From Hypomesus transpacificus (lineage: Eukaryota; Chordata; Actinopteri; Osmeriformes; Osmeridae), in NCBI RefSeq assembly GCF_021917145.1, contig NW_025813705.1, positions 519,501-583,500 on the forward strand: a stretch of DNA of 64,000 bases, given 5' to 3'. This document shows positions 1-64,000 of this stretch, piece after piece. The translations under genes were made by a program, and so were the position numbers. Positions within the stretch are counted from its first letter, which is position 1; the number at the start of each line of letters is the position of its first letter. The notes beneath the pieces were generated by a model that did not search any database, was not told where the DNA came from, and saw only the letters and a program-made list of their open reading frames with translations.

Positions 1-408
1 ATTTGATAAGCAAAATTGCAATGCAAGGCAATGGGCAGGCACTCAGGGAGAGGATGAAAATAGGAGTCATTTATATGCTTGTCAGGCTGGCTGAGATTTA
101 GACTTTTAGACCAAGTTATACATGCATGAAATTAGAGAGAGCGCTAATTATAGAATGATTCCCTCCAAAAATGACTCTGACGTTGGGTAACAATCCACAC
201 CTTGTAGCAGAGTTGGAAAATGTCTGTCCTATCATTTGGACTCTCCATTTAGTCCCCCCATTTGAGATGAGCTATTACTATACATGCTGCGCCACAGATG
301 ATGTATGGACCTTTCTAAAAGCCTGTGGCATTTTTGATAAGCATAGACTTTTGAGGGTTTTAACAAGAAACTTTGATGCATGGCTTGTTTTTCTTTTCCC
401 TTCCCAAG

Positions 409-1698
409 GCTTCTTCTTTGCCCATGTCGATTATAATTGTTGGGGTCGGACCAGCAGAATTTGATGGTAAGAGTGGGAGGCGTGCGTGTGCATACGTGTG
501 CACGGGTGTGTGCACGTGCATTTCCGCTAATCCCTTTCCCTGCGTTTCACCTCTTTTCTTAAGACCCCCCCCTCTCTCTCTCTCTTCCCCAGCCAGCACA
601 CGCAACACCCCCCCCCCTCCTATCACCCTCTTCCAGATTTTGACAGGGGGAAATTCACTTTTTTTCCAATGGAAGTTCTGTTTAGCATGTAGACATGGCT
701 GTTGTCGAAGACATCATTGTTTACTATTTAAACAAGCCCTTGTCAACGTATTCAATGAATTTCCTGCAAAATTAGCCGGTCTGAAAAATAGATAACGCCC
801 CAAAAATCACCGTGCATTAAGACACGAGGTCCCTATTTTGTTGGCTATGTGCTGACTTAGCTCCATCTAATAGTGATAAGCAGATACTTGAAGCTCTACA
901 CTAAGACTGCGTACCTTGCGGTTTGACCTTATCCAGCAGTGCTCTTAAGGCTCTGCTCCATGCTCCACACAAACATCTGTTTATGATATTGAAATGTTAA
1001 TATGGGTTTCTGATTTCAAGTTTGAAGCAAAGTTTTAGCAAGCACCATTCAGAAAGTAGCGGGACGTCAGCAGGTTGATACGTCCGCCCTCTTCAACGAC
1101 AACGCCATGGGGAGAGATTGTGAACAATGTGCTCCTCTCTCCAGAAATGATCGAGCTGGACGGGGATGAAGAGAGGATCTCCTCCCAAGGCAGATTTGCT
1201 GAGAGGGACATTGTTCAGGTACAGAGCTTTCCCTCAACTCATTGAGCCGAACGCTCCCATCGAATGCCGTTTTGGTCAGACAATGGATGGGCTGCGTGCG
1301 TGAACGATTGTCCCCTTCTCCCCTTCTCTCTCACCTATACACTAAATAGGATGTATTGTATGTAAATGATCTGAAACATATCAAATGATTTTCTTGGTTC
1401 AGTATATATATATCTTTCTTTTATCTATTTTCCTATCTTCTCTCTTTTCCTTCCCTCTCCACGTTCTCATCTTCGTCCCTCCCTCCCCCAGTTTGTCCCC
1501 TTCAGAGACTACATAGACCGGCGGGGAAACCACATCCTCAGCATGGCCCGCCTGGCCAAGGAGGTGTTGGCCGAGATCCCTGACCAATTCCTCTCCTACA
1601 TGAGGACCAGGGGGATCAAACCGGGCCCCTCCCCCCCTCCCTACACCCCCATCCCCGCCGTGCACCCTCTCCTCACCCGACGTGTGAGCCGAATCTGA
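409..1698 (+). CDS. Copine (5/8/9 subfamily), last three coding exons
   Basis: This is the 3' end of a copine, a calcium-dependent phospholipid-binding protein with two C2 domains and a C-terminal vWA-like domain. Only the end of the vWA-like domain and the tail lie in the window. The exons are 409-466, 1145-1218 and 1492-1698, with GT/AG borders and matching phases (GAT G|AA ATG). The first gives [16 protein letters not shown] and the second [13 protein letters not shown] followed by AERDIVQ. The third gives [20 protein letters not shown] and ends in a proline-rich tail before TGA. These are signature copine strings, and the long tail after [11 protein letters not shown] fits copine 5/8/9 better than copine 1-4. 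The N-terminal exons lie left of the window. The exact paralogue is not resolved. Confidence 0.9.
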
Positions 1699-2860
1699 AG
1701 AGGAAAGGCGACGCCCCATCATCGATTGGTCAATCAATAGCAACTCGGTTTTCTTCTTCCAACAACTCTTCAGTTTTGATGGCAGCCTCTGATGACGGAC
1801 ACCAAACTGTCCCAACTCTCATGTTGCACTTCCGCTAAACCATTGTGGGGATGGGGTTCAGACAGGCAAAGTGGACGCAAGGATTTTCTTCCATTTTGGA
1901 CGCTGCCCTTGTGAGGAAGCTCCTCCCTTTAGGGGTCAGAGGTCAGTATGAAGCGACCTGACCCAGAAGGAGCTCACGTAAACAGGAACTGGTTCAGGAG
2001 CAGGGTCCGGACAACATCTGGTCCAATCTGTGGAGAACCTTCTCAAGAACTGTCCTCTTTCAACTTCTTCTTCCTTTCCACTCCACGTCCCTCCTACAAA
2101 CGGTGTCTCTCGATGTTTACAAAGGATGGTAAAGGTTGATGAAGGATGATTTTTTTACCCAACAGATTTTTTGTTTTCATGGCTGGCGAGATACTTGTAC
2201 AAAGGAGCCACATCCCTCACCTGTCTTGCTTAGTAAATGGAGCATGAACTAGTGTAGAGAGTAGCATTCGTGTCGTCCTGCACTCAGGGCTGTGTTCTTC
2301 CACTTCCATGTCCCTTTTTATGAGGCTACCATCAACACGTATAATCTTCCCACTCTCCAGTCTCCCTCTCTGTCCGCCTGCCTTGACTCCAAGGGGGACT
2401 TCAAAGTCGGATCTTGTCAAACATAGCAGGGACTCAACCAGCCTTACTCACTGTCAGATACATTCACGTTCGCCATGCTCATAAGGGTTCTGGAATTGTG
2501 GATCTCCATGCCCAGAAGTCAAAAACACACTCTGCATCACATGACCATGTAGTGTTTCTGTTTTGTTTGTTATTTTGAATACCATTAGACACCATGGGAA
2601 ACTTGTTTGTATTTCAGAGGCTCTTTTTTTAGTTCTACCTCTTGACTTTTATGTAAAGTGTTGCCAAACAAAAACTGCAGTATTTACAAGTAGCAAGAGT
2701 TTTTCTTCTGTTATTTTACTGTGCAATGTTAAGACAACTAACAGTTAGCTTCATGTCTGAAAATCATGACTGAAGTGCAGACAGCTCGTTGTAACTTGTT
2801 GAAAATATTTTTCCAAACAGCTATACAATCAAAATTAAATTAACTCCATTGTGTCCATAG
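1699..2860 (+). other. Probable copine 3' UTR
   Basis: This is a non-coding stretch after the copine stop codon, with no splice-supported ORF. An ATTAAA at 2834-2839 is a possible poly(A) signal shortly before the transposon-like repeat that begins at 2910. The end of the UTR is a guess from that hexamer only. Confidence 0.4.
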
Positions 2861-2909
2861 TTACTGGAGAAATACGGTACGTGAGTAACAATGCTTACCT
2901 AAAGTTAGC

Positions 2910-3568
2910 TTAACCCTCTTATTGTCTTAAATAATACTATTACCAACTACTATCTAAATACTAACACCTATTACATTTGGGTCACTATGACCCGGGGTCC
3001 AATTAATCTCATAACTTAACTAAACCTTTGATTACAAATGTGAAATTTGACAAAATGTTACAGCTACAGAAAGGTGTAGAAAACAACCAATTGGTCAGAA
3101 ACAACATCTTTTTGTTAACTCTCTAGTGTTCCCTAAATGTAAAGCTGTGAAAGTATGAATGCCAATGACACTATACAGATATATTTAAATTAAGTCAAGG
3201 AGGTTGTGGTTCTTTAATGCCATGAACACATTTAAACTAACCAATAGAAATGTGTGAATTGGAAAATAGTTTACAAAAAAAGAACTGGTCTCCGTCTAAT
3301 CTCTCATCTTTTGCCTTGTTGATGTTGTTGGACCTCACAGGCACTACTACAGCCCTTATTAGTATCATCTCGGGTCATATTGACCTTAAAACAATACGCA
3401 TTACTTTTTTCTGGCAGCTACACTGAATTTCCTTTTTTTATAACCCAAATGTCCACTTTTGGGGTCATTATAGGAAGCTACTTTGGAGGGCCTGTACTTA
3501 GGTTCATGTTTTCTTAGGTTTGAACATGATTTGGGGTCATTATGATCCCAGGACAATATGAGGGTTCA
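2910..3568. mobile_element. piggyBac-like MITE (659 bp)
   Basis: The left end reads TTAA then CCCTCTTATTGTC. The right end reads GACAATATGAGGG then TTCA. The two ends are inverted copies with two mismatches in 13 bases, and TTAA is the target site used by piggyBac transposons (the right copy has one mutation). The interior holds several GGGTCATTATGACC-like short palindromes, near 2981, 3371, 3464 and 3532. There is no transposase ORF, so it is a non-autonomous element. Confidence 0.6.
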
Positions 3569-4126
3569 GGTTTCTAGTCAACACTCCCATAAAAGCAGTC
3601 TAACTTACTCTTGTATTTCCCAAGGCTATTCTTACATTTGCATAAAAGAATACCTACACAATTAATGCCTCAAACACAACCTGGTAACTGCACTGCCACT
3701 TCTAACAAAATGTCAATACATTTTATATATGCTACTGTAGTTTATTTGCTTGGCTTCACAGTAAATATAAATGACAATGCAATAGCATGACATCAAAGCA
3801 CAAAGCACAGACTCATTTTGAAACTGTTTCATTACGTTATCCCATGTTGTATCTGCCTTGTGAACTCCTGTGGAATATAAAAGCACTACAATTTGGCATT
3901 GTATGCTGCCCGTTATATAACCAAATGTATTTGTTCACCTCCCAACATATTTAAGGCATCATCCTTCTCCTACTTTAAGAAGAACTTTCTTTTTGAAGTC
4001 TGTTCATAATCAGCTTTTAAACTTTTTACCAGTTTATAAATTCCTGATTATCTTAACATCTCTTTAATGTACTGTTGGTACTTTTGTATAATGCTGCTTG
4101 TACCATTTTTTTTTACTAGGGCCTGT

Positions 4127-4230
4127 AATCATATTTAAATCATGAATAACAGGCCTTATAGATGTATTTACATAAGTTAATCATATTTAAATCATGAACA
4201 ACAGGCCTAATTAATGTATTTATTTTCATG
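4127..4230. repeat. Two-copy tandem duplication, 52-bp period
   Basis: The string AATCATATTTAAATCATGAA followed by an ACAGGCCT core occurs at 4127 and again at 4179. The two diverged copies lie head to tail in AT-rich intergenic DNA. No function is suggested. Confidence 0.6.
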
Positions 4231-5850
4231 CCTAAAAAGTTCATGTTTACAGGACATTTAGGTGGACCTTAAAAAAGTGTTACCGTTTGTCTAAATAGTG
4301 TTTACAATGACAGATATTTTCAGTGTAACGATTCAAACATTCTAGCTTAACAATTCATGCAAACTTCCAGGTTGTATGGAGGAATGTTATTATTGGTGAC
4401 TTATTATGACATCTTGATATTTTGAAAATGAATAGTGATTTTATTTTACTCATAGTGGAGGCATTGCTGGTAAATATAGGCTACTATAATTCCCCCTAGA
4501 TGTTTTGCACTGTTAATGTTACCCTATGAGATTGTGGGTGTTGGACTGCACAATGTAGCAATGTTTTTTATTTGTTTGTATGAACTGGTTGCTCTTTTTC
4601 AGGGATAGGATAAGATTGAGCCAGAATAAACTGGATTAGACCAGATAAGACTAGGAAAACCCTTGTATACTGCGGGAACGAGGACTCTGGCTCTAAAACA
4701 GGAGGCAAGACTCCTCATTTATTTACCATGTCAATGTCATCTTGCACCCACACACTCGCATACATACATGTATTTGTGTATGAAATATGCAAGAAACTTT
4801 CAAAACATGGTGAGGGTCCAATGTGTTTCTTATTTTCTCTTTCAAAGGAAGATTAAAGAGGGAACCAATATTATTTACAAATTGTTGTTACCAAATCATT
4901 CATGCATCCATGAATTAACATTCAACTACAAACTCAAGAGAACTTGTGTACATATCTGCGTTTGGATTTTTTGATATGGAAGTATATGAACGCAGTTAAG
5001 GAATGCATGTAATTGCTCTCAGGAGGATGCAATTAAATGTTGTATTAGTGTATTGTTTTAGAGTAAAGAATGAGGCTTTCAAAACTAACTTGTGTGCATA
5101 ACATGCTAAACAATCCACTCAGTATCCCTGAGTCTATTAGTACCTATATGTAGGAGTAGAAAAGTAACTATCTACAAAGCTTCTATACAAAAAAAACAAG
5201 AACAATTGAGGTGTTATGTATATGGCAGGCGGCCACATGCTACTTGTGGACAAACAGCTTTAATTAAGTATGTTTTCTTCACTGCCTCCCACAGACAATG
5301 GTAATGGTGTGCATTCATGTCACTTTGCCAAGACAGAAAACTTGTTGAGCATGATGTTTGATCCCTGTGACTGCATCACAGCGCCTTGTAAAGTTCACGT
5401 TATCTCACACATTATGACATGAACGTTGTTTACCTAAGATGGTTACCCAGTGATTCTATCGAATGCTTGTGACGATATCCTATTCTATCCTATTTTTATA
5501 GCATGCATCATGTTTGCATGTGTGAATTCTAAACAGAGGTGCACCAGTACTTGTACATGACGTTTATGTTTTTCAGACTACTATGGAAAAATATTGCCTT
5601 AAAATCTCACTGAACTTTTGGAATTGTGCAATGCCTTCAGATATTTAATGACTGATTCTCATTATGTGTCAGTACAAGTGTTTTTGTATAATCATTCACA
5701 GCCACTGTCCTTCATGCGTTGTTCATCTCAGATGCAGAAATAGTGTGAATAGGTGACGGTGGGGTCTGAACAGTAAAGTCTGTGTTGTTTTGTCAACAGG
5801 CAGAATCTAAAGAAACCCAAATCCAACTCAACAAAGGCCGGTACCATAAA

Positions 5851-5955
5851 TCCACTTGATAGAATTTTGTTATCCAAAGATAAATACAGGGGGCATTTGA
5901 ACTTGTGACCTCTTGATCTGCAGTATAATGCTCTACCACAACTAAACCCATCTCC
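5851..5955 (-). mobile_element. tRNA-derived SINE fragment
   Basis: Read on the minus strand, this begins with a tRNA-like head containing GTGGTAGAGCATTATACTGC and a B-box-like GGTCACAAGTTCAAATGCC. It ends with TTTGGATAACAAAATTCTAT, a relative of the GGATAAGAGCGTCTGCTAAA tail found elsewhere in this window. Confidence 0.55.
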
Positions 5956-6150
5956 TATAGCTTGAACCATTCCTATGTAGTCATATAATCAAAGCCACTT
6001 TTTTTACTGTTATTACAGTCTTATTATGTAATAACCTTTTATCATTATTGCAGTAGTTTGATCATTCTAAGGAATACATTTAAACTATCAAAATATTTGT
6101 ATTAAAATGTTCTGTATTCACGTATACAAAATACAGTATGAAAATAAAGG

Positions 6151-6256
6151 GGTGTGTATAATTCAGTTGTAGATCATTTGCCTGCAGAGCAAAATGGCTC
6201 AGGTTCAAATCCCCCATGTATGTTATTTGGATAAAATCATCTGCTAAGTGAATACT
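6151..6256 (+). mobile_element. tRNA-derived SINE fragment
   Basis: The plus strand shows a tRNA-like head (AGTTGTAGATCATTTGCC, then a B-box-like CAGGTTCAAATCCCCC). The tail is TTTGGATAAAATCATCTGCTAAGTG. It looks like the same family as the inverted copy about 200 bp upstream. Confidence 0.55.
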
Positions 6257-8397
6257 GCCAAATCATAATTAATTATTATCCAAATCTACTTTGGAGAAGT
6301 GAAATCAATGTCTGCAATAACAATTGAACTATACTTCACACCTTTCAATGAAAGCAACCCACAACATAGCTTTTACTGTTCTAGGTTGAGGGATAACCTA
6401 CAGCAAATTGATATTTAAATGACTGTTTCTTTATTCGGTATAATAATTTTCAATAAAAAATGCATATCAAACACATATTTCATGCATGTATTAACACTAA
6501 CACTCTTATTTTTAGGTATTACAATGACATTAACTGTTTCAACCCCAACTGCCACACCACAGGATGAGGGTGCCCTGCGTTTTCTTTTGTTTTTCCCTAA
6601 AGGCACCTAACAACCAGTTGACATTCTTGGCAAGTGGTTTGACAGAGTGTGTGGGGGCTGTTTTGTAACAAGTGACAGTGCGCTAATTGTGTCCATGGTA
6701 CTTTTTTCTTCTTCTGACTTTAGGCAAACACTTGTGTTGTCCAAGATTTTAATTGGATCTTTAAATTGAAGTTATATTTATCCCCATACATAGATTAAAG
6801 TGATTTATTTATTTACCTACACTTTTACCGATCCAAACAATTAACTCCATTGACGTAACTGACTGTAATAACTGACTATATCATAACTGACTGTAATAGC
6901 TCACTGTCATAATTGACTACTTCATAATATGTGAGAGCCCAGCAAATAATTGTGACCTTTCAATACTTTATACATGCAATGATGAATCCCTCCCCCCCAT
7001 CCCCTCAAATAATAATCACGTGACTTGTTTGAGCTAACACACAGACGCACACACTCAAACTTTTACCCTGCTTATTAACTGGCATTAGGTGTTTGAGACA
7101 AATGAACAGAAAGGGGAATTCAATATGAAAGCACTCAACTCTAGTTTGGCATTAGGCACAGAAAGCCCAACAGAATGAGAGATTCAAAAGCAATAAAGAA
7201 GATGTTAAAAACCTCGGCAGCAAAGGAACCCAATTTAACAGGCATCAATATGAGCAGGGGCATCAGAGATGCTGTTGTGAATGCTTCTCCTGCCTTGTGA
7301 ATACCCACGTATACCCAAGTTCCACATCAACCTGCAAGTTAGTAGCAGATGAAAAACGACCCCATGCAGATATAGAAAGCTATTAACACAACGCTTGACT
7401 CTGTGACATTTTGGAAGTGCCTTTCCCCAACTTTTTCCCCAACTGCACTGCATAAGGATTTGAAAACCCCTAATGGTGTTTGCTGCCTACATCAATATAG
7501 AACTGCAAGGAGAAACACATTGCAGGCAGATCATAATCTATATATGAGCAAGAAACATTCCCCCCCTGCTATTCTTTGAAGGGGAGTGATGCGTGGATGC
7601 CAAATATAGAAATTCTATTTTTGTGCTCTTTCTATTCTTAGACCAGGCAAACCATTCTGGCACATTAAAGTCTTTTTTTAGACTTTGTTACATAATAAAC
7701 ATATAAATGGTGCACGATAGAAGCATTTGCTTCCTTATACTGAAGGAAAGAGAATATTTAGCCACACAATAATGTGGCTCCAAAAAAGACAAAACAGGAA
7801 ACCTGTATGGGAACTGTTATCTTTGTGGTAAATTTTGCAATTCGCATTTCTTTCTTTATAAAGTCCTTTTAAAATATTCATCAAGCCAAATTTTGTAGCA
7901 GAATGGGTTGGGGGGGGGGGGGAATAGCCTAAGGGATTGTGTGAAGTGGTTTACAATGCCTAATTTGGTCAGTTGAGTGGGAGGAAATGATTTGATGTGG
8001 GAGGCATGTCATCTTGTTTGTGCATTAAAGCAATAAAACTCATCAAGGAAAAAATAAGAAGCATTTTGCCATAATACACACAAAAGCTGGCGCAGTTGGT
8101 TTCACAGCCCTGATCAACTTCTGTGAAAGAATTGATCAAGTGCTCAAAGAAAGAAGGGTCCTCCTCACACTACCATCATGCACTGCTTCTCCCTTCATGC
8201 TCTGCAATGGTGGGATGACCTCCCTGTTCACATATCCATCCCTAACGGTCCTTTCATGGTCTCCTCTTAACCTAGAATAATCTCTCTCCTGCCGCCCTAG
8301 GCTAATGGCACCAAAAGCTGCCGTTCATTCCTTCTTGTGATACCTGTAATTGTGTCCCTTGTCTTTATATTGTATTTGAGATCCTGTTGATAGGTAG

Positions 8398-8502
8398 GGA
8401 GACAGAGAGGGGATGACATGCAGTCAGAATCTAACTGGGACCTCTGCGGTAAGGCCTCAGCTCATGTGGTACTCTGCCTAGTGAGCTACTGGGGTGCCTA
8501 TC
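8398..8502 (-). mobile_element. tRNA-derived SINE fragment (antisense)
   Basis: Reverse-complemented, it starts GGCACCCCAGTAGCTCACTA. It then continues through GGCAGAGTACCACATG to a CATGTCATCCCCTCTC tail. This arrangement of a tRNA-like head plus CATGTCATYCCCTCTC is typical of fish tRNA SINEs as I remember them. Confidence 0.5.
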
Positions 8503-9792
8503 TCAAGTCATTGAGATGCTATTGTTGCACTGTGGTACTCGTTTTCGGTTGACTGTACCTGTAAATACAGACTGTTACTTGACTCAGACTATTGAAATAC
8601 TATTAAAACTCGACACTTCTGATCCTCAATCGTCTGCCGTGCTTTCTATTTGCACTATTTTATGTTGTTGGATAAAAGTTGATTGGGATCAAAGCATCTG
8701 CTACAGCTAGATGTATAAAATGTGAATGGAACGTGACAGAGACACCTCATCTTTGTAGTTGTATGTCTGCAAATTCGAAATGAAGACATTGATTTTGTTG
8801 ATGGTTTCTTATGTATGTGTAGGTTTTGTGCAGTAGGAAATGAACAAGTGAGTAATGAATGTTAAATTGTTCATTTACTGTTGGGACCTTAAAATATTGA
8901 AAGAGAGAGCTCATCCATAAAATGCAGTGGGTTTATTTATAGAGGGACAGATCAAGCCATGTGGAACGAGCTACTACAGGGTGCATAGTTCAGATAGCTT
9001 TTAGAGGAAAATAACGGGAGAAAAGAGAAAGACCCCCCCCCCCCTCCCGCACCAAACCCACATTTGCATGTAAGGCCACTTTGGTGGATGGGACATTAAA
9101 CTTTTAGAGAATGCAGCAGGACTGCAATAAATAATTTCCACTTTGAAAAGTGGAAGGTCCATGCTTAACTCCCACATCTCCAGCCAAGGTCCCTGCACTG
9201 TTAAAATACTGCTTCGTGTCAGATGCAACTGTTTTGGATGACATATGAAGAAGTGACATCTTAAAACCCTCCTTATATTATTACTAAAGTAAAAGAGGAA
9301 ATATTGCATGTGGCATGAAAGAAGGCACAGACCCACAAGGTAGATCTATCCATTAGGTTTTGCATGATGGACATGAATATCTCGCCATAAAAGGGAAACA
9401 CTCAATGTACATAAATAAAATATGATTGGGCCAATGAAGACTTAAACCATAAAGAGGTTAATCCTTTAGCAGTTGACATGGAGAAGAGAAGCACAAATGG
9501 TTATCATACTTTGAACATAGTTTCCTACTGGCCTCAAACAATTGGTATTCTAGTTGTAAACGGTGTACTTTTAACTGAACTGGAACTTGAATAACGGTAT
9601 GTAATACAATTACACAGTTTTCTTGGCAGTAACTTTGTCTAGAATGAGTAATTTTCCGTGGGTTACTTCTAACTGAGGGCATTCAAACTGTCAATTAGCT
9701 ACCTATTCTAAGGTAGATTACTTCACCAGAAACGTTTATGTTGAAAACGTTTTAAGAATGTTTGGCTTTCCCTCAAAATTGTTGATTTTTGA

Positions 9793-9866
9793 CATTTATA
9801 GCGCTCTGGATAAGAGCGTCTGCCAAATGACTAAAATGTAATGTAAAAAATGTAAATGTAAATGTA
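9793..9866 (+). mobile_element. SINE 3' tail fragment
   Basis: It contains GCTCTGGATAAGAGCGTCTG and CCAAATGACTAAAATGTAA, then an ATGTAA repeat tail. This matches the 3' part of the full SINE at 60601-60790. The tRNA-like head is missing. Confidence 0.6.
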
Positions 9867-10939
9867 TAGCGAAAATGACAACTAGCATGTCTTGTATGAC
9901 TAATGATCATTTTCACATAAAATAAAAGTAAAAGTGAATTCACTTCATTGTGTTATACTGCCACCTATTGATGGCTGTGTAGAGGGTAGTAAAAATCTCC
10001 AAAACCATAATGTTTTCAAAGATGAAAATGAAGCAAACACGTATTTTATCATAAAAATGTAGAATGGCCTTTCATGTCAACACAGAAAAAGGCAAACAAA
10101 AATATCTGCATCTAGGCCTTCAATACTTAGTTATCTACAAGGAACAAAATGTGTCCATTACCATAGGATTCCTCTGGTAGGAGGAAACCTATTGTTATTC
10201 TTAGTTATACACTGTCACTTTTAGCTACTGGTTGCACTATCAGTAACATTGCACTACTGCACCTCACTGTACCTCCACCAGGCTCCTGTTTGGTCATTGA
10301 CTTAGTCACTGATCTGCAAATTTGCACTATTGTACTGTACTCCACTTAGGTTAGAATAGGTTACAGGGTTGAAACAGGTTTTTTGTGCAATATTACACTG
10401 TTTTGACGTTAGCCTCAGACGCTCACTGGCAGTGTGCACAATGTTGTATTTCACTCCATTCTACACCAGATAGCCTACGTCAGGGAGGACTGCCTAATGT
10501 AGATACGAGCCTGATGAAGATAGCCAGCTTCTCGGATTTATTTAACCTAGCCTGTTTCATTCGTCATTTGCCTGAGAAAGCAACGGACCCTCCGTTAGCC
10601 AGGCTAGTTTTATCCGATCACTTGGTCAGGCTATTTAAGGGTATCCGGGGTCAAGTGACTTTTGTGCATAGACAAGTGAAACGTAAATGTATTTGTCCAA
10701 ATACCAAGAGGGTCAAAAGGTTAATATCAAGCCCTGCAATCCAGTGGCCAGAGATATATGATGAACTGATCAACACTCCAAGTGTAATAGACCGGGGAGA
10801 AGTTCGTCTTTTGCAACCGACATGCGCAGGGTGATAATTGGTTTATTCCAAAATTATCTAAATTAATTCACTGACTGAGATTTTACGGGGTCACATTATA
10901 CAGGGGCACGCGATCGCCCATGACTGACTGTCACAATAT

Positions 10940-11429
10940 GGTCTATATCCGTGTTTCTCAACTGGTTGGTGCCGACCCAAAAGCTGGTCTCTAGTTGGTC
11001 TGGAAAGGGTCGGGGATGGGTGCTTCGGCTTCGTCAGTCTAACTTTTATTTTGTATAAGTTACCGAACATCTGATGGTGCGCTTTTATTTTGAAGGTGCG
11101 TAGGCTCAAACTTTGAACAAGAATACAATGGGTGTGTTCGACTTCATGCAGCGCCGGCGGCACCGAACATATACAAATGGCGCCGACAGTCGGCTGCAGC
11201 CGGCTGCCTTGAAGCTGATAATGCCATTGGCTGCTTCAAGTCAGCCGGGCTGCAGGCGGCTGCAGGCGACGCCGGCACTGTATAAAGTCGAAGACACCTA
11301 TTGTGAATTAGAGCATGCATTGTTTTGTGAAATAAATTATAATGGTTCGAAAATTACTTTTGGGTCGTGACTTAATGACCAAGAACAAATGCGGGTCCTG
11401 TTAGACCATTTGAGAACCAATGGTCTATA
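10940..11429. mobile_element. hAT-like MITE with 8-bp target duplication
   Basis: The 8-bp direct repeat GGTCTATA occurs at 10940-10947 and 11422-11429, and the element lies between them (10948-11421). Its ends are inverted relatives: left TCCGTGTTTCTCAACTGG, right (reverse complement) ATTGGTTCTCAAATGG. An 8-bp duplication with a GTTCTCAA-type end is the hallmark of the hAT superfamily. The interior has GGTCGTGAC-type segments and no transposase. A second palindromic element is nested inside. Confidence 0.7.
11126..11303. mobile_element. Nested palindromic MITE
   Basis: The left end is CAATGGGTGTGTTCGACTTC and the right end, reverse-complemented, is CAATAGGTGTCTTCGACTTT. Both continue into a CGCCGGC-rich stem. 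The 178-bp element is a near-complete inverted repeat and sits wholly within the hAT-like MITE, so it inserted later. The superfamily is not assigned. Confidence 0.6.
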
Positions 11430-11589
11430 CCTATGAGGTCTATATATACCCTAGCGTTTGATACAAAGCGCTCTGATGTTTGATTTAATTTCAACAAATT
11501 CATACAATTGATTTTAGTAGGCCCGACTTAAAAATATTACTGTATTGTGATGATTTTGATTCGCTACGGAAGTCATAGCAACAAATTAC

Positions 11590-11780
11590 GTGACAATCGG
11601 TTGTGACGTGGGTGTGACGCGGTGCAGATAGACGAGACTGATTTTAGGTCTTCTAAACTGGCCGCACCGGACAGTTGTCTTCTGTTACAGATTAACGACT
11701 AAACTCGATTCAATAATAACAAGTTTTTGTTTTTCGTCTTTGGAAACCAAACAGTAGAAAACTGGGGTTGTTTTGTTAAG
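11590..11780 (+). promoter_or_regulatory. eif4g2: eif4g2 promoter and non-coding exon 1
   Basis: This stretch carries TGACGTGG and TGTGACGCGG motifs of CRE/ATF type and precedes a consensus donor, GTTAAG|GTAAGA, at 11780/11781. That is a likely first, untranslated exon. If it is spliced to the acceptor at 12861, the frame leading to the GTG start is closed by TAA at 11700-11702 and contains no ATG. The transcription start is not determined. Confidence 0.5.
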
Positions 11781-12930
11781 GTAAGATCATTACCTCCAAA
11801 ATCTTACCGGTTTCTCCAAAATGGCTACGAACAACGTCTTCCTTAATGCTAGTAGTACTAGCAAACCGATGGCATGCTAGACTAGTGCTAGCTAGGCTAG
11901 CTACCACGCAAGCTAACTATCTCCACTCTTTGCTAGCTAATCTACCTATTGTAGAAAAATGGCGTCATGATCGTGTTTTAAGTTTGCTTAGCATGTATGA
12001 TGTCTTTGTTCGTAATACATATAGCTATATTTTGCTTTTGAAATCACTTTAATGATTGTAACTACAATAGTCTAAAGAGCTACTGTAGCCACTGCTAGAT
12101 TCCCTTACGAGAAACCTGAACAACCACAACTATCGAGGCTGCTGGTAGCTTTGTAGCTTAGTTAGCTAACTAGCAAGTAGATATACCAAAGCTAAAGCTA
12201 ACGTGGTAAACTAAAATGCCAATTTGTAGTCGAGACACTTCGGTTAATAGTAGCCTGGTAGTTGTTTATAGTAAAAGTATTGTACGTAAAAAATAAAACG
12301 ACAGTTATATTAGTGATGTATACCACCAGACTAGTCTTATTAAATAAAAAACTACGGCAACTAGGTTAATCAATGCGCCACCAACCCATTCCCTATAAAC
12401 TACGGGGAATACACGCATTTAGGCTAGAGCGAGCTCGCTAACAAAGTTGGTTTTACTCCGACAAACCTAGCCCGTGCAAAGGCTAATGCTGGCCAATAAA
12501 AAAATCCGTGACTAATACTTTATTTGTGACTATTTTGGTTAAGTTAACTTTAGGTAACTGGTTGATGCGTTTGTTTCCTATTTTGTCGTGCTAAGGAAAT
12601 TAGCTATGTTAGCTGTGCTAGGCTAGCTCATTCCACCTAAAATTCATTGTTAGCCTGTCTGACAAGATTATAATTATATTAAAACCATGTGAGTTGACAA
12701 TATAACGCTTATTGAAGTCGTGCTAGCAGCCTAATTGTCTGTAAATCATTCTAATTACCTTAATAAAGACTGAGAATTGGCATAGTCATTGTCACGTTCA
12801 TTTGCTACATATACTATCACATCTACTGCTAACCAAGTGTTTTTTTGTTTTTTTGCTACAGCACCGTTTTCCCCCACCCCTCCCTATTATCATTATTCCT
12901 TTGAAGATTCTTCGTTGTCAAGCCGCCAAA

Positions 12931-15900
12931 GTGGAGAGTGTGATTGCAGAAGGGGGCGCTTCTCGTTTCAGGTAGCTATATTCACTCTGTAGCCCACACT
13001 AACACTTTTATTCGTACTCTTTGCTCACCTTCCCCCACAGTGCTTCTGTTTTGTGTAGTAATGGCATTTGTTCATAACGTAGCCAACCAACAATAAATAT
13101 ATATAATATTAGACGGTGCACTTAAATTTATCACACCAAGTTACTTTGGTTAAACGCCACAGTGGCCCCATCTACATTGTTAACCCACAAGTAATTTCCT
13201 AAAATTCTCTAGGTCATGCCAGTGTTCATGGTAATTCATAGCTCTTCAGTACTCAAGCAATTCACATTTAGTGACGGGCAAATTGGTTTCCAGTATTAAG
13301 AAAAAAGTGTTTTAAAAGGATCCCAATGGAAAGAATACTACAGTGGTGTGTTGTGCCACACCATGTAATGCCCCAAAGACTTGCCCTCCACACCATTGTT
13401 TTACTGAGTGTCTGTACTGCTGTCAGGGCTACTGCTGCATTAATAGATGTGGACTTACTGCAATGAGCCACCCACTGATGAATGTGAGCACTGTCCAGCC
13501 GGCAGCTGCAGCCCAGCAAACAATTGACAGATACATGGATGTGAACAAGAGCAAGGTCTATGCATGCATATTCAGAGGCACTGTCCAGTTAGTTTCCCTC
13601 TTTAGTCATTCCGGGTGTTATCATTGTCACTCAAGCTGGGTTTATGGTGAAGGGAGACACAACTTGTTACCTAACTAGGCATTGTCAGCCAGTATGATCT
13701 GTGTATGTTCAGTAGCACCTCTGCAACATGTTGTTATGTGAGATGACAGGCTACACCCACCATGTTCTTTGAAATATGTGATTTAGTAACGTATGTACTT
13801 GCTCTCCAACAAGATTAAGACCGTGGATATTATGCAACAGGATCAATGGCTACAGCAAAGAGAAAACCAGACAAAGTGGGTTTTCTTTTCATGCTCCCAA
13901 AATGTTACAATGTAATGCTGACTTCTTGATGGTTCTTCCCAGGTTCTAGCAGTATTTTGTGTCCCATATCACCTCAGCTCCGTGCAGTTTGGTTAGGCCC
14001 CCGGCACGTCTGCGGGACTGGCACGTGCCCCTTGGCCGTTGTCCCGATCTGGTCTCCATAGTTACTGTATTTGGAAGTGTAGATGAGAGGTAACAGGGAT
14101 GTGTCGAGGCGTCCCCGGGGGACAGTGTTGCCGCGCGGCGTCCCGCGCCGCTGTTCTTCTTGAGTCACGCAGCCGCGGACACCCATGTGAACGGCCTTAC
14201 GGCAGGATGGGAGGCTGCGCAGTTTGGGAATAGCACACAGGATGTAAGCTGGCTAGCAGAGTTGTTTGTCTAATGATGAACGCTTGCGTGCGCTATTCAC
14301 CAATCACAGGACTGGGATCAGGTCCAGGCTAAATATCCAGCTAGATTGCTGTTGATTTGAACGTTCCAGGGTCATGTTTAGCCTAGCCGTGTTTTAGTTC
14401 ATAAGGATGACATTTTGGCCAAAAGAGCAGTGCTTTCTGTGACAGGGAGAGGGGGGGCATTAAGGGACACAAAGGGCCAGAACGTGTACAAGTATCTGAT
14501 AAAAAAAAAGATTAAAAAAAAGACAATTTCATTGTTGACTGATGTTTCTCACTTTGTTTTCACAAAAGTGCTTCTTCGGGGGGAGGAGGTGTTAGGAGTG
14601 CACCTCAGCACCATCCCAAGACTGTCGGCAACAGGTTTGTTCCCATAGCATCCACCAGAAAACAACACACCGGGCACCCCTCTGGCTAGGATGCTAGGGT
14701 GGTCTTGTAGTGTCATATTGTATAGGAATAATAAAGCAGGGAAGTATTAAAAAAGTGACATTCGGTGGCCATTTTGACAGGGGCACAGGCTCGATCAGGT
14801 GATTTTACATTCTTTGTTTTGGGTTCCCGACTCTGAAGTTTCTGTTGTTGCTTCGACCCAGTTTCTCTTGTGCGCTTTGTGTGTGCGTGTGTGCTTTACC
14901 AGAGCCATGTGACCTTCATTAGACAGCCCGTGGCTCAGGCTCTCTCCTCCCTTGTCTCCACAGCGAGTTCCTGGGGAAAACCCCAGGGCAAAGCGTTCAG
15001 AAATGGGTTCCTTCACGAAGCACTAGACGAGATGCCAACTCCAGCAACGATAAAGATTGCCACGATGCCATCTTCCGGAAAGTGAGAGGGTATGTGTCAG
15101 GGCTGGCTTGTTTCATCACGTGCAGCCGTTAGCCACTCCCGTTCTGTTTGAATTTATTTAATTTGGATTTTTTGGGAACTGTTTGAATTTCTGTTTTTGC
15201 TAACCGCAAAGCAGCTGTGGCTTTCACAATCCTCTGGATCGAGGGAGCTCTCAACATGTCTGGCCGTTGCAATATCCCCTCTCTCCCGCTTCCACTGTCT
15301 CTGCAGCATACTCAACAAGCTCACGCCTGAGAAGTTTGACAAGCTATGCCTCGAGCTCCTGAACGTGGGCGTCGATTCAAAGCTCGTCCTTAAAGGAGTC
15401 ATCTTGCTGGTGAGTTCCCCCTTCGCGTCCCGTGAAAACCCCAAGTCCATTCAGTGAGAATACGTTCCCGGCCCCTCGGGTCAGATCACACGCGGCCTTA
15501 CTCCGTGCCTGTTTCCAACCGCTGTTATTGTTCTCCTCCCTCATCAACTCATCTCCCGGGTCTAGATTGTAGACAAGGCCCTAGAAGAGCCAAAGTATAG
15601 CTCGCTCTATGCCCAGCTATGTCTGCGCTTGGCAGAGGACGCGCCAAACTTTGATGGCCCTCCACCGGACATCCAAACATCCCAAAAGCAAAGCACAGTA
15701 AGTGCCCGGTCACACCACGGTAATGTACCAAGCTGGTTTAACAAGGCTGCCCTTGTTGACGCCTGCATTGTATGCTACAAACATTTTCCCATTAATATTT
15801 TCCTCTAATGACATTTTGGTCAAGGACAGTGTTGCCGTGTTGATCTAAGGTTTTAATTTAGTCATGGTTTTCTTTCTTTTGTAGACCTTCAGGAGACTGC

Positions 15901-18900
15901 TTATTTCCAAGCTCCAAGATGAATTTGAAAACCGCACAAGAAACGTCGAAAGTGAGTTGTTCCCAAACTACAACACACGCTCTCTCTCTCTCGCGCTCTC
16001 TCTCGTTCTCTCTCTCTCACGCTCTCTCTCTCTAAATAACCTCCCAGTCACACTGTCGCCTCTTGCCCGCTTTCCCTCCAGTCTACGAAAAGCATGACGG
16101 CCCCCTCACCACCGAGGAGGAGGAGCAGCGGTGCATCGCCAAGAGCAAGATGCTGGGCAACATCAAATTCATCGGGGAACTCGGCAAACTCGACCTCATA
16201 CACGAGTCTATCCTTCATAAGTGCATCAAAACAGTACGTCCCCCCCCCCACCTCCTCCTCCTCTAAGGGATGAAGTCTGCTTAGATGCAGAACTGTGATT
16301 TTGTTTTATTTTTAGGGGGTGATTTGTCCCTGTTGAGGGCAGAGTCCTGTTTAGAGTCTTACCAGCTTGTTAACTCTGATCCTCTGCAGCTCTTGGAAAA
16401 AAAGAAGAGGGTCCAACTCAAGGACATGGGTGAGGATCTGGAGTGCCTCTGTCAGATAATGCGAACGGTGGGGCCTCGACTTGACCATGAGAAAGCCAGG
16501 GTGAGTCCCGTCTCCTCTCGGCCCTCCTCCTCGCCCTCCCAGAGGCTGGGTGCCGGCTCCCTGTCAGCAAAAATCTAGTCTGCGAAGCCAAAGATGTCAT
16601 AAAAGCTAGGACGAGCCACATCGCTGCCGTCGTAGTCTGCCCCATGCCAGAGCCTAACTGCGCCTGGTTGTTTTTAATCCATGTATGTTAGTTCTAAAGC
16701 AACGCTGAGGACGTTCGTTGTGTAGGTTTGACATAGACGGCTACACAAATCATGTATACAAAAAACAAGAAAAGAAAAATTACACTTTCAATTATCCGCC
16801 ATCTGGGTTTTAAACTTTTTTAAGCTTTGTACAACTTTGTGTTCTGTCAATAGTGACATTACCGATAGTGGCAGGTACCGTACATGTGCTGAGTATAGGT
16901 AAAGTGGTTCCTGACTAATCCATCCCCCCCCACACACACACACAGTCTCTAATGGATCAGTACTTTGGCCGGATGAAGTCGTTAATGAGCAACAAGGAGC
17001 TGCCTGCCAGGATCCGATTCCTCCTCCAGGACACATTGGAGCTGCGAGACAACAACTGGATCCCCCGCAAGGCTTTCATCGACAACGGCCCCAAGACGAT
17101 CAATCAGATCCGTCAGGATGCCGTCAAGGTGACACTAAGGAGCCCTGTCAGACAAATTGCTCTTTAGGAGTCAGAGCTTTTCTTCTTTGTCTTTGGTTGT
17201 TGTTGTTGTTAGCAATGTTGTCATTCATCCTTACCATGCCATTTCCTTTCCGCGGAACCTACAATTCAGTCGATCTGATACATACACGACTAAACAATGT
17301 TAATGTCTTATGCGTAGACATTGCCACATGTAAGCATGCATCCTATCTCCTTAGCCCAGAACACTACCGCCCTGTAATTGTTGTTGTGCCTTTAGACCTC
17401 CCCATGGTTACCCAGTGTTATGCAGTGTCCCAAATGAACTCGTCCGCTTGCATGTCCTCGTGTCGTCTCCCGCAGGATTTGGGTGTGTTCATCCCTGCGG
17501 GCATGGCTCAGGGGATGAGGATGGAATTATTCATGGAAGGCTCCTTCATGCCCAACCGCATGAAGCTGGACAGGGAGACACCCGGGGGGCTGGCTGACAT
17601 GTTTGGACAGATGCCAGGTCGGTTGTGTGTGTGTGTGTGTTTCTCTCTGAAGGCCTGATCTGTGCGTCTGTAGCTCGTCTTGCCATCTCCTGGTTGCCAT
17701 GCGGGGGTTTCTCTTTTTGAAGTCTTTTTATGACGCACTGCCGAGGCAAATGCGAGGCCAATGAATGCTGTTTGGATTTTCATGATTATTCATATTTAAA
17801 AACGGAATGACAAATTTAAATAATCATGAAAATCAAAACTGCATTTGTGTGTATACTGTATAGATATAGATATCTATCTATCTGCTTTTAATAACCCCTG
17901 CTGCCTCTGTGTTGTGTCAGGGGGAGGGATAGGGACGGGCCCTGGTGTCATTCAAGACCGGTTCTCACCCACAATGGGACGCCATCGCTCCAACCCTCTC
18001 TTCAACGGCCACGGGAGCCACGGGGGCCACAACGCCCCCCAGCCCCCGTCCCAATTTGACATGGGGGCCAAGCTCTTCATCAAGCCCAGCCAGGTCACCC
18101 CTCCTTCCCCTCTCTTCTCGGGCTAATGCTGCTCCAGCCCATGGCCAGCGGCCTGTCCCTCGTCCTATATCCGCGGTGAATTGACCCCGCGTGTTGATTG
18201 TGTGCCCCGTCCTCTCCGTCGCAGGTGCAGAATCAGCATTTCCTCAACCAGAACCAAAACCACCAGGCTCAACAGCCGGTCCAGTCCAAGGACATGACCC
18301 CCCGGTTCAGCAAGAAAGGTCAACTCAACTTGGACGAGGTGGGTGGCCCTTGAGGAATACGACGCACCAGGCTGCTGAACGGAGCCTGTTTGTTTGTTTG
18401 TTGTTGCTGCTGAAAGAAAGTGTGACTCATGCCCGGTGATTATGAAAAGACGCGTTATTCTGAGGAGTCTAACCGGCTTGCCAGTTGAATCTCTCTCCTG
18501 TCTTTTCCTTCCTCCCTCCTTCTCAGTCTTCTCCTCCTCCCCTCTCTCTCCTAGCCCCTCCTCCTCTGCTTATTCCCTTCTCCAACTGGCGACTGGTCCG
18601 TTGACTGCGATTATGAGATATGAGGGCATGAGGACCGTTGGTCAAAACGTGGCTGTGTGGAAGCCCATTTGGGAGTTTTCGATATGGTAATGGTTTGTGG
18701 TGTTTTTCCACTGGCTCCGCCCCAACAGATCAGCCTGAGGCCGGCGCAGTCGTTCCTCCTCAACAAGAACCAGGCGCCCAAGCTCCAGCCCCAGAACCCC
18801 ACCATGAACCCCCACGGCAACCAGCCCCCCCGCACCCAGACCCCCCCACTGGGACAGGTATAGGCCCCGTTAACCCCCCTCCACGCCACATGACCGGGCA

Positions 18901-21543
18901 CGCTCGCGTGGAGATCCGGTCCGAGCCTGGTCGCGCATGCCCATACTGACTCGATCTCTCTCCCCTCAGTCTCCACAGCTTGGCCTTAAAATCAACCCGC
19001 CGCACATCCAGGAGAAGCCTCAGAAGATCTGCAAGAAACCCCCGCCTGCCAGGGAGGAGCTGCTGAAGATGACGGTAGGTTCCTCGTCAGCCTCCAGGCT
19101 CACATCCTACTGGTCATCCAGCCTTCAGCTTCGACCCCCCCTCTAAAGGATCTATATAAATCACATACATTTGTATCGGTGCAGATATTTCCCCTTACTC
19201 TAATCCAAAATGCTGTTGGATTTATGCATCAAATTCCTAAATCCTCCCTCCCTCTTCTCCCTCCCTCCGCTCCCTCAGGAGACGATCGTGACGGAGTACT
19301 TGAACAGCAAGAACCTGACGGAGGCGCTCGGCAGCATTCGGGAGATGAAGGCGCCCAAGAGCTTCTTGGCGGAGATGCTGAGCAAGGTGATCGTGTGCTC
19401 CCTGGAGCGCCCGGACGAGGACAAGGAGCACTCCAGCACCCTCATCCACAGCCTCCGCTCCGAGGGCCTCATCACCGGAGACAACTTCATGCTGGTATGG
19501 TACACACACACACACTTAACATTGACAAATCCCCAGTTCATGATGATGATATGACTGATATCATGATCTTAGTTTTTCAGAAGGAATTCAAATAGTCAGT
19601 GTTGACATGATACCATCAATGGGACGATATACTGATACCAAGTCCAGTATCAAAGTACGCGATACTAATGGTTGACTTCATATGTGTGGAATTTCAATTT
19701 GTTCAATAGTAATTTTTGGCCAATGAACAGAAGTGTCAGCATAAATAAGATTAGCTGCCTAAGTTGCCCTGAGCTCCCCTGAGCTCCCCTGCCTAAGTAG
19801 CTGTCATGTCTCAGTGTTCCACGGTTTCCCCTCTGGACTGGACTGTGTAACTCAGTCTCCCCCCTCCCCCAGGCCTTGATGTCCGTGCTGGACCAGTGTC
19901 CCAAGATCGAGACGGACGTGCCCCTTGTCAAGTCCTACCTGGCCCAGTTTGCAGCGCGTGCCGTCCTGGCCGAGCTGGTGAGCGTGGCGGAGCTGGCCCA
20001 GCCCCTGGAGAACGGCACCCACTTCCCCCTCTTCCTGCTCTGCCTGCAGCAGGCGGCCAAGCTGCGGGACCGAGACTGGCTCGCCGACGTCTTCCAACAG
20101 AGCACGGTCAACATGCAGAGGATGCTACCCGGTAGGCCTCACCCGACACCTGCATGTCTGAGCGACGCGTGGATGAATGGACCTTGCACTTGTTGCCCGT
20201 GTGTCGAATTAGGCCCGGCGTTAAAACTTCCTGACGTGGCGACTGTCTCACGACATGCTTGTATCGTGTGTGTTCATTGTCAAACTGTACATCTGTATGT
20301 CGAGTTGGGTACATTCAGCTTGGTTAAGCTTCCATCCCTTCGTGGTGTGTCGTGCACGGGGTATCCGGGGGTCCACCACAGCCGTCTCCCTGACTTGCTT
20401 TTGTAACGGCACCTGTCTGCTCCCTCTGCCAGAGATCGATCAGAACAAGGACCGCATGCTGGAGATCCTGGAGGAGAAGAGCCTGGGCTTCCTGTTCCCC
20501 CTGCTGAAGCTGGAGAAGGAGCTCCTGGTGCAGATCAAGGCCGACCCCTCCCCCCAGTCCATCTACAAGTGGATCAAGGACAACATCTCCCCCAAGCTCC
20601 ACACCGACAAGGGCTTTGTCAACATCCTCATGACCAGGTAGCTGCACGCGCGGGCGTCGTTTGGCATGTTCGCGGGAAACGTTCATTTAGTGGATAACCA
20701 GAGAATGATGACCTGCCCATTAGGTCTCGGATGGAAGTTCACTTTTATTTTACTTTGTTTTGCGTAACTGCCATCGCTAACACCACCTCTCATGGGCTCT
20801 CGCTCCCTCTCTCGCTCCCTCTCTTTCCCTCCCTCTCTCCCTCTCTCTCCCTCTCCCCCTCTCTCTCTCTCGCTCCCTCTCTGGCCCACCCAGCTTCCTG
20901 CAGTTCATCTCCCAGGAGCTGGGCGTGGTGGAGGAGGACCAGGCCGCGCCCCCCAAGGAGCAGCTGGAGCAGGAGAAGCAGCTGCTGCTGGCCTGCAAGC
21001 CCGTCCTGCAGAAGTTCCTGCACGACCACACCCAGCTGCAGGTCAGCGCCCTGTACGCCCTGCAGGTGCACTGCCACGCCAGCGACTTCCCCAAAGGTGG
21101 GTCTCGCACGCACGCACGACCTACCCCCGCCCGGCCTCGAAGGGCGCGTCACTCAGTTCACACGCTGTCACGTTGCCACGTGAACGTTTACCTGAGGTGC
21201 TTTTAATGCTGCCTTTAACCCTTCGACTTACGTTTCAGGCATGCTGCTGCGCTACTTTGTCCACTTCTACGACATGGAGATCATCGAAGAAGAATCCTTC
21301 CTCGCGTGGAAAGAAGATATCACCCAAGAATTCCCTGGAAAAGGAAAAGCTTTATTCCAGGTATTGCCTTTCCCAGGGCTAAAACTGCTTAAGAAAAATG
21401 CATGTTTAGTAGGAATTTGACATTTCCAGGCGCGTAAACCTCACTCTTCATCAACAACCCTTCCTTCCTGACAGGTCAACCAGTGGTTAACATGGCTGGA
21501 AACCGCAGAGGAAGAGGAGTCTGAAGAAGAGGTTGAAGGCTGA
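12931..21543 (+). CDS. eif4g2: Eukaryotic translation initiation factor 4 gamma 2 (DAP5/NAT1/p97), GTG start
   Basis: This eIF4G-like scaffold binds eIF4A and eIF3 but lacks the eIF4E and PABP sites, and supports cap-independent and alternative translation. The coding exons are 12931-12971, 14569-14634, 14964-15089, 15307-15409, 15566-15697, 15885-15951, 16082-16233, 16390-16500, 16946-17128, 17476-17617, 17921-18093, 18225-18338, 18729-18857, 18970-19074, 19279-19494, 19873-20131, 20433-20637, 20894-21096, 21239-21360 and 21475-21543. All phases agree and give 905 aa; human is about 907. MIF4G is roughly residues 75-310 (GILNKLTPEKFDKLCLELLN, LGNIKFIGELGKL), MA3 about 535-665 and W2 about 715-900 (VNQWLTWLETAEEEE). 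The protein begins VESVIAEGGASRFS at a GTG in the context GCCGCCAAAGTGG, as in mammals. The 38-codon exon 18225-18338 is in phase and could be skipped. Confidence 0.97.
17775..17834. repeat. Perfect 16-bp inverted repeat in eif4g2 intron 10
   Basis: GATTTTCATGATTATT at 17775-17790 is exactly reverse-complemented at 17819-17834, with a 28-nt AT-rich loop between. It could fold into a hairpin in the pre-mRNA or be the ends of a tiny MITE. Confidence 0.7.
18428..18630 (+). ncRNA. snord97: Box C/D small RNA, SNORD97-type, in eif4g2 intron 12
   Basis: The terminal stem CATGCCC (18428-18434) pairs with GGGCATG (18624-18630). A C-like box GTGATTA follows the 5' stem, a D' box CTGA lies at 18460-18463, and a D-like box ATGA at 18620-18623 directly precedes the 3' stem. 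The guide GATTATGAGA (18609-18618) is complementary to the anticodon loop of elongator tRNA-Met. G18615, the fifth base upstream of the D box, pairs with wobble C34. Human SNORD97 lies in an EIF4G2 intron and directs 2'-O-methylation of that C34. This copy is about 203 nt against about 140 nt in human, because of a pyrimidine-rich middle. The C and D boxes are non-canonical. Confidence 0.75.
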
Positions 21544-22855
21544 GGCTACCCCCCCTCCCCCACCCCCACCCCAATTAAACTCCCTAACCACTGTTGCACG
21601 GCACTCAGCTGCTCATATCTCCAAGCTGAGAACACAGTATTTTACCAGGGCACGATGTGTTGCTTCCCTTTCTGCGCCCTCACTTTAGACCCTACGCCAG
21701 GCTGAGAGGCAGTGGATGATGGTTTTGGTTCCTCCTCCCACCCCCCCCCCCCCCCTTTCCTCTGGTTGTCCCCATTGGCTGGATCTGGACGTTCACACTG
21801 GCTACACCCACGTTTTGCATTGTAACAATGTAGATATAGTTCTGCCACAGCTCCTAAATCTTCCAGTATGGCTTTCCCAGCGTTGATTAGCTGTCTTAAC
21901 ACCCTGAGAGAGAACACTTCTCGAGTATGTACCCAAGGGCTATCCAGAGGGTAGGATAGTGGCTCATATTTTCATGAAGGAAGTGTTAAGTTGGCTAGGA
22001 TGCGGCGAGTCTTCACAGTAAACCTGCTGGAAACCCATCCTTATCTTCTTTTCCAAACCAAAGTGCTCTTCACTGCCCGTCGCCAGCAAGGAGCAGTTGA
22101 TATCCGTTGTCCTGGAGAACCCATTTGGCCTGTCGAGGCAGTAGAGATTGAACCCCACTCGCTCTGGTAAACATAAGTGGTCGCAGTATTCATCCTATCA
22201 AATCTTAAATTGTCCTAGAAACTGTAATCATTGGTGTGCTGCCGAAATGGTTTCCATTAAGTTTTGTCTGTGTTTCTACCTCCTAGTAGATGGTGTATTG
22301 TGCCCAGATTAAGAATTATTTTGGTGAAAAAACATTGCAAGTCCAAGACTGGTATTCTGGTCTAACCTGCAGGTCCTCCTGTAGGACCCACTTTTGTAGT
22401 TATAAAGTATTAGAATTAAGGAACCTAAATAAATGAAATGATTGGACATCTCTTCTAAACCCTTTACCAATGACGTAACATACCTTGGGCAGGTTCAGGA
22501 ATATGATATCCTCCTCAATACCGAGTGATATTTGACCTTGTTCTGTTTGCAACTTTAAAAAAAATCAGAATTGTAACCAAGTAAGTTTTATCCTGTCTTT
22601 TTTTAATTGCCGAATTAAAGTTGACATGATTGTTGTTTAAATTCTTTTGGTGAGCTTCCCCTTTTGCAAAAAGACAATTTTTTGGAATGATTTTTACGAT
22701 GGTTTGTTGCCCTTCGAGACCAGTCACTCCCCTGTGCTCGAAAGCCATATATGTATTTGTGAAGCAGCATTTTGCATTATGTTCTACGGTTGTATTCAAT
22801 TTCAGTGTTCTCTATTGCTAAACTTTCAATAAAGTCCAATACTTAGAGCAGGATA
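21544..22855 (+). other. eif4g2: eif4g2 3' UTR
   Basis: This is non-coding sequence after the TGA. A canonical AATAAA at 22828-22833 is followed by a GT-rich stretch, so the transcript probably ends near 22850. Confidence 0.75.
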
Positions 22856-23099
22856 GTCTGCTCTGTCAAAGTGGCCACTTACAGTTCAGATCCCAGAAGA
22901 TTGGTTAAATCTGCATATCCTATACAAATAACTGATATGCAAACTTAAAAAGGAATCATAATTTTGTGGATGGGAACTAGATTGAGCCATTTCTGTTCTC
23001 TCTAAAAAGCATTTGCTGGTTTGGAAGTACGTTTCAAATGTCACAAATGTTTTATCCATCAAATATCATGCCCTTTAAATAATCATTTTTTACATGCAT

Positions 23100-23234
23100 G
23101 CTGAAATGTTAACAATTTTATTTAAAGTTCAACAAGGAAAGCAGTAGACACTGGGTTACAAAAACTCATTTTGTTCGTTCCATTATTTAGTATCAGTATC
23201 TTTAGTGTTGATGAACCAGGGCCATAGTATTCCA
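23100..23234 (-). other. 3' UTR and poly(A) signal of the coiled-coil gene
   Basis: On the minus strand an AATAAA lies at 23122-23117, about 115 bp after the stop. It faces the eif4g2 poly(A) signal at 22828-22833, so the two genes converge within about 300 bp. Confidence 0.55.
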
Positions 23235-26200
23235 TCATTCCTCATCGGTGGGTATCCAGAAGTACTCGACCACCTTCCTGCCTCTCCTCGTGGGGCTGGT
23301 CTCATGCATGGCCCCTGCCATAGGAGCCAGATCGGAGAAGTGAGAAGGACCCTGGTCCTTACCCACACGCGGGGGGGCAGTGACCCTGAGCATGGTCCTG
23401 GAAAACACAAAACATGAGGGTTTCCTGTCCATGTCTTCAAGTTGACCGTAGGTAAATGAAAATAGATACTAGGCTTCAATCAGACACTGAATCAGGGCTT
23501 CATACACTTTGTTGAAGCCTACAGTGGTGAATCACCAGTACTAGGTTTCATATACACTGTTAAGCCTACACAACCGAAATCCCTTCAGTTGTAGACCGGT
23601 TTCATCTGAGAGACATCCAGATCATCTGGATGTATGGTGGTTTGTTGTGAATGTGGTTACCTGGACGGGCTGTTGTCGGCATCCTCGACCCCAAGCTCAG
23701 GTGTGGAAATGTAGACAGGGTCCCCTTCCTGAGGGCAGTGAAGAGGATTTGTTATCGATGTTTGTTGTTAAAGAACATTGTGTTTTGTTGAATGTTTTCC
23801 TATTTGTATCTCTCGTACTGTAAAATTCCTTGGAGTGCCATCCTGATTTTTCAGAATTTTCACTCTCTGGTCACTCTCAGTCATGCACAGAAAGTAGCTC
23901 TTTATATTGGCTTGACACTGTAGGGAAAACAACAAAAAACAATAGAAACTCAGAAATAAAGTATGAATAAATATACAAATGAAAGTCTTGATTAAGTTTG
24001 ATGATAGTCAGTATGTAAACCATAGGTGGCAAAACTACCTAATATATTATTGTTGCAGGCATATTGCAGCAGTAAATAAACACATTGTGTCAGAGGAGAG
24101 TCAAACAGGGTTCCCACGCACAGCTTTGTTCTGCCTCTGAGACTTCAGGTCCTCCTGAGCTCTGAAGATGTCCGTCAGGTTGTGGTGCTTCTCCCTCCAG
24201 CCCAGACACTCGGCCGTGCGCTCCTGCCTCTCCCTCTCAGCCACGAGGCGCTCCTGGTCGGCCTCCAGCTGCGCTCTCTCCGCCCTCTCTCTCTGCTCCT
24301 CGGACATCAAGGCCCGCCTCCTGGTGCTTACTTCTCTTTGTAGTGGAAAATACAATACAGAGAAACGTCTTGAAACGTCCCTGATGGATGTGTCACGTCG
24401 CCGGGATGTTTGGGCTACAAGAACCACATTTCTCCATACTAAAAACTGTGTTGACAACGAGAGCCTTATCCAAACCAACTATTCCCCCTTTCGCCCCTAT
24501 ATAATAAGGTTCATATAATATGAACTAAATGATATGCAATAGTTGCTCAATATCATATGGTACCAAACCTATACATATCACTGTGCAAAGCAAGGTTAGG
24601 GTTAGGCCATAGCTTCTCCCAGGAGGAAACCGATATCCTTGTTTGGAAGAGGCCGAGTTGCCCAGTGCGCATAAATGTCACCTCCAGTAGCCTAAACCAC
24701 CGCGGTCAGATTACATCAAATCCTCATGGGCATTTTAACCCTAACCCAAGGGCAGACCCGTGCCAACATAACATGAAAAAGTGGCGTGCTTACAGGCCAG
24801 GTCATCTACCACGCAAACGCCTGACTGTGCTAAGAGGTGGTCTGAGCACGGGGAGACGCTAGCGCAATATTCTGCTTTAATGGACACAACTAGCACTGCG
24901 CCTCCGGAGTTGAACTGACACGCCCTCCACTGCGCTTCCACACCCATTTCGGCGAAAGCGATGTCATGCCCGTGCAGGCAAGAGAAAAACCACCTTGCAC
25001 CCAACAAAAACATCCCTACTGGTCTTGACACAACAATTTCAACACTCTTGCTCAACATGCACAACTTTTTTCACATTTACATAAGGTTGTCATTTGTATA
25101 CATGTTCTATATATAGGCCTACAATGGGTATGTGTTTACAGTTTAGTGTATGTTACACACATACAATGCCCTTACTTTTCTCTGATCTTCACATTCTCTT
25201 CAGTCAGTTGTCTCAGCTTGTGCCTGAGCTCATTCCTCTCACCCTCCAAGCTCTGATTTTCCCCCAATAGAGTGTGTTTCTCCCCAGACACCCTGTCCAG
25301 TTTCAGCTTGGTCTCAAAGTAGTTCTTCTCCGTTTTGGCCAGTAGAAGCTGAACATCTGTGTGCTGCAGGAGGAAAAAGGGAAGTCACCAACCAGGATAG
25401 TTCAAATCAATTCAACTCTCCTATATTCCATTGAAACAGCCCCAAACTGGAAACTGGAGACATAGTGCACATACACTGTAGCACTTTTGGAGACAATATC
25501 CTCTCAAGGGAACTCCCATTGACTCACCAGGCATGACTGACCTCAACCAAAGTATGTATACTGTTACACGTGCTGCTCTGCTTCAGTTACCCTAATGACA
25601 CTAACCAGTTGTGCTTACAGAAGGAATGATTAAAACTGACCCTGTCGAGTAAACCACCCCCAAAATGTGTGCTAATTTCTGTGTTAGGTCATGCATGTGT
25701 TTGTGAGAAGGTTTGAGTGTGTGTTTTTTTTTAAGGGACCACCTCTTTTTTGAGTTGCTGCAGTTCCTCACTGAGCTTGTTCATGGCAACCTGGGCCTGC
25801 TCCCTTTCCTGATTGCTTCCCAGCGCCCGTGCCTCTGCCAGGGCCCGGCTCGTCTCTGCCTCACCCCGGGACATATCCGCCTCATCTGCTGCCCGGGAGC
25901 ACAATGTCGCCCTCTGTTGGCTAAAATACACCTTCTGCTTCAACTAAAGAGATCACAGTGGTTACGTTAGGAACACGAAGGTAAGGTCATGCAATATGTT
26001 TAAGATCTGATGGTTCACAACCCCATTATGTAATATTGTATGTACTGTGTAATACATGTATATATAATACTGTATATATTACAGCTGGATTGTAGTTCTA
26101 GTTTCAAGGTGACATTTTATACTGATTCCACATCACAGGTTGCCTTTGAACAGGGTTTGAAACAGCGACAGTGACAGTTATCGGCTCTGAGATTTGGTCA

Positions 26201-26951
26201 TACTTTGTCAACGTGCTTCAGTGACAAAAGAGCAGAGGTCGGCGTGGAGTGGGTAAGAGGCTGATTCTACACGTACCTCCTTGACCTGGGCCTGGAGCTC
26301 CTGGTTGAGGTTCCTCAGGTTCCTCATGGTCAGCTCGTTCTCTGTCCTCATCATGATTCTTTCCATGTGAATCTCATTCGACAAGTACTTGTTCTCTTTC
26401 CTTAGATCCTCACATTCCTGTGTGTGAATTATAACATTGGGCTCCTACTAAACAAGGACGGTACATAATGCTCAAATAATAAGTGCACGGTAATCCAAGC
26501 CTGAAGCCAGGTTTTACAGGCAAGAATGGCTTGTCCAGGCATCAACATTTTCTGGAACATTAATCACATTGCCAGAGCGCTAATCAATGGAGTTGATAAT
26601 CGGATGTGACTCCAGACGTGTGTAGCACACACATCTCTGACTGCTCACCTTCCTCTTCCTCACCAGCTCCCCTTGTAGGTGGTTGATCTGGAGGAAGGAA
26701 CCGCTGGCGCTGAGGGCGCTGAGTGGTCGAACTGCCCGCACAGGCCTCCGTAACGGTCTGGAGTGGCCCTTCATCACCCCCTCCTCTGCTCCGTCCTTTG
26801 ACGCCTCCGGCCCAAACTTCGGCCCTCCTCCTCCATTCTCATTGCCGTTGCTGAGTGAAAATGACTTATATAGTCTGCTGTCCATAGATTGCCTCCATCC
26901 GGGTGAAGAAAGAGTTTGTAGGTCGCCGTGGGACTTAGCTTTCAGCGCCAT
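23235..26951 (-). CDS. Coiled-coil protein, not identified
   Basis: Exons in transcript order are 26951-26649, 26417-26277, 25943-25743, 25363-25176, 24335-24122, 23917-23819, 23728-23661 and 23397-23235. All junctions are in phase and give 458 aa. The first about 100 residues are Ser/Gly/Arg-rich (SHGDLQTLSSPGWRQSMDSR). Residues about 100-355 are almost unbroken heptad-type coiled coil rich in E, K, R, Q and L (ECEDLRKENKYLSNEI; QLLLAKTEKNYFETKL; LEADQERLVAERERQERTAE). A short tail with SYFLCMTESDQRVKILKNQ ends in RRGRKVVEYFWIPTDEE. The frame stays open 5' of the chosen ATG to an acceptor at 26983/26984. A further candidate upstream exon ends at 27249, so the true start may be earlier. I do not recognise the family and infer no function beyond a filament or scaffold-like coil. 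Confidence 0.8.
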
Positions 26952-27106
26952 GTTTTCACCGTCGTAATGTCGGTCCAGAAATTTCTGTAAAAGGGATGGA
27001 ACTCAGAGTTATGACCTGTTTTCTTCGTTACCTGTACAGTGAGCAACCACTAGTGTCTGTATGACACAAGTAAAGTCTTGCCAACGGCGCAATTAATTAA
27101 ATATTG

Positions 27107-27249
27107 ACGTAAGTAATGTGATAGGTCTTCACGAGGGACGGAAGAGAAACAGGACTCTGTCATGGTGTTGCTGCACAATCTTCCGTAGAGGTCCAGCAAA
27201 AACTTGGTGTCGGGTGTTTGTGCTTGTTGTCTCTTTTGCAGCAGGATAG
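27107..27249 (-). other. Candidate upstream exon of the coiled-coil gene
   Basis: A strong minus-strand acceptor (pyrimidine tract ending CGTGTAG) opens into a frame reading ILLQKRQQAQTPDTKFLLDL. No good donor is obvious: GTCCCT after TCTTCC would keep phase with the next exon, but it is a weak site. It may encode the true N-terminus. Confidence 0.35.
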
Positions 27250-27259
27250 CTACACGAAA

Positions 27260-28960
27260 GCAAAAAAACCTTCATCGCACAAAATCCTTTATATAACACC
27301 TTAGCCTAGTTCCAAATGAACTTCATCCTACCTCCAAATGAACTTCACCCAATCATTAATTAATACATGTTTCTACCAGTGCCTACTGTATTAATAATAT
27401 AACTTGTAATTATAATGGATAATTTTTGCTTCTCGGGTTCTCCCTCCTCTACCTCACTAGGGACGGTTGATTAGTTAACCTTACAGAGCCATTCTCATGT
27501 GTAAAGCTACTACTCTTGGAATACATTCTTCCTGTCGACCATAGTTACCCCAGTGATCCACTTTAGATGTTGAAGCTGACAGGAAACCAAAGCTACTACA
27601 CTTAAGATGTATTATTCACACCTCGCCTCAGCTGAAAGTAAGACAAGCTCCCTTCACTCCCTTTCTTCCGTTACTAGCATAATGTGTGAGGAGGATACTG
27701 CCACATTAATAGTAAATGGTAGTAGAAAAATACAGCACAGAACTGACAGAAGATTGTCCATAAACCCAGACTATCTGTTGTAGGCCCTCTCCTTTTTAGG
27801 CCTCTACGAATTATTGTCCATTGTCTTGTCAACCTACCCCCAACACTTGTTACAAAATCATTTGAAACATCAACAACATTTACATTTTTCACCCAGACAC
27901 CTACAGTAACTCACCCATTATTGGGCAAACCTTATGCGCTGTCGGTGACATTTGCATGACCATCCCACAACAAATTCCAATATCTAATACTCAATGACCC
28001 TTTTGTATTTCCAGGGCAAGCTATTGAATGTGTTTGCTGAGATGGAAATGTCCCAATCCAAAGATGGAAAAACGTCCTCGACCCAAATGGTTTTAAAAGA
28101 TTCCTTTTTGCATTCTCAGCAACAAGATGACACTGTTGGCGTATGATGAGCTTTGTTGACCTGCAGCTCCATCCTCCTCACTGACACACTGGGCACAATG
28201 GGAAGAGGGGTTACGGCTAGTGAGACACTGTACAATGGAGAGACGAGTTTGCAGGACTCAGGAGCTTCATATTGTGTGTGAAAAGTTCTGCACGTGACTT
28301 GTTAATGGGCCCCATGGTAAACATTCCTCCGACCTTAATGCATGTCAGCAAAAATCTGCTTTTGGACAAGTAATCTGTAACCACAGAGTGAGATCCTGTT
28401 GGATGATGCTTTTTTTAAAGCACATTTTGTATTTAAAGCTAAACGAAAAATTTGTAATCTGAGGGGTTGTTGAAGACACCCAGAAGATGACTGTGTTGGG
28501 AGATGGGGGGGGGGGGGGGGGGGGTTGGGGAGAGACATAGAGCAATACATTTTAGACCACAAAGACTGTAGGAGGATATCCTGTAGTTTACTTAAATGTA
28601 AAAAAAAAGTGTCATTCCAAAAAGGAAGTTGCCTCATTTTACTCATAACTCTCTGCAGTACTGGGCTTACTGTTTTAATATGCCCACAATTGCTTAATTT
28701 ACCATAGTATACTTGTTTTGTACAATGTCATTTTCACGTGTGCTCTAATGTGGAAAAAAGCGCAATAATGGTGCCAACACACCTAATCTTGTGCAAACTA
28801 ACTTTTTTCATGAACAGCTACATGAAACATGTAGCTTTCATTTGTACAGCTATGAAAAATATGCAGTTGTACAAACTGTATTCAGGAACTACAGCTTGCC
28901 ATTCCAGACCTACTCTCATTGTGTGGTAAAGGTGTGTGGCCTCTGATGAAGGGGCACCCT
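27260..28960. other. Intergenic region, no gene seen
   Basis: This lies between the coiled-coil gene and the lyve1-like gene. It holds a 20-bp poly-G tract (28505-28524). No exon-like segment was recognised. Confidence 0.5.
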
Positions 28961-29126
28961 GCAGATTCATCCCCTACTTCCTGTTGACTCTACCCAGTGT
29001 CGATTCTGTCATGGCCTCACTGATGGATGTGCAGTCATGTTTGCAGTAATAGGCTCTTTCCTTTACTTGAAATTGTGGTTCCTCCCTGCGTTCTACAGCA
29101 TTTTTGGAGTGTTTACCAGTTCAACC

Positions 29127-31436
29127 ATGGCAAGATTCTGGCTTTTTGCAGGATTATTTCTTACTCTGGTTGTCTATACACTGCCATTTAATCATAGTCA
29201 AATAACAGGTAGGATACTTGATGTGTTTAAAAAGTTAAAAACTTAATTTTTTATCCATATGCAAAGAACATGCATAGATGCAGTTGTTTTGCTTTTATTT
29301 TATTTGATAAATGTAGGATTTGTATTATTGTAATTATAGAGCAGGAGATTTTAAATTGAATACTTGATAATTACTTGATGTAGAATCAGTTTTAATCAGA
29401 CCAAATACATTATATACATGTATTTAAGGTGCATTTGATCATTACATTATTGCCATTTCGATACAGTCCCATTTACATGTGGAAATAGGTGCTCCCCAGT
29501 TATTTGAAAGCATCTACAAATACAACAATATATGATGCAGGTCTATTTACAGTTGCATATGTTGCTCATTGTAATTTAACAACGTCAACGAGCTTCTCAA
29601 TGTTTCAAACAATTGGTGTTTTGAACAAATATTTTATTATTGAACAATTCTGTGCCTTCCTTCTGAAGTTTTCCCAGAGTATGGTGGTAAGGCAGAAGTT
29701 TTCATGGTCTCTGTTGGAGATAAGTATGCCTTCAACATGTCTCAGGCTCAAGCCGTGTGCCTGTTTCTGAACGCCACTATAGCCACCAGAGCTCAGGTGG
29801 AGAAGGCACTCCAACATGGACTGGAAACATGCAAGTATGCTGAGATTGACAAAACAGTGTTGGAATATAAAAGTGTGAATTTGTGGACGTGTTAATTTTT
29901 CAACATTTTCTAAGAGAGACATCAAATTTGACGTGTTTGTACTCTATTATTGTTCATAATTAGGAAAATATGCAAAAATGCATCTTTCTCCTCAGCATTT
30001 AGTTGGTTAGAAAGTGTTTCAGAGCAGATCATTATGTAATGCTTTATTTCAGGATCTACTTGACTCACCTGCCAAGGGCAACTCCTGATATACGACGGAA
30101 ATATAAATGATACACATTTCCAATATGTCATTCAAACAGATTTGGCTGGATCCATGAACAGATAGTGGTCATCCCTCGCATCAGAAGGAATGTAAAATGT
30201 GGCCAGAACAAGACTGGGGTGGTGCCATGGAATGTGCCTGGAAGTAAAATATTTAGTGCCTTTTGTTACAAACCTGAAGGTAAATAGTGTTTGGCAAACA
30301 GCTCTAACATGATATACTGTCAATTCTGCTGTCATGGTCTGGTCATGTGTATTTTCTCTCCAAAAATGATGAGTCAAAATACTTGTTTGTATATACTGTA
30401 TATTCTCCTCTGCTGAATATTTAGAAACCCCAACAACTCCAGAAGTCCCAGCAACAAAGTCAACAGCATATTCGACATCAACTCCTGCTACAACAACTGC
30501 CCCTCTCCTCGTTAAGTCTACACCTAAAGTCCCTGTCATCACAAAGTTGACAACTCAAGTCTCAAACATTTCTCTCACTGCCTCAACTGCCTCTCCCTTG
30601 GCCAAATCAACGTTCTTAAATGGCATCATCTCCACTGTTTCACCATCTCTGTCTTCCCTTTCCTCCACCATCCCACTCCCTCACTTTCTCATGACCTCCT
30701 CTGACTCTCTTTCTCGCTCTGCTTCCCCAAGAGTTTCTACACCCTCTTCTGACTTGTCCTCCATTTCCTCTCCCCTTTCCTCAACCAACCAAACTGGGAT
30801 GCCTGTATTTTCAACGACTATGATTTCCTTCCATGAGTCTCCCTTCGGAGGTAAGTTTCTCTGCAGTGCAAGTTTTATTTGAACTATCGGGTTGGTGGTA
30901 TATTCATACATGCTGATAAGGCTTTTCCTGTTTTTCTCATATTCTTGGACTTCCAGCATTATCTACTATGTTCCTCGCCCTAGCTATCATCCTCCTGCTT
31001 CTGGCTGCAACAGCTGCAGTGTGGTACTACAAAATGTGAGTCTTGTTTCCTGTTGTCTACGTTGTATGACTGCAGACACCACAGCAAATTCTGATCACTA
31101 AATGCAGATAAGCTGTTGCAGTAATCTATTTATGACTGGACATGTGACCCAATGTCGTGTCTCATAACTTTGTCAGGATGTTAAAATTGGGATTTGAAAC
31201 TTCAAAAACCATAACTTGACATTGTACCACCTCACTCTTCATGAAGGAACAAGAACGTGTTTCCATTTTGGCCCCGAAGACATCTGAAGGACGACATTGA
31301 GACAGAGATGTGGAGAAACACAGACAGTGAGATGGACCTATGCAACCAACCTAGAGAGGAGGGAGTAGGAAACAGGAAGTACTCCAGTGACTTCGCCATC
31401 CACATTAATCCAGAGACTAAAGCAAACACCCCATAA
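29127..31436 (+). CDS. lyve1: Link-domain membrane receptor, LYVE1-like
   Basis: In mammals LYVE1 is a hyaluronan receptor of lymphatic endothelium. The exons 29127-29208, 29678-29834, 30140-30279, 30425-30850, 30957-31035 and 31247-31436 give 357 aa. Residues 1-20 form a signal peptide (MARFWLFAGLFLTLVVYTLP). The Link domain spans about 28-125, with four cysteines in AVCLFL, LETCK, NVKCGQNK and AFCYKPE plus FGWIHEQIVVIPRI. One 426-nt exon encodes a mucin-like Ser/Thr/Pro stalk. The next encodes the membrane helix (FLALAIILLLLAATAAVWYY), followed by a short charged cytoplasmic tail. The position next to rnf141 and near eif4g2 matches human LYVE1. An in-frame ATG at 29037 would only lengthen the leader. 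Unusually, the outer cysteine pair of mammalian LYVE1/CD44 is not seen. Confidence 0.85.
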
Positions 31437-31745
31437 CAGCAGTTAAGTTATTGCAAGGGAGTTTTTGTGTTGTTGACAAAGACTTCCATTCATGCATTGC
31501 AAATACATATGCCACAAACTACAATTACTTTAATTAGGCTATCCATGTTTCCATTATATCAATATTTAGGATCCTTTCATTTCAATGTACAAAATCTGTT
31601 TCAGTGTTTCTCAAGATACCTCAGCATCTGTTTATTTCAGCATGTCCTCATTCCATTCTCAGATATAATATGTCTAAGGGGCTTCTTAAATTGTAGCCGT
31701 GATCGGTCATGCAAAATAATAAACCATTTTTTAAAATTCTAAGAT
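31437..31745 (+). other. lyve1: lyve1-like 3' UTR
   Basis: This is non-coding sequence after TAA at 31434-31436. An AATAAA at 31718-31723 is the likely poly(A) signal. Confidence 0.6.
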
Positions 31746-32329
31746 ATTGTAGGCCTAGCCATGAGTTATTAGAGCGAAGTTTAAATGTGTGTCCTCTAAT
31801 GGTGTCCAAAACCTCAGTTCTGACAACAATGATCAGACAATAGGCTACTGTTAGTTTCCATATGCTTGAGATTAGTCTGTGTGCCAAAATGATCATATGC
31901 AGCCAAAACATAATAGTGGATACTTGCATGTTTGATATAGTTATACATTTGCACTGTTGGGAACTGGTTGGATTTGTAGTAGGTGACCTATTTAGAAGTT
32001 TACTTGAGTTACATTAAAAGAACAATGTAATTGATATTTAATGATGCCCTGATAATATCCTATAGGTATGACTTTTTATCATTGCTTTATGCCCACAAGA
32101 GGATATTTATGAATTGAGAACATGGTTATGTTAAATCGCATTTCCAGGCATAGACATCATCATGAAGATTGGCCAATCTATGTTGCTACATCAACAGGGT
32201 AGAGGGTTGTGATTATAAAAATAAAATCAACTGCATCATTTGCCAGAAAAATAAAAACACTTCACATGTAGGCTACTTCATGGGAACGTCATCAAACAGC
32301 GCCAGTCTGTCAACAAACTGACACCTCAC

Positions 32330-32411
32330 TCTTAAAGGTGTCCGTTGAATGTCTACTAATATATCAGATTGAATGACTTGCTACACATCAATGTAGAGAG
32401 AACCAAACCAG
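32330..32411 (+). other. rnf141: Probable non-coding exon 1 of rnf141
   Basis: A consensus donor CCAG|GTAAGT stands at 32411/32412, about 0.8 kb upstream of the acceptor at 33228 that precedes the rnf141 start codon. The 5' end is not determined. Confidence 0.45.
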
Positions 32412-33287
32412 GTAAGTAAGAAAGCTGGCTATATCAAAGCGAGACTATTATTTTGTGTGGTGACACTTTACAATATGTGCATTTGTTTTTAGCTTGCTTA
32501 GCTAGGCTAGTATCTGGTTAGTGGGTAACACGCCACCCAATCTAGACTAACTATGAAAATAAATGCTCTTATTAATACCGCATGCTGTAGCTACCACGTT
32601 GCCAGTTTGGCCAATCGAATTTGATAACCATCTAAGTTTATTAGAGTTTATTTAACTACCCATACAGTGAAAGTGTATCTGCTTCCGAACCTGTTACGTA
32701 ATTGTTATGACATCATCGTCGTTAAAGCTTGTGTTGTTGCTTGCTTTTGAAGGCATCACATCTTAATAAGTAGTATGGACTACATACTGACATTGTAATA
32801 CACACACAATAGTAGCACTGAAATATAATAAATGAAGCAATTGAATCTCCCTTTGCTATACAACTTAGTCTATTTGTAGACATACATTTGCACTTGGAAA
32901 TATTTAGGCTAAAGCATTATATGTCCTTTTAGACAATTCTGTGCTTCAAACCTTGGAAAAGGCCCATTATTTAGGGTCCCAATCCTTATCAGTACAGTAT
33001 GCATTTCAGATCTGTATCTATCTAGGTACATGCCAAACAGACTTGGTTTGACAGACAGGGTGCTTCTTAATGGCTGGTCAAATGTCTAACCCACTTAGTA
33101 CCCATTTTGCAAGGGTAAACTTGCGACTGCACATGCCTTTCACCTTTACCAAAAAGATTGTAAGTAACTTGTAACTCATCGTTGAAAACCCAGTGTCTAC
33201 AGGCAAAGTGTGCATTCTTTCCCCCCAGGCCGCCCTGTTCTTCTGCCACAACAGAGGTGTAGTGTGAGCTGGGCTCCGGGTGCAGGG

Positions 33288-34844
33288 ATGGGCCAGCAGC
33301 TCTCGGGCCAGACGATGATGACCCGTCTACCTGAGAAGCTGGTCAAACACGCGGGACTGGTGCGCGATAGCAGCTACCTCACCTACGACGAGTTCCTGGG
33401 CAGAATGGCCGAGCTTAATGACGTGTAAGAGCCGGCGTTTTGTTTGATATCGCGTAAAAGCACATTTTGTTCTGATAATGTTGATGTGATGTGATGTTGA
33501 TGAGGCACACCTCAATCGAAATGGCAATGACAAAAGAGAAACTGTCTTTTACTGCTGATTTCATGTTATGAGATCGGTGACAATGAGTGGGGGGGTGTGT
33601 GTTTGTAATTCGTTTTTTTTTTGTGACCTCAAAATGATAGAATGAAGCCAAAGATATAAAGCCAAATTCTGTTAACTAAAATTGTTTTTGGTGTGCATAG
33701 GACTGCTAAACTGGCTGCTGGACAGCCAAAGCACCTGCTCTTTGAAGTCCAGACAGGTTCGGATGCTACCGCCCTGTGGAAAGTAGCTGTGAAAATAGTC
33801 TGTACCAAGGTGAGTTGGCTTGGATGAACTATTACAGAAAGGTGTGTGTGTGTATCCGCCTGTCAGTATGTCCTCATGATTAAGAGAGTGCCTCCATGGT
33901 TGTGTGACTGCGTTAGTGCGTGTGCCAACGTGTGTGTGTGTGTGTTCACACGCTTCACTGTGTGGCTTCCCATGCCCTGGCAGATAAACAAAGAGAACGG
34001 CATGGTGGAGGCTTCACGCATCATGAACTTGTACCAGTTCATCCAGCTCTACCGGGACATCACCAGCCAGGCGGCTGAAGTGTTGTCAGCAGGGGGCGCC
34101 AGCGAGGGGCCCCCCGGCCAGCTCTCTTCGGCAGAGTCCTGCCAGGCCAGCATGTGGATGGGCAGGTAAGAAATAACATTACGTTCTAAATTGTAAATAC
34201 ACAAATATGTGCACATCCCTGAATGGCTGTTAGTCTCAAAGTGTTCAACCCCCCCCCCCCCCCCCCCCATGTGTATTTTTCTCTTTTGTGTATTTGTGTC
34301 TCTTATATTGTTTGTGTTTCCCCTGCAGAGTTAAACAATTAACTGACGAGGAGGAGTGCTGTATCTGCATGGACGGAAAAGCTGACCTCATCCTTCCTTG
34401 CGCACACAGCTTCTGTCAGAAGTGCATTGACAAATGGTAAAGACACATACACACAGACACAGACACTCAAACCATATTGTAGTGAAGTCGTGTCTGTCTT
34501 CATTGTGTAGTCCGCAAACACATTAGATGCTGTCGTTTAGTGTGTTTGTGGACCAGAAGAACGGTTCTAACAGGATGACAGTGGTTAGTGCCAGGAATCC
34601 GTCTGTAATATTCAACAGATTCATATACTGTCATGTAAAAACAATGGCATAAAAAATAAAAATCTTAAATGGAAATATTATCTTGTATTGCAGGAGCGGA
34701 CAGAGCCGAAACTGTCCAATATGTCGCCTGCAAGTGACAGCCGCCAACGAGTCGTGGGTCATGTCTGATGTACCCACTGAGGAAGACATCGCTGGGTACA
34801 TCCTCAACCTGGCAGACGAGGCAGGTCACCCGCACATACCTTAA
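33288..34844 (+). CDS. rnf141: RING finger protein 141
   Basis: This is a small RING-type (putative E3 ubiquitin ligase) protein; in mammals it is known as ZNF230/RNF141 with high testis expression. The coding exons are 33288-33424 (exon begins at 33229), 33701-33809, 33984-34165, 34329-34436 and 34694-34844. They total 228 aa; human has 230. It starts [20 protein letters not shown], an N-myristoylation-like MG. The central block includes [20 protein letters not shown]. The C3HC4 RING is at about 150-190: [20 protein letters not shown], then QKCIDKW and [10 protein letters not shown]. All eight metal ligands are present. It ends AGHPHIP. The neighbours (lyve1 upstream, ampd3 downstream on the opposite strand) match human chromosome 11. 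Confidence 0.97.
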
Positions 34845-36310
34845 GCTCAGCACTAAGCCACTTTAACTGTAGAGACAGAGCTGTGTCAGACAGTGTAGTG
34901 CTTATTGAGGTTCAAGAACTTTGGGTGCAGTGGATTCCGATTTCCTGGTGTGATGTAACCAATGGACTGTCTCTAGAAGTGCAAACCCCTCCCATACATC
35001 TTACCCGATTATTGAAATCAAATGCACCTGAATCACTTGAGAATAAGTCGTATTTGTTGCCGGGGTTTAGAGACAAATCGACATTGTGAATGGTTTTTCG
35101 GTTTGGGAATATCCTGTTAGCGCTGACATTCTTCCTGCTGCGCTGTCTTCTCCACTGTATGCAATAACTACTGGCAATGTATAACTTTTGAGTTATCCTT
35201 TTTGTACATTTTCCATAGTTTCAAAGTCATTTTTACCAGATTTCTTTAAAACCTAGATGTGGATATAAACTTAGAGGTACCTGTCCTAATCTAAAGTGTA
35301 AAACTACTGCAGTGTCATGGTTTTTGGTTGCCTGGTTATTCAAACTTTTATAAGTAATTGCACTTTGAATTCTAAATACCAGTAGATGTTTTGTGTACAA
35401 TTTAAGGCAGCTTTTGGAACTGGACACAAAACTGTCTTGTAACACCTAAATCTATCGTGATCCATTTTCATTATACACTGTGTTCTATTGGTTCACTTTC
35501 AGCAGCTGTGATATGTGATAATTGACTTAATGGATACTTTAATTTTGTTCAGGTTGACAAATATATTATCTTTATACAAAATTAAGAGGTTATTTCCTAA
35601 TTAGTTTCTATTTCTTTTCATGGCATTAGAATTATTTACTGCACTTTTTTGACAAATGAATGAAATGAATGGATTTCCCTCTAACAATTGCCTAATAACT
35701 ATATTAAAAAACATTGGGGAATTGGGTAGAAAAACAAGATACTTTGTGTAAACAAATGATTATTAATTAGAATATATATATTTTTTGTATAATGTCAAAA
35801 AAAAGAATATATATATATGAGTTCACATATCTATAGGTATGGTTCATATATCTATGGATAAAAATATCTTTTAAAACTGATCATTAAAACCTAGGGATGG
35901 TTTCTGTATTGTAATCCTCAGAGGGGTTTTCCAGACACAAGCTCAGCAGGTTTGATTTTTCATTCAAATTATTTTTTTTTAAATTATTTTTTACTATGAT
36001 TTAATCTATTAAGCATTTGCAATAGGTGTAACAAATAAAAACACTAATATTTGAATTTATGTACAACAGTAATGAGCTATTCAATGTTCTTCATACAACT
36101 CTTGTGCACAGAAAATATTTTGCTGCCACTTTTCTAGGTTGTAGCATCTACTTTTTACCACTGTGTGCAAGCAACCTCTGCCTTGATTTGTTGGTAAGAA
36201 ATATCCAAGTATGTGACTGTATATAATGCTGAAAGTGATCATTACAGATATAAAACATAATCTACATAATTCCATATTGCTGTGTTATGCCTAATAAATA
36301 AATATCCACT
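34845..36310 (+). other. rnf141: rnf141 3' UTR
   Basis: This is a long AT-rich non-coding stretch with no ORF of interest. AATAAATAAA at 36293-36302 is the likely poly(A) signal. The convergent ampd3 signal (minus-strand AATAAA at 36437-36432) is only about 135 bp away. Confidence 0.6.
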
Positions 36311-36431
36311 GGTGTATTCTATTGTTTTCTTATGATGAATTACAAGAAGGTGCACTGTTTATTTTCTGGTTTTAAAGTACATTTCTAGAATTAGAAAGGA
36401 CGAAGGCAAAGGCAAATTTCTTAGTTTCCAA

Positions 36432-37088
36432 TTTATTGTATATAAAAAAATGCAACAGCCCTGTTCATCCTAAATATAATAAAGTGAAGATGTAAACATT
36501 TAAACATGGCATACTTTGGGACAGTGAATCATTTCAACGGTTAAAGGCTGGTTGAGCTATTTCCCTATATGCTCTCTTTAAAAGATCCATACATGCCCAT
36601 GTAATGACCAAGCTAAAATCTCAATTCCCACACATAAATGGACACTCAACCCACCATGTGCTTAAAGGACAGGCTGAAGGGAGCAGTGTCTCATTACAAT
36701 TCAGTATATTGACTTCCCATTCACCAGCCCAGTAAACATGCTAACAATACCAGCTTCTGAAATAATATTTTACAGGAGAACAGAAGCTAACTGGTAGTGC
36801 ATGCTCCTGATAAAACCAGTTAAATGGATGCCCAGACAGGACAATTTGTTTACATGCAGTTTGTTTCAGTTTGGTCTACACATCCTTATTTAATATAGTG
36901 CTCTTTCCATTTGTCCAAAATCCCACTTCCTGGGGGATAATAGCGGATCTAATGGTAGTTGCCAACATCTCAGCTCAGCATTTTTTTGCACCTTTCCAAT
37001 CATGCTTGATCAGATTGACCTAACAGAGGGGAGGAAGGACACATGTTGAGAGGATCATAACAGGATCCCAGAGCTCGACATGTTTAAA
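36432..37088 (-). other. ampd3: ampd3 3' UTR
   Basis: This is non-coding sequence after the ampd3 stop codon. A minus-strand AATAAA lies at 36437-36432. Confidence 0.6.
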
Positions 37089-43225
<6,137 letters not shown>

Positions 43226-46200
43226 CTCTGGGGCAAGAAAGAAAGAGAAAGAACGGACACTCAACGGACAGATAAAATTGACTTTGTGGGGAAATTAACG
43301 AGAAACGATTGATATACTACTGTATTATACCATGCTGCAAAGTTCTTTTTCTTATATGCCTGTGTGTGTAGATTAAGCACACTTTAATTAAAGTCATGTT
43401 ATGCTATTTAAAATGATATTGCTGCAGTGAGGGAAGGTCAATATTATCTTAGTGTCAGTAGTTAATAAGTGCATCTACAAGCAGGATATGAGAGGTGTGT
43501 GTTGGTGAAGGGGGGACATGGCTCCTCTTGCAACACCCTTGCTTAAATCACTGCAGTAAACATGTCCTCAGCCGGTGACTTATGTTTCTGAATGCCTGCA
43601 TGTGTTGCCATGGTTAGTCAGGTTACAGTAAACACTAGGCTCCCACAGACTGACAGCGTGACATGCAATCTGTCTACCTACACGATCAAGGATCATGCTG
43701 TTTGTGAATGCAAAATACTGAGGTGAATTACATACACATGAAGAAAAACAGTAAATATTTTTTTACAAGTTACTGAGAAATCAAGAACAAACTGTTATTT
43801 TAGAGAATGAGTGCTGATTGTTGTATTGTCTGAAACATAGCAAATTGAGCTCTGAATGCAGACATTTTTGTAACTAAGAATATGTTCAGCAACTACCCTT
43901 TGGACCTTAGAAGTAGAATAAAGCCAACCCCAATTTCCTCTAAATATCAGAAAATGACAGAAAATGTAGTTTCCATTGAAACTGTTGTTGCTTTTGTAGC
44001 TGGGGATGTTGCTCTTGGTTAAATCCTTTTACAGACTCAGTACATACTTTGATATTTAATTATACAAATTGTTAAATAGGTCACACAGTATGTTTGCTTT
44101 TGATGGCATATTGATGTCACTGATGTCATTATTTTATTTGTTGTATTTTTGCTGTGGCTAATAATACTTCTGCCACTGTTCCAATAGCATCTGCGAGTTG
44201 GTTAGTTGGTCAATAGCCAATTTGGCCTCTAAAATGGACTACGTACTTGAGTGAATCAACAAACTTAAAAATGGAACATTCTGGATCTCTTCATCAAGTG
44301 ACAAACTCCTCTGGAAACTTTTCTATTGGCTTTGTAAACAAAGAACTGTATCCCCCACAGTAAGTCAGACCAAGTCAAATGTGAGGGATTTAACATGAAC
44401 TCAGATGTGCAAACATTTTCAGACTTTTTCCATGTTCACTTGGTGCCTTTAGGCAAGCTGCATGGCAGTCTAGGCATTAACTAGCCAGTGTCAGGGATGG
44501 AACCACCTGACCTAATCATGTGTTGGATGGGTAGTTTCTTTTAGCATATACAGTAATAAACTTTTTTTGTTATGGGTTTGTTTTTTTAGGAATCACTAAG
44601 ACTATGTGTCTGTAGGATCAGGTTAGTTGGCACAAAACAAGTGACATCAAACTGTCAACTCACCCCATCTCATTGTTAGCCGTATCTTCATGTCCTCTGA
44701 GAATGCCCCTTTTCAGCACTACCTATTTGGCTTTTGTCAGTTCAGTCTTTTTCTCTTTCACGAAAAGCCCCATCCACTACAACCTGACCCTAAATGTGCC
44801 CTAAGCCTTTGGTATTCACTGACCCTCACAATCACACATAATTGACATTATACAACTCTCGCATTGTCAGCAGGCAACACCATCGTCAGTCGGGCAGCTC
44901 AACCTCTCGCCTACCTTCAGCCGTTATTTTGGCCATGCCTGGCCTTCGACCACTAGTTTGGTGAGTCACTATTTCCAGCACTGCAGTCCTCAGTCTCGGC
45001 AGTGAATCTGACTGTCTCGTTTTGACTTCCTCAGTCAATGCTGTGATACTCAAGACGGCTTTCTGCTTCGGTCTCAGACTCTGGGTTTGGCCTTCTGGCT
45101 CTTTGTAGAATCTTTTCTACCTTATTGTTATTGTCCAGGTCAGTCTTTGTCGAGTCTTTCCAGTTTGACTGACTCTTCTGATCGGCTGTCCCTTCTCAAC
45201 TCTTTCGACTCTCTCAAGGCTCTCTCAAGTGTTTAACAAACTACAGTCTGTCTGGGTGTCCCTTGTCTTTATTTGCTTCTTAGTGATTTCCTCTCACTGT
45301 TGTTTTTCTCTTTCAACCTTTCTGCTGTTGTTTATTCAGTTCTGTGTATGTACAGTATGAAGCAGCTGCTAGTTGTTGCTGTCTGGAGAATGTCTCTCCC
45401 CCTCTATTTTAGGGTGCGGGAGAGTCCTGGCAACTTGGCCTGCTGATCTAAGTCGGTATGTCACAACTGGCTCTCAGGGCAGCGGTGAGAAAGCATACTT
45501 GTCACACTTGATTCTAACTGTGTCAACAGCTGCATGTATGGCTAAAGTTCCTTAGTGCTGTTCACTCCTTTTTTATTGTGCTGTAGGGTGTCGGGGATAC
45601 ATGTTTTAGGAACTTTAGCTTTAGTTCACATGACATCAGAACAGAAGAACAAACTCTTATTCTACTCCACATGCTGTAACTCTATTTGAGTGGTGTTTAC
45701 CGTGGAAATATGAGTTCACATATGATGTGTGCGTGTCCCTGTTTCCGTTCTGCAAACTCACTGATGCCTTTTATCTGCTGTTATTCCCATGGCGATCAGC
45801 TGTGGTAGTCATTAGGGAAGCTACCAAGACACGCATGTAAACACTGGATAAACAAAACTGTTTGTGTTTCTGCCAGAAGCAAGCCTTGTTGAAGATTTGG
45901 CAGAGGCTAAACGACCACACCCCTCACTGTTCGAGAGTTCAGCCCATGTTTTACAGAGAAAAAGTACAAACTTGGCATACCTTGGCATGTCTGTTTATTA
46001 CCTTGACTAATCACCTCTAAAAATGGAAGGCTTGGTCCTCAAAGCAACATGCCACAAATGATCATGTATCCACAGACCTTGGTAATTATATGCCCAAAGA
46101 GACTTCTCCTATAATACTAAAAGTCTTCTTGGAGTCTCAGTGACCTTGTGTTTTCACTCATCCTTGCCAAGCTATTAAAACACCACTTCTCCCATCTGCT

Positions 46201-48017
46201 ACGTGATCACATGCATAAGATCCCTCCGCTAACACAGAAACTAACAAAACATATATTGGCACGCTGGCATGTGGCTGTAAAAGGCTATAATTCACAGAAT
46301 GTATATGAAGCTAGCTACTAAAGGCAGCCAGGAACACATACCACAAGTATAATTACAAACAAGTGGAACACAATGTTTCAACTCTGAAGGAAGGAACGTT
46401 ACAGACCGTAAGAACACTTCCACCAAATAACTCGATTTGTGCTGCATAGTATTTACCTTTGAATCTTTGCTTTGAGTGAGGGAGTCCTTGGAGGAAAAAC
46501 TGTCTTTTTCTTTGTGTTGTCTCCCAGCCCTTTGTCCGTTTGTAGCAGGGGAACAATTGGCAGCCAACTGTCCCCGCCTCTAAAAGCTCTACTCTGGTAC
46601 CTGCCCACTACCCAGAGCCCTCCTGCCTGACCTGACCTGTCTGTTCCCACCCTTTTACTTCCCAACTGCTATTTCCAGGGCCGCTCCAACTAAACAGTGC
46701 ACAGCCCTCTCCAGTTCATTAGGAAATTCTATTATATAATGCCTCACATTGCATATTTTCAAGGAATGCCACTGCAGACATGATTTAAGACAGCCATGTT
46801 AGCTTTTAGACGGCGTTACTAAGATGGGGAATGAACAAACACCTACTGAAAAGCATCATCTCAAACTATTTCACAAAACAGTTTTACTGAGAACCTTTAT
46901 GTGCTGCCTAAAAAAAATGGCTTTGACAACCGAGTCCAAATGGATGTTGATTCACTTGAGCTTACTGGACAAACTGGTTTTAGTGCATCTAGTGCATACT
47001 GTATTACTGTGTCAACTTCGGCTTTAAATATGGATGGGAAAAAGGCAACCTTCAACCCACCAGAGTAAGAGAGATTAGGGGAGCATTTCCCTTAGAGAGT
47101 GTGAAAGGGGAGATAAGGGATTTTCCCTATTGGTCATCACCACTCTGGCATTGAAGAAGCCTTTATTCAAATCATATCTGTAGGTACGTATTGGTAGAGT
47201 AAAAAGACCAGGCTCTCTCTCTATATATATAGATATACTATATATATAATATACTGGTATACATTTCTTTTTTCCATTTGGAAAAACTATCACATTACAG
47301 ATCAATATACTCTTCACAAATGTATCCTTATTTTAGCAAATTAGAGCAGAAGTATATATTTTAGAGGCAAACACTGAAGGTTATTTTTCAGATGGTAGAT
47401 GTATCATTTTGGAATATTAGATTAATTTATGTGATTGTATGCTCTCTCTCTACCTCACATAAAATAGAAATGTTGCTCGGTCAGTAACAAAAGAGTAGGT
47501 TAGACTTTAGACTTTTCAGCTGGTGCAGCAACACATGCAAATGTACAGTATACATAGTTTCCCTCTTGTCATGCACGTTTCCTCCCATAGAAAACCGAAA
47601 ATAAGTGAATGCATCCATGAAAAACAAGCCAGCATAATGTTTTCATTTTACACACATATCTGTGCAGTATCAGCTGTTTTGAGGAACATAACTTAAGGAA
47701 GGCTTTGAACTAGCATGTTATAGTGCTCCATGGGGCACATACAAGTTCACCCTTTATTTTAGGCTGAATGCTTGAACGGTCACCTTGTGCACTGTCAAGG
47801 GTGCACTTCATAGTCGGGTGACCTGGAATTTCAGGGTTGGCATATCTTGTTTATGAGTGGAAAGAAGAAACTGCACTTGGTGAATATGGGCATGCATATT
47901 TGTGTACGCGTGTCAGTTTGTGCGTGCACAGAAGGTGCACAGAAACAAGTCTGTGTATGCTGTACATGGGTTTGTGCTTTGCCTGAGTGCATATGTGTTA
48001 GTATTCGTGTGTGTGCC

Positions 48018-48020
<3 letters not shown>

Positions 48021-48100
<80 letters not shown>

Positions 48101-48117
48101 TGTGTGTGTGTGTGTGA
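48021..48117. repeat. (TG)n microsatellite
   Basis: This is an almost uninterrupted TG run of about 48 units with one TC step. It produces long artificial Cys-Val and Thr-His reading frames on the two strands. Confidence 0.95.
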
Positions 48118-48132
48118 GTACAGCAGACTCAC

Positions 48133-48230
48133 CTCTCACAATATTAGGGGTGGAGTTTTGCTTAGTAATGGGTTCTCTTTTCTTCATGTTCCTTGGTATG
48201 TTGAAAGGATGTGGGGGTGGGATGTCTGAC
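48133..48230 (-). other. ampd3: Candidate alternative 5' coding exon of ampd3
   Basis: On the minus strand this segment has an acceptor (GATAG or GTCAG) and a good donor (GAGAG|GTGAGT). It ends in phase 1, exactly what the AG-ATG exon at 43227 needs. Joined, it reads in frame into MPRLFPKL. An in-frame ATG at 48187 would add 19 residues (MKKREPITKQNSTPNIVRE). Human AMPD3 also has alternative first exons that add short N-termini ending in E before MPR. The splice is inferred from sequence only. Confidence 0.45.
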
Positions 48231-49006
48231 CTATCAGATAACAGACAGGTCAACATAAAGCAACAATCAGAAGGCATTAGAAGCATATGAAGACTGCAAT
48301 CAGTTAGCACATAAGCTTATACATGCAAATGCACACAGTTGTATTTGTACAGGATGGCCCAGGTTTCATGAGGGCTTGTTAAGGCTGCTACAGTTGTTGT
48401 AGTAAACAGGAAAGGAAAACATTCATCTGTATTTGTCCTGGGGAAGGTTTGTCAACAAAGTTTATGTCAAGGGTGTTGTGTTTCCTGTTCTACCAGAAGT
48501 CTGGTTCGGTGAGCGCTATAAAGTCAGTACGATGTATGGCTACAGTAAAAGTATGTGTTTTGGTTGGGTCTCACACAGCAACATTCCTATCTCCTCTTAT
48601 CAAGGCTCTCTCTCTCAAGAGCTTCAAAGTCCTTATTGCATTTGGCTGTAGAAAGAAGGCCATGTCTGTTCCTTCACTTAGGAAATACTGTACTGGTCAT
48701 GTATTCTAGCAAGCCCTAACTTGATAAAGGAATGTTACTATGGCAGTAGCTTAGCCTAGCCTGCTAACATTTTATCCAACCTCTTGAGCAATTGGAAAAA
48801 TAATGTTTTTCTTGTATAAGTTATGCTTCAGAGAGAGGGTATGTCAAATTGACCTACTCTCTCTTAAGAAAACTAATGACACCAGGTAGCTGCAACCAGG
48901 GTGTGTGCGTTTGTTAGAAGGTTCATAGTAGTTCCTGGAGTGTCTGAAATAGAGGGGTTTGAAAAAAAGTGATAGGCTTGTAGCTGCATCACAACAGCGG
49001 GCTTAC

Positions 49007-49090
49007 CTTCTCTGGACTCTTGCAATGAAAACACTTCAAGTGCTGGCTGATTGTCAGTCCTTGGCTGCCAGAGGAGATGAGTGGTTGTTC
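49007..49090 (-). promoter_or_regulatory. ampd3: Candidate distal first exon and promoter of ampd3
   Basis: A consensus minus-strand donor GAGAAG|GTAAGC lies at 49007/49006. A TTAAATAT element sits about 20-30 bp upstream of the presumed start (around 49106-49115). The exon is open in the frame that continues into the 48.2-kb exon, but it holds no ATG. A further possible first exon with donor TCAAAG|GTAAAT lies near 46457. Assignment to ampd3 rests on strand and phase only. Confidence 0.3.
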
Positions 49091-49859
49091 AGCAACAGAG
49101 ACAGATATTTAAGAGACTGTAGTTAACTCTTTCCTTGCCTGTTTGAAGGGCGGAAGCTATTATTTTACCAGTAGTCACACCCTGCAGTGACAGCACACAA
49201 TACATAACCTGATCTCATTAGGTGCCACACTAGCTTAAGGGAAAGTTACAAAACAACTGTCTTTTTTTGTTCTCTAAACCCAGTATGGGGGGAAGAGGAT
49301 GGTTTACAAACCACATACTTCCTTTTTTAGTCATGCCATGCATGCCAGTAAAAAAAAACTGAACACATGGCTGAGGAAATCATTCGAGACATGTGAGAAC
49401 GTTTAAACATCACTTTCTCTTTTTTTTATAAGGACCATAGATGTTGGGAAAAACAACAGGAAGTTATGGTGTTGACACAAAATACAAGTAATTTGACTAA
49501 GGCTGCCAATCATCATGATGATGTTTGAACTGTGTCTGTTTTTACCTCCTGCCTGGACCCATGTAGTTGTAGCACCCTCTATGGGTGGTCACGTGTCTCT
49601 GACACTACTGTTACTGCCTGATCGTCTTCTACCACTAATACTGTAACAATAGTACGGTAGCAGTACACATGAGTTTTTAAAGACAAATAAAAACATAGAT
49701 TGCTTAAAGTGCACATAAATATGTACATATATGTATGTGTATATTTATATAATAATATATTTCTATATATTTATTATAGCTTATGTATAGCTTTGACATG
49801 TCAAGTTTATAGTACAAACATAGAGCTACCACTTACTCGTCTGTCTGACTATCTTTTTT

Positions 49860-50232
49860 AGGGTGAACGACCCACCGGATTTGCATCATTGTTCTTTCGA
49901 GCTTGGCCACCGATTGATGGCAGCAATGCTCGAACTGCACCTAGTCTGCCGGAAAACAAAAGAAGAAGTTACCGGAAGAACCCCTGACAGCTTCCGGTTA
50001 GGTTTCACGATGGCCGTGTTGTACACAAACGTGTTTCTCCGTCAGGACTAACTGATGCACGTGGATGTCATGTTTTTGGGGAAACGTGTCTTACAAGAGC
50101 AAGCTCAAGTTAATTTTTGGAAGAAGCAAAATATTGATTTCGTATAGCAACAAACAAACACTTCTCGGTATTCAAATATAGAGTCTCATTAGCTACAGTA
50201 GCTAGCTGGCTAGCTAACAAAAAGTTGGAGCC
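49860..50232 (+). promoter_or_regulatory. rbm28: rbm28 promoter and 5' UTR
   Basis: Three ETS-type sites cluster just upstream of the start codon: GCCGGAAAA near 49950, ACCGGAAGA near 49970 and CTTCCGGTT near 49990. There is no TATA box. This is typical of housekeeping ribosome-biogenesis genes. A small ORF here (49863-50051) has no recognised similarity. Confidence 0.5.
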
Positions 50233-52412
50233 ATGTCAGGGCTTACTGTATTCGTAAATAAATTGCCTGTATCTGCCTCGAATGAACGACTGGAGGAAAT
50301 ATTTTCTGAGATTGGCCCGCTGAAGCAGTGTTTTGTTGTCAAAGAAAAAGGTGAGCGAAGCATCACTTAATTGATAAATTTAAGCCAACCTGTATGACCT
50401 ATCTACTTGGCTACAGCCCATAATGTCTTCATAGCAAAACACTAACACGGGTTGTATCTATTCTATTCAGGTGGCGACAAATGCCGAGGTTTTGGATATG
50501 TCACCTTCTCAATGGAGGAGGATGCAAAGCGTGCTCTGAAACAAGTATGTCTTTATGATGGCCGCAAGATAACAGTCGATGTGGCTAAAAGGAAAATCAT
50601 TGACAAGAAGGGTAAAGGTACGTGAGATTCATTTGGATGGTAGCTCACTTTTCATGTCAGCATTCCGGCTTTTCATTGTTCTGTGTGACCGTGATCCCTT
50701 CAGCACCCGCAAAGCCAGAAACCAAAACGACCGCAGGCACACTGCCAGCCCCTCGAAAAGAGCAGAAAACAAACATACCGAAGAACTCCCTGAGGAAAGC
50801 AAGGCTAATCATCAGGAATCTCAGTTTCAAGGTAGGCCACATGAGACTGAACACATAGAGATGTGTGCTCCCGTGTCCACAAGGCCCGTAATTGATGGAG
50901 CATGTCCTTTGTCTTTCGTTGCTGCAGTGCTCTGAGGAGGATCTGAAACAGACCTTTGCCATGTTCGGGACTGTTCTCGAGGCCAACATCGCTCTGAAAC
51001 CAGGTGACTTAGCCCAGAATGATATCTACACTTACAAACCTCCAGCCCCTATGAAGCCAATCCGGATGTGTTCAGTTTAGCAAAGGCCAAAGGGCCTGGC
51101 GTCCGTCAGTGTTTGATGATGTCTCTCTCTCCCCTGTCGTGACGTCCGTTCAGATGGGAAGATGCGCGGCTTTGCGTTTGTCCAGTTTAAGAACCTGCTG
51201 CAGGCTGGAAATGCCCTGAAGGCCATGAACCTGAAGGAAATCAAAGGTAATGCGCGGGACACTTCTACCTGCCCTGGATGAGACGCGCAACGTCGCCGAG
51301 CTGTTGAGCGTTGGTTTGAAAGGTTGGAGGTCCACACAGTGGGTTAAACCATGTGATGACTCCACTCTCCCGTCTCTGTTCCCCATAACAGGACGGCAGG
51401 TTGCTGTGGACTGGGCTATCGCTAAGGACAAGTTCCTTGCCTCTCAGCCACCCACTGCCTCAGGTAATCTGCATAGTTCGATAGTTTGCCAATGCAATAA
51501 ACCGACACAGATCATAGTATTAGCATGGACAGTTGCAATCATTTCCATAACACAGCTACAATCACGTTTGCACTCACAGATAATGTGAGACAGTAATCCT
51601 ATTCCCACACGCGTCAAACATGAGTTTGAATTGTCCCACAGGAATTACGAATGGGGAGAAAATTGCATCAAAGAAACCAACAGCTAACTCCAAGGAGGAG
51701 GAGAAGGAAGAAGAAGAGGAGGAGGAGAAGGAAGAAGAAGAGGAGGAAGAGGAGGAAGAGGAAGAGCAGAAACCAGTCGCACCTCAGAAGAAAAAGTACA
51801 ACCTCTTCTTTCTTTGTCCCTGTTAAGCGACATGTTCCTGAAGTGGTTTGGATCTTTGTAGAGACCGGGTCATGGGGGCCTCACCATCAGATGTGTGTGC
51901 CCGTCTCTCCTCAGAGCCTCCTCCAAGCCTGCCCCTCCTCTGCCAGAAGCCCCATCAGAGGATGAGAGTGAGGAGGAGGAGGAAGGTGCTGATGATGCTG
52001 ATGATGAAGAGGATGAAGACAACGATGATGATGACGACGACGATGATGACGACGATGAGTCCCGAGAGGGAGATGATGATGACGAAAGTGATCTTGGGTC
52101 TGATGAGGACGACGACGACGATGATGATGATGACCCAGGTATGTCCATCCCCTTGCTCTCTCTGTGTATTAGCGGTGTTGTGAAGTCCTCCTGTATTCTG
52201 CCCGCTCACTGACATCTGTCTCTGTGTCCAGGCCGGCCTGCCAGGAAGAAGCGGACCCTCCCCTCTGACGTCAACGAGGGCAAAACCGTCTTCATCAGGT
52301 CCGCCTCCAACCCCGACACATACCCCCCCCCCCCCCCCCCCGCCCCTCTTACCCTTACCCCCCTACCCCCCCACTCCTCTCCATCTTCAACCCCAGCACA
52401 CTCCCCCCTCTT

Positions 52413-52447
<35 letters not shown>

Positions 52448-55400
52448 TCTTCATCCCCTGCACACTCCCCCTCTCTCCAGACCCCCCACCACCACCGCCA
52501 TACAAACCCCCACAGACACACACTTCAGCCATGAACCCAGTAGGGGATGATTATGGGGGGGGGGGTGCCTTAAGGTGCTCATGGATGATGTCACCCCCCC
52601 CGGCTTGCCTTGTAGGAACCTGTCGTTCGACACGGAGGAGGAGGGCCTGGAGGAGGCGCTGCTGCGCTACGGGGAGCTGAAGTACATCAAGATCGTGGTC
52701 CACCCGGACACCGAGCACTCCAAAGGTCTGTCTGCCCGCTTCGCGCCAGCCCGCGTGTCCCGGCGGAAGCGGCTCGCTGATTGGTCTTGTCTGCCCTTTC
52801 CCCCCCCCCCCCCCTCACCCAGGCTGTGCGTTCGCTCAGTTCAAGTGCAAAGAGGCAGCGGACAGGTGCATCAACCTGTCTCAGGACGAGTCGGAGGTGA
52901 GGCCCTGCAGAGCTACAAAGCTAGCTTGTCCTCACCCTGAGGCATCGTGCTTATGTGTGCTTGTCTGGGTGTCGACTGAGCGTGTATTGCACCGCCTGTG
53001 TGTGTGTGGGTTAGACCGGCGGGATCCGAGTAGATGGGAGGAAGCTGAACATCGTCGCGGCAGTGACCAGAGAAGACGCCAACAAGCTGAAGGACAAGAA
53101 GGTGAAGGTGGAGACGGGCACCAGGAACCTGTACCTGGCCAGGGAAGGACGTGAGTTAGCTCCTCCACTGAACCCGACTAAAGCCTCTCCCAGAAACACC
53201 ACTAGAACCCATGTATCTCACACAAGACTCATCTGACTGTGTGTGTGTGTGTCAGTGATCCGTGCGGGAACCAAGGCAGCGGAGGGCGTACCAGAGGCAG
53301 ACATGGCCAAGAGACAGAGGGTGAGCGCCGCGGTGGCGGCTGCTCCGTCCACCCTTCACGCCGTGCGCACGTTCCGGAAACTTCCAGCCAGCCCGCGCCG
53401 CTTGCCTCCCCTCCTGACCATGCCTCTCTGTGTGTGTGTGTGTGTGTGTGCCTCCCCACCGTGTTAGTTTGAGGAGCTGAAGCGGACCAAGCTGCGGGAC
53501 ATCTCCGTGTTCGTGTCCAAGACGAGGCTGTGCATCCACAACCTGCCAAAGTCGGTTGACAACAAACAGCTGAGAAAACTCTGCCTGGATGGGGCTGGGG
53601 GAGGCAAGGCAGTCCGCATCACCGAGGTAAAACACACACACGCGCACACAGATATTCCCTGTCTCATATTTCACCGATTCTCAAATATGTTTTCAGTGAA
53701 GGCCACTAAGTGGCACTGTTGCTAGGAGCAGGTTGATTTCCTTCATGGTGGTGGTGCTCTACGTGTGTGTGTGTGTGTGTGCCGTGTATCTGCAGTGCAG
53801 GGTGATGTACGACAAGAAGCCAGAGAGGGGTCAGATCACCGGCCGCTCGCTCGGTTACGGCTTTGTGGAGTTCCAGGACCACGAGCATGCTCTGAAGACC
53901 CTGCGACACCTCAACAACAACCCTCAGATCTACGGCTCTAATAAGGTGCACCCCCCCCCCCCACACACACACACACATGCACGCCTCTGCCCCACACGCG
54001 TGTCTTACACGTCGAGCCTAGCCAATCAACACACGGGAACATAAGTGTTTTTGAACTGGTGAATCGACCAGTGACAGTGTTTCATCCAGCTGTGTCTCTG
54101 TCTGTGTGTTTGACTGTGTCTGTGTGTGTGTGTGTATGTGTGTCTGTATTCCTCCTCAGCGGCCCATTGCGGAGTTCTCTCTGGAGGACGGGAGGAAGCT
54201 GAAGATGAAGGAGGCCCGACAGCAGCAGAGCAAGGTGGGTGGTGTGTGAGTGTGTCTGTCCCTCCCCCTCCCGTGGAAGCCATCCTCCATGGAGGAACAT
54301 GACGCTCCATGTTGCTCTGTTTTCACCCTCTCCAGCAGCGTTTCAGGAAAGAGCCCGGTACAGGAGGACCACCCCAGACCGGGGGCGGGGCCGGCCCTCA
54401 GAAGGGCGTGGCTGGACCGAAGGGTGTCACGGTGATGGGAGAGGGGCAGGCAAAGACACAGGCCAAGACCAGAGGTGAGGCCTTTCTGTTCTTCACAACA
54501 GTAGGAATAGTAATGATAATGATAAATCACTCATTTAGCTATGGTCACTAAGCACTCTCCTCTTTATGCTCACTGTGTCCTCATATCACTCATATGACAC
54601 CTCTCTTCCTCTCCCGTCCATTCTGTCTGGGGCTCCAGCCCAGGGTCCAAAGCAGGGCCAAGCCCCGAAGCAGGGCCAAGCCCAGGGTCAGAAGCAGGGC
54701 CAAACCCAGGGTCAGAAGCAGGGCCAAGCCCAGGGTCAGAAGCAGGGCCAAGCCCAGGGTCAGAAGCAGGGCCAAACCCAGGGTCAGAAGCAGGGCCAAA
54801 CCCAGGGTCAGAAGCAGGGCCAAGCCCAGGGTCAGAAGCAGGGCCAAACCCAGGGTCAGAAGCAGGGCCAAACCCAGGGTCAGAAGCAGGGCCAAGCCCA
54901 GGGTCAGAAGCAGGGCCAAGCCCAGGGTCAGAAGCAGGGCCAAGCCCAGGGTCAGAAGCAGGGCCAAGCCCAGGGTCAGAAGCAGGGCCAAACCCAGGGT
55001 CAGAAGCAGGGCCAAGCCCAGGGTCAGAAGCAGGGCCAAACCCAGGGTCAGAAGCAGGGCCAAGCCCAGGGCCAGGATCAGAAGCAGGCCCAAGTCCAGG
55101 GCAAGAAGCAGGCCCAGGGTCCAAAGCCAGGCCAGAAGCGGGGCCAGGATCAGATGCATGGCCAGAACCAGGGCCAGGGCACATTCTACTCTGGGTTCCA
55201 CACTAAGCCAGAGGTGGAACACATAGAACTGGAGGATGGCAAGAAACGAAGGAAGACTCTACCCTTTCCTTCACATCGAGGACCCAAGATCAGGTATGTC
55301 CACGTCTTGACACATCACAACAAAAACCACCCCTTTCATATCTCAACTCCTCTGTTTGGCTGACCCCTTTCCTGGTGTGTGTGTGTAGACTGAGGGACAA

Positions 55401-55814
55401 GGGCAAGCCGCAGCCTCCCCAGCCCAAGAAGGCCAGGAACCACCCCAGCAGACGAGAACGTCAGGGAGGGCAGACGCTGGAGAAACCCCTCCAGCCCAGA
55501 GCACAGGTAATGTGGGTGTGTGTATGACAGAGAGACAGAGACGTTCTCAGGCACACTGGGATGAAGCCCACCTGAACAGCCTCCAGAGACTGGGCTCAGT
55601 TTGATGCTGCGTGACTTCTGAGTGCCCCCCTAATCCCCCCCCCCCCCCGCCCTCCCTGTGCCCGTGTGTTGTCCAGAGCTCTAAGGCGTCCAGGAGGCAG
55701 GTCAGGAACAGAGACGACGCCCGCTTTGACAGCCTGGTGGAGCAGTACAAGAAGAAACTGATGGGAGGCTCCAAGTCCACAGCTACCAAGAGGAGCAAAT
55801 GGTTCAGCAGCTAG
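50233..55814 (+). CDS. rbm28: RNA-binding protein 28 (Nop4-like nucleolar RRM protein)
   Basis: RBM28 (yeast Nop4) is a nucleolar protein with four RRMs needed for 60S ribosome assembly. The exons are 50233-50350, 50471-50617, 50704-50831, 50928-51003, 51154-51246, 51392-51463, 51642-51795, 51915-52138, 52232-52298, 52616-52725, 52823-52896, 53015-53150, 53256-53320, 53468-53626, 53796-53945, 54160-54234, 54336-54474, 54639-55293, 55389-55506 and 55677-55814. They total 965 aa; human is 759. Signatures are [12 protein letters not shown] and [10 protein letters not shown] (RRM1), [10 protein letters not shown] and [11 protein letters not shown] (RRM2), KTVFIRNLSF (RRM3), [10 protein letters not shown] and [10 protein letters not shown] (RRM4), then [20 protein letters not shown] and a KRSKWFSS end. 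Extra length comes from the Glu/Asp-rich linker (residues about 230-345) and an inserted QGQKQGQA/T repeat block. Confidence 0.96.
51693..52135 (+). repeat. rbm28: Acidic low-complexity coding tracts in rbm28
   Basis: Exon 7 holds GAG/GAA-type triplet runs encoding a Glu/Lys tract. Exon 8 holds GAT/GAC runs encoding two Asp blocks of about 9-10 residues. Human RBM28 has a similar acidic linker between RRM2 and RRM3. The tract length is likely polymorphic. Confidence 0.8.
52323..52445. repeat. Poly-C rich intron segment of rbm28
   Basis: There are two near-pure cytosine runs, 52323-52341 and about 52414-52445 (roughly 32 C), inside the 317-bp intron 9. The opposite strand is a long G run able to form G-quadruplexes. 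The exact run length is doubtful because such tracts are error-prone to sequence. Confidence 0.8.
54683..55066 (+). repeat. rbm28: Coding minisatellite, 16 x 24 bp, in rbm28 exon 18
   Basis: Sixteen consecutive 24-bp units each encode QGQKQGQ plus Ala or Thr. The last-residue order is T A A T T A T T A A A A T A T A. The only variation is a G/A change in the final codon (GCC/ACC). Degenerate copies flank it (54641-54682 and 55067-55180). The unit is a multiple of three, so copy-number change keeps the frame. Confidence 0.95.
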
Positions 55815-56200
55815 TGTGTGTGTGTGTGTGTGTGCTTCTGTGAGTTATGGTGTGTGCATACATGAGAACAAGACAAAATAAATCCCTCCCCTTGTCTTGT
55901 TTAGAATGTCTGTGGTGATTGGGAGGAATCAAGGATGGATTTGAGGTCACATGTGAAAGATTCATTCATTGAAATGATGGTTGTAAATCCACTGTATTCA
56001 ACGGCTGGTACCATCTTTTAGTGTGTACAGTATCAGCTTTGTTTGACGCATTGTTAAACTATGTTCTGTCTAAAGTATGAAAGTCTGTCATTCTTCCCCT
56101 CATATGTCATGTTTGTTAAAATTGGCGAGGACTTGTGCAAAATATATCATTCATGTAAATGAGTGGCATTTTTAATAAATCACGTTTTGAGACGTCAGTG
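55815..56200 (+). other. rbm28: rbm28 3' UTR
   Basis: It starts with a short TG repeat. Two candidate AATAAA signals stand at 55877-55882 and 56174-56179; the first is nearer and sits in AAAATAAATCC. Confidence 0.6.
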
Positions 56201-56329
56201 ATGTGCATCTCTGGATTTTCTGTAAATGTATTACATTGTTAGTTTTACTGTCTCATGCACAGAAATAACTTGTGCACAGAAACAGTGTGCTCAAATAAGT
56301 GCTCAAATAACAGCACTGGGAGGACAAGT

Positions 56330-57073
56330 AAAAACATTGATGAATTTATTTATTTTATTAAAATGTCTGACATTAAATAAGAAACCTTGCTTCAATGTAA
56401 AAAAATATCACACATTCTCAATGTAGAAAATATTTTGGCATAAATATGTATGCATATTATTAATTGTTATAGATCGACCTTTTACATTGCTGTGGAAGTA
56501 GTCACAATGCATAATAATTTACTTTCTAACTAAACCAACACACATGTTTTTTTCCCCATGTTTTGCTCTGAGAAAAATATATGGTTTCCTGGCATGGGCC
56601 AGTCTGGCTTTCAGGAAACCCTGTATGACATCACCATTCAGTCACGCCTCCATATTTGGTGTGTGCGTGTGTAGTGCAGTTTGTGTGTCTTATACTGGTG
56701 TCTTTTTTTCCTTCTTTTTTCCCAAGCCCTAGTTAGTTGTCCCACAAATGCATTCACCAGCTGTGGCTGCTGGTAGAATCAAAGCCTGTTTTGGAATCAA
56801 CAACACTTCCGTTACTGGTACCACGCTACCTTCTCTAAAGATTGGTACATAGCATCACTATCCAATGTAAACATTGCGAATGGAAAGTATAAAAAAAAAG
56901 TTAGAAAGTGCCTTGTGTTCTGTTCTGTAACAAATACCTTGTTCAAGTTATATGGAATAAAACATATGTCCAAAAGTCTCCACAAATGGTTTGCAGCTCC
57001 GGAAGGAACTGCTCATTCTGTGTACTCAGCGATTCCCTGGCTGGTGAAAAGACTGCCACCGAGTCTAGGATGC
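56330..57073 (-). other. lep: Leptin 3' UTR
   Basis: This is a non-coding stretch after the leptin stop. Minus-strand AATAAA signals fall in the TTTATTTATT run at about 56345-56354, which would place the end near 56330, facing the rbm28 3' end. Confidence 0.5.
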
Positions 57074-57566
57074 CTACTTCTTCTCCAGGTCTTTCAGTTC
57101 AGTGGTTGAGCAGGTCTGGAGCTTGTTCAGATGGTTCTTCAGGCCAGACAGGAAGCTCCCGAGCTTCCTCAAGACCACAATGCTTTTGCTTTCTGGAAAC
57201 CTCTTGTGAGACTCCAGCTCGTTTTCTTCCCAAGCTGTGTGCTGTGTCCCTGGGCACATCTTCTCCAGCCAGGTCTTCAGACAGTCGACAGACACGTTGA
57301 GCTGGCTGAGCCCCTCCTGAGGCAGGCTCCGCAGCAGAACCTGGTAGGTCCCTATGACCTCCACGATGGAGGAGAGCCCCTCCAGATGCTTCTCTGTGGA
57401 GGGATCCAGACTTCCACCCACTAGCTGAGAAGACGTCAACTGTTGGAGAGAACCATACGTTCTTACTTCATGCCACATGACTCAGTGGACAGTACATTAA
57501 AATCAACCCATATTTTTCCTTTGCACTGGGCTGGACTTCAAAAATCTAGATGATGCATAATAGTTC

Positions 57567-57605
<39 letters not shown>

Positions 57606-57757
57606 ACCTTGTTAATAAGTGCCTCTATCATGACCACTAGGTGTCCTGCCTCGCTTGTGGCTTTGCTCCTCATAATGACTGGTGAGAGAGAAGCTCCTGT
57701 TCCTATGGTGAGCCGGGCCAGCAGAGAGGAGAGGAGGAGAGCCAAGGTGCAGTCCAT
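57074..57757 (-). CDS. lep: Leptin
   Basis: Leptin is a secreted four-helix class-I cytokine that signals through the leptin receptor; in fish it affects appetite and metabolism. The coding exons are 57757-57608 (50 codons) and 57439-57074 (122 codons including TAG), 171 aa in all. The single phase-0 intron splits the end of helix A as in other leptins. A signal peptide is visible (MDCTLALLLSSLLARLTIGT). The body shows VVMIEALINK, then IVEVIGTYQVLLRSLPQEGL, which aligns with the human YQQILTSMPS region. The conserved disulfide cysteines are probably the one in SVDCLKTWLEKMC and the one in KLQTCSTTEL near the C-terminus. Adjacency to rbm28 matches human LEP-RBM28. Which fish paralogue (A or B) is not resolved. 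Confidence 0.9.
57567..57605. repeat. (ATTG)n tetranucleotide repeat in leptin intron
   Basis: About nine to ten units of ATTG/GATT abut the donor of leptin coding exon 1, with only a few bases between. The run is a likely length polymorphism. Confidence 0.9.
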
Positions 57758-58438
57758 TCTGGAACCCGGAGCTGTCTGTGCTATGTGGGTATCTGAAGCA
57801 ACACTGAGATGTCTATGGTGGAGAGAAAGGACACATTATTATTATTCTATTAAAAGCATTTTTGGGGGGACATTTTTACCCAATGACATGAAATACACTT
57901 GTAAGCTTTATATGCACGTCAAGAGTAATATCTCCATCTGTCATCAACACCTATCATACCCTTGACTAATGTAGCATGTATGATTGTCCATCATGCCCAG
58001 AACCTTCCTTTGCTTTCAATTTGTCAGCTTAGCTGCACCAATCAATATCTGGCAGGAAAAAAAACAGAGTAGTACTCTGCCCTGCACAAACACAAGTAGC
58101 ACAAGTTTCACTTAATAATATCCCTCATCCTGCCCTGGCAGATCATTCATTCATCTCAACCTCACTGGCTAATATTACACAATGTCTAAATGTAGTGCCA
58201 CAGTTCAATCGAAGCCTCGTCATAGTTGTTTGGCAGTCCAAAGCTCTGCATGTGATCCTGAAATGTGCTGCACTAGTGGAGAGTGGATTTACAGTGGAAG
58301 AGGGAGTCACAGAAATCCAAAAGTAGACAGAGAAGAAAGACAATGTGATGTAGAAAAGTACTGAGTAGATGGAGGGAAACAGCAAAAGAGAGAGAGAGAG
58401 AAAGATGGATGGGATGGGGAGAAAAGAGCGGACCTTAC

Positions 58439-58490
58439 CTTTGAGGGTCTGTGTGTGTGTCAGTGTAAGGCTCTCAGGCCTCTTATAGTA
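58439..58490 (-). promoter_or_regulatory. lep: Leptin TATA box and short non-coding exon 1
   Basis: On the minus strand TACTATAAGA lies at 58490-58481. About 25-30 bases downstream a short transcribed segment ends at a consensus donor TCAAAG|GTAAGG (58439/58438). The acceptor CACAG|ACAGC at 57775 then leads into the coding exon 18 bases before the ATG. A TATA-driven small first exon is usual for leptin genes. Confidence 0.55.
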
Positions 58491-58707
58491 CAGGGCTGTT
58501 GACTCATCTCTTACTCACCTCTCCTTGTTTCTCCCTTCCTCCCCCTTATCACCTTTCCTCCTCCCCTTTCTCTCCCCCTTTCCTCTTCACACACACACAC
58601 AACTCTGTCAGAAAACACACACACACAAACTGGTGACTCCCACTCTCAAATATTTCATTTACGCATAGAAAAAGGGCACCCCTCACCCCCCCCCCCCTCC
58701 CCCCACA

Positions 58708-58784
58708 GCGCACACACACACACACGCACACACACACACGCACACACACACACACACGCACACACACACATACACACACACACA
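58708..58784. repeat. (CA)n microsatellite, interrupted
   Basis: CA dinucleotides with CG interruptions follow a poly-C tract about 58686-58702. A shorter CA run lies at 58585-58603. Confidence 0.85.
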
Positions 58785-59945
58785 GCCACAGCCCTGTGAC
58801 AGGCCTTTCAGCATGTTCTAGTAAACATTGATTGTGTTAAGTTGTGCTGCGTCAGGACTGAGGGACGTCTAGTGTATCTGCAGCCAATGGTGTCATCTCT
58901 GCACTAGGTGTCCCCTACTCTGGGCAGCACAAGCCTGGGAGTGTGGCCTGAGGTCACCGCTATCTGCGTCTACTGGGAGGTGGGTGGGGGTATCAATGTC
59001 ATGACTCCATCGGGCTGTAGACAAGGACTGATAGAGCTTTGAGCTGGGCTGCACCGTTGTTTATGGGTCAACGGCACCTCCCGCGCTCTGACCCACCTCT
59101 GATTAGCCACCCACCCATCCAGCCCACACTAACACACACAACTGTAGAGTTAAGACACTCCTCTGTCCTTAGGTCCAGGGTGGAGAGGTGCTGCATCCGA
59201 ATCTGATGAACTGCTCTGACTCTACCGACGTCAGCGCTGCACGGACACACAGCAACACACCCACACCATGTCGTTTATAAGGAAAGGAAGTCAATGGATT
59301 AGCCATTGAAACTAGAAAACAAGCCCAAATAGATTTAAAATCACACTCAGTCAGACGTCGAGTTTATGCAGTGCAGCACACGCTGACCCTTGCAATGTCA
59401 CAACTGGCTGCCCGATCATGGACTGACCTTCTGAACGAAGAGCCTACAATGGCGACGATGTACAAGTGATGTTCATTTGTATAAATAATGTTCACGTACC
59501 CCTGGACATTCCATCACTGCCATGAAGGACTATGTTTAATAGTTACCGAGTGATGTGTTGAGACATGTATTGTGAAATGTATTGTGTTTTGTGGGTTTCC
59601 ATTTCACTGGTTGTTTCTCCAGTAAAGGAAGGGGGAGGGGGGAGGGTCAGCGAGGGGGTTGTCTACGTCAAAGGGGCGGCTGACACAGGAGTGTGGAAGT
59701 CTGAGCGAGAAGGACTGTGTGACCCCCCTCTGGCAGTTACTGTAACTCCACCATTCCGAACCCACTCACTATCAACTCCATTACCCCTGGGTCATGATTG
59801 CTCCCAGAGCTTTATGAGGGACTGACGACATCCCTTTTTCATTTGAGATGTTGATAGGCATCTTAGCCCCAGGGACTTCTTGTACTTCTAAACCAATATG
59901 GTGTTTAACTGTAAGAACAGATGTAGTGGATCATTTTAGCTGACA

Positions 59946-60218
59946 TTAGCCCTTGTGCTACCTTCGGGTTACGATGACACAAAGGTTCAGAACGACCCAT
60001 CATTGTGCTGCGATAACTTTACCCAGTACAAGAACAAATAGAAAGCATTTTCTTCTAACCGTCGCGCCGTAGGGGGGGGGGGGGGGGGATGTGAGACAGC
60101 CCGACGGTTAAAAGGAAACGCTTCACTTTATTTTTGTATGAGGTAAAGTTGTCGCAACACGTGGGGGGTTTACAATGACTGAAGGGTCACAATGACCCCA
60201 ACATAACTCAAGGGTTAA
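59946..60218. mobile_element. piggyBac-like MITE (273 bp)
   Basis: The left end is TTAG then CCCTTGTGCTACCTTCGGG. The right end, reverse-complemented, is TTAA then CCCTTGAGTTATGTTGGGG. The TTAA target and CCC..GGG ends suit piggyBac. The interior carries GGGTCACAATGACCCC and a poly-G run (about 60072-60088). No transposase. Confidence 0.55.
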
Positions 60219-60518
60219 GGCTTGTAATGTAGGTCTCTCACACCTACATCCACATGGTTGTGTGACAAGCAGGTGTCATTGTAAAGTGTTCACTGTTATC
60301 AATGTATATATATATACGGGAGCAGACTTTTAGCTGGAAGGTGGAGGGTAATATGCCAAAAGGTGTGCATGTTTTAGTTTTTACAGCAGGTACCTCACTG
60401 TAATGCATGTGTCCATTTATGAGACGAGACAGGCTTGTGACAAATTTCCTTCAGGAAAAAGATATGTTTTTAAACATACAAAAAAATTTTTTTAGATCAA
60501 GTTTAGTTTAGGTGACAC

Positions 60519-60577
60519 AGAATCAGAATCAGAATCAGAAATACTTTATTAAACCCCGAAGGGAAACTCTTTGTTAC
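60519..60577 (+). mobile_element. Retroelement 3' tail fragment
   Basis: GAATCAGAATCAGAA is followed by ATACTTTATTAAACCCCGAA and GGGAAACTC. This resembles the common fish retroelement end ACTTTATTAATCCC..GGGAAATT. The family is not certain. Confidence 0.45.
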
Positions 60578-60600
60578 AACGGATGTTAACACGTATGTTA

Positions 60601-60790
60601 GGGAGTCAGGTGGCTGAGCAGGTAGAGCATCGGGCCAGAAATTTGAGGGTTGCCAGTTCAATTCCCGGCCGGTGCACATGGCGTTGTGTTTTTGGGCAAG
60701 GCACTTCACCTTACTTGCCTCGGGGGAATGTCCCTGTACTTGCTGTAAGTCGCTCTGGATAAGAGCGTCTGCTAAATGACTAAATGTAAG
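60601..60790 (+). mobile_element. Full-length tRNA-derived SINE
   Basis: The head GGGAGTCAGGTGGCTGAGCA is followed by a B-box-like GGTTGCCAGTTCAATTCCC, resembling a Leu/Ser-type tRNA. The body contains GGGCAAGGCACTTCACC and GGGGGAATGTCCCTGTACTT. The tail is CTCTGGATAAGAGCGTCTGC then TAAATGACTAAATGTAA. It is the intact form of the tail fragment at 9793-9866. Confidence 0.8.
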
Positions 60791-61169
60791 GTCAATTATT
60801 TTTGCTGTTATGTATGCTCCTTTTGTGTGTGTGTCTGTATCTGTTTATACGGGCCAGCTGGTGCCTGATTTAAATAAATAAAGATATTCAGGGGGGCATC
60901 GAAAACAAAAAAGTCAGTGCTGCTCCTGTTTCTGGGAAGTTATGGCATGAAATCAGATCATTGTTTCCCTTGTGTTTTTCCATTTGATTTTATTTTTATC
61001 TCTGACAAATTGAGGCATTGACAATGCGCAAAAAACATGTTGCTTGAGCAATCTTTCTCTCTTTCGGTGTTACTGGAATCACAAGCCATTAAGGTTGAGG
61101 AATGTAATTCAATCCAGAACGCTTTCCCGACACATCTGTTTTGGAGAAAAAGTTGATAGAGTTGATAGA

Positions 61170-61202
61170 GCTGGTTCCCTAACTGGCAGTTAGGGAACCA
61201 GC
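61170..61202. repeat. Perfect 15-bp hairpin with 3-nt loop
   Basis: GCTGGTTCCCTAACT, loop GGC, then AGTTAGGGAACCAGC. The stem has no mismatch and pairing does not extend outward. Confidence 0.9.
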
Positions 61203-63114
61203 CCAGTGCAGCTTCCTGTTTGAGATGTAATGTTGGCTCTGGCACTTGATTGGCTAATATTGACTTGAAGTGCTCCTTGTTTGAACAGTGGGCAATAATA
61301 GGGGTAGCTGAACAGAAACAACAGTGACAATCAGAGATGTGGGCCTCGAATTTGTAATCCTTGAAGTTCAAATTAGCTTTAAGGATATTTGGACTCTCCA
61401 CACTTGATATCTTACTTGTTCACTTTGATTCTAAATCAGTGTTGTCCATTGAACAGAGAGAGAGACCAACAACTCGCTTATATTTAGTGTTATTGTGTTT
61501 GTAGTTTTTCTATGACACCAAATAAAATAGGACAATCACAAAATCATTGTTTCAGAATGAAATACACTATGTAGTCAGAACAACCTAAACAAAGGCAGCC
61601 TTCAAGGAGAGGAGTAGCCCAGGACTCTTGTCAGACAGTCTCTGTGGATGTTCCAGGACAGTGTCTTACACCATGTTCTCACAGACCTCAGACTTGTGAC
61701 TTCGGGACAACAGGACTTCATGAATAAATCCTCTCACGTGATTTCTGGGAGGTGAGTCACACACCAAAACAAGACAATGCTCAGCTCTTGGTCTAACTGC
61801 TCACTCATGCTCATGCGCTGCATCCATCAAGCGCTGTGATGTAACTGGCTCTTGTGAGGTTTGCTTCAGGAAAAGTAGTCCCGTAGTTAACTCTGCTGCA
61901 GAGGAAAAGTAATGCAGTTACCCGCTTCCGAAATCAGCAGTTTACTGCACCTCAGATTGCGGCCCAAATAAATGATTCACACAGTAACAGACATGTCAAC
62001 TGTTCAAAGGAAACGTTGTGAAGCAGGTCCTTGTGGTTGAATTTCTGAGAAGAAACCAACTCTAAAGGACATCAATCATGATAAGAGATATGCTGTGTTT
62101 TCATTTGTCTTAAACACTTTTTTTGGTTATTAGATTAGGTTATTAGACCATTAGATTCCATTATTTTTACTTTGTTGTTCTGATGCCTTCACTATTGTTA
62201 CCAAATGTAGTAAAACGCAAAAATGGGGACAACTCTATACATAGTGCCCACCGTTTAAAAAAACAAGGGTCATTTATAATAATAATAAAGAAATAGCACA
62301 TTTCTGCAAATAATGTGTTGCTCAAGAAGAGTGGAATGCTTGTAAAAGGCTTGTGAGTGAAGGGTCATCCAATGTCCACCCACTCACCCATCCCCCTTGG
62401 CTGTGAAGTGCGCAGGGACAAGTCATAAAGATATCACATTACAGCACCAATGGCAACATGAAAAAGCAGGAATTCCCTTTAGCAGGAATTGGCTAGGTGA
62501 GTCAGACGTTCCAGGAATTCTGTCGTAGCCAAGCTCTGTGAGGTGGACCGATGGCTTCACCTTCACAGCTCTTTTCTGATGGCTCAGTTCCTGACCGCTG
62601 GGTTGAAGCCTGTGCAGGATGCCGAGTCAGCTTTGCATGGAGGCATCTGAACAACACGTCCAACGGGAGCTTAGCAGAACCACATATTAGAGGCTTTAAG
62701 AATTCGATTGGAGATGCGTGGCTTTACACATATTTGAAGTTTTACATGATGAAAAAAATGCAGCCGTAAGCCTCAATTGTATCACAGGCGTGGAACTGTG
62801 CTCATGAATAATGGAAGAAAGTCTCCTGTCTAAAATGTACTTTTTTGAAGGAAGATTTTGCTTTGTACAACCAGGACTAATGTGTTTATTCTTCAAGCCC
62901 ACCACAGTGCATGTTGCAGTTGTTGCTGCACAAGTTTGATGTATTAGAATGACTACAGTCAGGCTGCAGCCTCTCTAAATCTTAGCGTGCATTACCTAAA
63001 AGTCCACAGCTGGATAAAATACAGGGTTACACATAGAGACCTCTGTCTTTGTGGTCATGGGTGTGGTTGTGCGTGCATTTATGTGTGTTTGTGTCCATGT
63101 GTTCTGGGGGATAT

Positions 63115-63600
63115 TACAGAAAGTGGGTTCGACAAACTGTGAACCTAACCCTGAACTCTGAGTTGATTTACTCCAAAATGAGAAACCCCCACTTTTCGGT
63201 TGCAGAAAAGCTGATATGAATGAGTTAAATCAACTCGGAGTTCGTCCACTCTGAGTTAAGCGCAGGCATGAGAACTATTGAAAGCCAACATCAATAAAGC
63301 TCCGATACCAGGATTCACCATGGCACCCGGCGACAAAAAAACGTCCTATTTCACCACACTTCAGATAGATGTGTTTATACATGTTTATGGTGAATCTGAG
63401 CACATATTACGCAAAAAAGCAACACGGGTGCAGCAGCGTAGGAGAGACAATTGGCGTGGGAGACAATTGCTGGCTGAGTCAATGCTTACATTTGAATGCG
63501 GTAGCCAGTCCATACATTGAACATTTAACCACACTGTCCGTTAATATTACTGGTGAAATAGTGGTGGACTTACTACGAACAGGCCTATAAGCTTGTGATT
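63115..63600 (+). pseudogene. Decayed Harbinger-type element with Myb/SANT-like ORF
   Basis: The left part has repeated and inverted CTCTGAGTT, AACTCGGAGTT and ACTCTGAGTTAA motifs. These are typical of fish Harbinger ends as I remember them. It then opens into an ORF from 63278 (internal ATG 63320) containing KKTSYFTTLQIDVFIHVYGE, then HILRKKATRVQQRRRDNW. This resembles the trihelix/Myb-like DNA-binding protein encoded by Harbinger transposons (FTxxE..L....YxxxxxILxxK....xxxRxxxW). The frame breaks after about 80 codons, so it is a relic. Confidence 0.45.
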
Positions 63601-64000
63601 GTAGCCTATACGTCACTTTGGTTTTAATCATATTTGACATGATACAAAGTAAATATCAGTTGGTGCCTATTTCAACTTGTAGTTGCAGTAACCCCCAACA
63701 GAATGCTTTTCATCACAGCATGATGATGATGATGATTAAGATGATGAAGAGACATTGACTGCTGCCACAGAGATGGATGCAGAGATGCGTAAGTATGGTA
63801 GCTACTGGTAGTTCTCTCCCCATGTAGTAATTTTACAAACTGCATCTCATGAAGCAAGTGCCAAAAACTGACCAAGAGATGGTGTACTGAGAGCAGAAGA
63901 ATAAAGGCTGATCTTGTAATGTAAGTGTCTGCCTCTCATATGCTAACATCTGGAGTATCTGGATGGAGTCTCAATTTGAAGGCTCAGCCTCTCACACATC

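Follow-up and report, generated by a model that had tools for sequence, protein, structure and literature searches.

Which RNA does the stretch at 18429–18629 encode, and on what would it act? An earlier note had read there an intronic box C/D RNA of the SNORD97 kind, aimed at the wobble base C34 of elongator tRNA-Met, and had called for a covariance-model search. All coordinates are positions in the window, the whole 64,000-nt stretch of DNA that was analysed (Hypomesus transpacificus contig NW_025813705.1, 519,501–583,500, forward strand). A cmscan of the whole window gives a match to SNORD97 (RF01291) at 18429–18629 on the plus strand with 59.2 bits (E=1.7e-7), above the curated gathering score of 45 bits, and the search is thus positive. 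The match spans model positions 1–142 of 142, that is, the full model, and is one of two in the window that reach their gathering scores. It shares 28 of the 31 5′-terminal and 20 of the 21 3′-terminal letters with the consensus, and the middle of the RNA aligns poorly to the model. With 201 nt the match is 59 nt longer than the 142 model positions, in agreement with the length of about 200 nt given before, and the mature RNA is predicted to measure about 201–203 nt. We consider it nearly certain that this stretch is the SNORD97 gene of H. transpacificus.

The match lies in sense orientation within an intron of 390 nt (18339–18728, plus strand; GT...AG, phase 0), whose boundaries we placed by reading the sequence together with the translated exons. 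The flanking exons read ...SKDMTPRFSKKGQLNLDE and ISLRPAQSFLLNKNQAPKLQPQ.... Pfam recognizes four of the six open-frame ranges around the locus, as MIF4G, MA3 (twice) and W2, although one of the two MA3 matches, at 20 bits, falls short of its cut-off (23.2); the other two ranges give no Pfam match. A single PDB sequence, 3l6a (E=7.2e-24), matches the open frame with the better MA3 domain; it is that of eukaryotic translation initiation factor 4 gamma 2. Judged from these translated frames, the host gene is eif4g2. Together, the RF01291 match and this host support the SNORD97 reading of the earlier note. One observation weighs against it: the 98 nt between the snoRNA end and the 3′ splice site contain no YTNAY branch-point match. 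Three YTNAY matches, including CTAAC at 18469, lie inside the RNA.

Several other features of the window came to light in these scans. A UnaL2 LINE 3′ element at 60732–60785 (plus strand) scores 62.8 bits, above the gathering score of 55, and another at 9785–9836 (plus strand) scores 42.3 bits, below it. A permissive Rfam scan of 5000–32000 yields eight rows, seven of them under their gathering scores. Near the eif4g2 exons, a weak MIR7504 match (17764–17845, plus strand; 31.7 vs 83 bits, E=0.048) is probably a simple hairpin. Downstream of eif4g2, the minus strand at 24104–25943 carries open frames rich in charged, coiled-coil-like sequence, and no Pfam family is found in any of the three minus-strand open frames at 24–26 kb.

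The ends of the RNA carry the hallmarks described before. The 7-bp terminal stem is formed by CATGCCC (18428–18434, plus strand; pairing probabilities 0.94–1.0) and GGGCATG (18624–18630, plus strand), and box D, ATGA, stands beside the 3′ arm at 18620–18623 (plus strand). Box C, GTGATTA, occupies 18436–18442 (plus strand). The earlier note called these boxes odd, a view that does not hold, as box C is AUGAUUA and box D is AUGA in the RF01291 consensus itself. Across box C, GATTATGA at 18438–18445 has the same letters as the beginning of the D-box guide and might form 8 pairs in the anticodon loop that the guide targets (nucleotides 33–40 of human tRNA-Met). This complementarity is probably due to chance, because the Rfam consensus has GAUUAUAA there.

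Upstream of box D, the antisense element extends over 18609–18619 (plus strand). The guide GATTATGAGA (18609–18618) occurs once in the 64-kb window, where a mean of 0.07 is expected by chance and 7 of 100 shuffles contain it. The elongator and initiator tRNA-Met sequences in our pairing tests are taken to be the human ones; ARAGORN reads the elongator sequences as tRNA-Met(CAT) and detects no tRNA gene in the window. With nucleotides 30–40 of elongator tRNA-Met, 18609–18619 forms 11 pairs, ten Watson-Crick and one G-U, so that the 10-nt complementarity to the anticodon region reported earlier is confirmed and grows by one pair if the G-U is counted. G18615, the fifth base upstream of ATGA, pairs with C34 of the human tRNA, as had been proposed. 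Against the initiator tRNA, the longest helix has 7 pairs. Of 5000 dinucleotide shuffles of the 203-nt RNA, 138 have, at any position, 10 nt that are Watson-Crick complementary to elongator tRNA-Met, and in 10 such a stretch lies no more than 5 nt from a TGA. Stronger evidence than these shuffle statistics is the Rfam match (E=1.7e-7). The predicted ensemble speaks against the SNORD97 assignment at one point, where parts of the guide (18609–18610, 18615–18617) pair with the pyrimidine tract at probabilities of 0.54–0.68. The exact 20-nt guide/D-box stretch has two matches in viral contigs, which share their surrounding sequence; we regard both as unrelated, since neither matches SNORD97 up to E=1. 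A 19-nt version has no match in the non-vertebrate genome-contig collection.

The D′ side of the RNA contains a further complement to the same tRNA. GACGCGTT (18449–18456, plus strand), with GACGCG at 18449–18454, has identical letters in the RF01291 consensus and forms 8 pairs, one of them G-U, with tRNA-Met 21–28, which adjoins the guide target. When 18445–18459 is shuffled, 457 of 20,000 sequences reach 8 pairs anywhere on the tRNA and 12 of 20,000 reach them within tRNA 20–31, a region chosen post hoc. Among the eight best helices for one of the tRNA sequences are one of 9 pairs and several of 8 pairs at other places, which look like chance. The predicted ensemble ties this element to the tract (18444–18452 with 18499–18507, probabilities 0.66–0.90), which speaks against an accessory pairing with the tRNA; such a pairing is possible. 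The D′-like CTGA at 18460–18463 (plus strand) is not a conserved D′ box, because the consensus has AAGA at that place. We rejected a second methylation guide on this side: T18455, the fifth base upstream of CTGA, would meet nucleotide 22 of the tRNA in a G-U pair, and the consensus reads AAGA where CTGA would be D′. Elongator tRNA-Met is not known to carry a methylated G22, which also counts against this candidate. The complementarity of GACGCG pointed out by the earlier note is real, but a function for it has weak support, and a role as second methylation guide is not supported.

Between these elements lies a pyrimidine tract of 94 nt with 92.6% C+T (18490–18583, plus strand). Its presence had been noted correctly, and it is odd only in length, as the middle of the RF01291 consensus is also pyrimidine-rich. 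The RNA shares with SNORD97 the host gene, the terminal stem, the AUGA D box, the RUGAUUA C box, the GACGCGUUAUU element, the guide GAUUAUGAGAU and the pyrimidine-rich middle. It differs in its size (201 nt vs 142 model positions), in the longer tract, and in having CTGA where the consensus has AAGA after the GACGCGTTATT element. Within the SNORD97 family, only the length of the tract, and with it of the RNA, stands out, and the RNA is otherwise ordinary. Eight pyrimidine segments were detected across both strands of the window, four of which score at least as high as the snoRNA tract, itself included. The segments that score above it are located at 52323–52478 (plus), 51692–51772 (minus) and 20797–20882 (plus).

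The fold of the whole RNA is not beyond chance (z=0.17; an equal or better fold in 113 of 200 shuffles). We noticed a possible, weakly predicted internal stem that would close the tract, with arms at 18472–18487 and 18583–18597 on the plus strand. The duplex of these arms has −24.3 kcal/mol, and 3 of 2000 mononucleotide shuffles are as stable, for stretches picked after inspection of the sequence. The arms of a human composite give −19.1 kcal/mol (31 of 2000 shuffles as stable), and the crossed pairs of arms, this RNA with the human composite, give −8.5 and −14.3 kcal/mol. The stem is part of the minimum-energy fold, has an ensemble probability of only about 0.10, and is absent from both the centroid fold and the RF01291 structure. 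Local hairpins compete with it, those of the human composite at 0.63–1.0 and 0.87–1.0. On these grounds, we do not claim an internal stem around the tract.

Published work describes two human RNAs with this target. According to Vitali and Kiss, 2019 (PMC6601510), human SNORD97 resides in EIF4G2 intron 13 and SCARNA97 in LARP4 intron 10, and together they methylate C34 of elongator tRNA-Met in HAP1 cells, which bears out what the earlier note said of SNORD97. The same paper states that C34 methylation protects tRNA-Met from angiogenin in human cells, and that apparent homologues of both RNAs occur in all vertebrate genomes investigated there, with a D-box guide that is invariant except in bird SNORD97. 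Archaeal box C/D RNPs carry out the same reaction at C34 of elongator tRNA-Met, according to the same paper (PMC6601510); they are archaeal and have no eif4g2 intron as host. In other papers, crosslinking recovered hybrids of human SNORD97 and of SCARNA97 with tRNA-Met (PMC12645875), SNORD97 appears in a table of chicken RNAs (PMC3349704), and the human C34 finding is mentioned (PMC7671301; PMC12710937).

SCARNA97 (SNORD133; 216 nt in human), for which PMC6601510 gives a description and a probe, shares with our RNA the guide, the target and a pyrimidine-rich stretch that is about as long (93 nt vs 94 nt). In human SCARNA97, that stretch is needed for the Cajal-body location shown for this RNA (same paper). 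A long pyrimidine tract alone does not define the SCARNA97 family. The host of SCARNA97 is LARP4, whereas that of our RNA is eif4g2, and its D box, deduced by complementing the probe given in that paper, is CTGA, in contrast to ATGA here. We favor SNORD97 over SCARNA97 because of the eif4g2 host and the ATGA D box.

A rival explanation that concerns location, not identity, holds that the tract directs this RNA into Cajal bodies, in which case SNORD97 would be partly or wholly a scaRNA in this fish; it therefore overlaps with the SNORD97 assignment. The 94-nt tract with 92.6% pyrimidines resembles in length the 93-nt stretch of SCARNA97, a likeness that is suggestive only, and after removal of U65–U154, human SCARNA97 moved out of Cajal bodies and into the nucleolus (PMC6601510). 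However, human SNORD97 is nucleolar according to the same paper, although the middle of the consensus is also pyrimidine-rich. The host gene and the D box are moreover those of SNORD97, and long pyrimidine tracts are common in the window and may simply grow by slippage. We judge this relocation unlikely. A more elaborate reading puts a SCARNA97-like loop on the internal stem, with visits to Cajal bodies and with tRNA-Met gripped at the two nearly adjacent sites 21–28 and 30–40, which would help to open the anticodon arm; it takes the internal-stem counterpart of human SNORD97 to have different arm sequences. The ensemble results count against this reading, which seems a little less likely still than relocation.

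Two further explanations bear on whether the stretch works as a snoRNA gene. The tract might act mainly in the pre-mRNA and modulate the splicing of eif4g2 as a cryptic acceptor: taken together, CTAAC at 18469, the pyrimidines and an AG resemble a 3′ splice site, with TTCTCAG (18520–18526) and CTCCTAG (18548–18554) lying downstream of CTAAC. But use of such an acceptor would bring a premature stop, since the following exon (open frame 18624–18863) is read in the same frame as the D-box TGA (18621–18623), and we find this explanation highly improbable. Still less credit is due to a decayed SNORD97 copy from which a stable RNA is no longer made. The poor fit of the middle to the model and a fold not better than shuffles agree with decay, but the terminal stem, box C, the D′-side element, the guide and box D are all undamaged, and the copy is located in the expected host gene.

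We return to SNORD97 as the best explanation. The family match, the host intron, and the pairing and spacing of the guide are established in this analysis. In the mechanism we propose, the RNA would be released from the spliced eif4g2 intron, and its ends would pair as the terminal stem, with a kink-turn of the box C/D type. The RNA would assemble with the box C/D proteins, the methyltransferase fibrillarin among them, and the D-box guide would base-pair with elongator tRNA-Met(CAU) at its anticodon arm, whereby C34 would be 2′-O-methylated. The recognition of this RNA as SNORD97 is known biology, with a known kind of RNA, a known host gene and a known target, and the H. transpacificus locus adds one more copy of an already known tRNA-modification guide.
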